From Lachnospiraceae bacterium (GTDB taxonomy: Bacteria > Bacillota > Clostridia > Lachnospirales > Lachnospiraceae), in contig JAJQHQ010000092.1 in the NCBI GenBank assembly GCA_021199655.1, forward strand, positions 1 to 64,000: a stretch of DNA of 64,000 nucleotides, given 5' to 3'. The notes below the pieces were generated by a model. The model saw nothing but the letters and a program-made list of their open reading frames with translations, had not been told where the DNA came from and ran no database searches. Made by a program: the position numbers and the translations under genes. Position 1 is the stretch's first letter. Each line of letters opens with the position of its first letter. Below are positions 1-64,000 of the stretch, one piece after another.

Positions 1-2
1 GC

Positions 3-43
3 CGGCCGCGAGTGGCAAAGCCACTAACTTCCTTTCGCGGCCG
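3..43. repeat. Nested inverted repeat (outer CGGCCGCGA/TCGCGGCCG, inner GTGGC-AAA-GCCAC)
   Basis: Perfect outer arms 3-11 / 35-43 enclosing an inner hairpin; read directly from sequence at window edge. Confidence 0.6.
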
Positions 44-51
44 TGCGCATA

Positions 52-88
52 AAAACCCCACGGGAAGTTATGTCTCCCGTGGGGTTTT
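52..88. terminator. Bidirectional rho-independent terminator
   Basis: AAAACCCCACGGGA-agttatgtc-TCCCGTGGGGTTTT, 14-bp perfect arms with A/T tracts on both sides. Confidence 0.85.
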
Positions 89-129
89 GTCCTGTAGTTT
101 GTGCACCATTTCTTTACTTCCAGCCTGCA

Positions 130-600
130 TCAGACTTCCCATCTGCTTTTCCGGTTCTCGCAGATCGATTCCCACTGGCATCCTCCGCAGATTTCCGCCC
201 GTCTTCCCGCTGACAGAATGCATGCCTGTACCAGAGAAGTAAATTCGTCAAATCCGAGAATCTGCTCCTCTGTCAGTCCGCATAAATCCAGAACGCCTCG
301 GTCATGCTTCTGCACCTTTTCCGCGTCGCGGCAGCTTCCGTCCAGATTGTTCGGACATGCGGAGCAGATCTCATCAGTGTGTGTCACCAGGCGAACCAGA
401 ACCCCGGGGGTGTCCGTTCCGGTAAGCCGCTCCAGCATTTTTTGCATATGTGCCGAGAAGCCTTCGCTGTATCCTTTTCCTTCAAAATACGCCAGACACA
501 TCCCGTGGTGCGCGCGCAGGGAAATCGGGCTCGTTTTCTGAAGCTCCGCCCCGGCACGAAGCGTTTTTATCATGTTCTCACTTGTTTCTTCCAAAGTCAT
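130..600 (-). CDS. DUF1284 domain-containing protein
   Basis: RAHHGMCLAYFEGKGYSEGF motif plus conserved cysteines. Confidence 0.75.
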   Translation of the reverse strand: MTLEETSENMIKTLRAGAELQKTSPISLRAHHGMCLAYFEGKGYSEGFSAHMQKMLERLTGTDTPGVLVRLVTHTDEICSACPNNLDGSCRDAEKVQKHDRGVLDLCGLTEEQILGFDEFTSLVQACILSAGRRAEICGGCQWESICENRKSRWEV

Positions 601-652
601 GCTTCTCTCCTTCGGAGCGTTTTCCAGACAATCCAGTCTGTTATAGAGAATG

Positions 653-1222
653 TTACACCGCGTACTTCCGCAGCCGGTTCGACAGAAGAAAAGCCAGCGC
701 GATCTTCACCAGATCCGGAATGACAAACGGGAAAATACACCATCCGAGAACGGTCATCAGACCAACTGCTCCCGTCTGACTCGTGTACACCGCCATGAAC
801 CATACCGTGCCAAACGCATAGCAGACAATCAGGCCGATTACCATCGAAACGATCTGCACGATCGTACTCCGGCCAAGCGTATTCTCCATCAGCCACATCG
901 TAAGCGCGGAAAACAAAAATCCGACAATATAGCCGCCACTGGTGCCCAGAAGCGCACCGATGCCGCCGGAAAATCCCGCAAATACCGGCAATCCGATCGC
1001 GCCCAGCAGAATATAGACCAGAACCGCAAGGGTTCCTCTTTTGCCGCCCAGAATGCCCACTGCCATGAACACGCCAAAGGTCTGCAGGGTAAATGGCACC
1101 GTCGTAGGAATCGAAATCCACGAGCATACTGCCATCAGCGCCGCAAATACGGCAATATAAACCATGTCAATCGTCTTCATGCCGGTCCGGCCGGACTCTG
1201 TTTTTGTACCTGTAGTCATCAT
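653..1222 (-). CDS. bioY: Biotin transporter BioY (ECF S component)
   Basis: BioY-like hydrophobic sequence (TVPFTLQTFGVFMAVGILGGKRGTLAVLVYILLGAIGLPVFAGFSGG). Confidence 0.9.
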   Translation of the reverse strand: MMTTGTKTESGRTGMKTIDMVYIAVFAALMAVCSWISIPTTVPFTLQTFGVFMAVGILGGKRGTLAVLVYILLGAIGLPVFAGFSGGIGALLGTSGGYIVGFLFSALTMWLMENTLGRSTIVQIVSMVIGLIVCYAFGTVWFMAVYTSQTGAVGLMTVLGWCIFPFVIPDLVKIALAFLLSNRLRKYAV

Positions 1223-1307
1223 TTTCCTCCTCTTTTACAGCCGGTACGTTTCATTCTAATACGCCGACTGCTTTATCGGAGAATACTTTAGCACAGGAAG
1301 CATCTAT

Positions 1308-1336
1308 TGTCAACTTTTTTTCTTATTTGGTTGACA
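1308..1336 (-). promoter_or_regulatory. Probable BirA operator upstream of bioY
   Basis: Perfect inverted repeat TGTCAAC-N15-GTTGACA upstream of bioY; architecture matches BirA sites. Confidence 0.65.
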
Positions 1337-1371
1337 TGTCTGTAATTACAGTAAACAGGAAACAAAAACAT

Positions 1372-3051
1372 TCACTCATGTTCCGCCTCCTGAATCAGCA
1401 CTTCTTTCCCCCGAAACGCAAATCCATACTTGCGAACCGTTCGAATGCCCCTGGCTTTCAGATCGGTTTCGTATCTCATGGTTTCAATCTGCTCCAGCGC
1501 CCGCTTCGCAGTCTCTTCCAACGTAGTCTCTTTCTTCGGATCAAAAACCTTAAATTCGATGATAATCCCATCCGACTTTCCATCCCGCGGCTCAATGCAG
1601 ACATCATACCGGCCAAATCCGCTCTCCCTGTTCGATGTCAGGATATGTGTCCGATCCAGGTCAGCGATCAGCCCAAGCGTAAATCCATGATAAAACTGCT
1701 CGGCCACATCACTCTCAGAAGAGCCGCTTCCTACATCAAAAAAGCTGAACGTCCGGGATGTCACTTTCTCCATATACCGCTGCATCCCTTCCAGATTCCC
1801 CGCAAGCAGCATACGAATAAATTCTGTGTATTCATCATACGATTCGGCAAACCATTTTTTAACCAGTTTGCAAAGGGTCTCACGCACTTCATAATTTGTC
1901 AGAGCAATTTCGTATCTGTCAGACTGCTTCTGTACAATTTTTACATACCCGGTCATCAGAAACCAGCTCCAGATCGTTTTCGAATCTCCCCGCAGCTCCG
2001 CATAGGTAGTAGATTCATCAATCTCCGTCAGAATGGAGCCGCCTTTCAGCAGAATCTCAAACTCATCTTTCACCTTGACAGAACCTTCCCTCACCAGCTT
2101 CCCTACCAGCGCGTTTCCGCTCGTATTCATCCAGTAAGGACTCAATTCTCCAAATTTCAGAAAATTCAGGATTGACCACGGATTATAAATCCCTTTTTGA
2201 GCGCCAAACTGAAAACCGTCATACCACTGTTTGACCTCTGCCTTTTCATCAGAAAGTCCATAAGTGTCCAGAGCACCAAAAACCTCCTGTTCTGTAAAGC
2301 CAAAGCAGGTTTCGTACATCCTCGTAGTAGTCGTCACAACCGCCAGATTATTCAGATCCGAAAAAATCGACTCATGCGTGATTCTGGTGATACCCGTTAT
2401 CAGAGCCCGGTCCAAATACGGATTATCTTTAAAAGCAGCATGAAACATACGGCGTATATATTCTATAGCGGTATCCCAATACCCTGCCGTATATGCTTCC
2501 AGCATAGGAGTATCATACTCATCAAGCAGAATCAGAACTTTCTTTCCAAAATACTCATACATGCACTGCGACAGAAACTGGATTGCATCCATGCAGGATT
2601 CATCAGAAGCTTTTTGCCAGATGATCTGCGAAAACAGTGCTTTCTCCGCATCTGACACTTTGTCAGATTTCAACAAATATGAATGCCTTTCAAACAATCT
2701 TGCCAATTGTATCCGCATGGCGATACACATACTCTCATAGCTGCTCTGTTTTATATTTGCCAGGCTCAGATTGATGACTGGAAAGGTTCCCTGCATCGCC
2801 TGAAAACGTTCCTCACCCGCAATAAAGAGCCCGTCAAACAAATCCATCCTGTCATGATACCGGACTGAGAAAAAAGTCTCAACCATATTCAGAGTCAGCG
2901 TCTTTCCAAAACGCCTTGGTCTCGTAATCAGTGTTACCTGATCTGCACTGTCATACCAGTCTTTTATAAACCGGGTCTTATCTACATAAAATACATTTCT
3001 GCCAATGATATCCTCAAAAGCAGTGATACCCAAAGCAACTGTTTTCTTCAT
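1372..3051 (-). CDS. AAA-ATPase-like / PD-(D/E)XK nuclease-superfamily protein, copy 1
   Basis: N-terminal GITAFEDIIGRNVFYVDKTRFIKDW...ITRPRRFGKTLTLNM (P-loop-like) and C-terminal FGRYDVCIEPRDGKSDGIIIEFKVF (D-x-IIEFK nuclease motif). Confidence 0.85.
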   Translation of the reverse strand: MKKTVALGITAFEDIIGRNVFYVDKTRFIKDWYDSADQVTLITRPRRFGKTLTLNMVETFFSVRYHDRMDLFDGLFIAGEERFQAMQGTFPVINLSLANIKQSSYESMCIAMRIQLARLFERHSYLLKSDKVSDAEKALFSQIIWQKASDESCMDAIQFLSQCMYEYFGKKVLILLDEYDTPMLEAYTAGYWDTAIEYIRRMFHAAFKDNPYLDRALITGITRITHESIFSDLNNLAVVTTTTRMYETCFGFTEQEVFGALDTYGLSDEKAEVKQWYDGFQFGAQKGIYNPWSILNFLKFGELSPYWMNTSGNALVGKLVREGSVKVKDEFEILLKGGSILTEIDESTTYAELRGDSKTIWSWFLMTGYVKIVQKQSDRYEIALTNYEVRETLCKLVKKWFAESYDEYTEFIRMLLAGNLEGMQRYMEKVTSRTFSFFDVGSGSSESDVAEQFYHGFTLGLIADLDRTHILTSNRESGFGRYDVCIEPRDGKSDGIIIEFKVFDPKKETTLEETAKRALEQIETMRYETDLKARGIRTVRKYGFAFRGKEVLIQEAEHE

Positions 3052-3250
3052 GGTCGCACCTCCTCATCACTGCAAACCTTTCTATCTCCACTGTATCAGG
3101 CAATCTTCTCCTAACGATTTTTACGGCTTTATAATATGCGCACAGGCACATAAGGAATCATGACAGCTTGCGCCGTCTGCGCCTGGCGCAAACGAGCTGC
3201 CGCTCGATAATATAGCAGTAGTATAACATACCTGTTTCGATCCCGCCACA

Positions 3251-3293
3251 AAAAAGACACAGCAGATACTATTTCAATCTGCTGTGTCTTTTT
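3251..3293. terminator. Hairpin terminator (AAAAAGACACAGCAGAT...ATCTGCTGTGTCTTTTT)
   Basis: 17-bp perfect arms with A/T ends; a near copy is at 5676-5715. Confidence 0.75.
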
Positions 3294-3410
3294 AGAATCG
3301 CACCATAACAGCGCCACTCTCGCCCCGCTCTCATACATTCTGGCAGCAAGGTTTTCCGGAAAATATGCAGACTGCCCTTATTCCGGGCTTTAGCTATAAG
3401 TCCATATTCA

Positions 3411-3776
3411 TCATTTCTCTGCATCTGATACACCATCTGAATCTACAAACTCATAGGTATCAATAGGAAGTTTAGCTCCACCTTTTCGCAGTAGTTCAAA
3501 GTCGTCAAACTGTTTCATTCCATATCTTCGAAGAATCTTGTCAATATCCCGTCTCTTAGGGTCAGGAAGGCGACTAGCAAATGTCGGAAATAGTCTCTCA
3601 CTCGTATAAAGTGTATCCGTCGGGAAAGCTTTCAGTTCCAGGTACCCATCCTTTTTGGCAAGATTATAATCTCCGCAATATTGAAATTCATATTGCTTTC
3701 CTTTGGTTAGCTTTCCCACAATATAATTTCTTCTTGATCTTGGGTTGCTCCATTTTAAATACAAAGTATTGCTCAT
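3411..3776 (-). CDS. Small HipA-N-terminal-like protein
   Basis: YIVGKLTKGKQYEFQYC...LFPTFASRLPDPKRR...DDFELLRKGGAKLPID resembles the HipA N-terminal subdomain; ATG overlaps the stop of the upstream gene by 4 bp. Confidence 0.5.
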   Translation of the reverse strand: MSNTLYLKWSNPRSRRNYIVGKLTKGKQYEFQYCGDYNLAKKDGYLELKAFPTDTLYTSERLFPTFASRLPDPKRRDIDKILRRYGMKQFDDFELLRKGGAKLPIDTYEFVDSDGVSDAEK

Positions 3777-5476
3777 TGAATATTTCCGCTTCCCTTCCGC
3801 TCTTGTTCCGCCTCCTGGATCAGCACTTCTTTTCCCCGAAAAGCGAACCCATACTTGCAAACTGTCTTAATCCCCCTGGCTTTCAGGTCGATTTCATATT
3901 TCTTAGTCTCTATTTGCTCCAGTGCCCGCTTTGCAGTCTCTTCCAGCGTAGTCTCTTTCTTCGAATCAAACACCTTAAATTCGATGATAATCCCATCCGA
4001 CTTTCTATCCCGCGGCTCAATGCAGACATCATACCGACCAAATCCGCTCTCCCTGTTCGATGTCAGGATATGAGTGCGATCCAGGTCGGCAATCAGCCCC
4101 AGCGTGAATCCATGATAAAACTGCTCCGCCACATCGCTCTCAGAAGAGCCACTTCCTACATCAAAAAAGCTGAACGTCTGGGCTGTCACTTTCTCCATAT
4201 ACCGCTGCATCCCTTCCAGATTCCCGGCAAGCAGCATACGGATAAATTCCGTGTATTCATCATACGATTCGGCAAACCACTTCTTTACCAGCTTGTAAAA
4301 AGCTTCCCGAACTTCAAAATTCGTCAGAGCGATCTCATACCCGTTTTCCCGTTCCTGTACAATCTTCACATATCCCGTCGTAAGAAACCAACTCCAGATT
4401 GTTTTCGAATCTCCACGCAATTCTGCATAGGTGATCGACTCATCAATCTCAGTGACAATTGTGCCACCTTTCAGCAAAATCTCAAAGTCATCCTTTATTT
4501 TAAGCGACCCCTCCCGTACCAGATTGCCTACTAACGCATTTCCACTGGTATTCATCCAATATGTGGAAAATTTCCTGGCTTTCAAATAATTCAGAATCGA
4601 CCAGGGATTATAAATGCCGCTGTGCTTTCCAAACTGAAACCCATCATACCAATACCGCACCTTATCCATATTATCAGACAAGCCGTAATTTTCCAAAGCT
4701 GAAAAGACTTCCTCCTCCGTAAAGCCAAAAGAATCCTCCAACTGCTCCGTCGTAGTCGTCACAACAGATATATTGTTCAAATCAGAAAAAATCGATTCCT
4801 GTGTAATTCTTGTAATACCAGTGAGAAGTCCTCTTTCCAGATATAGGTTATCTTTAAATGCAGCATGAAACATACGACGGATGTATTCAATGGCAATATC
4901 CCAATAGTTCGCCGTATAAGCTTCAAGCATAGGAGTATCATACTCATCAATCAGAATCAGGACTTTTTTGCCAAAATGCTCATACATGCATTGTGAAAGG
5001 AATCTAATCGCATCCATGCAATCCTGATCAGGGGCTTTCTTCCAGATTATTTTCGAAAAATCCTCCTTCTCCGCTTCTGTCAATCTGTCAGATTGCAATA
5101 AATAGGAATGTCTCCCAAACAAATCTGCAGCCAGCCGCCGCATGGCATAGCACATATCGTCATAGCTTCTCTGCTTTACATTTGCCAAGCTTAAATTAAT
5201 CACCGGAAAGGTTCCCTGCATCGCCCGAAAACGTTCCTCACCCGCAATAAAGAGTCCGTCAAACAAATCCATCCGGTTCTGATACCGGACCGAAAAAAAC
5301 GTCTCAACCATATTCAGAGTCAGCGTCTTTCCAAAACGCCTTGGCCTCGTAATCAGTGTTACCTGATCTGCACTGTCATACCAGTCTTTTATAAACCGGG
5401 TCTTATCTACATAAAATACATTTCTGCCAATGATATCCTCAAAAGCAGTGATACCTAAAGCAACCGTTTTCTTCAT
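3773..5476 (-). CDS. AAA-ATPase-like / PD-(D/E)XK nuclease-superfamily protein, copy 2
   Basis: Close paralog of the 1372-3051 product; start set to MKKTVALGITAFEDIIGRNVFYVDKTRF, equivalent to copy 1. Confidence 0.85.
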   Translation of the reverse strand: MKKTVALGITAFEDIIGRNVFYVDKTRFIKDWYDSADQVTLITRPRRFGKTLTLNMVETFFSVRYQNRMDLFDGLFIAGEERFRAMQGTFPVINLSLANVKQRSYDDMCYAMRRLAADLFGRHSYLLQSDRLTEAEKEDFSKIIWKKAPDQDCMDAIRFLSQCMYEHFGKKVLILIDEYDTPMLEAYTANYWDIAIEYIRRMFHAAFKDNLYLERGLLTGITRITQESIFSDLNNISVVTTTTEQLEDSFGFTEEEVFSALENYGLSDNMDKVRYWYDGFQFGKHSGIYNPWSILNYLKARKFSTYWMNTSGNALVGNLVREGSLKIKDDFEILLKGGTIVTEIDESITYAELRGDSKTIWSWFLTTGYVKIVQERENGYEIALTNFEVREAFYKLVKKWFAESYDEYTEFIRMLLAGNLEGMQRYMEKVTAQTFSFFDVGSGSSESDVAEQFYHGFTLGLIADLDRTHILTSNRESGFGRYDVCIEPRDRKSDGIIIEFKVFDSKKETTLEETAKRALEQIETKKYEIDLKARGIKTVCKYGFAFRGKEVLIQEAEQERKGSGNIQ

Positions 5477-5675
5477 GGCCGCACCTCCTGTCACTGCAAA
5501 CCTTTCTATCTCCACTGTATCAGGCAATCTTCCCCTAACGATTTTACGGCTTTATAATATGCGCACAGGCGCATAAGGAATCATGACAGCTTGCGCTGTC
5601 TGCGCCTGGCGCGAACGAGCTGCCGCTCGATAATATAGCCGTAGTATAACATACCTGTTACGATCCCGCCACAAA

Positions 5676-5715
5676 AAAAGACACAGCAGATAAAGATAGT
5701 TCTGCTGTGTCTTTT
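5676..5715. terminator. Hairpin terminator, duplicate of the 3251-3293 hairpin
   Basis: AAAAGACACAGCAGA-taaagatagt-TCTGCTGTGTCTTTT. Confidence 0.75.
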
Positions 5716-5812
5716 GAGAATCGCAATGAGGCAGCGCCAGCTTTTCATGTTAAATAGTTGCAGTCGATCGGACATCACCAACATCAACTGTATAAATATT
5801 AACTCATGGATT

Positions 5813-6763
5813 TCATATCCACGTATTAATCATGAACTGATTAATGACTGGCAAAGCGGCACTCATACACTCCTGCGATAAACTGAGCATTTCCCGCAGG
5901 CTTGTATCCGTATTCTCCCGTTCCGGAGAGTTTCGCCATTTATCATTTAAAATTATGCCATCAAATTTTCCATCCAGTGCGTTTGACATGACATACGTAC
6001 ATATCATAGCTGAATACAATTTGTCCAGTTCATACAAGCAATCTAAATTCAGTCTTCCACAGGCTCGATCATGAATCTGTTTCATCTGCTCCAGAAAGTC
6101 CTGCTTCAGATAATTATTTACAGCATAATCATCGAATCGTACTAATGGTTTACTCAGAGCCTGTAAGCTTCTTTTCAGATGATCCAGATCAGACGAAAAC
6201 GATCTGCCAGTTCTTACAGTCGTTTTCGCCATGGATTCCAGTGGTGCTATAAGTTCTCTTGAAAGATCTGCACATATATATGCAAGCTCTGTCATTGGTG
6301 TGGAATACTGATACCCTCTTGCGCACAGATATTCCCTATAGTACGCCCAATAGGAACTGCCCACACCGGCAAGTAAATCCGCCAGTACCTTCCTGATATT
6401 ACAATATTGCTGTGGTTGGAAAGCCGCTGATCTGCACCAATTCAAATCGTATGCCTCCAGAATATCAGCTATTTTCCCGGAACTATCCTTAACAGTCGAT
6501 TTTGTTCTTTTATTAAGGGTAGTACGTGATAAATCCATCTGATACCATCTGGTCATATGCCTGTAACGGAATATCTGAAGTTCCGATGTGTTAGCCGCCA
6601 CATAATTACTCATAGTGCCAGCGATGATAAACCGCTCCAGAGGATGCTTCTGGGGGTATGTTTCATCCGCGTAATTAATTTCCCGCCACACACGTTCTTC
6701 GTTATTTTTTTGCAGTTCAATACTGTGTTTTTTTAGCATATTCATATCGAAAAAGTATACCAC
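5813..6763 (-). CDS. Hypothetical protein
   Basis: Long ORF (316 aa); no family recognised. Confidence 0.6.
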   Translation of the reverse strand: MVYFFDMNMLKKHSIELQKNNEERVWREINYADETYPQKHPLERFIIAGTMSNYVAANTSELQIFRYRHMTRWYQMDLSRTTLNKRTKSTVKDSSGKIADILEAYDLNWCRSAAFQPQQYCNIRKVLADLLAGVGSSYWAYYREYLCARGYQYSTPMTELAYICADLSRELIAPLESMAKTTVRTGRSFSSDLDHLKRSLQALSKPLVRFDDYAVNNYLKQDFLEQMKQIHDRACGRLNLDCLYELDKLYSAMICTYVMSNALDGKFDGIILNDKWRNSPERENTDTSLREMLSLSQECMSAALPVINQFMINTWI

Positions 6764-6924
6764 ATTCCTGTCGAAAAAGACACCCTGATGTATTTATTTA
6801 ACAAGGTGTCTTTTCAAATCAATCTACTTACAGAGGACTATTCATAAGCTTTCTACTATATTTCTGCTTACTTATTTTCAAAAAAACATAAAAGAAATAA
6901 AGCCACTGATCTGCTGTAGATGGA

Positions 6925-7953
6925 TCAAACAATTATACAAATATGATCCCCTACTTCCTGATAATCTTCCTCCATAACTTTATTCTGTAAATAATCCTCC
7001 AGATGAAGATATTCGTTTTTCCCCAATTTCTGGATTACATTTTCTGAATGAATCAATTCTCCAATCTGTGTCTCAGTAGTTAGCATTGTTGAATTATAAA
7101 CCAGATATTTGTCTTCAAAAGAAAGCTCCGTAAAATCGGTCAGCAATCTTTTTTTGAATGTCGAGGCAAAATGTTGATCCGCCATTCTTTGCAGAACTTT
7201 AAATGACAAATTATAAACCGGCGAGATTTCACCTTTTTCATAATAATACAAAGCGGAAAAAGCTTTCAGTTCTTTCGCAAATGCGCTTCCCAGTGGGAAC
7301 AAAATATCGCAAGCTAATGAACTATCCAATTTTTCTTCCTCAAAATCTGATATTTTTCCGCCTAAAAAAGTGGAAATCTCACACAAGCGGTCACTTACAT
7401 CAAATAATATTGACTCATTCAATTCGTCAGATTTTAGTTTTTCAACATCAGAGATAATATAATAGCTATATTTATAAAAATCATCCCTGACCTTTTTCTT
7501 TGTCTCCTGATCAATTTTATATTCTATGGAATCTAAACGTTTTTCTATCTTATTTAAAGAATTTGAGACCATAGCAAATCCTGCAAGAGAAATTCCACAA
7601 TTCACTATATTAAGAGTGCAATTAAGCCACCCCAACGAACTTAAATTGGGAAGAGCTTCTACGGCCATCTGTACCTGATCAAGCTTATCTAAGGATAAAT
7701 CGATTTTCTTATTAATCTGGTTTACACTTTTTTGTACCTTTGCTGATTGCACATTATTTACTGCACCAGATACAAGTGAAAGCGGAGACAAGATATCTCC
7801 TGTCATGTTCTTTACTGCAGGCTTTGCCAACTCCACAAGTTGTTTTGTTACAATGTCCCTGACACCACCACTACTTATTTCTGCTAAACCAGACTTAATC
7901 ATTTTTGCAGAATTGCTGCTGATAGTATACGCAATCACTCTTTCACCAATCAT
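6925..7953 (-). CDS. Uncharacterised protein with hydrophobic segments and coiled coil; second gene of a two-gene operon
   Basis: Long ORF; start MIGERVIAYTISSNSAKM overlaps the end of the upstream ORF; central hydrophobic stretch LGWLNCTLNIVNCGISLAGFAMVSNSLNKIEKRLDSIEYKID. Confidence 0.65.
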   Translation of the reverse strand: MIGERVIAYTISSNSAKMIKSGLAEISSGGVRDIVTKQLVELAKPAVKNMTGDILSPLSLVSGAVNNVQSAKVQKSVNQINKKIDLSLDKLDQVQMAVEALPNLSSLGWLNCTLNIVNCGISLAGFAMVSNSLNKIEKRLDSIEYKIDQETKKKVRDDFYKYSYYIISDVEKLKSDELNESILFDVSDRLCEISTFLGGKISDFEEEKLDSSLACDILFPLGSAFAKELKAFSALYYYEKGEISPVYNLSFKVLQRMADQHFASTFKKRLLTDFTELSFEDKYLVYNSTMLTTETQIGELIHSENVIQKLGKNEYLHLEDYLQNKVMEEDYQEVGDHICIIV

Positions 7954-8743
7954 TTCCACACCTCTCATTAATCTCTTTCATTCTTATTTCAGTTGCCATT
8001 ATGCAGTATAATAAATACATATCTGTCCAAAATTCTTTAATATTATTTTTATCATTTGCATTCACCGCTGTTACAACAGGAAAAGCGGCTGCGATTATAG
8101 ATGAATCCTTAGCATTATTCTTTTCAAATCCATTTACCCCTACCACCATTGGAAGTATAGATGGAATCAAAAAAGTATGCGTAATGCAAGTATTAACGAT
8201 CCATTCCATCTCGGATGAAGCATTTCGTTTTATATGATCTATATTTCTTATATAATCAAAAACTTCTTTTGCCACAAACTCATATACGTTTAAAGGAACC
8301 GTCGTTTCATCATTTTTCAAGGCCAAATTGACATTTGCGACAATAATACACACATGATTTACTAACTCAAATAATTCCTTCTCATCAAGATCTTCCTTAC
8401 GTTTTATGCGTTCGTTTTCCCCTCGTATAATTCTTCTGGTATGATTAATAAATTTCTGTATATCCTCATCTGGCTTCTTTGAGCCAAGAATCTTATTATG
8501 CCTCATTAATTCTTTCAGCTTATTGAAGAGAATCAAATTATTTTTGTTATCATGATTTTTTCCTTTGTTATTTTTGTTTACTCCACTATTTTCTTCCCTA
8601 AATGCTAAAATATCATTAACATTTTTCATGAAATCATCTTTTGTTACAAATTCAGAGTAAGCGTTAATATCTGATCCCTCAACTTTTGAAAAAATATACT
8701 TGCAGTATTCCATATGTTTTCCTCTCATAAAAATTTTTTTCAT
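7943..8743 (-). CDS. Uncharacterised protein; first gene of a two-gene operon
   Basis: Long ORF (likely start MKKIFMRGKHMEYCKY or internal MEYCKY); overlaps the downstream gene. Confidence 0.6.
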   Translation of the reverse strand: MKKIFMRGKHMEYCKYIFSKVEGSDINAYSEFVTKDDFMKNVNDILAFREENSGVNKNNKGKNHDNKNNLILFNKLKELMRHNKILGSKKPDEDIQKFINHTRRIIRGENERIKRKEDLDEKELFELVNHVCIIVANVNLALKNDETTVPLNVYEFVAKEVFDYIRNIDHIKRNASSEMEWIVNTCITHTFLIPSILPMVVGVNGFEKNNAKDSSIIAAAFPVVTAVNANDKNNIKEFWTDMYLLYCIMATEIRMKEINERCGNDW

Positions 8744-9208
8744 GACATCAACAATACATAGTTTACAAGATATGATCTCACTTCTCTATCCTGCCAATTA
8801 TAAATAGCCCGAAAAATATCATTTCAGTTGTAATGAGATATTCAAAAACAATAAGGTGGATTCCCTCATATGTTCTTTCATCGTCAACTCTGCGCCTCCC
8901 CTCTCAAATAATCATAGAATAAACATCCCTGCTGCAAGCACTCAAGTACCCTACAATGCCTGCCCCAGTTACGAACGTGCTGAAATAGTCCCCCACCGAA
9001 CAAGTTCGAAATGAGTTTGATCCACGAAAGAATCAGGAAATAAACCTTATGTAGATTCAAATGTTTCGTTCTCCGATTATTCACCTACCGACTGTATTAT
9101 TCTGGAATAGAATTGATTCATTATAACATCTATAGTCACAATTTTCAATATCTATAAATGTAATTAATAAAATACAAATTTGCTATGATAAACAAAAAAG
9201 GAGTTTTT

Positions 9209-9538
9209 ATGGAAATAGCATCACTGATCACTTATTATCGCACAGAAAAAGGATTATCTGTCAATAAGCTTGCCAATATGGCCGGCATATCGCAGAGTTA
9301 CCTTCGGGATGTGGAACTGGGGAAAAAGGTTCCGACAATCACGACGCTTTCCTACATATGCGATGCACTGAACGTCTCTCTGGCAGAGTTTTTCTCTACA
9401 TATTGTCAGAAAGAATCCGGTATTGATTCTTTAATGCATGAAATCTACCGATTGAATCCCAAGCAGCGCAAACTCCTTGAAGACTTTCTTCATTCTTTGC
9501 TGTCTGACAAAACAAAAGAAGATATTTCCGACTGTTGA
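9209..9538 (+). CDS. XRE-family helix-turn-helix regulator
   Basis: TYYRTEKGLSVNKLANMAGISQSYLRDVELGKKVPTITTLSYICDALNVSLAEFF; RBS aaaaaggag before ATG. Confidence 0.85.
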   Translation: MEIASLITYYRTEKGLSVNKLANMAGISQSYLRDVELGKKVPTITTLSYICDALNVSLAEFFSTYCQKESGIDSLMHEIYRLNPKQRKLLEDFLHSLLSDKTKEDISDC

Positions 9539-9559
9539 ATCATCGGAAATATCTTCTTT
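9515..9559. terminator. Convergent terminator embedded in the end of the XRE gene
   Basis: 17-bp perfect arms AAAGAAGATATTTCCGA / TCGGAAATATCTTCTTT; stop codon lies in the loop. Confidence 0.75.
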
Positions 9560-9594
9560 GCTTTTCTGACATGCATCAGGTACTTTCGAGAGCA

Positions 9595-9852
9595 TCATTT
9601 GCGATTCAGGTATTTCTCCAGCTCTTCTTTTTTTACCCGCCACATCCCCTTTACCTTAACTGCATCAATCTCTCCGTCCCTAATAATATCAATCATCGAA
9701 CATCTGCCGATCTGCAGGGCCTCCTGGCATTGCGATACGGTCAATACATCCGGTAAATTTTCAAACATAACTATCCGCTCCTTTTCTGATCTGTTCGCAG
9801 TCAGCTTTTCAGCCAGACTTTCAACAACCGTCCCGATATTATGTCCGGACAC
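9595..9852 (-). CDS. Excisionase-type helix-turn-helix protein
   Basis: PDVLTVSQCQEALQIGRCSMIDIIRDGEIDAVKVKGMWRVKKEELEKYL; translation may begin at the internal MFENLPDV. Confidence 0.75.
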   Translation of the reverse strand: MSGHNIGTVVESLAEKLTANRSEKERIVMFENLPDVLTVSQCQEALQIGRCSMIDIIRDGEIDAVKVKGMWRVKKEELEKYLNRK

Positions 9853-10112
9853 CGTTTACAATAATGTATACCCAAAAGCATGAACACACATAAATATGTC
9901 TATCCTGCGCTATACTTCTCTATCTGTCTCTGTGTATGTCTATATTGTATCTATACAGACATTTTCCCTGCCTTTGTCCGGTTGTTATTTTCTGCCGCCT
10001 GTAAATGAATGGCTGAGAGAATATTCGACGCAATTACCACTGTGAAAAAATAGTTTTTATCTCTAATTTGCAAAAAATAAAATCATCCAAATCGGCCTGC
10101 ATCATAACAATC

Positions 10113-10152
10113 ACTCTGGTATACAGTTTACTTTTCTCCCGTATACCAGAGT
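10113..10152. repeat. Perfect inverted repeat ACTCTGGTATAC-N16-GTATACCAGAGT
   Basis: 12-bp arms read directly. Confidence 0.7.
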
Positions 10153-10196
10153 AATCTGCTTACAGAAAATACAAAAGGGTCATCTGTCAATAGCTG

Positions 10197-10484
10197 CTAT
10201 TTTCTTTGAGAATGAATCTGTAATACTTCTACAGCCTCCCGCATGAACAGCATTCCAAGCGCCAGTCCGTATTCAAAGAATTCCTTATTCTGCATACCCT
10301 GCGCATCTGAGAGAAGGTCGCAGATCTTATCTATTTCGCCAAACTGCTCACCCGATAACTCTTTTTCCAGTTTTTCCATCAGCCTGTCAGACTCCTTTAC
10401 AACCTTCCGATATTCCGGATCTTTTGAAACGACCTGTTCTGATGGATATAGTTCCCCGTCATACAATGCATCCAATGCCTTCAT
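10197..10484 (-). CDS. Small hypothetical protein (DUF6809-like)
   Basis: 95-aa ORF; pattern LYDGELYPSEQVVSKDPEYRKV...YGLALGMLFMREAVE. Confidence 0.55.
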   Translation of the reverse strand: MKALDALYDGELYPSEQVVSKDPEYRKVVKESDRLMEKLEKELSGEQFGEIDKICDLLSDAQGMQNKEFFEYGLALGMLFMREAVEVLQIHSQRK

Positions 10485-10847
10485 TATGTATTCCTCCTTA
10501 CGCGATTCTTTTTCTGTTGAACTCCCTGTATTGCTTCTTAAGCAATAACCCTTTTATCTTTTCCAGACAGATAATATGCTTTTATTTTTTCCGTAAGTAC
10601 GTATACACAAATGAAATTCATCTAAACAAATTCCGCGTGGCATACTAAACTTTTCGTATTTCGAAATCCAGTTTGTAAAATTGCACAATTTTCGAATATC
10701 ATTTTTGTTCAAAACAGAGAATTATACATTGACCTATGAATTTACCTATCGCATAGTTAAATTACTCCTTTTTCAGTAAAAAACAGGAAACTCAATGAAA
10801 CCAAAACCCGTGCGATTCTAAAGTAGTTATATTAAATATGACATTCA

Positions 10848-10871
10848 AAAAAGCCCGCAAATCCGGGCTTT
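10848..10871. terminator. Hairpin terminator downstream of tRNA-Gln
   Basis: AAAAAGCCCG...CGGGCTTTT with short loop. Confidence 0.6.
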
Positions 10872-10923
10872 TCGCGACCTTTTCAGGCAAAGAAAAAAGC
10901 ACTTCCTGCGAAGTGCTTCCAAG

Positions 10924-10995
10924 CAGGGCTACCAGGATTCGAACCTGGAAATGACGGAGTCAGAGTCCGTTGCCTTACCATTTGGCGATAGCCCT
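10924..10995 (-). tRNA. tRNA-Gln (anticodon CTG)
   Basis: Cloverleaf on minus strand AGGGCTATCGCCAAATGGTAAGGCAACGGACTCTGACTCCGTCATTTCCAGGTTCGAATCCTGGTAGCCCTG; anticodon loop CTCTGAC. Confidence 0.93.
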
Positions 10996-11233
10996 ATATT
11001 CTGCTGAAAAAATAACTTCTGTATCTACAGCCTGTCAAAACCGCTGTCCTCAACAGACGTTTGCTATTATATCGTAAGTCTTTTTGAAATGCAAGCCCTT
11101 TTTTTAATTATTTTCATTTTTCTCTTTTCTTTTGGAAAAAATGTGGTATAGTCAAAAAAAACTTAACTGCCCAACATCGTCACGGTTACAGACTGACAAT
11201 GTTTGGGCTTACACAAACAAAGGAGCATTTATC

Positions 11234-12700
11234 ATGAGTACACTGAATCTGACACTTCTGACTGACCTGTATGAACTGACGATGATGCAGGGCTATTTCG
11301 AGTCCGGTTCCAATGAAACTGTCATCTTCGACGCTTTTTATCGAAACAATCCCTGCGGCAACGGCTACGCAATCGCAGCCGGGCTTGATCAGGTCATTGA
11401 TTATATCCGGAATCTGCACTTTTCCCCAGAGGATATTGACTATCTGCGGGGACTCGGCATTTTCCACGAGCCGTTTCTGGATTATCTCAAAGACTTCCAC
11501 TTTGAAGGCGACATCTACGCGATTCCGGAAGGATCCGTCATGTTCCCGCACGAACCGATGCTGAAGGTCATCGCGCCGATCATGCAGGCGCAGCTGGTGG
11601 AGACCGCGGTGCTGACCATTTTGAATCATCAGAGCCTGATCGCGACCAAGTCCGCGCGTGTGGTGCAGGCAGCGCGCGGCGACGGCATCATGGAGTTTGG
11701 CCTTCGAAGAGCACAGGGACCCGATGCGGGTGTGTACGGTGCTCGGGCCGCAATGATCGCAGGCTGCGTCGGCACTTCGAATGTGCTTGCCGGGCAGATG
11801 TTTGACGTGCCGGTCAAGGGTACGCACGCACACAGCTGGATCATGAGCTTCCCGGATGAATATACGGCATTTAAAAAATACTCTGAGTTGTATCCGGATG
11901 CCTGCCTGCTTTTAGTTGACACCTACGATACCCTCCGTTCGGGTGTGCCGAACGCCATCCGCGTATTCCGAGAAATGCGTGAGGCGGGTATGGAACTGAA
12001 GGGGTACGGCATCCGTCTGGACAGCGGTGATCTTGCCTATATGTCCAAGAAAGCGCGCGCGATGCTGGATGAGGCAGGATTTACGGACGCAATTATTTCC
12101 GCTTCCAGCGATCTTGACGAATACCTGATCGACAGCTTAAAGACACAGGGCGCGGCGATCACCTCCTGGGGTGTAGGTACCAACATGATCACCTCAAAGG
12201 ACTGCCCCGCGTTCGGCGGTGTCTACAAGCTGGCGGCTGTGTTTGATGAAAACAGTGGTGAATTCATCCCGAAGATCAAGCTTTCAGAAAATACGGATAA
12301 GATCACCAATCCGGGCAACAAAAAGATTCTGCGCATTTATGATAAGGCGACCGGCAAGATTCGCGCCGATCTGATCTGTCTGGTCGATGAGGAATACAAT
12401 CCGGAACAGGATCTGCTCATCTTTGACCCGATCGAGACCTGGAAAAAGACAAAAATCAAGGCCGACACCTATGAAATCCGTGAACTGCTTGTACCGGTCT
12501 TCCTGAAAGGAGAATGTGTCTATACCTCTCCGGCTGTCATGGATATCCGGGATTATTGTGAGCAGGAAAAGAATACCCTCTGGCCGGAAACACGGCGTCT
12601 GACGAATCCGCATGACGTCTATGTCGACCTCTCTGACAAGCTTTATGAGATTAAGAGAGGACTGCTGAATCAGATGGGAAAAGCGGCGCTGCAGAATTAA
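11234..12700 (+). CDS. pncB: Nicotinate phosphoribosyltransferase
   Basis: LTLLTDLYELTMMQGYFESG...GTHAHSWIMSFPDEYTAFKKY...GIRLDSGDLAYMSKKAR; RBS aaaggag. Confidence 0.92.
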   Translation: MSTLNLTLLTDLYELTMMQGYFESGSNETVIFDAFYRNNPCGNGYAIAAGLDQVIDYIRNLHFSPEDIDYLRGLGIFHEPFLDYLKDFHFEGDIYAIPEGSVMFPHEPMLKVIAPIMQAQLVETAVLTILNHQSLIATKSARVVQAARGDGIMEFGLRRAQGPDAGVYGARAAMIAGCVGTSNVLAGQMFDVPVKGTHAHSWIMSFPDEYTAFKKYSELYPDACLLLVDTYDTLRSGVPNAIRVFREMREAGMELKGYGIRLDSGDLAYMSKKARAMLDEAGFTDAIISASSDLDEYLIDSLKTQGAAITSWGVGTNMITSKDCPAFGGVYKLAAVFDENSGEFIPKIKLSENTDKITNPGNKKILRIYDKATGKIRADLICLVDEEYNPEQDLLIFDPIETWKKTKIKADTYEIRELLVPVFLKGECVYTSPAVMDIRDYCEQEKNTLWPETRRLTNPHDVYVDLSDKLYEIKRGLLNQMGKAALQN

Positions 12701-12730
12701 ATACAGAATTAAATACAGAATAAACTGCAT

Positions 12731-12754
12731 GGCCGGCGCATATAAGCGCCGGCC
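12731..12754 (+). terminator. Rho-independent terminator of pncB
   Basis: GGCCGGCGC-atataa-GCGCCGGCC followed by cttttctg. Confidence 0.8.
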
Positions 12755-12761
12755 CTTTTCT

Positions 12762-12833
12762 GCTTTATAGGAAACTTCGATCCTATAAAGCAAAATCGTT
12801 CCGCGAGAATGCGCTAAGGCGCATTCTTTTTTT
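12762..12833. repeat. Twin-hairpin element between pncB and the galactanase gene
   Basis: GCTTTATAGGA-aacttcga-TCCTATAAAGC, then AGAATGCGC-taag-GCGCATTCT followed by T-run. Confidence 0.65.
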
Positions 12834-12835
12834 AA

Positions 12836-14998
<2,163 letters not shown>

Positions 14999-15334
14999 TC
15001 ACGGTTACCCAGTATTTGCATTGCAGCTGTTTGATTGTATAACAATCCAGAGCAGCTGCGTTTTTTTCAGTTTACCACAAAGCCGCAGACAGTCCAACAT
15101 CTTTTTGAATAAAGTTCCTTATTTTACAGATACTAGTGTCATACGGAACTGATTACGTATTTTGCAACTGTTCATAATTTTTATCTATGTCTTTCCGAAA
15201 AAGGAAGGAAGCATACAGCCAAAACGCATCGATAACATTTTAGAACAGTTACGAGTACCGAACAGACGATCACAACGATATGCATGATTCTCACAACATA
15301 CGATAAACAATGGAAAGATGGAGGAAAATACAAC

Positions 15335-15432
15335 ATGAAGGCAACAGGAATTGTAAGAAGAATCGATGATCTCGGCCGCGTCGTCATACCAAAGGAAATC
15401 CGGCGCACCCTGCGCATACGGGAAAGCGACCC
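15335..15432 (+). pseudogene. spoVT: 5' part of interrupted spoVT (AbrB-type DNA-binding domain)
   Basis: MKATGIVRRIDDLGRVVIPKEIRRTLRIRESDP then diverges at GCGACCC; the ORF continues to 15511 with element-encoded HKTLTPFEKYCFAMQQFYERCIGK. Confidence 0.93.
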
Positions 15433-15454
15433 ATTACATAAAACATTGACACCG
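15426..15454 (+). other. attL: core GCGACCC and attP right arm AACATTGACACCG
   Basis: Arm 15442-15454 is the exact reverse complement of 31418-31430. Confidence 0.85.
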
Positions 15455-15653
15455 TTTGAAAAGTATTGTTTTGCCATGCAGCAGTTCTATGAGCGGTGTA
15501 TCGGCAAGTAAGTAAGAGCCATGAACGGCAAAAGCGTTATAAATGGGCGATACATACCATTAAACAAGATAATTTCTCTCTATCTGAATGCGATAATACC
15601 ATATTATTTCGGATAGCAAAACCAAAACTAAATAGGAACAGCAGACCAAAGGT

Positions 15654-15696
15654 CATGCCGGATATTTCCTTTAGAGAAATGTCTGGCATGGCTTTT
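15654..15696 (+). terminator. Imperfect hairpin terminator downstream of truncated spoVT
   Basis: CATGCCGGATATTTC-ctttaga-GAAATGTCTGGCATG followed by gcttttttg. Confidence 0.6.
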
Positions 15697-15724
15697 TTGT
15701 TGTAATTTAAGGAGGAACGCCCAA

Positions 15725-18088
15725 ATGTTAGAACAAAACTCTTTTACTTTATACTTCAATGACGGTTGCCAAAATATGAATAACACGCTTTATCCTCATA
15801 AAATTGTCGTTCAATCAAAACAAGACCTTTTGTCTGTCGTAGCACATGACCATGTAGCCGCTCAATTTGAACATAACCGCAGGAAGATAGACAATTTTAT
15901 TCAATCCGACTGTGTTATGATGGATATTGATAATACACACAGCGATAATCCAGAAGACTGGATTTCGCCTAAAGACATTCAAAATCAATTTCCTGATGTA
16001 CCGTTTTATGTATCATTTTCCAGAAATAATATGAAAGAGAAAAACGGAAAGGCACCACGACCGAAGTTTCATGTATACTTCAAAATCAGAATATGCCTGG
16101 ATAGTGGAAAATATGCAGACTTCAAACGAATTTTATGTGATTATTTTCCGTATTTCGACAAAAATGCTACCGATGCGGCTCGCTTTTTCTATGGTGTGGA
16201 AACTCCGCTTGTTGCGTATTATGATGGAGATACGCTTTTATCAGACTTCATGCAAAATGTTTATGCAGAAAATCAGCAAGCAGAACTTGCTGATTGTTCC
16301 GAAAAAGAAGAAAGTACGATACCAGAGGGGACACGGAACTCCACATTGTTTAAAAAAGCTATTCGCTTTTTGACACGATGGGGAAATGATGATGAAAAAG
16401 CATATCAGTCTTATCAGACTGAATCAAAGAAATGTTCCCCGCCCTTAGATGAAAAAGAACTTATTTCTATCTGGAAAAGCGCACAGAAATGCTATATAGA
16501 AAATATCAAAAATTTGCCCGATTATGTTCCACCACAACGATTTAACAAGCCACAGTCCTTAAAATCTCTTAAACCATCAGATTATACGGATATAGGTCAG
16601 ACAAAAGTCTTTTGTCATGAATATGGGAAGATACTTCGTTATTCCAGAATAACAGGATTTATAGTTTTTGATAAAAAGAAATGGGTGGAAGATGAACTTC
16701 GGGCGCAGAAAATGGCACAGGATTTAACGGATCGTCAACTAACAGCCGCCTGTGCAGAATTAAGAAAAGCTAATGAAAATGAAAATACAGCCGCATTATC
16801 CAAAGATGAACGGTCAAAGAAAGCAAGCACTACAGATGCACAAAACGCAAAGAAATATCGAAGTTACGTCTTAGGAAGACGAGATTCACGGCGCATTACA
16901 GCCACTTTGAGGGAGGCACAGCCAATGCTTGAACTGAATCCAGAACAGTTAGACAAAGACCCATTCCTGTTAAATACGCCAGATGGAACGATTGATTTGC
17001 GAACAGGAGAACTACACCCACATAATCCAAGTGATTGCTGTACCAAAATTACACGGGTCAGTATCTCGGATAACGGTATGGACTTGTTTCAAGCCTTTCT
17101 GGAAACAATAACGTGCAGTAATAAAGAACTGGAAAATTATTTACAGTATATTTCTGGTATGTGTCTTCTTGGAAAAGTATATTGTGAAAATCTGATAATC
17201 GCATATGGAACAGGAAAGAATGGGAAAAGTACGTTCTTTAATCTTCTCTCTAAAGTTATGGGGAGTTATGCCGGCTATCTGTCATCCGAAGTCTTAATTT
17301 CAGATGGGTGGCGTTCAAAGAATAAAAGTCCTGAATATGCGGAATTAAGGGGGAAGCGCATTGTAGTTGTTTCAGAATTAGATGAAGATAGAAATCTGGA
17401 TACGGCACTTGTGAAAAAGATATGCTCAACAGACCAGATTCAGGCTGAAAAGAAGTATAAAGACCCGTTTTCTTTTGAACCATCTCATACAACCATATTA
17501 TGCACAAATCATTTACCCCGTGTAAAAACCAGAGATAACGGAACATGGCGAAGATTGAAAGTTGTGCCTTTTCATGCGGTGATTGAAGATGAATCGGAAG
17601 TCAGGAATTACACGGATTACCTGCTTGAACACGCAGGCGGAGCTGTCCTGAAATGGATGGTCGAGGGAGCATTGAAATTTATACAGGCAGATTATAAACT
17701 GGAAGAACCGCAAGTTGTCCGTGAAGCAATCTTTGAATATCAAAGCGATAATGACTGGCTAACAAATTTTATCTCTGAATGCTGTGAAAAAGGGCAAGAA
17801 CTGGCTGAAAAGTCGGGAGACTTATACACCCGTTATCGGGAATTTCAAAAAAGTATCGGAGAATCAGCAGTAACATCATCTTCTTTTAAAAACGCAGTAG
17901 AAGAAGCAGGATTTAAGACGAAAAAAACAAATAAAGGCAGAGTTGTATATGGATTGAAACTTAAAGCCAACGGTTCAGAATTACCAGAATATGAGTATAA
18001 CGCTCCGCTGTTCAGACCGCTATCTCATAAAGTGACAGACAGTGACAGTGATACAGAAAACTTTACAGAGGATTTTGTTAAATTCTAA
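15725..18088 (+). CDS. Phage/plasmid (P4-type) primase-helicase
   Basis: Primase-like N-terminus (FYVSFSRNNMKEKNGKAPRPKFHVYF) and helicase LIIAYGTGKNGKSTFFNLLSKVMGSYAGYLSSEVLI Walker A; RBS aaggagg. Confidence 0.88.
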   Translation: MLEQNSFTLYFNDGCQNMNNTLYPHKIVVQSKQDLLSVVAHDHVAAQFEHNRRKIDNFIQSDCVMMDIDNTHSDNPEDWISPKDIQNQFPDVPFYVSFSRNNMKEKNGKAPRPKFHVYFKIRICLDSGKYADFKRILCDYFPYFDKNATDAARFFYGVETPLVAYYDGDTLLSDFMQNVYAENQQAELADCSEKEESTIPEGTRNSTLFKKAIRFLTRWGNDDEKAYQSYQTESKKCSPPLDEKELISIWKSAQKCYIENIKNLPDYVPPQRFNKPQSLKSLKPSDYTDIGQTKVFCHEYGKILRYSRITGFIVFDKKKWVEDELRAQKMAQDLTDRQLTAACAELRKANENENTAALSKDERSKKASTTDAQNAKKYRSYVLGRRDSRRITATLREAQPMLELNPEQLDKDPFLLNTPDGTIDLRTGELHPHNPSDCCTKITRVSISDNGMDLFQAFLETITCSNKELENYLQYISGMCLLGKVYCENLIIAYGTGKNGKSTFFNLLSKVMGSYAGYLSSEVLISDGWRSKNKSPEYAELRGKRIVVVSELDEDRNLDTALVKKICSTDQIQAEKKYKDPFSFEPSHTTILCTNHLPRVKTRDNGTWRRLKVVPFHAVIEDESEVRNYTDYLLEHAGGAVLKWMVEGALKFIQADYKLEEPQVVREAIFEYQSDNDWLTNFISECCEKGQELAEKSGDLYTRYREFQKSIGESAVTSSSFKNAVEEAGFKTKKTNKGRVVYGLKLKANGSELPEYEYNAPLFRPLSHKVTDSDSDTENFTEDFVKF

Positions 18089-18148
18089 TATGGAAAAGTT
18101 TGTCAGATAACCGTCACTGGGTGTCACTCCCCTACACATGAACATAGA

Positions 18149-18190
18149 AAAAGCCATTGACTGACGAAAAACTGTCTATCAATGGCTTTT
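18149..18190. terminator. Bidirectional terminator after primase gene
   Basis: AAAAGCCATTGA...TCAATGGCTTTT 12-bp arms. Confidence 0.7.
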
Positions 18191-18492
18191 ATACATAGTG
18201 AGAGTGGGAAATTCCGATGATTTTTTTTGCCCACTACATAATACCCTCCTGTTTTACGGTTCTCATACAAATCCTTTCTACAAGGCGCTCTCCCTGTTTT
18301 AAGCAAGTTCTCTTTATATTGGATAAATTTATCCACACGGGAAACAACTTTTCATCTCGGTTAGATGCACCTTGTTATGCATGGTGTTCTAAATGTTTCA
18401 GGACACAAAACAAAAACACAGGCAAACATTTTTTTCCTGTACATATATATACAAGGTATTTTTGGAAAATTATTTAAAATTCGGAAAATCAA

Positions 18493-18837
18493 CTACGATG
18501 ATTTTCGCCTGCTTTCTTGCTCTTTATTATTGACACGAACAAAAACTTTGCATTGCTCAAGGCAAATATCCCTCTGTTCTGCTGTCAGGGAGCGGAATAT
18601 ACGAAGAAGTTCATTTTCCTGATGGCTTTTTATCTGATCGGGAGTGTAATCCAACAAATAGTCTATTGAAACGTTGAAATAAGCAGCCAGAGATTTTAGC
18701 GTGTTGAAGTCGGGTTCTCTCGCATCCTGCACATAACTTCCAAGAGTAGATGGAGCAATATTTAACTGACGAGCCAATTCTTTTTGCGTAATGTCTCGTT
18801 CTTCAATCAATGTGCGCAGATTCTTTCCGAAACTCAT
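18493..18837 (-). CDS. XRE-family repressor
   Basis: LRTLIEERDITQKELARQLNIAPSTLGSYVQDAREPDFNTLKSLAAYFNVSIDYLLDY. Confidence 0.85.
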   Translation of the reverse strand: MSFGKNLRTLIEERDITQKELARQLNIAPSTLGSYVQDAREPDFNTLKSLAAYFNVSIDYLLDYTPDQIKSHQENELLRIFRSLTAEQRDICLEQCKVFVRVNNKEQESRRKSS

Positions 18838-18999
18838 GTAACAGCCTCCTCTCTAACATTTTTCCCATATCATAACTGAAAATGCCCCTAAATTTTTAAA
18901 TGAGACGCAAATCGCGTTGACGGTACACAAAAAGAGTTGTAAAATGGCATTAAGTGTGATGTCCATACGTTCATACGAAAAAGGAAGGAGCAGGTACAA

Positions 19000-19851
19000 A
19001 TGGCAAAGAATATTGAAAAGGCGGCACAAGCGGTCGAGCAGATGGATATATATTTGCGAGAAAAGTTTGCTCTAAACGATAATGAAGATTCACAGAAAGC
19101 GAAACTTTGGGAGAATACATATATTCATCATCAAATAGAAAAACGTCAGAAGCATGGCACATTTACAATAAATGAACATATCAGAGGAATGGTCTATTCC
19201 ATGCTTAGTTCAAGTGTTTCATGGGACAGGATTGCAAAAGGGATTGATATTGAAACTGGCAGGATAAAGCCTATTGATGATATTTTCGGAGACTATTCCC
19301 CCGAAGCCCTCTTGAAATCTACACCAGAGGAATTAAGAGACAAAATCAAAGATGTAAACTGTGCAAGCTACAGCACAAGAAAACAGATGGAAGCAATGCT
19401 CTACTACAATATTCCAAAATTACAGGCTATATGCAGAAAGTATGATGGAATAGATAACTATTATGAAAGCATTATTCATGCTGACCGTTCAGGATTTAAA
19501 ACACTAATTACAATTCTTTCGGACGCTGAAAGCGATAACAAAATGATTCAGTTAGGGGATGCCCTGACAGCAGAATATCTGCGCAATGTCGGTTATGATA
19601 TGCCAAAGCCAGACAGACATATCCGCAGGATTCTCGGCAGTGAAGTCCTCGGCTGTTCTGACACAGAAACGGTGTCTGTTTTTGAAGCCTTTGACATTAT
19701 TGGAGAGATTGCAAAAGCAATGAACCGACAGTCGGCAGAGGTTGATTATATCTTGTGGTCTTATTGTGCGGATGGTTACGGAGAAATTTGTACCATTCAG
19801 CCAAAATGTAGTGTCTGTAAAGTCATCGAGTATTGTATGAAAGGAAGATAA
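19000..19851 (+). CDS. HhH-GPD-type DNA glycosylase-like protein with C-terminal Cys motif
   Basis: GDALTAEYLRNVGYDMPKPDRHIRRILG and C-terminal C-X5-C-X2-C-X5-C (CTIQPKCSVCKVIEYC), similar to endonuclease III Fe-S loop. Confidence 0.6.
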   Translation: MAKNIEKAAQAVEQMDIYLREKFALNDNEDSQKAKLWENTYIHHQIEKRQKHGTFTINEHIRGMVYSMLSSSVSWDRIAKGIDIETGRIKPIDDIFGDYSPEALLKSTPEELRDKIKDVNCASYSTRKQMEAMLYYNIPKLQAICRKYDGIDNYYESIIHADRSGFKTLITILSDAESDNKMIQLGDALTAEYLRNVGYDMPKPDRHIRRILGSEVLGCSDTETVSVFEAFDIIGEIAKAMNRQSAEVDYILWSYCADGYGEICTIQPKCSVCKVIEYCMKGR

Positions 19852-19856
19852 TTCTC

Positions 19857-20879
19857 ATGAGCGAAGAAAAGGATATTGAGATTGTAAAGAAAATATTAGA
19901 TTGTGAAGAACGGCTTTCAAGCGCAAATGACGAACTCGGTAAAATAAGGAATACATCTTACTCTGAAAAGAAGCCTGCTGAACCTGTACGAATGTCAGAT
20001 GATAAACTTGCACCACCGATTCCGCCACTCAAAAGCGATAAGAAAAAGGCATTCGGACCATATATTGTTTGCGTTGTCTTATCTGTTGTTGGCACTATTT
20101 TTCATATTGGCTTCATAACAAGTCTAATGACATTTTTGACTTTCTTAGCTATTATCTGGATAGCTGTCTACTTCGTCAGATTAAGCAAAGAAAGAAAACA
20201 ACATGCAGATACGGTCAGAAACTCACCTGCATATAAAACGCAATGGGAAAATGCGAAAAAACAAGAAGATGAACGATATAAAATAGCAGTGAAATACTAT
20301 GAAGAAACAACGTATCCACAATGGAAAGAAAAATATGATATATGGAAAAAAGAATACGATGAAAAGTATTCTACCGCATGGAACAAAGTTACCGCACTAC
20401 AAGCAGAGCGTAGACAGTTATACTCTTCTTATCCTCAAATTCCAGTCTGGTGTCAGAGCAAAAGTGCGATGGTATTTTTGGAAACTATAATGTCAATGTA
20501 TAACTGCGACTTAAATTATGCTATTGCTAAATATAGAGATAAACTGGAAGCAGAAGAACGGGAAAAGGCAAGACGAGAAGCAGAACGAGAAGCACGTCTC
20601 CAACGAGAAGCGGAAGAAAGCTACTCTGATCAGGGCGGCAGCTTTATAAGAGACGTTGCGGCTGTGGGTCTTGGCGTTGCGGCTGGAAATAAAATATCAG
20701 GAGTAGGCGGCAAAAAGGACAATAGCAGTTCGAGAGAAAAAGCGGCAGCGTATACATGTTCGCCAAGCTGTCCTAGAAAAGGAAAAGGATATGGAAAATC
20801 CAGATGTGAATTAAACCCGAACACGTGTGGATATGGATTAAGATATACTGATGATACATTATTGAGAAGCCGTAGATAG
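19857..20879 (+). CDS. Hypothetical membrane protein with long charged helix
   Basis: TM region YIVCVVLSVVGTIFHIGFITSLMTFLTFLAIIWIAVYFV, charged repeat-like helix, C-terminal Cys cluster; starts 6 bp after upstream stop. Confidence 0.65.
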   Translation: MSEEKDIEIVKKILDCEERLSSANDELGKIRNTSYSEKKPAEPVRMSDDKLAPPIPPLKSDKKKAFGPYIVCVVLSVVGTIFHIGFITSLMTFLTFLAIIWIAVYFVRLSKERKQHADTVRNSPAYKTQWENAKKQEDERYKIAVKYYEETTYPQWKEKYDIWKKEYDEKYSTAWNKVTALQAERRQLYSSYPQIPVWCQSKSAMVFLETIMSMYNCDLNYAIAKYRDKLEAEEREKARREAEREARLQREAEESYSDQGGSFIRDVAAVGLGVAAGNKISGVGGKKDNSSSREKAAAYTCSPSCPRKGKGYGKSRCELNPNTCGYGLRYTDDTLLRSRR

Positions 20880-21023
20880 CACCTATAAACTTTTTTTTGC
20901 TTAGTGCTTGCTCTGCCTTTTCGGACATATTACTTTTGAAACCTTTGATATCAACAGTCTTGTCATAAAGATATAGTCAGTAGTTGTTGGCTGAAATAAA
21001 AGCTATGAAATGGAGGAAAAACA

Positions 21024-21917
21024 ATGAGTAACGACAACATTTTTGATTCATTTTTTAACTGGACTAAGGATTTTTTACCCAAAAGCCTTGAAAAGAAAAT
21101 TGCGAAAAAACAATTTTATGAAGAAGAATTTCTTCTCTCTGTAGAAAAATATGAGGATTCTGATTTAACTGATGAAAGGTATATGAATCATTTGAGTATG
21201 CTTTCACACGGGATATTTGACATAGAATTATATGTAGACCACATTTGGACGGGAAAGGATCTTCCTTGCTGGCAATTAAAGGTTAATCTCGGAGATAAGG
21301 TTGCATACGAAAGATGCGAAAGAGAAAAAGCCGAAAATAAAGAATGGCTTTGTAGCTTAGAAAAAGGTGTTTTTGACGGTACCGCTCGTAATAACCATTT
21401 AGAGGATATTTTAATAGTTTTCAAAAAATGGATAGAACCATCTTCCGAATTAGACGAAAATGAAAGTATATATGAGTGGTTTTTCCGTTGGGCTTCTATC
21501 TTTATTCAGGAGAAAAGGAATAACCAAAAAGGAAAGAGTAACGAGCCTGAAGAAAAATATATGTATTATGTTGACACTGAGATTGATGGTGAAGAAATGC
21601 TTGAACAGGTTTCCTTAGATGAATTAACTGAACTTTGGCAATTTGATATCGCGATTATTTCAAATCCTTCTTGTGATTCTTCGGATTGGTTTGTTCGGTT
21701 AGACCTTTCTAATTCAGAAATAGACCTTTCAAGCCTTTTAAACGAAAAAACATCACATTCCTCTGTTCCATTGAGGAAAGACGATAATTTAGATGTAAAA
21801 CTTCAAAAAAAATATAATGGAGTTACTTCCATTCTGGCACAGTCCGATTGCGAACACTTAGAAGATGCTTTTAGTGTGATTAGCGAGTTTATTGAAACAC
21901 GCTCAGAAAAGGCTTAG
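21024..21917 (+). CDS. Hypothetical protein
   Basis: Long ORF with RBS ggagg. Confidence 0.6.
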   Translation: MSNDNIFDSFFNWTKDFLPKSLEKKIAKKQFYEEEFLLSVEKYEDSDLTDERYMNHLSMLSHGIFDIELYVDHIWTGKDLPCWQLKVNLGDKVAYERCEREKAENKEWLCSLEKGVFDGTARNNHLEDILIVFKKWIEPSSELDENESIYEWFFRWASIFIQEKRNNQKGKSNEPEEKYMYYVDTEIDGEEMLEQVSLDELTELWQFDIAIISNPSCDSSDWFVRLDLSNSEIDLSSLLNEKTSHSSVPLRKDDNLDVKLQKKYNGVTSILAQSDCEHLEDAFSVISEFIETRSEKA

Positions 21918-22099
21918 AAACCATATAAGCAAAAACAGTTCGTTACATTTATATTTTTTGACCGTGGAAATTCCATCAAAAACATGGCAAAATACGGTTA
22001 AAACTATAAACGAAATAGTTGACTTCTTTTCGTTTATATCTTATAATATAAATGTATCGAACATATGTTCTATATTTGCAAACGAAAAGAGGATTATAC

Positions 22100-22831
22100 A
22101 TGAGCGAAAACTTGTATTTATTATTTAGTTACTACGGCATAAAACCGAATGACACTTGCACTGAAATCATCAAAAAGACAGCTTACAAGTCTTTTGCTTC
22201 TTTTTGCAGACGCATTTCCTTTTACGGCTCTACAGCATCCGATGATAAGAATAGAATCGTAAAAGAAACAAATGATCTGTTGTCGGAAAGGATTCCGCAA
22301 TTTTTGAACGCTGTCAAAACCGAGAATGACAGTCAGGAATTTTTTGACATGAAGCATAAAGAATTATGCGAGGAAATGATTCAGTTATTTGAATCCACGG
22401 GCGAATTGACTTATGGCATTGCGCAAAGATGGCTGAATCAGACATTGCAAAATCTGGTTGTGATTGATAGCAATATGTCTATTTCTTCACTTCCCATTGC
22501 GGACACGAAGAAATATTATCATGTCCCTGTAGAAAAAGCGGTGTTATCAGTAGCAGCCAGCAAGAGAAAAGATAAATATAAAAACGGATTAAACATTCCA
22601 TGCGCACCATTAAACCATGACGAGCCGACAGTTTATCAAATGGACTGGTATAGTCCTGCCAAGACACAGCCTTTTGAAAAATGGGAATATCAGGAGTACA
22701 AAGATTTTCAAATTGCTGTACGAGATAGAATCAAAGAACTTTCGTCGAAGCAGGAGAAAGTTTGCGATACTCCTTTAGATTGGTCTTTCCGTGCGACATT
22801 AGAAGCGGCAGAGCCGAGATATTCTCTTTAA
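22100..22831 (+). CDS. Hypothetical protein
   Basis: Long ORF, start MSENLYLLFSYYGIKP after agagg. Confidence 0.6.
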   Translation: MSENLYLLFSYYGIKPNDTCTEIIKKTAYKSFASFCRRISFYGSTASDDKNRIVKETNDLLSERIPQFLNAVKTENDSQEFFDMKHKELCEEMIQLFESTGELTYGIAQRWLNQTLQNLVVIDSNMSISSLPIADTKKYYHVPVEKAVLSVAASKRKDKYKNGLNIPCAPLNHDEPTVYQMDWYSPAKTQPFEKWEYQEYKDFQIAVRDRIKELSSKQEKVCDTPLDWSFRATLEAAEPRYSL

Positions 22832-22862
22832 AACATATTTATAAGGTCAGGGAGTGGAATAA

Positions 22863-23963
22863 ATGACGGAGAAGCAGATCAAGGAAAACATAATCAATAT
22901 TGTAGATTCAACGTATATGAAGAATTACCTGTTAGAAAAACAGAACGAAATCAAAATTTCAGAATATGTTGAATTGATTGCTACCGCTCCACTTTCACTA
23001 AAAAGAAAAGCGGCGCTATTAACTGATTTGCTAAAGGTTTCCATGAGTGAAGAAGATTTTCAATATACAAGTGAAAGCCTGCAAATGGTACAAACCGCTT
23101 TAGAGCGATTATATCAGGTAGACAGGACACAAACCTTATTATTACTGACCTGTGTAGACATTGAAAAAGGGGAACCGTGTTTGTTTGATGCGGTTCCCGT
23201 TCTGTCTTATAAGGGAGCATTGCAATACATTCAACAGAATTATAGGAACGTTGCAGAGGATGATTCCATACCAGATGATACTGAATGTGATTTTTATTTT
23301 CGACTTGAATCCTACCGCATAGAAGATAATGACACCCTATCACAGCAGGATTGTTATATCTTAACTCCAAGTGGCGAAGTTCAGTATTTCAGAAGTGACT
23401 TTGATATAAAGGCGAATACTCGTTATATTATGAATCCCAAGCCCACGCTTTTTTATATGCATGGCACAGGGGCAGAATACGCCATGACACCTTATGAGCC
23501 GGGCGATATTCTATTTATCAACTGCCGCCCCTATAATTTACCATCCTATTGCTTGATTTATCATATCAACCAAGATGCGCCGAGAGATTGCTGTAGTTTG
23601 CGTTGCTTTTATCCTGCATTCGATGGAATAATTGGCGAGGGTGCGTTGAAACACGGTCATTTTTCAACAATGGAATCTGATTATTATACAGATTGTTTTA
23701 TGTCACCGTTATTCCGTGCGGAACTGTATACTGGAGAACTTCCAGAATCATGTTCTTTTATGAAGTCGGTCAGTCTGATTTTAAAGGAATATCCTGAACT
23801 CGGAAAAGATATTGATTCCCTTATGTGGAAATATGGAGAAGATTTTTCCATACATTCAGGAAGTGATTATAAAAGCATCCATGGAATTACAGAGGAAAGA
23901 TGGAACAAAATCACAGAATACTGCCAAGAATACGCTCAAAATAAGAAAGCCAAGAACAAATAA
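22863..23963 (+). CDS. Hypothetical protein
   Basis: 366-aa ORF; shares PGDIxF...YTGEL pattern with 24596-25720 product. Confidence 0.65.
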   Translation: MTEKQIKENIINIVDSTYMKNYLLEKQNEIKISEYVELIATAPLSLKRKAALLTDLLKVSMSEEDFQYTSESLQMVQTALERLYQVDRTQTLLLLTCVDIEKGEPCLFDAVPVLSYKGALQYIQQNYRNVAEDDSIPDDTECDFYFRLESYRIEDNDTLSQQDCYILTPSGEVQYFRSDFDIKANTRYIMNPKPTLFYMHGTGAEYAMTPYEPGDILFINCRPYNLPSYCLIYHINQDAPRDCCSLRCFYPAFDGIIGEGALKHGHFSTMESDYYTDCFMSPLFRAELYTGELPESCSFMKSVSLILKEYPELGKDIDSLMWKYGEDFSIHSGSDYKSIHGITEERWNKITEYCQEYAQNKKAKNK

Positions 23964-23981
23964 TGAAAGGACGGTATGTAG

Positions 23982-24599
23982 ATGATTTACGGTTATGCCA
24001 GATGCTCAACGAATGAAGAATTGCAGGATATCAATCGACAGGTTCGAGAACTAAAGCAACAGGGCGCAACAGATGAAACTATCTACTTAGAATACGAAAG
24101 CGGAACAAAAGTAAATCGCACTGAATTAAACAGGCTTCTGGACGTGGTAAAAACAGGTGATACAATTCTTGCAACAGAAGTCAGCCGTATTACACGCAGT
24201 ACAAAACAATTATGCGATATTGTTGAATTGGCAAAAGAGCGGAAACTAAAACTGGTATTAGGGACTTTCATTGTAGACTGTACGAAAGAGTTAGACCCAA
24301 TGACAGAGGGTATGCTAAAAATGATGGGCGTGTTTGCAGAACTGGAACGTAATATGATAAGCCAGAGGGTCAAAAGCGGAATGAAAAATGCAAAAGCGAA
24401 AGGAAAGGTTGTTGGAAGACCTGCAACTACAGCAGATAATATTCCTCCGATTTTTTATAGATATTATCCCGAATATAAGAGCGGAAAATACAGCAAAAAA
24501 GAGTTGTCAAGGCTCTGCTCATTATCTTATCCTACAATCTACAAGTATTTAAGCATCGTAGAGGGAGAAAACACATTAAAAGGAGCGGCTCAAAAATGA
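23982..24599 (+). CDS. Small serine recombinase (resolvase/invertase family)
   Basis: MIYGYARCSTNEELQDINRQVRELKQQGA...MMGVFAELERNMISQRVKSGM and C-terminal HTH. Confidence 0.9.
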   Translation: MIYGYARCSTNEELQDINRQVRELKQQGATDETIYLEYESGTKVNRTELNRLLDVVKTGDTILATEVSRITRSTKQLCDIVELAKERKLKLVLGTFIVDCTKELDPMTEGMLKMMGVFAELERNMISQRVKSGMKNAKAKGKVVGRPATTADNIPPIFYRYYPEYKSGKYSKKELSRLCSLSYPTIYKYLSIVEGENTLKGAAQK

Positions 24600-25720
24600 A
24601 TGTGTATCGCTACATCAATTCAAAGGACGTGCGGAGTTATGCAGAAGAAATAGAATATCATTTCAGCACACCTGAAACGGCTTTTCTTGTCTATCACAGT
24701 GATGGAAAAACATTGGAAGAACGGATGCAGGCATGGCAGGAAATTATATCCACTATGCCCGACTGCCAGATAGAGAAAAGAAACTGGTTAGGCGCAACGG
24801 ACAGTTTTCTTTCTGTATTGTCCGACTACATAGAATTACAAAAGCGGAAAATCAAATCATTTTCTGTGGGAAATGGCTATGTGTACCGTTACTCTACATA
24901 TGAGCGCTCTTATAATGGCTTGATGGACTGGAACGACCAAGAGGATATTTTCTTTTCTGATTATGATTCTTGTGTCAATTATTGTAAAAAGTACGAACTG
25001 GCAGAAGATGGAATAGAGAAAATCCGAATCTATAAAGGCAAGCTGAACCCGACTACAGATGAGATTGCAACCAACAGAGCGGGCGGTTATATCGAATTAT
25101 CAATGCAATGGGATATTTTAGAAATTGACACTGCCCTTGCTTATGATAAAGACACATACACATTAGATTTGGATTGTATGTTTAACGGAATGTGTTTCAA
25201 CTTTCCGACACCATTTAAACGTGGGGATATTGTTACTACTCACGGTACCAGAGAATGTAACGGCATTCCGTTTGTGTTCTCCTATATTTCTACATGGGAT
25301 TCAAAAGAGATGTTCAAAAGAGGATTTCATGCAAATGAATGCCCGTGGAATAAGGGGTGGGAAGAATACGACAAATGCAGAGAGAACCTGTTAAAAAATG
25401 GAGACTTAACAGATATGCACGTCCTCGGCGTTCTCTCCGATCAAGGCAAACTGTATCAGGATAACATTCTGATAGTTCCTACAGACTTAGAATACTACAC
25501 AGGCGAATTAGAGGGATGTAACAGACAGTTAAAACCTCTCTCCTTATACGAAAAGGGAGAAATCGACTATGAACTGTTAGTCAATAGCTGTTTTTCAATT
25601 CGTGCGGAGGAAATGGCTAAAGAAATCCGGGCAGACTGCATCCGTCCATATCGTCGGGAGATAATGGAGAAAATAGGTGTTGTTTCTGCCGATGATACAG
25701 CGAAGCCAAACAAGACATGA
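24596..25720 (+). CDS. Hypothetical protein
   Basis: 374-aa ORF, 4-bp overlap with recombinase gene. Confidence 0.65.
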   Translation: MNVYRYINSKDVRSYAEEIEYHFSTPETAFLVYHSDGKTLEERMQAWQEIISTMPDCQIEKRNWLGATDSFLSVLSDYIELQKRKIKSFSVGNGYVYRYSTYERSYNGLMDWNDQEDIFFSDYDSCVNYCKKYELAEDGIEKIRIYKGKLNPTTDEIATNRAGGYIELSMQWDILEIDTALAYDKDTYTLDLDCMFNGMCFNFPTPFKRGDIVTTHGTRECNGIPFVFSYISTWDSKEMFKRGFHANECPWNKGWEEYDKCRENLLKNGDLTDMHVLGVLSDQGKLYQDNILIVPTDLEYYTGELEGCNRQLKPLSLYEKGEIDYELLVNSCFSIRAEEMAKEIRADCIRPYRREIMEKIGVVSADDTAKPNKT

Positions 25721-25732
25721 CAGGAATGAGAA

Positions 25733-26512
25733 ATGCACTTATACAAACTGACAGGCGCAGACAACCAGACATATCTGTCTGAAAAGAAAGGCTTATTCGG
25801 CGGTCATAATAAGCTGAAAATTTATGGCAGACTGGATTGTCCGTCTGCTCTCCGTCACATAAAAAACGGAAACTATATACAACACAGGGTATTTTTTGAA
25901 GATGAAGCAACGGCACTGGCTGCCGGTTACAGACCTTGCGGAATCTGCATGAAAGAACATTATAACTTATGGAAAAGAGGTACATTGATGATGAAAGCGC
26001 TAAAAGCAACTCCCATTTTAAAAGACGGAATTATTTGCTCTGTTCAGTTAGCGAATGGAGAAGAGAAATATTTCAGAGCAGAAACATTAAATAACTGCCA
26101 GATTGAAACAAAATTGCAAGGTGGTATAGAATACTGCCACATTGAAATTGAAGATGATGACTGCATTATCATTATGTCTGACGAAAATTCACAATGGGGA
26201 TATACCATTGTTTGGAACTATGCTCAAGATAAATTGATACATCTGACAAATACTCCCTACGTGACCGCTTCTGCTATCATGGATTCAAATGTTATCAATA
26301 TGTATCTGGTTCAATATTGGGGGCATCCTGCGGACTTGTGGTATAGTGTTGCACCATTACAGATGATTGATTCTGAATATGAACCTGACATGAAGCCGCT
26401 TCATATGCCTGTTGATGATTCTGTATCAGATATTTCATCATGTAAAATCACGATACAGAATAATAGCGTGCTTTTCCAAGCAGGGAAGCAAGAGAAAAGC
26501 ATCAAAATATAA
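25733..26512 (+). CDS. Protein with N-terminal Ada-like metal-binding domain and unknown C-terminal domain
   Basis: LKIYGRLDCPSALRHIKNGNYIQHRVFFEDEATALAAGYRPCGICMKEHY matches Ada Zn-binding pattern C...C...FF..e..A.aAGYRPC..C. Confidence 0.65.
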   Translation: MHLYKLTGADNQTYLSEKKGLFGGHNKLKIYGRLDCPSALRHIKNGNYIQHRVFFEDEATALAAGYRPCGICMKEHYNLWKRGTLMMKALKATPILKDGIICSVQLANGEEKYFRAETLNNCQIETKLQGGIEYCHIEIEDDDCIIIMSDENSQWGYTIVWNYAQDKLIHLTNTPYVTASAIMDSNVINMYLVQYWGHPADLWYSVAPLQMIDSEYEPDMKPLHMPVDDSVSDISSCKITIQNNSVLFQAGKQEKSIKI

Positions 26513-26533
26513 GTAGGATGGGGAAATTATATC

Positions 26534-26893
26534 ATGCCATTGAGAGGTGTCTTTTGGGATGTAGACGGTTGTTTGTATGCATTCCCATTTAAGGATAATT
26601 ATTTAGAGATAGGCGTTGCAAAGTCGGGGAATACCTATGCGCATAAAAAGCTATGGACGGAAATCAAGCCAAAAGGTTGCCGTCTGCCATATAACTATTA
26701 TCCCAGAGGGCGTGTAGAAGTTACATCCAAGGGGAAAGCGCTCATCTATATGAATCCATATGTTGATGAAAGTTTACTCCCTGAAATTAAGAAAACGTTT
26801 GAAATGAATGATAGTTATAGAATCATTTATGATAACAGCTTTCATTACAAGTGTCATGTGGATAATGACTGGAAAGCAGATTATTCAAAATGA
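26534..26893 (+). CDS. Hypothetical protein
   Basis: 119-aa ORF in operon context. Confidence 0.55.
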   Translation: MPLRGVFWDVDGCLYAFPFKDNYLEIGVAKSGNTYAHKKLWTEIKPKGCRLPYNYYPRGRVEVTSKGKALIYMNPYVDESLLPEIKKTFEMNDSYRIIYDNSFHYKCHVDNDWKADYSK

Positions 26894-26912
26894 TTATGCA
26901 GGAGGGAAATCA

Positions 26913-27791
26913 ATGAATGATAAATTCAACACAGAAATAATAAACATTGAACTTCATTTTGAGCCTGCGCCTGTTTCTGCTGTGAGGTCGAGTATTTTAC
27001 CACTGGATACAAGACCGAAAGCATACACCGTTAACGACCAGAACATGGCGGACTATGATGCTTTCGTATTAAACATTTGCGGAATTGTTGAATGCTCTGG
27101 ATATACGATAGAGAAAGAGCAACTGCATTATTTTGACAGTTACGTTATTTGTCGTTCTGACGCAAATAATAATAAGCAACAGAGGTATGCCATTTATATA
27201 AAGATAACCGATAATGTTGCAGAGCAGTTTACTACCGCTACTACAGTCAAATTTCGATTCAAAAATATCACGATAAATAATCTCTGCTTTACCTCTTATG
27301 AGGATGCTTTGGAATATCTGGAAGAGAAACTTGATTCCGAGGGGGAAAATCTGCTTACATATTCTTCATCCAGAATCAATCCAAGAATGTGCGACAAGTA
27401 CAATATCAACATAGAAATTGAACAGAGGATTTCAGAGGACGAGTTAAGAAATTTTCCCGGGTCTATCCCACATATGCGGATATGTTTAGATTTGTCGGAA
27501 AATCCAAAACAATATGCTTATATTCGACTTGATAAACCGGAATATTTACCAGAATGCCAGTCAGCAGACATCAGCAAAAAGAAAGCCGCTATCATAGATG
27601 TATTATCCTCTCCGTGGCATCGTTATCTGATGCAGTCTCATAACACAAATCAGGTGCGAACTGCGACAGGTTACGAAGCAGCTGTAAACATTTGGATTGA
27701 CACATATTCTGATAACAATATGTTTAGCGATGCTGTATTCCAATATGATGAAAATGGTTTCCCTGTTATGCCGGATTATTCTTTACTTTAG
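26913..27791 (+). CDS. Hypothetical protein
   Basis: 293-aa ORF, RBS ggaggg before MNDKFNTEI. Confidence 0.6.
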   Translation: MNDKFNTEIINIELHFEPAPVSAVRSSILPLDTRPKAYTVNDQNMADYDAFVLNICGIVECSGYTIEKEQLHYFDSYVICRSDANNNKQQRYAIYIKITDNVAEQFTTATTVKFRFKNITINNLCFTSYEDALEYLEEKLDSEGENLLTYSSSRINPRMCDKYNINIEIEQRISEDELRNFPGSIPHMRICLDLSENPKQYAYIRLDKPEYLPECQSADISKKKAAIIDVLSSPWHRYLMQSHNTNQVRTATGYEAAVNIWIDTYSDNNMFSDAVFQYDENGFPVMPDYSLL

Positions 27792-27820
27792 AGAATTAGA
27801 AAACTGCTAACATCTACACC

Positions 27821-27871
27821 TTGATAGTAGGGAGTTCATGTGAAAAACTCATGTGGACTCCCTACTATCAA
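27821..27871. terminator. Strong terminator of cargo operon
   Basis: TTGATAGTAGGGAGT...ACTCCCTACTATCAA 15-bp perfect arms. Confidence 0.75.
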
Positions 27872-27915
27872 AAAGAGATATATAATCATAGGCTATTTTC
27901 GACACGGAATCTTAT

Positions 27916-28497
27916 TTATTCTGAAAATAGTTTCTTATTTTTACGGAAAACACTAATATCTTTCACGATGTTCATTATTTTGGATTCTATTAGTTCTTTT
28001 GATGCATTTTCCAGATAAGGAACTGCGCCTTCTGGCGGAATATCAAATATTTCAGCGATTCTTTCCGCATCTTCATTTGGGATAGAAAACTTTTTGTCGT
28101 TGAAGTTATAAGCGTATTGAAAAATTTGCTTTAACAAGTCATAAAAACATTCGTGTTTCAGTATCTGGTTCATAATATCAAATATTCTATAATCTCTTTC
28201 CCTAATATTAACAATGGATTCTACAGCATATGAGGAAAGGTCAGTTACTGTCTTTAAATCCATTATTTCATGGGACTTAACATCAAATTCACATAATAGA
28301 TAACCTATTTCGCAATGAAATATATTACACATCTGGTCGAGGAAATCAATATCCGGAAGACTTTCACCTTTTTCCCATTTTGCGATGAGTTGACGAGTGC
28401 AACACAATTTTTCTGCTAATGCTTCTTGTGTTGGGTAGTCGGATTTTTTTCTTTCGTCTCGGATTCTTTTGCCAATTTTTTCATGATTGTATTCCAT
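27916..28497 (-). CDS. XRE-family regulator
   Basis: IGKRIRDERKKSDYPTQEALAEKLCCTRQLIAKWEKGESLPDIDFLDQMCNIF. Confidence 0.8.
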   Translation of the reverse strand: MEYNHEKIGKRIRDERKKSDYPTQEALAEKLCCTRQLIAKWEKGESLPDIDFLDQMCNIFHCEIGYLLCEFDVKSHEIMDLKTVTDLSSYAVESIVNIRERDYRIFDIMNQILKHECFYDLLKQIFQYAYNFNDKKFSIPNEDAERIAEIFDIPPEGAVPYLENASKELIESKIMNIVKDISVFRKNKKLFSE

Positions 28498-28791
28498 GTC
28501 ATCATCCCTTTTATAGATATTTTTTAAAGCATGTTATCATTATATAACATATTTATTTATAAATCAACTGAGGATGTCAGATTTTGTGTTCTTTACATAT
28601 AACATTTTCCGTGCTATGATAATACCATCACAGAAATAATCACATTTCTTGATTCAAAAATATGGACATTTCAGATTGTCTTTCTCCGTGTAGAGTTTCT
28701 GCAAAATCTAAAGGCATCGGTAATTTATAGTTTTGCCTGTGTACCGTTCATAGTCTGTATGCAGGTATCTACTGAAAGGAGGGCTTTCTTT

Positions 28792-29061
28792 ATGAAAACC
28801 AAACAGAAAGAACTTTTTACAACCGAAAATGCACCAATAATGCAGGGACCCGAACATCTTTATTTTTCCAAAGAGAGGACATATAATATGTCCGCAATAG
28901 AAACTGACGATATAGACGATATAAACGATATACCGTTTATCAAAGAAGAAATTGTGCAATTACAAGAGAGAATGAGAAATAATCGTTCTAATTTTAAAAC
29001 GGATGTCATACATGATGAACCGTTAAGCGCAGAAGAAATTGCTGAATTGCCTTTTTATTAA
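28792..29061 (+). CDS. Small acidic hypothetical protein
   Basis: RBS aaaggaggg before MKTKQKELFTTENAP. Confidence 0.55.
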   Translation: MKTKQKELFTTENAPIMQGPEHLYFSKERTYNMSAIETDDIDDINDIPFIKEEIVQLQERMRNNRSNFKTDVIHDEPLSAEEIAELPFY

Positions 29062-29286
29062 ATCGGCAATTCAAGCATGATTATTTTTCATCACTTTTGA
29101 ACCTTGACAACTCAATATGTATGTAATCGCACATAATCTTTTTCGCTGATTCTTGTCTTTTAACAAGTGGGCTTATGACAAGCATCTTTCAAGTTAGTAA
29201 TTGAATACCTGAAAGCGTTACTTGTATATAAGTTTCAATTAAGTGGAAGAATATGGAATAAACGGGAGGTAACGTCAGAATTGTAT

Positions 29287-29529
29287 ATGGAAATCTCTGA
29301 AAAGCAAAAGACGGTCTATTATTGGCTGTCGAAAGAAGAGAAAGAGGATTCCGAATTACGTTGCTGTCTGCGTTCCCAATATTATGAATGGGAACAAAAG
29401 GGATATTCAGTATGTGTATTCCTTTCTGGAAACAGCAACCTTGTAGAAACAACAAAGGATTTGCTTGTCCATAATAAAAAAGTTCTTGCAACAAAAAATT
29501 TGGAATGTAGTCAAACGGCGGTATCCTAA
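29287..29529 (+). CDS. Small hypothetical protein upstream of integrase
   Basis: 80-aa ORF, RBS gggaggt. Confidence 0.45.
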   Translation: MEISEKQKTVYYWLSKEEKEDSELRCCLRSQYYEWEQKGYSVCVFLSGNSNLVETTKDLLVHNKKVLATKNLECSQTAVS

Positions 29530-29672
29530 AACTCTCTACTATGGCAGAAATACTGCCATAGGTACATACAAACGATGATTTCCAAAACATACCATTGGAT
29601 ACAAGAAAATCGGCATGTTACAATGTTGTTTGTAACATGCCAAGCAAAAAAAATAACATTGGAGGAAAAATA

Positions 29673-31898
29673 ATGAGTGAACCAAGAATTGCAGCTTATA
29701 TGCGTATTTCTGTCGATATAGAAAAAGACAGAGATAACACATCTATCGAAAACCAAAGGAAAATTATCACTGCTTATGTTAAACAAAATTTTCCTAATTC
29801 TGAAGTTGACTATTACGAAGACCGAGACAGAAGCGGATATACGTTTGGACAAAGAGAACAGTATCAACAAATGCGTCCGTTATTGATGAACGGATATTAT
29901 AACATTCTCATTGTAAAAGATTTATCCCGTTTTTCTCGTCGTAATAGTCGTGGACTTGTAGAATTAGAGGATTTGCGTGATGCAGGTGTCCGCATAATTG
30001 CTATTGGAGACGGTGTGGATTATCCAACCTATGATGACTGGAATAATATTCAGGTACGTTTTCTTTTGAACGAAATGCCTGTCACAGACGCATCCAAGAA
30101 GGTAAAAAAGGTTATCGAAATGAGACAGAAAAACGGTAACTGGATTTGTAGTGTGCCTTACGGATATTATATGGTAGATACCAAAAACATGACATTTGAA
30201 GTAGACGAAAAGTCAGCCGAAGTCGTTCGTGAAATTTTCCGCTTGTATAATAGTGGGTGGGGATACAAAAAAATAGCAAATCATCTGACAGATGAAAAAA
30301 TCCCCACACCCCGCATGGTGGAAAAAGAACGGAAAGAACATGAGATGGAGTTACTAAAAATCAAACGCGATATCAAGATAAAGGCAAGACCTGAATGGTC
30401 AGTTGCTACAATTTACGGGATTCTTTCTAATGATTTTTATATTGGTACTCTTCGTGAACGAAAATATGTACGTCCTATAGTTCATGGCAATGATAAAAAG
30501 TTAGATGAAAATGAAAATATTCAATTTTTAAACCACCATACGCCTATCGTAGACGAACGTGAATTTTTGAAAGCCAAAGAACAACGGGAAAAAAGAACCA
30601 GGTCAAATTACCGTGGTGTTAAAAAATATGATACAAATTATTCTGGCTTCTTATTTTGCGGAGACTGCGGCAGTCCAATGTTTTCTATGAGCCGCCCTGA
30701 TTTGGCGCCTGCTTATATCTGTGGCACATACCATAAAAGAGGAAAAAAAGGCTGTACCTCACATCATACTCGCATTGATACACTGGATATGATGTTAAAA
30801 AACTATGTGGAACGTATTATGAAAATCTCGGATTCAATGATTGCTGAACTTGAAAAAGCAATTAAAGACGAACCAAATAAGATGAAAAAATCAGCTGATA
30901 CGTTGGCAAGTTTAGAGGCAGACTTGGAAAGAGCAAGAGAGGAATTTAAGGCTACTCAAAAACAAAAAATTCGTGCCATGATGAAAGCGGATGGAGAAAA
31001 CGCTTCTATCATAGAGGAAACATATGAGGAAATGGAACAAGAACTGCTCAATAAAATTGAGGGTATCGAAAAACAAATAACCCTTACTACAGACCGCAGA
31101 AATCAAGTTGTTGAAGTAAACCGTATAACAAAAACTGCACTGGATATTTTTCAGGATATTCTTGATAAGAAAACACTTGATAAAGGCGATTTAAGCATAA
31201 TCGTTGATAAGATAACCGTGTATGAAAGCAAAAAGAATTTCATAGAAATAGAACTTAAACCAGATATTCAAATGCTGTTAGAATCAGGAACACTTACCAA
31301 CGAAACTCTTGAAGAAGCAGGATACAGAGACAAAACCGTAAATTTTAATTGGGACATCGGGAGTAACTCATCAGCCACAATAGTCCAGAGTGTAAGGAAT
31401 CAAAAGGACAAGGCTTTCGGTGTCAATGTTATTTGTGGTGGCGACCCGCTGGAGATCTTTACAGACCGCGAAGGTGAAATCATTTTAAAAAAATATTCTC
31501 CGATCGGAGAACTCGGAAGCTTTGCGAAAGAATACGCCGAAGCGCTCGCTTCTGCTTCCGGACACAGCGTCTGCATCACCGACCGTGATCAGGTCATTGC
31601 GGCGGCCGGCGGTATCCGCAAGGACAGCATCGGCGCCCCTGTCACCGGCCAGCTCGAAGAAGTCATGAGCGGACGTGAATACGTCAACACGGACCAGAAT
31701 TCCAAAAAGCACGTTAAGATTACCAGTGAGGACGCCGGAGATTCCCTCCCGCAAATCATCAGCCCCATACTCTGTGAGGGCGACGTGATCGGTTCCGTCA
31801 TCCTGCGCGGGCGTGACGGCAGCCGCCGGATGGGTGAAGCTGAACAGGTACTGGCCAAATGTGCAGCCGGTTTTATGGGGCGCCAGATGGAACAATAA
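29673..31898 (+). CDS. Large serine recombinase, fused in frame to SpoVT C-terminal domain in the integrated state
   Basis: RIAAYMRISVDIEKDRDNTSIENQRKII (resolvase), recombinase domain, Zn ribbon (CGDCGSPMFSM...CGTYHKRGKKGCTSHHTR), coiled coil; residues after GGD are SpoVT PLEIFTDREGEIILKKYSPIGEL...; RBS ggagg. Confidence 0.92.
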   Translation: MSEPRIAAYMRISVDIEKDRDNTSIENQRKIITAYVKQNFPNSEVDYYEDRDRSGYTFGQREQYQQMRPLLMNGYYNILIVKDLSRFSRRNSRGLVELEDLRDAGVRIIAIGDGVDYPTYDDWNNIQVRFLLNEMPVTDASKKVKKVIEMRQKNGNWICSVPYGYYMVDTKNMTFEVDEKSAEVVREIFRLYNSGWGYKKIANHLTDEKIPTPRMVEKERKEHEMELLKIKRDIKIKARPEWSVATIYGILSNDFYIGTLRERKYVRPIVHGNDKKLDENENIQFLNHHTPIVDEREFLKAKEQREKRTRSNYRGVKKYDTNYSGFLFCGDCGSPMFSMSRPDLAPAYICGTYHKRGKKGCTSHHTRIDTLDMMLKNYVERIMKISDSMIAELEKAIKDEPNKMKKSADTLASLEADLERAREEFKATQKQKIRAMMKADGENASIIEETYEEMEQELLNKIEGIEKQITLTTDRRNQVVEVNRITKTALDIFQDILDKKTLDKGDLSIIVDKITVYESKKNFIEIELKPDIQMLLESGTLTNETLEEAGYRDKTVNFNWDIGSNSSATIVQSVRNQKDKAFGVNVICGGDPLEIFTDREGEIILKKYSPIGELGSFAKEYAEALASASGHSVCITDRDQVIAAAGGIRKDSIGAPVTGQLEEVMSGREYVNTDQNSKKHVKITSEDAGDSLPQIISPILCEGDVIGSVILRGRDGSRRMGEAEQVLAKCAAGFMGRQMEQ
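31418..31447 (+). other. attR: attP left arm CGGTGTCAATGTT and core GCGACCC
   Basis: Arm 31418-31430 exact reverse complement of 15442-15454. Confidence 0.85.
31441..31898 (+). pseudogene. spoVT: 3' part of interrupted spoVT (GAF-like sensor domain)
   Basis: DPLEIFTDREGEIILKKYSPIGELGSFAKEYAEALASASGHSVCITDRDQVIAAAGG...GEAEQVLAKCAAGFMGRQMEQ. Confidence 0.93.
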
Positions 31899-32024
31899 CG
31901 TTCCAGTTGTATCATATTTTCTGAAAATTTCGAAATATAAAAAAATTTTAAAAAATCCCTCACATTCTATTTGACAAGACCGAAAAGGTATGCTAGAATG
32001 ACTAACCGTAGCGGTTCAATACCT

Positions 32025-32097
32025 GCTGATGTGGCACAGTCGGTAGCGCACCTCATTGGTAGTGAGGAGGTCACGAGTTCGATTCTCGTCATCAGCT
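32025..32097 (+). tRNA. tRNA-Thr (anticodon GGT)
   Basis: GCTGATGTGGCACAGTCGGTAGCGCACCTCATTGGTAGTGAGGAGGTCACGAGTTCGATTCTCGTCATCAGCT; anticodon loop TTGGTAG. Confidence 0.93.
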
Positions 32098-32174
32098 CTT
32101 CTAATCGCTTGGAAAGCCTTGATTTTACTGCAAAGTCAGGGCTTTTTCATTTGTTGAAAAGGTGGTACACGGTG

Positions 32175-33749
32175 TCACTCGCTCAAATACCGTTCATAAA
32201 TATTTTCCTGATATCCGGCAACGCCACCTACTCTGATCACATCTGCCGCTTTTCGCAGCTCCGGATCCGTGATCCGAGCCAGCATTTTCATTCTTTTATC
32301 CGAAACCCGTTCATCAGAGAGGCTGGCAAGAGCGTCTTCCTCTGACATGTGCCAGAAAAAGAATTTTCTGTTCTCAGACATCTTTTCCGTTTTCGTCTTT
32401 GTCGCATCCCCTTCATCCAGGACGGATTCCTGCACTGCACGAGCATCAGCTTTCCGTTTTTCCAAATAATACTGTTTTACTTTCTGCGCAATCAGCAGTC
32501 CTTCCGGATCAAAATCTCCTGCATAATATGCCGTCACCCCGGCTTTCGCCAACAGATCCAGTAGCAGGACTGCACTCAATCTCGGCTGACCATTCATGCA
32601 CATACAGGCCCGTCCTCCACGCCAGTGATGGCACAACAGGGCATAGACCGAAGGATTCTCCACAATATACATCGTATCCTGCGGACACTCGATCCGTTCC
32701 CATCCCGCAATCACGGACAGAGGCACCTGCACCGGTTCTCCTTCCAGCAGAAACCCCTCTATTCCGGCATGAGGGCTGCCGTCTTTTTTGAATACGTGGA
32801 TGCCGGAAAGCATGGCATAGTTCGACATATCATCCCGCAGGATACCTGCTGCCAGATATTGTTTCTGTCTCTGCAAAGCCGGAAAAACAGGAACTTTTTC
32901 GGCCGTTGACTCATCAGGCGCCCCCGTTGCCTCCCCCGCTCCGTGCCGTCTTCGTCCCGTCTCCCAGGAGACAGTCATTGCAAGGATCTGACCTCCTTCT
33001 GTACCGTCGTCAAAGGCATGCGGATTTCCTGTCAGATGTGCCGCAAATACCGCCAGATATTCCTGCTTGCCGACACGAGCCGGGAGTGCGTTCACTATCG
33101 TGGCTCCCATATCCAGATTCTGTGTCAACACTTCCGGTACATTGCCACTCTCACGGTACTGCTTCATAAACCAGGCGCGTGTCTTTCTCGAAACATCCTC
33201 ATCCGCGCAGCTATCCCCAAACGAATCCTCTTCCCATTCACATTTTCCGGCTGGTGCATTGCCGCCTCTCAAATCCCAGAGCCACTCTCTGGCCGGTGTC
33301 CCGGCGTACTTTTCTTCCATCCGCTCAAAAACAGCCGCCACCGCCTGTTTTTGAGCGAGCTTCCGTTCCTTTTTCCCGATCAGTTCTTCTCCAAAATAGA
33401 GGCGAAGCAGTTCGTCTGGCGCAATCTCTCCAAACCGGCTTTCAGACAGCGCTTTTCTGAAATGATCTGCCCGGACAGTTGCAGATTTTTTCCCGTGATA
33501 GTTTTTCCGCAGAAAGCCTTCCAGATCTTCCCGATCCTGTTCTTTCAGATTGCGAAGTACAACCGAACCCGAGAAACTCCCGTAAGAAAGATATTTCTCC
33601 CGAAAACCGTTAAGCAGCCGGTCCAGCACTGGATGCTCCCGAAAGTATCGAATACATGGTTCACATTTCTTTTCCGACAGACCGCGCTTATCTGTATCGG
33701 CTGCAACAACGCCGACAAACGCGTTTTCACTTCCCGATCTGTTTTTCAT
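32175..33749 (-). CDS. jetD: Wadjet/Jet nuclease subunit JetD (TOPRIM, DUF2220-like)
   Basis: TOPRIM-like VTAYYAGDFDPEGLLIAQKVKQYY; overlaps jetC. Confidence 0.82.
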   Translation of the reverse strand: MKNRSGSENAFVGVVAADTDKRGLSEKKCEPCIRYFREHPVLDRLLNGFREKYLSYGSFSGSVVLRNLKEQDREDLEGFLRKNYHGKKSATVRADHFRKALSESRFGEIAPDELLRLYFGEELIGKKERKLAQKQAVAAVFERMEEKYAGTPAREWLWDLRGGNAPAGKCEWEEDSFGDSCADEDVSRKTRAWFMKQYRESGNVPEVLTQNLDMGATIVNALPARVGKQEYLAVFAAHLTGNPHAFDDGTEGGQILAMTVSWETGRRRHGAGEATGAPDESTAEKVPVFPALQRQKQYLAAGILRDDMSNYAMLSGIHVFKKDGSPHAGIEGFLLEGEPVQVPLSVIAGWERIECPQDTMYIVENPSVYALLCHHWRGGRACMCMNGQPRLSAVLLLDLLAKAGVTAYYAGDFDPEGLLIAQKVKQYYLEKRKADARAVQESVLDEGDATKTKTEKMSENRKFFFWHMSEEDALASLSDERVSDKRMKMLARITDPELRKAADVIRVGGVAGYQENIYERYLSE

Positions 33750-36700
33750 CTTCCACCATCTCCCTGGATGTTCCGTTCCACAGGTAGGCCATGACCGTCA
33801 CAAATTTCGCGTTTTCAGGACGGTGCAGCTGATAAATTGCCAGCGCATCCAGCGTGTCGCAGTCGCCCCAGAGCACCTGGGAATTGATGATAAAATCAAA
33901 TTCAAATTCGGACATCAGGCGGAACATATCCCGGATGTTGCGGTTATCGACACCGGCAAACGCCTCGTCCAGAGAAATAATCCGCGGCGCATCATTTCGT
34001 CCGCCCTGATATTTGGCCACCACCGCCGAGAACAGCGGCACATACATGGACATGGCCTTCTCACCGCCGCTGAATGTGCCAAACACACTGTTTGTCAGTT
34101 CCTTTTGCTTCTCTCCTGTTTTCTGCGAATAAAGCTGAAATTCGAACCATTTTCGGTAATCCAGCGCGTCCTTCATCACCTGATAAAAGGACATCGTTCC
34201 GCCGCTTTCTCTGGCCCGCCGTCTCGCGTCGTCCACCTTGGAACGAAAATGTCCGGAAAGCTTCGCCGCTTCATCCTCACGCATCAGGCGGTAATCCTTT
34301 TTCAAAAGCTCGACCAGTTCTCTGGTATCCAGCTGATCTTCCCTCTCTGCGGTACGGCTTCTCCAGCGCAGGTTCAGCTTCAGGCCGCTTGACGTGTTCA
34401 TGCCTCCCATCAGCGTGTTCATTTTCTCCACCCACGCCATGGAGCCGTTGATCTTTCCGCGTATCTTACGGCTGACCGTGTTGGACAAAATATCCTCAAA
34501 CAGTTCCCGGTCGCCGTCCCGGATGAGATCCTGCAGCTCCGCAATATCCTCCTCGAGATGCTCCAGAAGCTTCCGAAACGGAATCCGGATCCCCTGATAT
34601 CTGGCCTGGAAATCCTGCCTTTTCGCAGGCGGATCTCCTTTGACTGCTTCCTTATCCAGCTCCTCAAACAAACTCGTCTGGGTCGGCTGATAATCGTTCA
34701 GCAGAGCTTTGTTTTCAAAAAAGACCTGATTCAGGTCTGAGATCACTTTTTCTTTCTGGAGATCTTTCGTATCCGGTTCCAGATAAGCCCTGACTTTTGG
34801 CGCCGAAGTGCTTTTTCTGTGAGTGCCGCCGGTTTCACCGGAATCTTTCCGGGCTGATTTCTCCACAGGGAATTCCTCCGGAAGGCGCACATAGCCAAGC
34901 GCCAGTTCCTCCTCGAAGCATCGTTCCAGATGCGCGCCCTTTCGGGCACATTCGGTCAGCTTTTCTTCTCCCGCTGTCAGCTGCTCCGTCAAAAGCTTCA
35001 TCCGCTCACTCCGGCTCGTCTGCTCCTCCACACAGGACTGCATTTTTGCCGGATATTCATTCAGCCACTTTACGCATGCGTCCAGACGTTCCCGGATCTC
35101 CTCATAATCCGTCAGCTTCAGCTGTTCCCGGATGGAATCCCGCTCCGCCGCCTCACGTTTTCTGCCGCGCTCGGCGCTTCCCATATCATAACGGATCTGA
35201 TCCATATCCGCGTCCAGACTTTCCATCCGTTCTTTCAGTTCTTCGACATGGGAAAGGATCCGCAGATAAAGCTCATGCCCGGATTTCAGCTGATAAAAAT
35301 GCTGCCGGTAGGTTCCTGCCGCCTCATTTGCCCGCAAAAAGGTCTCATAATTACACGTCAGATAGAGCTTCTCCGCAATCTGGAGCGCTTCTTTATACAA
35401 CGTCTGCTGCTTTTCTTTTGTTTCACGCAGTTCTTCCTCCAGCCGGAGCGTTTCTTTTTCCATACGTTCGCTTTCCCGAACGGCATCGGAAAGAAGCCGG
35501 GCCGACTGATGCAGGTCCTCGTCCCCCGGAAAAGCTTCATATTCACAGGCAAGCTGTGAAATTCTTCCCCGGAGCACATCCGCCTCCTGATTGATTGTCT
35601 GCAGTTCTGCTTCCAGAATCGCAATCGCTTCCCGGCACGCGGCGATCTTCGCCTGCCGGTTCTGTTCTCTGGCTCTGGTTCCCAGAAATCCTGCCTTATG
35701 CTCTCCTGTCACGGTACCGGTCAGCACACCGATCTGCCAGGTGCCATCCTGCGAAATCGCTGTGGTTCCCTCGCTGTCGTAAGCAATATTTGCCAGGATG
35801 CCGGTGATCCTCTGGTTAAAGAAAATATCATTTACCTCATCATTCAGATCCAGCACATCCAGAATACTTCTGTCCGGCCGTTCTTTTTTCACGAACAGGT
35901 AGCGGTCCGCGCAGCCGGGATCCATAGCAAGTACCTGTTCCCGATCCTCCTCATCAACCACCAGTGCATCGAGAATTCCCATATGGAGGAGTGCTTCCTC
36001 CAGCCGGTCGCATGCCGTCTCATCCAGCTTCTGCCCGAACTCGATCACCTTGTAAAATTCCTGACAGGAAATCCCCATACGCTTCAGGCGTTCCCGGTTC
36101 TTCAGAACCGCTTCCGAACGCTCCGGCTCCGGTTCTCTGTGGTTTTCCCACTCCTCCAGTTCTTTTTTCTGCTCTTCCAGCTGCCCCTGAGTTTCCCTTG
36201 CCTGCCGGAGATTCTGCTGCAGGCTGTCATCGAGGGCTCCTTTGTAGGCCATTCTCCGGTCCGCCGCCAATTGTCTGGCAGCAGCAAAATCCGTATTTTC
36301 ATTATATGCTTCCACAAAATCAGAGAGCCATTTTAAAGAATCCCTCTCCAGTTTCATCTCCTGATTGGAACCATTCCAGGCATAAAGCTTCTCTTTCCAT
36401 TCATTCTGAACCTGCGTCATCAGCGTCTCATACTTTGTCACTTCCCGCTGCGCTGCATCGGTCTTCTTATGATGTCGTTCCAGATTCTGCAGCTGTTCCT
36501 CCACCTGGCGCCGGCAAAGATCCTCTCTGCGCAGGATCTCCAGCCCCTGACTGATTCCCTGTACGGTACGGTTCATCTGCGTTTCATGAGAAGTGAACCC
36601 ATAAGCTTCCCCGAAGTGTTCCTTTAACTCTCCGCAAAAATACCCATGCTCCTCGAACGCCATCTCCTCCGCTTCTGCGTCCATCTCATCCAGAAATCCC

Positions 36701-37860
36701 AGAAGTTCCTTCTCTTTTTCATATTGACGGTCCTGCTCCTCGCTCTGCCGTTTTTCCAGATCAAGACGCTGTTCCTGTTTCCCTGCGAGACGGGCTTTCT
36801 GTTCGTCAATCTGCTTTTCTCTCTCCAGGATCAGCGTATCCAGCTCCATCTCTCTGGACTTCAGGGCCACGGCGTCACTCCGGCTTAAGGATTCTTTCTC
36901 CTTCTCCATCGCCTCGCGCTCCGCGTCCAGACCAATCCGCTCCTCCTTAAGCTCTTCGACCCGTGCCTCACAGGCTTTCCGCTCCGCTTCCTGCGTTTTT
37001 CTTTCCCGTTCCAGAGCCGCCTGCTGTTTTTGATTCTCCTCTAGGCGCTCCGCTTTTTCAAACAAAATCAGCCGGTCATACCGATCCAGCACACGGCAGA
37101 TCTTTTCCGCGGCCTGTTTCCCCTCCTGGCGGCTTTTCAGATTCAGATTCATTGTGTCCATGTTCTCAATGGCCTCAGACATGGGACGTAAATCCTCATC
37201 CGAAAGAGGCTGCAGGGAATCACTCAAAATATCGTTGATCACCGATGGTTTGAAATCCTTTGACAGCTTCGGCGTACGCAGCTGGATCAGAAGATCCAGC
37301 ATCTCCTTGTACTCATCCACCGTCTCAAATCCGAAAATCTGGCGATTTACATACTCCATGTAATCCATCTGCCGGTCAAAAAGTACGCCGCCTCCCAGCA
37401 GACGGTTCTCCAGCTCCTTTTTGGATAAAGGCACCCGCTCATCCGTCTCTTTGTAAAGATAAAAATCCTGACCGACCCGCCTGCCGTCCGTCAGGCCAAA
37501 ATACCATTTGTCCAGCGGCTTCCCCTTGCGGGCACGGATCCCCATCCCTATCGTCAGATATGTCTCACTCTCTTTGCGTTTAAACTCCAGATACAGGTAG
37601 CCGGTCCGTTCTTCCCGGTCGTCGTCTTCCTCCAGCAGATAACCGCTCATCTTTCGGTCCCTGGAACCAAAAGGATCCAGACGTTCCGGACTCATATTGC
37701 CGTCAAGAAGCAGCGGCACCACGCTCTGCATGGTCACCGATTTTCCGGAGCCGTTGGAGCCTCGCAGCAGCATACGTCCGTTCGCAAAGGAAAACTCCTG
37801 CTCGTCATAATACCAGAAATTGAGAAAGCCAATTTTATTTGCCTGCCACCTGCTGCCCAC
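33727..37860 (-). CDS. jetC: Wadjet/Jet SMC-like ATPase JetC (MukB/SbcC-like)
   Basis: LLRGSNGSGKSVTMQSVVPLLLDG Walker A, long coiled coils, C-terminal TFSGGEKAMSMYVPLFSA and RIISLDEAFAGVD. Confidence 0.9.
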   Translation of the reverse strand: MGSRWQANKIGFLNFWYYDEQEFSFANGRMLLRGSNGSGKSVTMQSVVPLLLDGNMSPERLDPFGSRDRKMSGYLLEEDDDREERTGYLYLEFKRKESETYLTIGMGIRARKGKPLDKWYFGLTDGRRVGQDFYLYKETDERVPLSKKELENRLLGGGVLFDRQMDYMEYVNRQIFGFETVDEYKEMLDLLIQLRTPKLSKDFKPSVINDILSDSLQPLSDEDLRPMSEAIENMDTMNLNLKSRQEGKQAAEKICRVLDRYDRLILFEKAERLEENQKQQAALERERKTQEAERKACEARVEELKEERIGLDAEREAMEKEKESLSRSDAVALKSREMELDTLILEREKQIDEQKARLAGKQEQRLDLEKRQSEEQDRQYEKEKELLGFLDEMDAEAEEMAFEEHGYFCGELKEHFGEAYGFTSHETQMNRTVQGISQGLEILRREDLCRRQVEEQLQNLERHHKKTDAAQREVTKYETLMTQVQNEWKEKLYAWNGSNQEMKLERDSLKWLSDFVEAYNENTDFAAARQLAADRRMAYKGALDDSLQQNLRQARETQGQLEEQKKELEEWENHREPEPERSEAVLKNRERLKRMGISCQEFYKVIEFGQKLDETACDRLEEALLHMGILDALVVDEEDREQVLAMDPGCADRYLFVKKERPDRSILDVLDLNDEVNDIFFNQRITGILANIAYDSEGTTAISQDGTWQIGVLTGTVTGEHKAGFLGTRAREQNRQAKIAACREAIAILEAELQTINQEADVLRGRISQLACEYEAFPGDEDLHQSARLLSDAVRESERMEKETLRLEEELRETKEKQQTLYKEALQIAEKLYLTCNYETFLRANEAAGTYRQHFYQLKSGHELYLRILSHVEELKERMESLDADMDQIRYDMGSAERGRKREAAERDSIREQLKLTDYEEIRERLDACVKWLNEYPAKMQSCVEEQTSRSERMKLLTEQLTAGEEKLTECARKGAHLERCFEEELALGYVRLPEEFPVEKSARKDSGETGGTHRKSTSAPKVRAYLEPDTKDLQKEKVISDLNQVFFENKALLNDYQPTQTSLFEELDKEAVKGDPPAKRQDFQARYQGIRIPFRKLLEHLEEDIAELQDLIRDGDRELFEDILSNTVSRKIRGKINGSMAWVEKMNTLMGGMNTSSGLKLNLRWRSRTAEREDQLDTRELVELLKKDYRLMREDEAAKLSGHFRSKVDDARRRARESGGTMSFYQVMKDALDYRKWFEFQLYSQKTGEKQKELTNSVFGTFSGGEKAMSMYVPLFSAVVAKYQGGRNDAPRIISLDEAFAGVDNRNIRDMFRLMSEFEFDFIINSQVLWGDCDTLDALAIYQLHRPENAKFVTVMAYLWNGTSREMVEDEKQIGK

Positions 37861-37889
37861 TGTGTTTCCTCCTTTGTGTTCTGCGTAAT

Positions 37890-38148
37890 CTACTGTAAAA
37901 GCGTCGTCAATGGCTAGTCTCGAGCCTTGCTTGCATGGCTAAGAGACTGGACATTAGACGGTCCTGCGTGCCAGTGGCACGCGTTTAGCACCGACCGAAG
38001 CGGAAGCGGAGATACCGGTGGTGATTGCGAGAGTTCCGAAGGAACGGAGCAATCAGCTTTTACATGTAGTAGTGCAGCGATAACCGCTGCATGGAAATTT
38101 ACTATAAAAGCGGGAGTGCGAAGCACAGAGCGATTGGCTTTTATAGTA
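37890..38148. repeat. Structured multi-hairpin insert between jetB and jetC
   Basis: At least four hairpins: GCGTGCCA-G-TGGCACGC (37966-37982), GATTGC..GTTCC-gaa-GGAAC..GCAATC (38023-38054), GCAGCG-ataac-CGCTGC (38074-38090), TACTATAAAAGC..GCTTTTATAGTA (38100-38148). Confidence 0.75.
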
Positions 38149-38160
38149 CATCAACCGTTA

Positions 38161-39309
38161 CTATAACTCAAAATCCTCCGGATACCGCCCCAGCATTTTT
38201 CCTGTCAAAGGCCAGATCACCACCTGGTGCGTCCTCCTCTCACGGGAAATAAAAGTCCACAGCTCCATCGCATCCATGACTTCCCGAACAAACTCTCCCT
38301 CCGGAAGCTCCCGGTAATTCTTCGGAAACCCGGCTCCATATTCTGCTTTTACAGATTTCAGCATCCGCTCAAACTCCGTCTGATCAACGCGAACGGTCTC
38401 CGTCACCGATAATTCCCAGGCTCTGATTCCCTCCGGGTGCTGAACCAGCTCCTGAATTTTTCCAAAACACAAGAGCAAAATATCAGAAAGGGCATTGTTC
38501 CCCGGAAAGACCCTTCCCATCCGGCATTCCTCTCCCATCAACAGATACGCGCTACTTTTGTGAATATGAACTCTGCAGTCAAACGTCTGCTCCAGGTCAT
38601 CCGCAAGACGTCTTCCATAATATTTCAGATATTCAAAGTCCTCCTCCGGGCAGTTTTCCCGGTACATTCCCGGTGTAAAAAGCAGGCGTTTGTAAACACG
38701 ATGCCTCCTTGCTATGCCGCGGTCTTCGTCCATCTCAAACCAGTCGCTCTTTTCAAAATCTTCCGGTGTCCCGTAGTCCATAATATCGCGGGAAAAATTT
38801 CTCATGAAATAACGGGAAGCGCCCGTGTTTTCATAAAGCACTTCCCCGGACTGTCCGTCCATGAACACATCGTCGCTTCCGTCTGTAATTTTTAAAATTC
38901 CCTGCGCCACAGCATAGCGCAGCACGCGGATCAGGCGGCGGCGTGTGGTGTAAACCGTCCAGTCAACAGCGCCGCCCAGTTCCGGCATATTCGCCGCCAG
39001 ATAATCTGTCAGCTGAGACAGGATAAACTGTTCCTCCGCGTCCCGATCCTCCAGAAACATCAGCAAAATACAGAAAAACGCGTATTCCTCTTTCGAAGTA
39101 AATTCTCCGATGCCCATAAAGCTTTCCGGATCCGCCGGAATCTTTTCCATTTTCACAAGCAGAGAATTCTCAACAATCGAACACCCCAGCTTTTCCGTCG
39201 CAAAAGGGCGCAGTTCCCCGATGGAATCCCGCACACGATAGTACGCTTCCTTATCCTCTGATTTCAATATCCACCGCCGATTCAGCAGCAGCTCCAATTC
39301 TTCCCGCAA
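38161..39309 (-). CDS. jetB: Wadjet/Jet subunit JetB (kleisin-associated/KITE-like)
   Basis: Position between jetA and jetC; winged-helix-like sequence RRRLIRVLRYAVAQGILKITDG. Confidence 0.75.
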   Translation of the reverse strand: MREELELLLNRRWILKSEDKEAYYRVRDSIGELRPFATEKLGCSIVENSLLVKMEKIPADPESFMGIGEFTSKEEYAFFCILLMFLEDRDAEEQFILSQLTDYLAANMPELGGAVDWTVYTTRRRLIRVLRYAVAQGILKITDGSDDVFMDGQSGEVLYENTGASRYFMRNFSRDIMDYGTPEDFEKSDWFEMDEDRGIARRHRVYKRLLFTPGMYRENCPEEDFEYLKYYGRRLADDLEQTFDCRVHIHKSSAYLLMGEECRMGRVFPGNNALSDILLLCFGKIQELVQHPEGIRAWELSVTETVRVDQTEFERMLKSVKAEYGAGFPKNYRELPEGEFVREVMDAMELWTFISRERRTHQVVIWPLTGKMLGRYPEDFEL

Positions 39310-39395
39310 GTGTCATTCCTCCTCGGCACGGATGATTATCCGGCGGAATCTCTGCCGCCAGATTACATTTTCGTAACAGTTCCGCAGCGTAACTG

Positions 39396-40874
39396 CTATA
39401 AAGAAAAGAGAATCCGCAGGCGCGGCATTGTAAAAATCCCATCAGAGCATCGCACCACACAGCGTTCATCCGCATGTTCCAGATCCAGCGTAAACAACCG
39501 TCCGTCTTCTGTTCTGGCCGTATATCCATCGTCCTCCAGTGCATCCGAGAGCCACTTCAGCAAAATCTCCCGGACTCTCGGCTGAATGACCGGCAGCGCC
39601 GCAAAATCAATTGCGCCATCCTGTTCCAGACGTTCTACTTCCTGCCTGTCCTTTTGCATTTCCTGCAGCAGCCGTTCTCTTTCTCTCGCTTTTTCTTCCC
39701 GGGTATCCCGGATCGCACTGCGGTTCGTCTTTTCCTTATAAGAACGGATCCGCGGTTTCAGCAGAAATTCAGTCGGCTCTTCTTCATAAACGCCGACATT
39801 CATACTGTCCGTGTCCCGCTCAAAATCCCCTTTCAGATGAAACGGCCGTTCCAGCCCAAACACCATGGCAGACATCCGATGCGCTTCCTGCACATCCCGG
39901 CATTTCATAAAAATCTCCGCCACATGGCGGTATTCCTCTTTCCGGTTGGCACTCAGGGCATTCTTTTCACTCAGCTGCGCCGCATAACGGGTAATGCGAC
40001 GGATGATATCATTTGTCGCGTCAAACAGCTTTCCCGCCTCATTTTCTCTTCCTTCCTCCGACACAAACCAGTCCCGGATGCTCTGATAACGTCCGTAATC
40101 CCTTTCCTTCAGAAGCTCAGCGGATACCTCCGTATCCATCCGGGGAATCGAAAGCTCATATTCCACTGCCTTGCCGAGCACTTTTTCCACCACTGACGGA
40201 TCCAGCATTCGCAGACATTCCTCAATCACACCTACATTCCGCTGGAGTCCGCGGATAAAGCTTCGCAGATATTCCACCAGTTTATCCTTAAACACCAGAA
40301 ATTCTCTGGTCCGCATCATTTCTTCCGCTTTGACGCTGCTCAGATCGCGAATGTAATCCTGATAGTTCTGGTTCAGCCGGACAAAATCATTATTCAGATC
40401 ATTCCACCAGGTATAAACGGTATCCGCGCTTTCCTTTTCCATCTCTCCGAAGCGTTCCAGCGCCAGCCGTATCCGCTCCAGCAATGTCGGCTCCAGCGAC
40501 GCACCCTCGACCAGAAGGTTTTCCAGCCGCAGCACAAGCCGCTCAATCTCCACACTGTACTCTGACATCTGATAGCGAAACTTTTTGTTCCGGAATTCCT
40601 CAATGGAGGCCACCTTGCGCGTATCCTGAATCGTCACCAGATTCTTCCATTCCGTCAGTGCCGCCAGATCCTGCTGGCACTGTTCCATGCGGTAGTCTGC
40701 GAAGTACGGATCCTGCTTCATCTGGGCATAAACATCCTCCTGATACATCCAGTACCGCAGCTTTTCATAATTCTCAAAGAAGATCCGCATAATGCTCCGA
40801 TAGCGGTCCACATTATCCGCATTTAAATATTTTGTCTCCGTCAAAGGGCGGATGAGCTTATCCGATACCTGCAT
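39396..40874 (-). CDS. jetA: Wadjet/Jet subunit JetA (kleisin-like)
   Basis: First gene of Jet operon; LIRPLTETKYLNADNVDRYRSIMRIFFENYEKLRYWMYQEDVY. Confidence 0.78.
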   Translation of the reverse strand: MQVSDKLIRPLTETKYLNADNVDRYRSIMRIFFENYEKLRYWMYQEDVYAQMKQDPYFADYRMEQCQQDLAALTEWKNLVTIQDTRKVASIEEFRNKKFRYQMSEYSVEIERLVLRLENLLVEGASLEPTLLERIRLALERFGEMEKESADTVYTWWNDLNNDFVRLNQNYQDYIRDLSSVKAEEMMRTREFLVFKDKLVEYLRSFIRGLQRNVGVIEECLRMLDPSVVEKVLGKAVEYELSIPRMDTEVSAELLKERDYGRYQSIRDWFVSEEGRENEAGKLFDATNDIIRRITRYAAQLSEKNALSANRKEEYRHVAEIFMKCRDVQEAHRMSAMVFGLERPFHLKGDFERDTDSMNVGVYEEEPTEFLLKPRIRSYKEKTNRSAIRDTREEKARERERLLQEMQKDRQEVERLEQDGAIDFAALPVIQPRVREILLKWLSDALEDDGYTARTEDGRLFTLDLEHADERCVVRCSDGIFTMPRLRILFSL

Positions 40875-40886
40875 AGGGAACCTCCC

Positions 40887-41795
40887 TTACCCCGCTAATT
40901 TTGCAGCGACTTTCTCATACTCCGGCATGGGCACCCCATATTCCTTACCCATCCGGACAACCTGATAGATCAGGCCGTCAATCTCCGACTGTTTTCCTGC
41001 CATAATATCACGCTGCATGGAAGTCGTCGCTTCCGGAGCCAGATCCGCCAGAATCTTTAAATTGGTATCTACCATATCCTGTCCAAAATCAATTCCCATG
41101 GCCTCCGCGAGTGCGACGATCTCCAGGATCATCGCCTTGAACATCTCCCGCGGCTCCCCTTCCGCCTGCACAGCTCTCGCCGCGCAATTGTAATAAAGGC
41201 CAACCGCGCCGATAGGAGACACATAGGAAAACTTCTGCAGCGCATCCCGCCGAATATTATCAGAAAGAATGCCGCGGATTCCGCTTTCTTCAAAGTCCCG
41301 GGCAATCTCCTTCAGAACCGGTCTGTATTCTTCCACACTGCGAACTCCGAATACGACGCGGCAGATCGCTCCATGCTGCTTCAGAATGCCGGGAGCCTCC
41401 ACATTCGCAGAAACATAAATACATCCGTCTGTCACCAGAATGCCGGGAAGCTCTTCCTGCATTTTCCCGCCGGTTCCATAGATATTCAAAATCGGGATCA
41501 CGACCGTGTCCGGTCCGGCCACTCTTCGAATCAGAGGATAAACACTGTCCAGCGAATATCCTTTTACGCAAACCAGAATCACATCCGGCTGTTCGTCATA
41601 TTCTTCCTCAGAGACTGCCTTCACAGGCAGAACCACCGTCTGTCCATTCCACACCTGATGAACGGTAAGCCCCTGTGCTTTCATGGCTTTCAGATGCTCG
41701 CCCCGGGCAATGAGCGTCACATCCTTTCCGCCTTCCGTAAGCTTATACCCCAGGATGCCGCCGGTCCCGCCGGCACCGATAATCATGTATTTCAT
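40887..41795 (-). CDS. 2-dehydropantoate 2-reductase family protein
   Basis: MKYMIIGAGGTGGILGYKLTEGGKDVTLIARGEHLKAMKAQGL. Confidence 0.9.
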   Translation of the reverse strand: MKYMIIGAGGTGGILGYKLTEGGKDVTLIARGEHLKAMKAQGLTVHQVWNGQTVVLPVKAVSEEEYDEQPDVILVCVKGYSLDSVYPLIRRVAGPDTVVIPILNIYGTGGKMQEELPGILVTDGCIYVSANVEAPGILKQHGAICRVVFGVRSVEEYRPVLKEIARDFEESGIRGILSDNIRRDALQKFSYVSPIGAVGLYYNCAARAVQAEGEPREMFKAMILEIVALAEAMGIDFGQDMVDTNLKILADLAPEATTSMQRDIMAGKQSEIDGLIYQVVRMGKEYGVPMPEYEKVAAKLAG

Positions 41796-41813
41796 CGTTT
41801 TGTGTCTCCTTTT

Positions 41814-42200
41814 CTACAAATCTTTCTCTATCATTCCAATCAGTTCGAGGTCTGCCGGCAGCCATTCCACACTGTACAATTCCTCCTTCGAAAGCCATCT
41901 TGCAGCCTCATGTTCCTTCAGCACCAGATCGCCCGAGACAACCTCAGCCCAGAAGCAGTTCATCGACAGATGAAATGTCGGATAGTCATACTCGACCCGT
42001 GTGATCTGCTCTCCTACTGCTATCACTGTATCCAGTTCCTCGCGGATTTCACGCATTAGCGCTTCCTGCTCCGTCTCCCCCGGCTCCACCTTTCCGCCCG
42101 GAAATTCCCAGCCATCCTTAAATTCGCCATAGCCTCGCTGGGTGGCAAATATTTTGTTTTCGTGCCGGATCACGGCGGCCACTACTTTTACGATTTTCAT
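41814..42200 (-). CDS. NUDIX hydrolase (MutT-like, 8-oxo-dGTP diphosphatase)
   Basis: WEFPGGKVEPGETEQEALMREIREELD Nudix box. Confidence 0.92.
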   Translation of the reverse strand: MKIVKVVAAVIRHENKIFATQRGYGEFKDGWEFPGGKVEPGETEQEALMREIREELDTVIAVGEQITRVEYDYPTFHLSMNCFWAEVVSGDLVLKEHEAARWLSKEELYSVEWLPADLELIGMIEKDL

Positions 42201-42238
42201 TTCTTTCTCACTTTTATACTCTGTACAACTTCAGCAGT

Positions 42239-42868
42239 TCACCCGGCATCCGCTTCCATCAGTTCTTTCAGCCTCTCCAGCACATGCCCCAGCACATAAT
42301 AGGTCGTCTCATAGCGCAGAAAATCCAGCGTATTTTCATCCCACATGAATTTCAGGCTCGCCGGAAATTCATCGTCTGACTCCCAGAACTGCAGCATCAG
42401 CGGAAGAAACGGAAACGGATGCAACAGATATGACACGTCCCCAATCTTCTGCTTTTCCCCGCCCAGAGTCTCGCAGGCCTTTCTAAGTTCCGGCAGCCTT
42501 CCGTCGAAATAATCCGCATATTTTCCATAAAGGTCATTGCCCAGGCCGGAGGACCGAACCGTGCCTTTCAGATCATTGACCTTCACAAATTGTCCGGACA
42601 GACGGCAGTCTTCCTTCGAGTCGCAGAGCACATCACAAATGGCAAGCACTTCATTAAAGCCTGCATGCTCCACATGTGTGAATCCGTCCGCTGTCCATTC
42701 GGTTCGGCCGGAACTGCGGTCAATGCGGTAATCCCGCCCCACAAATTCTATGTACAGGTACTGCCCATCATGTTTCAGATGAAATTTGTCGATCATATTC
42801 TCCTGATCATAGTTCAGAAACCGCCGCTCCGCATTGTCTCTTGTAATGTCATAATTGGATGATGCCAT
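42239..42868 (-). CDS. DUF3786 domain-containing protein
   Basis: YIEFVGRDYRIDRSSG...LLHPFPFLPLMLQFWESDDEFPASLKFMWDENTLDFLRYETTYYV. Confidence 0.7.
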   Translation of the reverse strand: MASSNYDITRDNAERRFLNYDQENMIDKFHLKHDGQYLYIEFVGRDYRIDRSSGRTEWTADGFTHVEHAGFNEVLAICDVLCDSKEDCRLSGQFVKVNDLKGTVRSSGLGNDLYGKYADYFDGRLPELRKACETLGGEKQKIGDVSYLLHPFPFLPLMLQFWESDDEFPASLKFMWDENTLDFLRYETTYYVLGHVLERLKELMEADAG

Positions 42869-42961
42869 ATTGTTTATCAGCCCTTCTTCTGGTGTGTCCG
42901 CCTTCCGCTTCTTTTAGTGGAACATATTTAAAGCCAGGTTAAATAATATTATTCATTTAAC

Positions 42962-44119
42962 CTACAGCCTGATATATAAACGTTTCCGATGCAGAATTCT
43001 GTCAATCTGCGTATTAACCAGATGGTCTAATACAGAAAGGCGTTCTTCAGGCAGGCCGTATTCCCGATTTCTGTTAAATTGAAACCCGGTCAGGTTTTGC
43101 AGATCCGAACGAATCTGCGGTGTAAGCAGGCCATGCGCGATTTCATTGAAATCTTCCCCAATTTTGGTCGGCCGTTCCGCCAGATAAGCATTCATATTCC
43201 GAAAATCATCTTCTTCCGCATAGGGCAGCAACGCCTGATTATGGTCGAACACTGGCGCCATTCCGGTAATTACCAGCGTATCCGTGTCAAACAACATCCC
43301 ATAATTTCCACGATGTCGATCTGTATTAATAATCAACGCATCCAGCACGACCATTCGTCGGAAATCATCGTCCGCACCATATTTCTCCATGTAGGAGAGA
43401 ATACCTTCCGGATCCAGAATATTCCTGGCCGCAGCGTGAATCGTCACAAATCCAGACTGTTCATCTGTAAAAAGCGGGCATCGGGAAACCAGTTTTCCCC
43501 GAAACATTTCAATCTGATAAGGCACATAAGACCGGCAAAACGCCGCCGCCACCTCACTTGCATACATCTCGGAATAGGGCTCCAATCCTGCATTTCGCGC
43601 CCCTTCAGATCCCTGCTTCATCAGGTAAATCTTACCATTCTCCCTTATCCAGCATTTTGCAAATGAACCGCTTGTACCAAATTCAGGGGAAGTAGTGGAA
43701 AAGCTTTCTCCATACAACCCACCTTCAAAAGCCAAATGCGCAATCGTCTCATCAAAATCGTTCCGAAAGAGAGAAACCCGATCCCATGTCAGATCAGACG
43801 CCGCAGGACGAATCCAGAATGTGTCATTCAAGTTCAACGCGTAGGTCACGCGAATATAGCCTTCCAAATCATAGCACCCGCACAAACGGAGAAGTTTCTC
43901 AATATGCGCCCGGTGTTTAGGTGCCTGACGTTGAGCAATCCACGACTGAATATCAGAAAATCCAATCGGCAGGAGGGCGCCGCTTTCACGGGAGATTTCC
44001 TCAAACTTCAGCGTTCCAAGTTCTGAACGATGCACCTGAAAGGTCAGAAGTTTTCGGTCTTTATTCATCAAAAAAAACGTGTTATCCAGAAACATATACG
44101 TTCCTCCTGATATATCCAT
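42962..44119 (-). CDS. HipA-like kinase-fold protein
   Basis: VVLDALIINTDRHRGNYGMLFDTDTLVITGMAPVFDHNQAL catalytic/Mg-binding motifs. Confidence 0.75.
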   Translation of the reverse strand: MDISGGTYMFLDNTFFLMNKDRKLLTFQVHRSELGTLKFEEISRESGALLPIGFSDIQSWIAQRQAPKHRAHIEKLLRLCGCYDLEGYIRVTYALNLNDTFWIRPAASDLTWDRVSLFRNDFDETIAHLAFEGGLYGESFSTTSPEFGTSGSFAKCWIRENGKIYLMKQGSEGARNAGLEPYSEMYASEVAAAFCRSYVPYQIEMFRGKLVSRCPLFTDEQSGFVTIHAAARNILDPEGILSYMEKYGADDDFRRMVVLDALIINTDRHRGNYGMLFDTDTLVITGMAPVFDHNQALLPYAEEDDFRNMNAYLAERPTKIGEDFNEIAHGLLTPQIRSDLQNLTGFQFNRNREYGLPEERLSVLDHLVNTQIDRILHRKRLYIRL

Positions 44120-44324
44120 TCGTTATTATAACGTCACTGAAATAAATAACAACACTTTTTGTCTTACCTTCCTTGTGTTAATGTTTCATTTATCATCTGT
44201 TTATTAATCAGACCTCCTCACGAATCAAAAATGCTTCTTTTCCTGTTACTCTATCTAAATCGTCAATGATCGCCAGCATCTTCTTTTCAGCATTCTTCAT
44301 AAATCCGCCATTCATAACACGTTT

Positions 44325-44379
44325 TAACTCAATTCTAACTCAACTCTAACTCAACTCTAACTCAATTTTAACTCGATTA
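44325..44379. repeat. 11-bp tandem repeat, 5 units (TAACTCAACTC-type)
   Basis: TAACTCAATTC TAACTCAACTC TAACTCAACTC TAACTCAATTT TAACTCGATTA, followed by inverted match AGTCGAGTTAGAGTTAAA. Confidence 0.8.
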
Positions 44380-44445
44380 CCGATTGAATTAAAGTCGAGT
44401 TAGAGTTAAATATATCTGTCTTTTTCATCTGCGTTTCATAGAACC

Positions 44446-44973
44446 TTACCGCCGGTAGCGGAATCCATATTCTATTTTTAACCTTTCCCAAATTTCAAAT
44501 GCGACTGGACAGACGCCTACGGCATCCAGAACGCTGAACAGGCTTTGTAATCTTTCCGGTTGATTTGTATAGGGGTATTTTTTGCAGCTATCAGGCTTGC
44601 AGTCCCCCAAAATGCATTCTCCTGACTCGTTCATAAAATCGCATGGCATGTGGAGCGTGGCATAGTTTCCCTCTACGTCAAGCTCGGCTTTTAAATACTG
44701 CTCTTTAAAAACGTCCACACTCATTCCCAACTTATCCGCATCCTGCTCCAGGTCCTCTTCCGGTATGCTTCCAGCATATAATTTGCAGCAATTACGGCAT
44801 CTGCTGCAATCATAATTTTGAAACAATTCATTATGTAATCTCTGAAACTGCTCATCCAGCTTCTCCTCATCCGCATGAATCTTTAAGAATGTACGAAATG
44901 CCAGATTTTCATTTTCTTTTTTCTTTGATTGAAATTTCACTTCTCTTGGTTTTATCATGTCCTCACCCCGCAA
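44446..44973 (-). CDS. YkgJ-family cysteine cluster protein
   Basis: CSRCRNCCKLYAGSIPEED...CILGDCKPDSCKKYPY. Confidence 0.82.
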   Translation of the reverse strand: MRGEDMIKPREVKFQSKKKENENLAFRTFLKIHADEEKLDEQFQRLHNELFQNYDCSRCRNCCKLYAGSIPEEDLEQDADKLGMSVDVFKEQYLKAELDVEGNYATLHMPCDFMNESGECILGDCKPDSCKKYPYTNQPERLQSLFSVLDAVGVCPVAFEIWERLKIEYGFRYRR

Positions 44974-45711
44974 ACATTTCCAATTAATACTTTTTCCGCT
45001 GTTCGTCTCTCATTTCCTCTGATTATAGCTGCAATTTCTTCCAGATGCAAGTAAAGCTCACATTTAGCGGTCAGAATAGTCTCCTTTCTTTTCCAGTCGC
45101 CTGCAATACATTTATCGCCTTCCCTTATATTTCACGCCGCCTTCGCCTGCTTCAGGAAGCGATAAATCTTTGTCCCATCCGCTCTCCCGAACCGCTTCAG
45201 CGAGCCAAGATACAGATCCTTCGGCTTTTTTTCCGCTTCTGTCAGTTCAAAAATCTTCGCGACCTCATCTTCATATTCCGTATCCGCAAAAAGAGTCTCA
45301 ATCTTCTTTTTCCGGCGTTCTTTCCCGTCCTGCTACAAAGAGATTTTCGTTCATCCGTCTGCCCCTCCTTTTTTACACGGCATTTAGTATATATTATATA
45401 TTATTAATATACTCATTTCAAGATACACCAGCTATTTAATTTTGTATACAATCTCTTCCGTCGTTCCTTGTTTGCAAAATATGTTATTGTTTTCCGGATG
45501 ATTCCTGTTCCATTATCATCTGCTCAGTTACACTTATCAGAACATGAATCCGGCTGCTTTATTATATTAGCATCAGGATGAATTACAGGATTTCTCGTAA
45601 CTGTTCAGTCCTTCACAGTTATGATTTTTCAAATTATTTCCGCAAATAAAATAATCAAAAATTATTGGGACGTTTTTGCGCTCTCATCCGTCTAATATAT
45701 GAAAGGGGGAA

Positions 45712-46227
45712 ATGAGCATGGAAGAATTTGCTGAACTGGCTGAAAAGGCAGCCGGACATGATGCCGACGCCTTTACAGCACTGATGCAATCGCAGATGCA
45801 GAATATGTATAAAACAGCACGCGCGATCCTGGCGAATGAATCCGACATAGCTGATGCGATTTCCGAGACTATTCTCACCTGTTGGGAAAAGCTGGATCAG
45901 CTGAGCGACCCGGCCTGGTTTCGCACATGGATGACACGGATTCTGGTCAACAAATGCAATGACGTGATCCGGCAGGGAAAAAATCTATGCATGCCGGGGG
46001 AGGTGCCTGAGATATCCGCGGCGGATTCCGGATTTACAAATGCCGAATGGAACGAGGCGCTTGGCATGCTGGATGAAAAATACCGTCTGGTGCTGATGCT
46101 GTATTATGTGGAAGGCTATAAAACCAGTGAGATCAGTACAATTCTGGAAGTAACCGAAAGTACGGTACGCACACAGCTGGCAAGAGGACGTGAAAAGCTG
46201 GCACAGGCTGTTACAGGGAAAAAGTGA
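45712..46227 (+). CDS. ECF-type RNA polymerase sigma factor
   Basis: DADAFTALMQSQMQNMYKTARAILANESDIADAISETILTCWEKL...EGYKTSEISTILEVTESTVRTQLARGREKL. Confidence 0.9.
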   Translation: MSMEEFAELAEKAAGHDADAFTALMQSQMQNMYKTARAILANESDIADAISETILTCWEKLDQLSDPAWFRTWMTRILVNKCNDVIRQGKNLCMPGEVPEISAADSGFTNAEWNEALGMLDEKYRLVLMLYYVEGYKTSEISTILEVTESTVRTQLARGREKLAQAVTGKK

Positions 46228-46310
46228 AAAGCCGCGCATGAAAAATCGCCCGGCAGAGAGGCGCAGCCTGCGAACTCAATGCAGGACAAATAAAGGAGGC
46301 AAATGCGCTT

Positions 46311-47837
46311 ATGAAAGAAATTAAGACAGAGCATTGGCAGACGGCTGAGAGTCAAAATGATTCGAATAAAGCCATCAGGAAGGAATGGGATCCTGGAGAA
46401 GTGATTGAAGTACTGCGGGAAGATATTGAAATTCCGGAAGCTGTAAAACAGAAAGCGAATGAAGCCTTTTCCAAAATAAATCAGGAAAAGGAAGCAACTG
46501 CAAATGAGGCGTTTTCCAAAATACATCGGGAAGCGAAAGCAACTGCACATTCCGAGATCCCGGAGAAAGAAGTTGTATATAAGAAAAAAACTGTGTATGA
46601 GAAAGCTCACATGCGTGAAAATCACGAAAAAGATGGAGTCTCTTTGGCAGGGAACACATCAAACAGAAACATAGCCGCCAAAGAGGCAGGCAGCCAAATG
46701 CAAGGAAACAGCAAACACTCCGGAGCAGGAAAAAGAAGCTCTCGCACCCACAAACACGCACTGGCAGTCGGAATCGCGGCGGCATGCGCGGTGATGATCT
46801 GCAGCGTAGGCGTGATGGCCGCGTATCGGCAGTGGAGCCGCTCCGTAGAGAAGGGAATGCAGGCGGACGAAGAGCAACTCGCCGACCTTGAAGCCGAGCA
46901 AATGCTGTCCGTATCCGGAGCATCCGTGACAGACCAGGGTGTGACGATCACCTCCGAAGAAGCCATTGTCGACAGCCATTATGCCTATCTCGTATTCAAA
47001 GTAGAAGGCTATACGCTGGAAGAAGGAGCACAGCCGGAATTTACAAATGTGGATGTGAGTGCTTCTGATGGAGAAGATCTCTATCTGGAAGGAAGTGGAG
47101 CTACCTCCTGCAACTTCTATAACGGTCTGATCGTCGGCGAAAACGGAAGGGCTGTAAACGCGGATGGAAGCGAAATAAAAGAGGATGAGGATGGTAACTG
47201 GCTTCTGCAGTATGTGCAGGACGACGGAAGTCTGGAATACTGTATCACCCTTTATTCCACAACAGAGGGCGCATTTATCGGAAGGAACTTACACATCGAA
47301 TTTCAGGGGCTGGGTTCATATATAGAAGATTCCGAAGAGGAAATCCGAACAGGCATTGACGGTACCTGGAACTTTGATCTGGCTCTGTCCGGTTCGCCAA
47401 ACACGACAACCTTTGATCTGGATACGGTGCTTGGAGACAGCGGCGCGACCGTAATTCAGGCTGTTCTCTCTCCGCTATCCGCAACGATATACTATGAATT
47501 TCCTTATTCCGAATACACAGTCGAAGCGGAAGATGAAAACGGAATGACGCGGATCACCACTTCTTTTGAAGAAGCGCCGACATTTCTCGGTTTCCGCATG
47601 AAAGACGGCACAGATATTCGTTATCTGACTGGCGGAGGCTCCAACGGCTATGATAACGACTGGAATGATATTGATAACGGTGAAATGCTCATTTACCGTG
47701 TAATACAGGGCTATGGACGTGTCATCGATGTGGATGAAATCGAAAGCCTGCTGTTTCTGAAATCTTATCCGGAAGAATCAGAAGAAGGGGAAGCGGTGCT
47801 CACTGATGAGAATCTGTATATTGTACCGCTGCAGTAG
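46311..47837 (+). CDS. Membrane protein, probable anti-sigma (DUF4179-like)
   Basis: Directly follows ECF sigma gene; single TM (HALAVGIAAACAVMICSVGVMAAY) and extracellular domain; N-terminal repeat KANEAFSKI. Confidence 0.72.
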   Translation: MKEIKTEHWQTAESQNDSNKAIRKEWDPGEVIEVLREDIEIPEAVKQKANEAFSKINQEKEATANEAFSKIHREAKATAHSEIPEKEVVYKKKTVYEKAHMRENHEKDGVSLAGNTSNRNIAAKEAGSQMQGNSKHSGAGKRSSRTHKHALAVGIAAACAVMICSVGVMAAYRQWSRSVEKGMQADEEQLADLEAEQMLSVSGASVTDQGVTITSEEAIVDSHYAYLVFKVEGYTLEEGAQPEFTNVDVSASDGEDLYLEGSGATSCNFYNGLIVGENGRAVNADGSEIKEDEDGNWLLQYVQDDGSLEYCITLYSTTEGAFIGRNLHIEFQGLGSYIEDSEEEIRTGIDGTWNFDLALSGSPNTTTFDLDTVLGDSGATVIQAVLSPLSATIYYEFPYSEYTVEAEDENGMTRITTSFEEAPTFLGFRMKDGTDIRYLTGGGSNGYDNDWNDIDNGEMLIYRVIQGYGRVIDVDEIESLLFLKSYPEESEEGEAVLTDENLYIVPLQ

Positions 47838-48160
47838 TACGATATGCAAAAACCGAGAAGATGTATTTGGAAACGGATATTTATAACCGTTACTGTATTT
47901 TAAATTCTATGATAGGAGCAGTCTGCAAGTCATTTGCAGGCTGCTTTTTCTTATCCTTTAAGGAAACTATTCGGACTCGACACGCTCACCATGTTCTCTG
48001 ATCAAAGCGCTTTTCGAAACCATCCATTGTTCTCCAAACTTCTGCTCATCAATTCCTTTTTTACTTACCATATGCGACTGCATTACGCAAAATACTTTCA
48101 TTTTGTCCCCATAAAATTCATCCAGAATTTCTTTTAAATACAGCTACGAATCGAAAAAAA

Positions 48161-48240
48161 TTAATGATAAACATTAAAAAAACATTGACAAACATTATTT
48201 TCAAGTATATACTACAGCACGAATTAACGATAAACATTAA
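48161..48240 (+). promoter_or_regulatory. Promoter flanked by two palindromic operators
   Basis: TTAATGATAAACATTAA (48161-48177) and TTAACGATAAACATTAA (48224-48240); TTGACA (48185-48190)-17 bp-TATACT (48208-48213). Confidence 0.7.
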
Positions 48241-48265
48241 TTTTTTAATGAAAAGGAGCTATATC

Positions 48266-48766
48266 ATGAACACAAATAATGAACTGGAAAAAATGAGGAA
48301 ATGGGGACATGCGTTGGAGAAAGCATCTCTAATCATAGGTAAGATCGTGTATATGTTTAGCCTCCTTGCCGGAGTACTGATTTTAGTAAATATGTTCGGC
48401 ATTTTTAATACTATGGGGCTAACTGTAGACCTGACCAGCTTTGGCAATACCATTCATTATCAGGAGCTTTCACTTCCTTTGCAAATTATAGTAAGTTTAT
48501 TACTGATCGCAATGCTGGTTATAACATGTATCATGGTTAACGCATTGGTACATGCTCTGAGAAGTGTATTTCAATCAATAGCAAACGGCAGACCCTTTGA
48601 GGATTGCACTGTTAAAGGGTTTCGCAAAGCGGCTCTTTGGATAGCAATTCTTGGAGTACTCAATGGAGAAATCTTTGGACTTATTATTGCTGTGCTATGC
48701 CTGTTTCTCTCATATGTATTTCATTATGGAATGCTTTTGCAGCAGGAATCAGATGAAACATTATAA
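48266..48766 (+). CDS. DUF2975-like membrane protein
   Basis: RBS aaaaggag; multiple TM segments; paired with HTH gene. Confidence 0.7.
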   Translation: MNTNNELEKMRKWGHALEKASLIIGKIVYMFSLLAGVLILVNMFGIFNTMGLTVDLTSFGNTIHYQELSLPLQIIVSLLLIAMLVITCIMVNALVHALRSVFQSIANGRPFEDCTVKGFRKAALWIAILGVLNGEIFGLIIAVLCLFLSYVFHYGMLLQQESDETL

Positions 48767-48781
48767 GGAGATGATTTACAC

Positions 48782-49003
48782 ATGGGAAAAATAATATTGC
48801 GGCTGGATCGCGTTATGGCAGACAGAAAAATGTCACTAAAAGAATTATCATCTATCGTTGGCGTATCGAATGTGAATTTATCTAAGATAAAAACAGGCAA
48901 AATAAGCGCAATACGCTTCTCAACATTAGAAGCTATTTGTGATGCGTTAGACTGCCAGCCAGGAGATATTTTGGAATATAAGAAAGACGAGGAACAGGCA
49001 TGA
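48782..49003 (+). CDS. YozG-like helix-turn-helix regulator
   Basis: LDRVMADRKMSLKELSSIVGVSNVNLSKIKTGKISAIRFSTLEAICDALDCQPGDILEY. Confidence 0.88.
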   Translation: MGKIILRLDRVMADRKMSLKELSSIVGVSNVNLSKIKTGKISAIRFSTLEAICDALDCQPGDILEYKKDEEQA

Positions 49004-49833
49004 AACGAATTTTTAAAATAGCGCTGCAGATTTTGGCAATTCTATTATTTGTGATACTTTGTCAATTACCAGGCGGCATTTGGATGGACTCATGGGAAAT
49101 AAATAAGATTGCTCTTCCGCTGCACTACCTTGTTGCCTCAATCGTATATTTTCTACTGTTTTTCCTTGGATTTAAATATATCAGGAATCGTTTTTTCAAG
49201 GATATTGAAATTTATGGGCTGAATGAAGTGAAGATACACAGGAGCTATCTGCTATACGGTATAAGTGAATTAATTTTATTCTATGCAGGCGCTATGATTA
49301 TTGGAGGACACTTTATTTTCCCCGAAATGGACAATTACCTGTTCGCGCAAAATGCGGCAAGTTTTCTCGGGACATTTTTAGTTGCTCCAATCATTGAGGA
49401 ACTGGTTTTCAGAGGACTTATTCAGGGTATTATTTCAAAAAATTATAACCGATACGCAGGAGTTATCGTATCTTCTCTTATTTTTGGAGCTGTACATCTC
49501 ATGAATGGAAGCTTAAGTCTTATCAGCGCCTTTCAGCTTATTATCAGCGGAGCTCTTGTAGGTATCATGTTCAGCTGTATTTATTTGTCAACCGGTTCCA
49601 TTTGGGCAAGTATTACTGTTCATGCGTTATATAATGGCATCGGAACACTTGTTCCAGTGGATATCACAAGCACAAACGACTGGCCGGTCGTATTCGTCTT
49701 AAATAGTAGAAATCAGTTGCTGACCGGCGGGGATTATGGATTTGACTGTGCGCTTACGACCGTTATCGGATTTATATTAATAACAGTTTTCATCCTGCAT
49801 CGGGAATATAAAAAGAAAAAATCGAGACTATGA
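49000..49833 (+). CDS. CPBP-family intramembrane metalloprotease
   Basis: APIIEELVFRGLIQGII and GAVHLMNG motifs; 4-bp overlap with HTH gene. Confidence 0.88.
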   Translation: MKRIFKIALQILAILLFVILCQLPGGIWMDSWEINKIALPLHYLVASIVYFLLFFLGFKYIRNRFFKDIEIYGLNEVKIHRSYLLYGISELILFYAGAMIIGGHFIFPEMDNYLFAQNAASFLGTFLVAPIIEELVFRGLIQGIISKNYNRYAGVIVSSLIFGAVHLMNGSLSLISAFQLIISGALVGIMFSCIYLSTGSIWASITVHALYNGIGTLVPVDITSTNDWPVVFVLNSRNQLLTGGDYGFDCALTTVIGFILITVFILHREYKKKKSRL

Positions 49834-49865
49834 GAAAAAGGCATTCCATGCTTTAATAATTCAAG

Positions 49866-50405
49866 TTATAGCCTTTCGCATAAATCCAGACTGATCCATC
49901 CATTCCGTCCGCTCTGGTACGCTTTCAGCAGCCCCCATCCGGAAGCCGATCCCGTCCCTTCGGAAGTCTCCACAATCGTGAACACGCCCTTCCCGGTATA
50001 CTTCCCGGTCTTCGCAAACCCCGTCCCAGGACCCGTGCGGATATTCAGGTTGCTGATGCTCACCTTCACCTGGAAGTTTTCCGTCTCTGCACTTTCGGAA
50101 GCACCTGCCGCCGTCAACGCGCCGACATACACCACATTCCCTGATGATGCAGTGTCCGCCGCCCCGGACGCAAGCGCCGCCTTCCATGCAATCGAGCAGG
50201 GTGATTTCCCCTACTCGCCGCGCAGGGCGCATCCAACACCAGCTGGAAAACTTCCATATACCCTTGTCAGATTCCCATTTTGTAATAGCCTGCCTGGATA
50301 CCAAAATCTTTTCTGCCAGCTGCTGCTGTGTTAATCCCGCACTTTTTCTTGCCTGTGCAATTTTTTCTCCAAGCGTTAATGATTCGCCTCTGCTCTTTGT
50401 TTCCA
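49866..50405 (-). pseudogene. Disrupted gene: XRE HTH N-terminus and SH3-like C-terminus in different frames
   Basis: METKSRGESLTLGEKIAQARKSAGLTQQQLAEKILVSRQAITKWESDKG then loss of frame; SH3-like KVSISNLNIRTGPGTGFAKTGKYTGKGVFTIVET in another frame. Confidence 0.65.
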
Positions 50406-50907
50406 TAGAAAAATACCTCCGTAATAGTAATATAGAAAACGGCTCTAGTCGTTTTCTTTTGCACAGACCACAAGGCAGCGAAGCTGCCATTCCATATGCG
50501 ATCGTGTGCATCGAATCAGCTCTCGCTGTTGCTTTCACTATACGGCCCGGTACAGCAAATCACAAGAAACGCCCGTTTTCCTGCATGCTACGATGCGTAG
50601 CATGATGATTTCTGCCGCTTAAATGTTCATATTTCAGTCTGACAAATTCAGATTCTGCCATGTTTGCAAGCCCCATCCACCAGCAAAAACACTGCTGCAG
50701 CAATAATCTGACATAACCTGGCACGGCGGATTATCCGTCAAGCTTGTGTCTACGCTAATGCAAAATTAAATATTTCATCCGCTGTATTCCCAGTAGCTGT
50801 CCATAGCGGTTTTTCAATCAACTCCTTCAGCTTCATACGGGGATTATAATTTGAGAGAAGTTGAACCGGAAGCTTAAGGTCGCCAACCACCACAAAGATA
50901 TAGCCTT

Positions 50908-51396
50908 TCAATGATTGGATGAAAGCCATACCCACGGTGATGTAAAGTTACTCCCCCAGTTTTTATCTGCGTAACCATAGCTCTTTTCCGGAATGACTCT
51001 GTATGAGACTCCGTTTAATGTCACGGTTCCGCTGTAGACGCTTTTCATTCCTTCCGCGTGCCAGTACATCTCAAACGCTTTCAGGAAACGGAACAGCTTA
51101 CTGGTTCCGTAACCGACATTGAAAGCAATCTGTTTCTCTATTTCAAGATTCCAGGACATCTCTCCGCTGTCGCTCATCCACTCCGGATGCGCCGCAGCAT
51201 CTTCTTCGCTCACGGATATGCTGCCGACAAGTTTCGTATCCGAAGCGTAACTGTCATCCGCCTGTACCGAATATGGTGCTTTGCCATGAATACTCACATC
51301 ATCCCATGAGAAGAATCTATGAAGTTGACAGGGATTATTTTCATTTTCCGCGGAGCTGCCCCTGCGCGGAGCACCCCAGCATCCTGCCTTGACCAT
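50908..51396 (-). pseudogene. Tocopherol-cyclase-like remnant
   Basis: SYGYADKNWGSNFTSPWVWLSS motif but no complete gene; neighbouring fragment 50750-50935 in another frame. Confidence 0.5.
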
Positions 51397-51509
51397 CAGA
51401 TACGATGGCCGTATTCCGTTTTTCCTGTTTTCCTCAAGTTGTCCAAAAACAGGCTGTCCCTGGTTCAGCCCGGGATTGATCGTGAAAAATTCGATGAAGA
51501 ATGCTTTTT

Positions 51510-51788
51510 CTACAATCCTGCAAAAAACAATTCGTAAAAATCATCTTCTGCTTCCAGCATCGGAGAATTCTCACCGCCGCCATTCGTGCTGCGCTTCATC
51601 GCCGCATAGGATTCCTCACCTGCAGCGATGACATCAATCTCATACACGGGATACCCCAGTTCCCTGCATTTTGCGCAGAAAGCTGAAAGAGGGTTTTTCT
51701 GCTCTCTTGTCAGTAAAAATTCTTCCCGAAGTTTCTCATTCTTTTGCGCTTTTGCTTTGATTTCGTCCAACATCTCCGCGATTTCCAT
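51510..51788 (-). CDS. Small protein, possibly Nif11-like
   Basis: AEMLDEIKAKAQKNEKLREEFLLTREQKNPLSAFCAKCRELGYPVYEIDVIAAGEE...STNGGGENSPMLEAEDDFYELFF. Confidence 0.4.
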   Translation of the reverse strand: MEIAEMLDEIKAKAQKNEKLREEFLLTREQKNPLSAFCAKCRELGYPVYEIDVIAAGEESYAAMKRSTNGGGENSPMLEAEDDFYELFFAGL

Positions 51789-51833
51789 GATTCACCGTCC
51801 TTTTCTATATCGGAAATCCACCGAATCAGATAA

Positions 51834-52109
51834 CAATTCCATGCAGATGATCTACCTCGTGCTGAATAATCTCTGCCTGGTCCCATAAATCATTTTCTTC
51901 TCCGCTATCTTTGGCAGTTCGGCCACGTCCTGTTCATATGTATACAGAATTCCTGATCCTGAATCCTTTTGCGCATTCTTTACTGCATCTTTCCACCCAC
52001 TTGCAATCCGCTCGGCAAGCTTCGTGTTTCTGGATGTCGTCGTTTCATTATGTACGGCGTAAGCAATAGCCTTTTCCACATCCATCGACACACGCCGCTC
52101 GCCCTGCAT
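51834..52109 (-). pseudogene. Frameshifted peptide deformylase-like remnant
   Basis: Minus strand encodes WDQAEIIQHEVDHLHGIVI (HExxH motif) in a different frame from the upstream ORF. Confidence 0.65.
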
Positions 52110-52380
52110 CAGGCGTTTCGCACAGCCGGTCTCCGAAAAATAAAAGGCGGGAAATAAATCGCATCCTCGTCCTTTATGACATCGGATGTACGGATCATCT
52201 CATCGAGCGTCATTTCCAGTACCGGAGCTTCCACAGAAGCCGCCACCCTGCCCTAATGATTTTGCTTAGAAATGAATATTGTCCTCACTTTCTTCCATCG
52301 CAGGAAAATACCTGCAGTCCTTTTTTTCTGAATCCGTAAATCGAAATCATCTTATCACATAAAATGGGGGACTACAACTA

Positions 52381-52640
52381 TCATCTGGTGTCTCCGGATT
52401 CAGTCATAACAGAGGATTTTACTTTATGCCACAAAATAACTGACAATACAACTGTTACGCAATCCGAAATGCTCTGGCCGGAAATGACTCCATTCAGGCC
52501 TAAAGCCGCACTAAGCAAAAACAGAAGCGGAATGAGCAAAACGCCCTGACGAAGTACCGAAAGTACCGTGGCCGGAAATGCGTGTCCCACAGACTGCATG
52601 CAATTCATATTCACAAACAGGATTCCAATGAATGGCCCGG
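52381..52640 (-). pseudogene. MATE-family efflux protein C-terminal remnant
   Basis: NMNCMQSVGHAFPATVLSVLRQGVLLIPLLFLLSAALGLNGVISGQSISDCVTVVLSVILW. Confidence 0.55.
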
Positions 52641-52663
52641 ACTGTTTGATAAATACGTAAACG

Positions 52664-53539
52664 TTAAATAATCTTGACAGGTAAATCATTATTGTCTCCT
52701 GAGGAACCTTTCCTGACAGCGGACGGTGTGCAACCATAAATAGCCTTGAACGTGCGGTTAAACAGCTTCTGGTTGGTGAAACCGTTTTGCTCCATGATTT
52801 CCGCGACCGACAAGTCTGTGTTTTCCAGATCCTGATAGATATGGGCTGCGCGTACCTCATTCAGATACTGTAAAAAAGACATCCCCATTATCTTTTTGAA
52901 AAAACGACAGAAATATTCTTTGCTGAAACCGAGCTGATCGGCTGCATCCTGCAGGCTGATCGGCTCTTTATAATGTGTGATCACAAAGCTGATGACAGTG
53001 CGAATCCGTTCCGAGTTTAAAAGGCTGGCGTTTTCCGGCAGAGCACTCTGTGGATGAGAAAAATACTGGATCAGCCGCGCAAAAATCTGCAGCACATATC
53101 CTTCGGTCTCCATGGGAAGCGTCACCGGATTCCGGATATAAGCTTTTGTCAGATCCTGAAGAAGCATGCAGATATCGAGATATTCCTGAAAATTATCATC
53201 CGTAATGTCCTCCGGCGTACACCGGAACTGATAGAGATCCAGCCCCGGAATATATTTCTCCATATAAGACTTGGAAATATGGATAGAGACAAACATGGAA
53301 GTCAGATCATGAGAAAAGGTACTGTGTACCTGACGCGCGTCTACCACGATCATATGCTTGGGATGGAGCTGATGCTTTTTCCCGTCGATGGTGATGTCAC
53401 TTTCCCCGTTTAAATGAAAGAGAATCTCCAGTTCCTCGTGCCAGTGCGGCGGATGATAACCGCCCGGCGCTGTCACATAGGTGATACGAAAACCGGATGT
53501 TAGCGGCGTTCGGAAGGATTCATAATAAGGTGTGGACAT
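52664..53539 (-). CDS. AraC-family transcriptional regulator
   Basis: Cupin GGYHPPHWHEELEILFHLNGE and AraC HTH LQDAADQLGFSKEYFCRFFKKIMGMSFLQYLNEVR. Confidence 0.92.
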   Translation of the reverse strand: MSTPYYESFRTPLTSGFRITYVTAPGGYHPPHWHEELEILFHLNGESDITIDGKKHQLHPKHMIVVDARQVHSTFSHDLTSMFVSIHISKSYMEKYIPGLDLYQFRCTPEDITDDNFQEYLDICMLLQDLTKAYIRNPVTLPMETEGYVLQIFARLIQYFSHPQSALPENASLLNSERIRTVISFVITHYKEPISLQDAADQLGFSKEYFCRFFKKIMGMSFLQYLNEVRAAHIYQDLENTDLSVAEIMEQNGFTNQKLFNRTFKAIYGCTPSAVRKGSSGDNNDLPVKII

Positions 53540-53944
53540 TTTTGCAGTCTCCTTTCAGTATCGCTCATTATAGGATTGAAACAGGAATATGTCAATATCG
53601 ACTTAAAACAAATCAATATTCCGCCTTTTGTCCGGGACAAAAGCGCGGTATGCTCATGGACGTAACAAAGCAAAACAAAAAAGACATACAGAATAGCAGA
53701 CCCGGACAGAGCGCAGAAATATATCTGAATCGGGAAAAATTCTGTGAGATATTGAATTTACGAAAGTGAGGACAGGATTATGAGAAAATTCGTAGAATAT
53801 TTTAAAAAGAATCAGGTAGAAATCGCGCTGGCACTGTATGCGGTAAATATGAACGTAAACTCTTTTCAGGGATATGAGCAGATCCGTGCTATATCGGAGA
53901 GATAACACAGAACTTTCCGGAAAAACAATTCCTTAGACGTTGGC

Positions 53945-53975
53945 ACCTCGCATACATGAGGTGCCTTTTTATTCT
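53945..53975 (+). terminator. Rho-independent terminator
   Basis: GGCACCTC-gcatacat-GAGGTGCC followed by TTTTT. Confidence 0.75.
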
Positions 53976-54152
53976 GAACGGCTCCCTGCCAGGAAGAGAA
54001 GTACTGCCGATCATTCCTTACTCTCGATAGCAGTTTTCAGATCAGCAGCCGAAAGTCCTTTTTCTTTCATAATAGCAAGGACTTCCTTTATTGCTTCTTC
54101 CTCTGCCGCTTTTGCTGCAGCAGTATCTAATGCATCAATCTCAGCCTGAATT

Positions 54153-55019
54153 TCATCTTTCTGTGCTTCTAACCCGGATATCTTTTCCTGATTCCTTTGT
54201 ATCAATCAGACGCAGCAGTGTATCCGTAAATGGCTCATCCAGATGATCCATCCAATCATTCAGATCACCGGCTGGCGGCTGCTGTGAAAAACAGATCGGA
54301 GCTTCCATATCATCCGTCTTTGGCTGCTGTGCTGCAGATATTTTTGTCCGGCCAACTGAGCCGGACGATCTGGCAGCTGGCTCTAGCGGAGCAACTTCCG
54401 ATGGACACGGGTATGCAGAAAGTTCCGGCTCCCGCAACACACGTTCCTCAGCATCGAGGAGTTCCCTGCAGGAATGTGTGTGTGCCTCCACGTAATATTC
54501 GTCTATGTATTGTTTTATCGCTCCCTGCAGTTGTTTTCCTACAGAAAGAGCATCTTTATCAAAAACAGCAAGATAGACATCCATCTCATACAGCTTCAGA
54601 AAATCCTGTATCGCAGATACCGCCACCTGCAGAGCTTCTTTTTTCGGATAACCATAAATTCCGGAAGAGATCAAAGGGAACGCAATGCTCTTACAATCAT
54701 GCTGTAATGCCTGCTTCAGAGATTCCATGTAAGCAGAGCGGAGCTGTTCTTCGCATCGTAAAGCCACGTTCTGATGATAGACAGGACCGACCGCATGAAT
54801 CACATATTTTGCCGGGAGCTGAAATCCCGGCGTAATCACAGCCTGACCGGTCTCAACAGGTGAAAGCTTATCACAGGCTTTCTGCATGTCTTCCGCCCCT
54901 GCTTCGTGAAAGATTGCTCCGCATACACCGCCACCCATCCGAAGGTCTGTGTTAGCGGCGTTGACAACTGCGTCAACATTCATTTTTGTAATGTCCTGTC
55001 TAACGATTGTAAAAGGCAT
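54153..55019 (-). CDS. Macro-domain protein (ADP-ribose-binding), apparently C-terminally altered
   Basis: VDAVVNAANTDLRMGGGVCGAIFHEAG...GQAVITPGFQLPAKYVIHAVGP...IAFPLISSGIYGYP. Confidence 0.88.
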   Translation of the reverse strand: MPFTIVRQDITKMNVDAVVNAANTDLRMGGGVCGAIFHEAGAEDMQKACDKLSPVETGQAVITPGFQLPAKYVIHAVGPVYHQNVALRCEEQLRSAYMESLKQALQHDCKSIAFPLISSGIYGYPKKEALQVAVSAIQDFLKLYEMDVYLAVFDKDALSVGKQLQGAIKQYIDEYYVEAHTHSCRELLDAEERVLREPELSAYPCPSEVAPLEPAARSSGSVGRTKISAAQQPKTDDMEAPICFSQQPPAGDLNDWMDHLDEPFTDTLLRLIDTKESGKDIRVRSTER

Positions 55020-55026
55020 AAGGCAA

Positions 55027-55305
55027 TCACCCCTCTCTGCTGTTCAGATACTCGTTATAAACTGCGTTGCTGTGTTCCAGCTGTTTCTTCTGCATGATCC
55101 GTTCCCGGTCACTTAAAATCGCCAGCATCTCATCCACAACCTCCCCTTCCGGAAGTTCACTGTAATGGGACAAATAACCGATCATCCTCCGCGCTGTAAA
55201 ATCCGTATTGAGGCTCTGCGTGATCAGGTCACAGAACCGTTCTGAATATCCTTTATCCAGCATGATCTGATATAACTCCTCGCTTACTGCTGATTTTTGT
55301 TTCAT
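55027..55305 (-). CDS. Small hypothetical protein of the YolD/Y-polymerase cluster
   Basis: MKQKSAVSEELYQIMLDKGYSERFCDLITQSLNTDFTARRMIGYL. Confidence 0.65.
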   Translation of the reverse strand: MKQKSAVSEELYQIMLDKGYSERFCDLITQSLNTDFTARRMIGYLSHYSELPEGEVVDEMLAILSDRERIMQKKQLEHSNAVYNEYLNSREG

Positions 55306-55400
55306 ATGTCGTATTCTCCTTACTGCTTCTGTGCCTGCAAAAGCCACTGGATTCCTTTTATCAGCCGGGCATCGGCGTCGGCAGATACCCGGATATTTTG

Positions 55401-55847
55401 TCACGCAAACAAATCATCTATAAATTGAAACATCGCGCCGCCCAACTCCACTATCTCTTCAACAGAAATCCTTGTACCGTCTGTCATAACAAGAGTCCGG
55501 TGGAATTCATTCAGCTTCTTCACTACACCTGTCACAGTACGATACTCGCCACCGCCCTTTCTTTCATCCGGGATGAAATACGTAATTTCGACCACTGGTG
55601 ACTCATTCAGATGGGACTTGAGCAAGTTGATGCGTTCCGAGATTTTCTGCTGCTCCTCCTCGTTCAGTTCCATACGCTGATCTGTCAGCCGTGCGGTTTC
55701 CTTTACTGCAGCGTCGTAGCCGGTAAGTGCTGCAAACGGCGAAAACTGCGCTGCCCGGTCTGACATGGACATATGTTGACGTTTTGGGGAGACATGATGG
55801 GGCAGGTTGATAATGTCCTGATATTCTTCTATCTTTCTGTCAGCCAT
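55401..55847 (-). CDS. YolD-like family protein
   Basis: HHVSPKRQHMSMSDRAAQFSPFAALTGYDAAVKETARLTDQRMELNEEE. Confidence 0.82.
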   Translation of the reverse strand: MADRKIEEYQDIINLPHHVSPKRQHMSMSDRAAQFSPFAALTGYDAAVKETARLTDQRMELNEEEQQKISERINLLKSHLNESPVVEITYFIPDERKGGGEYRTVTGVVKKLNEFHRTLVMTDGTRISVEEIVELGGAMFQFIDDLFA

Positions 55848-55866
55848 TGTTCCTGTATCTCCTTCG

Positions 55867-57399
55867 CTACCTTCTATGCCCGCCGATCTGCGCATTGCGG
55901 TCACGGCCGGTGGCTCCTTCTTCCAGATTCATCCCTTTCAACAGTGCGTTCTTCCCAAATTTCTTCTGAATCTCCAGAACCGCTTTCTGCCTGCGTTTTT
56001 CCTTATCAAGTTCTTCCTGTTCCTTTTCACGCTGTTTTTCAAGAGCGGCATAATCCGTAAATAAATCCAACTGTTCAGGCTCCGGGGGCTTTACCATTTC
56101 TTCACTTACAACGTGATTAGCGACAACGTACATCCGACGCACCAGCAGATTGTGGTCAACGATACGGTCAAACAATTCCATAGCCGCATTGGTAATCAGC
56201 ACTGTAGATGCTGTCTGCCTGCCAAGATTGATGGAACCATGCGCCTGTTTTGGAATGTTTCTTCCATAGTGGTCGGTGGTGACTTCGCCTTTATATGATT
56301 TCCGACGTGCAGGATCTGCCAGATTTTCTGTATCATACCCTACTGTTAGGACGATCTGGTCAGCCACCAGTCCTTTGTCCACAAGGTCAAGTGAAAGGGA
56401 ATCCGCCATTTCCCTGACGACAAGTTTTGCCTTGTCAAATTCATAAGGAGACTGCAGTACCTGCCCGGAGCTGATGCTGTTATTTTCCGGCTTATAACTT
56501 TTAATATCAGAAATGCGGCAGGGTTCCCATCCCCATGCATGGTCGATCAAAAGTTCCGCGTTGATGCCAAATTCCTTATAAAGCTGATCCTCACCATAGC
56601 TGCTTAAAGAGCATCTGGCAATGTCTCCCATCGTATAAAGGCCCATTTTTTCCAGCCGTCTGGCATAGCCACGGCCTACACGCCAGAAATCCGTGATAGG
56701 CTGGTGTGTCCACAGCTTCTGGCGGTAGCTCATCTCATCCAGTTCCGCAATACGCACTCCGTCTTTATCCGCCGGAATATGTTTTGCTTCCACATCCATC
56801 GCAATTTTACAAAGATACAGGTTGGTGCCGATGCCAGCCGTGGCCGTGATTCCGGTTTCCTTCAGGACTTCCTGGATCATTTTCATTGCCAGCTCATGAG
56901 GGGTACACCCATATGTCTGCAGATAATCCGTCACATCCATGAACACCTCGTCGATGCTGTAAACATGGATATCTTCCGGTGCGATGTAGCGCAGATAGAT
57001 CTGATAAATCTCTGTGCTGCGCTGCATATAATGTGCCATCTGCGGTGTCGCCACAATGTAGTCCAAAGATAACGATGGGTCTGCATTCAGTTCATTGATA
57101 TCACAGGAGGAGTCGGTAAAGCTCCGCCCCGGTGCACGCCTCTGCCGTTCATTATTGACTTCTTTCACACGCTGAACGACCTCAAATAATCTTGCCCTTC
57201 CGGGGATACCATAGGTTTTCAAAGAAGGGGAAACCGCAAGGCAGATTGTTTTCTCTGTACGGCTTAAATCCGCGACCACCAGATTGGTAGTCAGCGGGTC
57301 CAGACCGCGCTCCGCGCATTCCACCGAGGCGTAAAAGGATTTTAAGTCAATGGCGATATAAAAACGTTCTGACAAGCGGTTCACCTCTTTCCCTTCCAT
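55867..57399 (-). CDS. Y-family DNA polymerase (DinB/UvrX/UmuC-like)
   Basis: FYIAIDLKSFYASVECAERGLDPLTTNLVVADLSRTEKTICLAVSP...VYSIDEVFMDVT...TATAGIGTNLYLCKIAMD. Confidence 0.93.
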   Translation of the reverse strand: MEGKEVNRLSERFYIAIDLKSFYASVECAERGLDPLTTNLVVADLSRTEKTICLAVSPSLKTYGIPGRARLFEVVQRVKEVNNERQRRAPGRSFTDSSCDINELNADPSLSLDYIVATPQMAHYMQRSTEIYQIYLRYIAPEDIHVYSIDEVFMDVTDYLQTYGCTPHELAMKMIQEVLKETGITATAGIGTNLYLCKIAMDVEAKHIPADKDGVRIAELDEMSYRQKLWTHQPITDFWRVGRGYARRLEKMGLYTMGDIARCSLSSYGEDQLYKEFGINAELLIDHAWGWEPCRISDIKSYKPENNSISSGQVLQSPYEFDKAKLVVREMADSLSLDLVDKGLVADQIVLTVGYDTENLADPARRKSYKGEVTTDHYGRNIPKQAHGSINLGRQTASTVLITNAAMELFDRIVDHNLLVRRMYVVANHVVSEEMVKPPEPEQLDLFTDYAALEKQREKEQEELDKEKRRQKAVLEIQKKFGKNALLKGMNLEEGATGRDRNAQIGGHRR

Positions 57400-57671
57400 T
57401 TGTGTTCAATCCGTTTTTTTCATAATCAGATATTTATCCATGAAGAAAACAATGACCGAATCACCTATTCCATATAAGAGTTGCGATGCAACACCACACG
57501 CCTGATACAAAACCGGCGACCTGGCGGATGCGGTTGCCTGCATTGTTCCGGTAAACTTTCCACCCAAAAGGGCATACAATCCATTCTGTATGGCTCTTAT
57601 GCCGCTCAAAATAATCCCTCATTCTGCTTATTGTCATGACCAGCTCCTCCCGCATAAAGGTTGTTTTCTGT

Positions 57672-60146
57672 TTATATATATTTCCCGGTCATACTGTCCG
57701 GGTTATCCTTTATATCCACGGGTGTCCCGCTCGCAACAATTCTGCCGCCCGCTTCCCCGCCGCCGGGGCCCATGTCAATGACATAATCCGCCGACCGAAT
57801 GACATCCAGATCATGCTCAATCACAACAACGGTTGCACCGTTCGCAATAAGACTGTCAAAGACTTTAAGCAAAGTCTGTATATCCAGCGGATGCAGGCCG
57901 ATTGTCGGCTCATCAAAAACAAAAACCGAATCCGACTGTCTCTTTCCAAGTTCGCTGGCCAGCTTCAGACGCTGTGCTTCGCCGCCGGAAAGCCCAGGCG
58001 TTTCCTCGCCAAGAGTAAGGTAGCCAAGGCCAAGATCCTGCAGGGTTTTGAGTTTTTGAGCAACCGGTTTTATATCGCTGCATACTTCCAGTGCCATGTT
58101 AATGTCCATATCCATCAACTGAGGAAGGGAATAACCGTTTCCATCATGGCTCTTCCATTGCACCTGATCTGCCGCCCTGCTGTAGCGGCTTCCCCGGCAG
58201 GCCGTACAGGTCACGGTCACATCAGGCAGGAACTGGACATCCAGATCAATCTCGCCCGTCCCATCACAAACCGGGCAGCGCAGCCTGCCTGTATTGTATG
58301 AGAAATCTCCCGCTTTGTATCCTTTTTCTTTTGCTTCCGGCTGCCGTGCAAACAGCTTTCTCAGATCGTCATGCACATCCGCATAGGTCGCAACGGTAGA
58401 ACGGACATTGATGCCGATGGGCGTTGCATCGATCAGCTTGACATGACTTATGCCGTCCGCTTTCAGAAAAGAAACACTCTCCGGATAGCTCCTGCCGTCA
58501 ATGAGCGACTGCAGTCCCGGGACAAGGCTTTCCAGAACCATGGTCGTTTTGCCGGAACCCGAGACGCCGGTTACAGCAGTGAACCTGCCTTTTGGAATGC
58601 GGACATCGAGAGGTCTGACCGTATGAATTGCATTGGTAACCATATGGATTTCGCCGTTTACAAACAGTTTCTCGTTGTCCTCAAATTTCCGGTTGAGTGT
58701 CTTTTTTCGTGAAAAGAACGGCGCAATCCGGGAATTACCCGACTCTCTGATCATATCCAACGTTCCTTCGGCTATGACAGTTCCGCCTTTTGCGCCCGCG
58801 TCCGGCCCCATTTCAATCAGCCAGTCTGCCTCCGACAGGATCTGCGTGTCATGGTCAACTAAAATAACGGAGTTTCCGTCGGCGATCAGGTCATGCATAA
58901 CGGAATTGAGGCCAATAATATTATGGGGATGCAGGCCGATGGATGGTTCATCCAGAATATACATGACTCCTGTGGTCCGGTTCCGGACTGCCCGGGCAAG
59001 CTGCATTCTCTGCCGTTCACCGGTAGAGAGCGTAGAAGCTGCCCGATCCAGAGTCAGATAGCCAAGGCCGAGTTCCATCAGGCGCTTCGCAATGACAAAA
59101 TAAGACTCACAGATGCTTTCTGCCATCGGTCTCATTTCTTCCGGCAGGGACTCCGGAACGCCTTTTACCCATTCGGTCAGGCTCTCAAGGGTCATTTTGC
59201 AGGCATCCGCCAGGGTAATCCCGCGAAGAAGCGGCGCTCTGGCTGCATCCGACAGACGAGTCCCATGACATTTGGGGCATATATCCTGCCGAAGGAATTT
59301 CTCAACCCGCTTCATGCCTTTCTCATCCTTAACCTTTGAAAGCGCATTTTCCACGGTATAGATTGCATTAAAGTACGTAAAATCCATCTCTCCAGCAGCA
59401 CCATTCGTTTTATTCTGGTAAATGAGATGATGCTTTTCAGCCGGTCCGTGGAATACAATATCCTTTTCTTTCTCAGTTAAATCCCGAAACGGCACGTCCG
59501 TGCGAACTCCCATTTCCCGTGCAACATCTTTCATGATCGACCACATGAGGGTCTGCCATGGGAGTACGGCGCCTTCATCGATGGAAAGCGTATCGTCCGG
59601 GACAATGGTGGATTCATCCACAATCCGGACGGTACCAGTACCGTCACAACATTCGCAGGCGCCCTGTGAGTTAAATGCAAGTTCTTCTGCCGAAGGGGCA
59701 AAAAAATGCTCCCCGCATTCCGGACAGATGAGTTCCTGTCCTGCTGCTACAGCCAGAGAAGGCGGAACATAATGCCCATTCGGGCACCGATGGCTCGCCA
59801 GACGTGAATACATCAGCCGAAGGCTGTTCAAAAGTTCTGTACCTGTACCGAATGTACTGCGTATTCCCGGAACGGCCGGTCTCTGTCTCAGTGCAAGAGT
59901 CGCCGGTACATACAGCACCTCATCAACATCCGCTTTCGACGCAAATGTCATACGTCTGCGTGTATACGTTGACAGAGATTCCAGATATCTCCGCGAACCT
60001 TCCGCATACAACACACCCAGAGCAAGAGACGATTTCCCTGATCCGGAAACGCCGCAGATTCCGACTATTTTTCCAAGCGGCACATCAACATTCACGTCTT
60101 TCAGATTGTGAACCCGTGCACCTCGTATTATAATTTTATCCGGCAT
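57672..60146 (-). CDS. UvrA-like ABC ATPase (class II-type UvrA paralog)
   Basis: IIIRGARVHNLKDVNVDVPLGKIVGICGVSGSGKSSLALGVLYAEGSRRY; second P-loop AVTGVSGSGKTTMV; ABC signature LSGGEAQRLKLASEL. Confidence 0.9.
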   Translation of the reverse strand: MPDKIIIRGARVHNLKDVNVDVPLGKIVGICGVSGSGKSSLALGVLYAEGSRRYLESLSTYTRRRMTFASKADVDEVLYVPATLALRQRPAVPGIRSTFGTGTELLNSLRLMYSRLASHRCPNGHYVPPSLAVAAGQELICPECGEHFFAPSAEELAFNSQGACECCDGTGTVRIVDESTIVPDDTLSIDEGAVLPWQTLMWSIMKDVAREMGVRTDVPFRDLTEKEKDIVFHGPAEKHHLIYQNKTNGAAGEMDFTYFNAIYTVENALSKVKDEKGMKRVEKFLRQDICPKCHGTRLSDAARAPLLRGITLADACKMTLESLTEWVKGVPESLPEEMRPMAESICESYFVIAKRLMELGLGYLTLDRAASTLSTGERQRMQLARAVRNRTTGVMYILDEPSIGLHPHNIIGLNSVMHDLIADGNSVILVDHDTQILSEADWLIEMGPDAGAKGGTVIAEGTLDMIRESGNSRIAPFFSRKKTLNRKFEDNEKLFVNGEIHMVTNAIHTVRPLDVRIPKGRFTAVTGVSGSGKTTMVLESLVPGLQSLIDGRSYPESVSFLKADGISHVKLIDATPIGINVRSTVATYADVHDDLRKLFARQPEAKEKGYKAGDFSYNTGRLRCPVCDGTGEIDLDVQFLPDVTVTCTACRGSRYSRAADQVQWKSHDGNGYSLPQLMDMDINMALEVCSDIKPVAQKLKTLQDLGLGYLTLGEETPGLSGGEAQRLKLASELGKRQSDSVFVFDEPTIGLHPLDIQTLLKVFDSLIANGATVVVIEHDLDVIRSADYVIDMGPGGGEAGGRIVASGTPVDIKDNPDSMTGKYI

Positions 60147-60267
60147 GAAAGAATGTTCTCCTTCCCAATTTTTCTCCGAGTCAGGTCTTTCCATTGTAAA
60201 AGAGTTTTTAATCTTCTCTCTTATATCTTTGTATAAGAATAAGCATCCTGTTACTCTATGCACGCCA

Positions 60268-60855
60268 TCATGATTGACATCCTGAAACAGCCACGCTTAC
60301 TGTAACCACAGCCATCATTACCGCGACTAGCAGCAATGGAATCATTCCATCCACATAGCCTTTTACCTTGTCCAGGTTATAGTAAAGCAGGTAACAGACC
60401 AGACTGACGACTGCGGCCACCACCGTTATGACAAGGAGCAAAATCGTCACCGTTCTTGTGTAATGCCCCATCCCATAGAGCGCATTCAGTTCCAGAAACA
60501 TCAAGGCTGTCCATCCAACGATAAGGAAAAGTTCTGTCGTCACCTGACGCTTCAAAAGCACAGCCGTCCCCGCGAATAAAATAACATACGCCGCCACGCC
60601 GCCTATGATAACAGCATTGCCGGAAAACAGCTTCAGCTGATTATCAACGGAACCGCTTCCGCCTGCAATCTGATAAACAGATGCCACGCCAAAGACGAGC
60701 GCCGGAATCAGCAGCCATCCACTTTTCATGCCTTTGATCGCACCTGTCGGTTTAAAAGCCACAAGCCACCATGCAAGATAGAAAATGCAGCACAGGATCA
60801 TCAGAATATTCCCGGTCAGCATTTTTCTGGTCTGAACCTCAAAACCTGCAAACAT
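60268..60855 (-). CDS. Hypothetical membrane protein
   Basis: Six hydrophobic segments; start codon overlaps stop of upstream HAD fragment (TAATG). Confidence 0.65.
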   Translation of the reverse strand: MFAGFEVQTRKMLTGNILMILCCIFYLAWWLVAFKPTGAIKGMKSGWLLIPALVFGVASVYQIAGGSGSVDNQLKLFSGNAVIIGGVAAYVILFAGTAVLLKRQVTTELFLIVGWTALMFLELNALYGMGHYTRTVTILLLVITVVAAVVSLVCYLLYYNLDKVKGYVDGMIPLLLVAVMMAVVTVSVAVSGCQS

Positions 60856-60944
60856 TACAACGCCTCCATAGTCTGTTCTAATATTTTGCTGCGCGGATTA
60901 AGACAGGTCCCATCCATATCAATTGCCAGCAGTCTGATTCTCAT
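60855..60944 (-). pseudogene. N-terminal fragment of a HAD-family (Cof-type) hydrolase
   Basis: MRIRLLAIDMDGTCLNPRSKILEQTMEAL* contains the DMDGT catalytic motif. Confidence 0.65.
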
Positions 60945-60956
60945 AGGAAGCCCCCT

Positions 60957-61162
60957 TTATCTCCCGGCGATTTCTACATCTTCCTCATATTCCACCTGCA
61001 TTTTGGCCAGCGCCTCATATCGCCGCACGGGCAGCTGCAGACCAATCCCTGTAATACCCGGCAATGCCTCCAGTATGTCGGACAGTTGTTCCTCTGTAAC
61101 CGGTTTTTCATTGTATTTCCGTATGGAACGGCGTTCCATAATGGTCTGAAGCATTTCATTCA
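60957..61162 (-). pseudogene. Nitroreductase-like fragment with apparent internal deletion
   Basis: MNEMLQTIMERRSIRKYNEKPVTEEQLSDILEA is a nitroreductase N-terminus; ORF ends after only ~68 aa. Confidence 0.6.
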
Positions 61163-61164
61163 TT

Positions 61165-61689
61165 TTATTTTGCCTCCCTGCCGCAGTCATAATGCTGGCG
61201 GCTGTCATAGCCTGCTTCTTTGAAATCAGAGTTTAAAAATTCAATTTCTTTCGGGCAGATTTTGATAAGGTTCATGATAAAAGGCAGCTTTTTAAGCGCA
61301 TCAACGGGAATTTTCTTCCACTCTGCCGCATGAATATATTCTTTAGAAAACGGCTCGATGATGTCTGCTCTGCCTGTAACCTGCAGCCCCTTTAATTTCC
61401 CAAAGCCATCATATCGGTCATATATGGCAAGGCAAACATTTTTGTTATCCTCCAGGCCAACAAATTTCTGCCCGCCTTCTGAAAACATCCAAAAAGCTCC
61501 GTCGTGCCAGGCATATTCGATGGGTGTACATCGGATAAAGCTGCCGCTTCCGGTAGCGAGGGCACAGGTATTATTGGATCGAATATATTCATCAATGGCC
61601 GTCCACAACTGATCTGTCGGCATCTTTTTAGAATCGGCATCCTTTTCCAGCCAATGGTTTGCTGCAGTTTGGTATTCTTCATGAGTCAT
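61165..61689 (-). CDS. Pyridoxamine 5'-phosphate oxidase-like flavin-binding protein
   Basis: NNTCALATGSGSFIRCTPIEYAWHDGAFWMFSEGGQKFVGLEDNKNVCLAIYD. Confidence 0.75.
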   Translation of the reverse strand: MTHEEYQTAANHWLEKDADSKKMPTDQLWTAIDEYIRSNNTCALATGSGSFIRCTPIEYAWHDGAFWMFSEGGQKFVGLEDNKNVCLAIYDRYDGFGKLKGLQVTGRADIIEPFSKEYIHAAEWKKIPVDALKKLPFIMNLIKICPKEIEFLNSDFKEAGYDSRQHYDCGREAK

Positions 61690-61735
61690 ATTGTCCCATC
61701 CTCCCATAGTCTTAAACAATTTATAATTTTGCTGA

Positions 61736-62290
61736 TCATTTCAAAAAAGTCACTTTCCCGCTTTTCAGGTCGTAAAGTGCTCCGACAATCTCTGCTTCTG
61801 CCATTTCTTCATTTCCATCAAAAGCAGTTCGTATGCTTGATACCGTGTTTCTGATGTTCAGGATACTGGCTTTACAGGAATCTGCTTCTGAATGTATGAC
61901 TGCTGCAATTTTATCTGTAATACTCTTTACATACCCGCTGGCATTTCCGGCAATCGCCGCCCCGACAGCGCCACAACAGGTATGGCCAAGAACAACTACC
62001 AATGTGCAGCCGAGGTGTTCTACAGCATATTCAACACTTCCAAGAGTGCTGTCATCCACCACATTCCCCGCCGTCCGGATAACAAACAGTTCTCCAATCC
62101 CGCAAGAAAAAATTGCTTCCGGTATCACACGCGAATCTGAGCAGGAAATGATGATGGCAAACGGATGCTGTCCGTTTTCAGCAGTGTCAAGCCGGATTCC
62201 TTCAGAAATATCTCCAATCTCGTTTTGGGTATGCAGGTAACGCTCGTTACCTTCCTTTAAACGTTTCCTAATCTTCTCATTATTCATCAC
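61736..62290 (-). CDS. Beta-carbonic anhydrase
   Basis: IIISCSDSRVIPEAIF...VIRTAGNVVD...VVVLGHTCCGAV. Confidence 0.93.
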   Translation of the reverse strand: MMNNEKIRKRLKEGNERYLHTQNEIGDISEGIRLDTAENGQHPFAIIISCSDSRVIPEAIFSCGIGELFVIRTAGNVVDDSTLGSVEYAVEHLGCTLVVVLGHTCCGAVGAAIAGNASGYVKSITDKIAAVIHSEADSCKASILNIRNTVSSIRTAFDGNEEMAEAEIVGALYDLKSGKVTFLK

Positions 62291-62351
62291 ATCTGTCCCC
62301 TCAAATCACATGAAATCGACATTTTCCTGTCTCAAGGCATTTTTTGCTTCT

Positions 62352-63266
62352 TCATTGTGCATCTTCCCAATAAACCTCCGCGTCCTCATATCCATCAAAA
62401 TCATCATAATGATCATAATAGAATTCTTCCGGATCATCATAATCAGACGCATTGTACTGATCCTTACTGGAGTTGCCCGAACTGCTGCTCTTTGAACTAC
62501 TCGATGAGCTGCTTTTCGAGCTGCTGCCCGAACTGGATGAAGACGAAGAGCTCCCGGATGACACCTTATCGCGCTTATCCCAAACCTGTATCACCTCGCC
62601 CTGCACACATCGTGCAGTAAATATCGTCGTATTGCCGCTCTTGAAATCATACAGATTCGCAGTATAAGCTTTGCCATTCATCATTTCCGTGTTGTGCCGG
62701 ACGGTGGATGATGGCGCACCGAGCGCGGTTTTACCGATATACTCCTCGGAAAGTCCCACATAAGGTACCTGCTTGCTGAGACGCTCCAAAAATGATTTTT
62801 CCTGCGCTGCTTCCCTCTCCGCTTTTTCTTTTGCCCGCTGTTCCGCTGCTTCAGACTCTGCGATTGCCTTTTTCTCCAGATAAACCTCGTAATCTGCAGT
62901 TACTTGTTCTTTGAAAGTATCCAAATCCGTCAGAATCTCATCGCTGACATTTTCCAGATTCAAAGACTTTACCCCAGAATAAGCGGATTCAATATCATCC
63001 TCGTCATAACTCATGTGCGCCTGACACAGGGAAATCATTCCGTCTATATCCAGATCCGCATATCGTTCTTCGCTGATCTGTTCGAGTAGTTCATAGGCTT
63101 CCCCATAGGAGTTCTGCTCTGCCAGTTCTACTGCTTCCTGATACGTGGCCTTTACTTCTAACATATTCTGATGAGCGTTATACCTGTCTGCTGCGATCCC
63201 GGCCACAAGCAGCAGCGCCAGAGAAATAAGTATGCTTCTTTTTACAATTTTCTTCATAGCAATCAC
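62352..63266 (-). CDS. Membrane-anchored hypothetical protein with Ser-rich linker and acidic/Tyr-rich tail
   Basis: N-terminal TM, coiled coil, (SSSSSG/K)n linker and tail DDPEEFYYDHYDDFDGYEDAEVYWEDAQ. Confidence 0.72.
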   Translation of the reverse strand: MIAMKKIVKRSILISLALLLVAGIAADRYNAHQNMLEVKATYQEAVELAEQNSYGEAYELLEQISEERYADLDIDGMISLCQAHMSYDEDDIESAYSGVKSLNLENVSDEILTDLDTFKEQVTADYEVYLEKKAIAESEAAEQRAKEKAEREAAQEKSFLERLSKQVPYVGLSEEYIGKTALGAPSSTVRHNTEMMNGKAYTANLYDFKSGNTTIFTARCVQGEVIQVWDKRDKVSSGSSSSSSSSGSSSKSSSSSSSKSSSSGNSSKDQYNASDYDDPEEFYYDHYDDFDGYEDAEVYWEDAQ

Positions 63267-63448
63267 CGTTTTCCTATTTTGGATCTACAAATACTCTCAG
63301 ATATAATACAGGTGTGCAGCAAATAAATACAATGCAAATAAATGCTTCCCTTGAGCAGTTTCTTTTTCATGCGGATCATCTTACAGAATTCCCTTATAAA
63401 GCTGTTCCGTAATGGTGTATATCCTTAGTAAAAACCAAATTTCATTTA

Positions 63449-63481
63449 CAATATAATTGCAACGAAGTTGCAATTATATTG
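63449..63481. repeat. Perfect inverted repeat CAATATAATTGCAA-cgaag-TTGCAATTATATTG
   Basis: 14-bp arms, 5-nt loop. Confidence 0.75.
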
Positions 63482-63799
63482 CAATTTCAAGCAATTATTT
63501 AAAGTGAAACACAGCAAGGGAAATGGTAAATCGCAGTAAAAGTAATGTCAAACACATACATTGTCGTCTTATTGTTTGCTATCCTAAAAAGAACCCCTCC
63601 TGATAATGCTGTTTATCATTACGAAGATTAATAAGTTCCCATATACGATCATAACATGAAAAGAACCCTGTCCGAAATTCTTCCCTCTGATTGGCTGGCC
63701 CAGATGCTTCCGAAGAGCGATATTCAAACACGATTCCCGCCTGAGGTAAATACTTGTTAAGAGAACTGCCGCTCTTTCTCAAAGGCGGATATATACGTT

Positions 63800-64000
63800 T
63801 CACATCTCTTTAAAGTCATCCCCGCCTTTATATCTTCTTCTGTAATAATCCATCGTCCTGTAATCAATAATATCCTTCATGTGCCGTACAAACGCCGGTT
63901 TTCTGACAATTTCTTTCAGATCACTGCGTAAAGCCAGTGCGCAGCCCTGTCGTTCTATAAAAAAACCGTTTCCGGATTTTTGCAGGAAATGAATCGGATT
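63800..64000 (-). CDS. Partial hypothetical protein running off the window end
   Basis: Open frame NPIHFLQKSGNGFFIERQGCALALRSDLKEIVRKPAFVRHMKDIIDYRTMDYYRRRYKGGDDFKEM*. Confidence 0.5.
   Translation of the reverse strand, partial: NPIHFLQKSGNGFFIERQGCALALRSDLKEIVRKPAFVRHMKDIIDYRTMDYYRRRYKGGDDFKEM

Follow-up and report, generated by a model that had tools for sequence, protein, structure and literature searches.

A putative mobile element splits spoVT, carries attP inside its serine recombinase gene and is predicted to exchange C-termini with the host regulator

Sporulation genes interrupted by intervening elements include sigK, which carries skin in B. subtilis and C. difficile, spsM, which carries SPbeta, and gerE, which carries gin; these elements are excised during sporulation by serine recombinases acting with accessory factors (PMC5595907, PMC5025042, PMC4191935). 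The element described here was found in a window of 64,000 nucleotides (the whole stretch analysed) from a Lachnospiraceae bacterium. Present in gut-type bacteria, it resembles the known elements in having a serine recombinase, a short core, inverted-repeat att sites and a precise excision that would restore the reading frame. Unlike them, it targets spoVT, the gene of a forespore regulator, its attP is located inside the recombinase ORF so that the recombinase itself is chimeric, its insertions are patchy and apparently recent, and its excision during sporulation is a prediction. An attP within a coding gene, so placed that an element protein has its C-terminus altered on integration, is also found in mycobacteriophage BPs (PMC4557955). 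In BPs it is the repressor that is shortened and stabilised, whereas here a serine recombinase would swap its C-terminus with a domain of a host regulator. In enzyme kind the recombinase resembles TnpX of Tn4451, which is among its PDB sequence matches, and TndX of Tn5397, which is among its weak plasmid matches. TndX targets carry a central GA (PMC4430133). Unlike TndX, which has relaxed targets in B. subtilis, the spoVT family uses one spoVT codon, and no fusion to a host domain has been described for TndX or TnpX in the literature examined. The SSV-type integrases of archaeal viruses are tyrosine recombinases with attP inside the integrase gene, which is partitioned on integration. The present recombinase shares this position of attP; unlike the SSV-type gene it is not broken apart, the catalytic and DNA-binding domains being kept in one ORF and only the tail exchanged. 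Among the open-access papers searched, none was found that describes an insertion into spoVT or a recombinase bearing a SpoVT domain. The layout is real and widespread, is unreported in that literature and is distinguished by the location of attP inside the recombinase gene.

The features of the locus are the following.

15335 to 15511, plus strand: SpoVT-N::tail chimera of 58 aa at the left junction; the same layout is seen at the left end of other elements.
15426 to 15432, plus strand: core GCGACCC at attL, with the central GA at 15428-15429 as symmetry centre.
15428 to 15511, plus strand: 27-codon tail (DPLHKTLTPFEKYCFAMQQFYERCIGK) and stop of the circle-form recombinase, with coding constraint beyond the arm.
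15429 to 15454, plus strand: right half of attP, element side, ending in AACATTGACACCG and forming an inverted repeat with the left half.
15725 to 18088, plus strand: P4-type primase/helicase (D5_N, PriCT_1), the first large gene within the element.
29281 to 29529, plus strand: 82-aa ORF directly upstream of the recombinase, a candidate recombination directionality factor by position and size.
29673 to 31898, plus strand: LSR::SpoVT_C chimera of 741 aa, with resolvase, recombinase, zinc ribbon, coiled coil, linker and SpoVT part.
31418 to 31443, plus strand: left half of attP, element side, beginning with GTGTCAATGTT and encoding VNVI in frame; conserved across elements.
31441 to 31447, plus strand: core GCGACCC at attR, with the central GA at 31443-31444, identified by shared core and symmetry.
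31443 to 31898, plus strand: host-derived 3' part of spoVT, codon 32 to stop, with the SpoVT_C GAF-like domain, identified by PF15714 and congener identity.

The recombinase ORF extends from an ATG at 29673, with GGAGG upstream, to a TAA at 31898. Its product has the make-up of a large serine recombinase (LSR), with Pfam domains Resolvase (residues 6-157), Recombinase (180-308) and Zn_ribbon_recom (324-378), a coiled coil and the catalytic serine, S13, which is present in at least 90% of the alignment rows. The ORF then enters the SpoVT C-terminal domain in frame (SpoVT_C, PF15714, residues 613-740, E=5.9e-43). The left ORF (ATG at 15335, TAA at 15511) joins SpoVT residues 1-33 to the tail and matches NCBIfam spore_V_T (E=5.8e-18); a 75-aa version in the ORF list starts at an in-frame ATG further upstream. 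The halves of spoVT are 16 kb apart, the element itself being about 16 kb, and the element interrupting this sporulation gene has a recombinase gene of its own. No second spoVT was found in the host genome, where the single-copy gene is the split one. Inside the element a second, small serine recombinase of the resolvase/invertase type (205 aa) is located at 23982-24599. Two palindromes upstream of the LSR gene are possible operators (29539-29561, CTATGGCAG-AAATA-CTGCCATAG; 29612-29641, GGCATGTTACAA..TTGTAACATGCC), and no strict sigma-G promoter motif was found upstream of the two chimeras of the window.

The core common to both junctions is only 7 bp long and, taken alone, is weak. The junction call is strong because it combines rejoining of the flanks, inverted symmetry and recurrence in many other genomes. 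When the outer flanks were rejoined by script, an uninterrupted SpoVT of 182 aa was obtained. The rejoined spoVT was 96.5% identical in nucleotide sequence, over 741 nt and across the core, to the uninterrupted spoVT of a congener, and the remaining congener loci fetched also aligned through the junction. Precise excision is thus predicted to restore the reading frame to that of the empty site. Rejoining of the inner ends gave a recombinase of 617 aa that ends in the 27-residue tail, together with an attP-like inverted repeat. The first-pass annotation had proposed a 741-aa integrated form, a circular form of about 617 aa and a tail of 27 residues, and exactly these lengths were recovered; both rejoined frames are open, as expected from its suggestion that integration makes two chimeras and excision two proper proteins. 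Two of its descriptions needed amendment. The integrated form does carry the SpoVT GAF-like domain at its end, but the SpoVT part starts within the AbrB-type DNA-binding domain and corresponds to residues 29-178 of PDB 2w1t. The tail is attached to a truncated SpoVT DNA-binding domain, as stated, of which 33 of the approximately 50 AbrB-type residues are kept.

The axis of attP falls between the G and the A of GAC, codon 32 of SpoVT. In the window the inverted repeat (CGGTGTCAATGTT...AACATTGACACCG) has 20/26 pairs, compared with 11/26 at the next best axis. Twelve elements could be rebuilt from both ends, and in every one of them attP was centred on the same GA, with 17-21 of 26 pairs at this axis against 10-13 at the next; 17/26 pairs at a fixed centre have a chance probability of 1.6e-5. 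An inverted repeat around a central dinucleotide, as required of an LSR site, was therefore present in 12/12. Because the symmetry axis is the GA of codon 32 in all 12 elements, attP is placed inside the recombinase ORF, where its core had been located by the first-pass annotation, and the product of this attP-bearing gene is predicted to differ between states (617 and 741 aa). The rebuilt site, as circle or tandem, was absent from the 392 genomes searched with up to 2 mismatches and had no exact match in IMG/VR.

Chimeras were searched for at family, order and class level, and the junction VNVI..GDPLE was confirmed by reading the loci. An LSR fused in frame to SpoVT_C was found at 24 loci in at least eight families, always at the same spoVT codon (the window, G332, G171, G106, the contig-truncated G299, G581, G573, G658, G627, G642, G711, G510, G566, G633, G717, G665, the 5' truncated G539, G448, G818, G786, G860, G935, MT836658 and the IMG/VR locus L133). 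The survey proposed earlier, for recombinases that end in a SpoVT domain while an AbrB fragment is encoded at another place, was thus strongly positive, and translation would run through the core at 24/24 loci, none of which has a stop before it. An intact spoVT was found in none of the 14 LSR-bearing order-level genomes checked; SpoVT-N with the tail was present in most of them, 12-78 kb away where the two ends share a contig. In one family spoVT was full or nearly full-length in 41 of 58 genomes and split in seven, both states occurring within genera. A scan of IMG/VR with the window recombinase gave no match; the attP arm patterns added the chimeras L132 and L133, next to two matches that were unrelated. 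Plasmid and phage collections contained mostly weak LSR relatives, together with the chimera on the gut-virome contig MT836658 and a further gut-virome contig, MT839487, that ends before the core.

Individual loci showed further features. The 13-kb element of G171 (L050) contains, by eye, an ABC-transporter-like pair, a two-component system and acetyltransferase-like genes, and no phage structural genes were recognised in it. In G332 two SpoVT-N::tail ends lie 2.4 kb apart (L053:6900-9700), each followed by a parA-like start, which suggests a tandem or remnant element. G299 was considered as a genome in mixed excised and integrated states and was rejected as such; the SpoVT sequence of the chimera, on a contig of 2.5 kb, does not match the intact spoVT of G299, so this contig is probably foreign.

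At the nucleotide level the recombinases of G642 and G711 are 97% identical while their SpoVT_C parts are 74% identical; for G510 and G566 the corresponding values are 72% and 88%. In trees the window LSR pairs with that of G633 (support 94/95), whose host belongs to another family, and the SpoVT_C of G633 groups with its own host family. The histories of LSR and SpoVT_C thus disagree, which points to independent insertions, and the element appears to move between hosts, always entering at the same codon. From these insertions we infer that the recombinase is active on its att sites. LSRs that are 97% identical in hosts with SpoVT_C of 74% identity indicate recent movement, and each insertion is probably recent. 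An intact SpoVT_C frame therefore does not prove selection in the split state. A fixed, skin-like element was also considered and was rejected, given the patchy distribution of the insertions and the discordance between the histories of LSR and host. Nor was purifying selection acting on the split SpoVT_C accepted as proof of excision: in close pairs dS was lower for the LSR than for SpoVT_C, so most of the SpoVT_C divergence predates insertion. It is highly improbable that the locus is an artefact of assembly or annotation, or that the element has decayed and lost its mobility. Most of the genomes are assembled as contigs, in several cases incompletely, and no excised form was found; against this, the same-codon junction recurs at 24 loci, including the single-contig genome G717 and gut-virome contigs, the LSR frame is intact with its active-site region, and movement has been recent. 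We consider it likely that the element, its site and the domain-exchange anatomy are as described and that excision restores spoVT, a judgement that does not extend to any regulatory role.

Confidence in the AlphaFold model of the 741-aa form is low to moderate (pLDDT 66, pTM 0.30). Besides the catalytic and zinc-ribbon parts, the model contains coiled-coil helices at 387-438 and 441-498, a small unit of mixed alpha/beta structure and, at 613-740, a C-terminal domain that stands apart; residues 537-612, a linker that includes the attP-encoded residues, have pLDDT <50. In this model SpoVT_C looks like a tethered module and not a part of the catalytic fold. The very low confidence of 537-612, as for a disordered linker, would suit a passive arrangement, in which the overlap of attP with the 3' end of the LSR gene serves compactness, neither C-terminus is needed and recombination is unaffected by the fusion. 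The attP arms themselves encode protein, the left arm VNVI and the right arm the TL[TS] of the tail, and the coincidence of these codons with the arms favours the same arrangement. So do the LSR relatives in G720 and G1118 (45-48% identity), which end before the core is reached. A sister LSR family, whose insertion site is GGxGGxATGCC in the gene of an ABC substrate-binding protein, favours it too: the fusion there is in frame in one genome, G002 (L136), and out of frame in four, G010 (L055), G018 (L056), G019 (L057) and G044 (L058). From the stops before the core and the mostly out-of-frame sister family it follows that a fused C-terminus is not a general requirement. G720 (L083, L102, L081) is a natural exception, with a split spoVT whose C-terminal part is unfused to the recombinase. 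The passive arrangement is opposed by the conserved residues RN..K about 12 positions before the attP arm, by the in-frame fusion at 24/24 loci, though partly through common descent, and by a codon-phase constraint in the tail beyond the arm. On balance we would give it an even chance.

The tails conform to TL[TS]..E+.CFAM..LE+R.G or to a version of it in which the insert is longer, and a simple moment calculation suggests that they could fold as amphipathic helices. The constraint was measured on five ungapped tails over codons 9-25 after the core, past the arm of about 26 bp, with statistics that ignore kinship. The in-frame BLOSUM value was 1.54 per site as against 0.17 and 0.23 in the other frames, and it was reached in 0/2000 column shuffles (p=0.0005). 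Conservation at the three codon positions was 0.54, 0.59 and 0.36, third positions being lowest. In close pairs of stand-alone copies dN/dS of the tails was below 1, though not strongly. Judging from these patterns, the tail beyond the attP arm is evolving as protein-coding DNA.

This constraint, together with the architecture, is also what a state-dependent recombinase would show, in which the tail favours attP x attB and SpoVT_C restrains the enzyme, multimerises it or gates it by a signal, tying excision to sporulation. In its favour, the SpoVT_C GAF-like domain is full-length in the loci read to their end, and the BPs repressor offers a precedent in which attP within a regulator gene alters both C-terminus and activity (PMC4557955). 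Known direction control of LSRs, however, is exerted by separate directionality factors (PMC5025042). The conserved ORF of about 80 aa beside the LSR, whose relatives lie upstream of the LSR in most elements tested, is a candidate for such a factor. A state-dependent recombinase is possible, though we lean against it. We hold it to be unlikely that the C-terminus is a reversible module whose swap by itself determines direction or timing, with the element departing from spoVT when the forespore programme requires it and able to return later.

The tail constraint is not assignable to the circle-form LSR alone, because stand-alone SpoVT-N::tail genes exist. Such genes, of 58-64 aa with conserved flanking DNA, occur in three copies in G708 (L116:3546-3881 and 11826-12086 on the minus strand, L117:2414-2668), in two in G728 (L113, L114) and in G726 (L115); G332 has two SpoVT-N::tail copies. 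No LSR of the same family was detected in G708, G726 or G728, which are drafts 67-84% complete, and an intact spoVT is also present in G726 and G728. These stand-alone genes, the pair in G332 and the lack of a detectable family LSR could indicate that the SpoVT-N::tail peptide is the selected product, for example as a small regulator expressed in the forespore or a recombinase partner, with the LSR swap a by-product. Only 33 residues of the AbrB-type domain are left in it, however, the close stand-alone tails have dN/dS not far below 1 and the genomes concerned are incomplete drafts; we regard this explanation as quite improbable.

The host genome contains sigG (428 bits, just below the curated cut-off of 457) and a sigF-like gene. 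In C. difficile spoVT is controlled by sigF and sigG, and a mutant forms no heat-resistant spores (PMC3789822). Since the present host lacks an intact spoVT and loss of the C. difficile gene abolishes heat-resistant spores, the integrated element should, by analogy, block spore maturation unless it leaves. Excision from spoVT is also to be expected by analogy with the sigK, spsM and gerE elements. We propose a mobile element of about 16 kb with a TnpX/TndX-like LSR, for which spoVT codon 32, at the GA within GAC, would act as attB, with attP carried in the last approximately 35 codons of the LSR gene. As attP is read through in the phase of spoVT, recombination would exchange the coding 3' ends. 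On the circle, the recombinase would be 617 aa long and end in a tail that is short, conserved and amphipathic. The integrated state would encode a 741-aa recombinase that bears most of SpoVT on a flexible linker and a 58-aa SpoVT-N::tail peptide. If excised precisely, the element would leave an intact spoVT behind and regain its integration-form recombinase; such excision may serve sporulation, as that of skin, SPbeta and gin does, the restored SpoVT presumably being functional.

With this element spoVT joins the sporulation genes split by removable elements, in Clostridia-type bacteria where spores matter, and isolates with a split spoVT are predictable from the 24 loci. Even if the overlap is passive, these loci provide natural att sites and natural C-terminal fusions of apparently mobile recombinases. 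The design is widespread, and in it recombinase and host regulator would trade domains at every integration. How serine recombinases control direction has long been asked and is of value for engineering; should the trade matter functionally, such control could be built into the enzyme by recombination itself.
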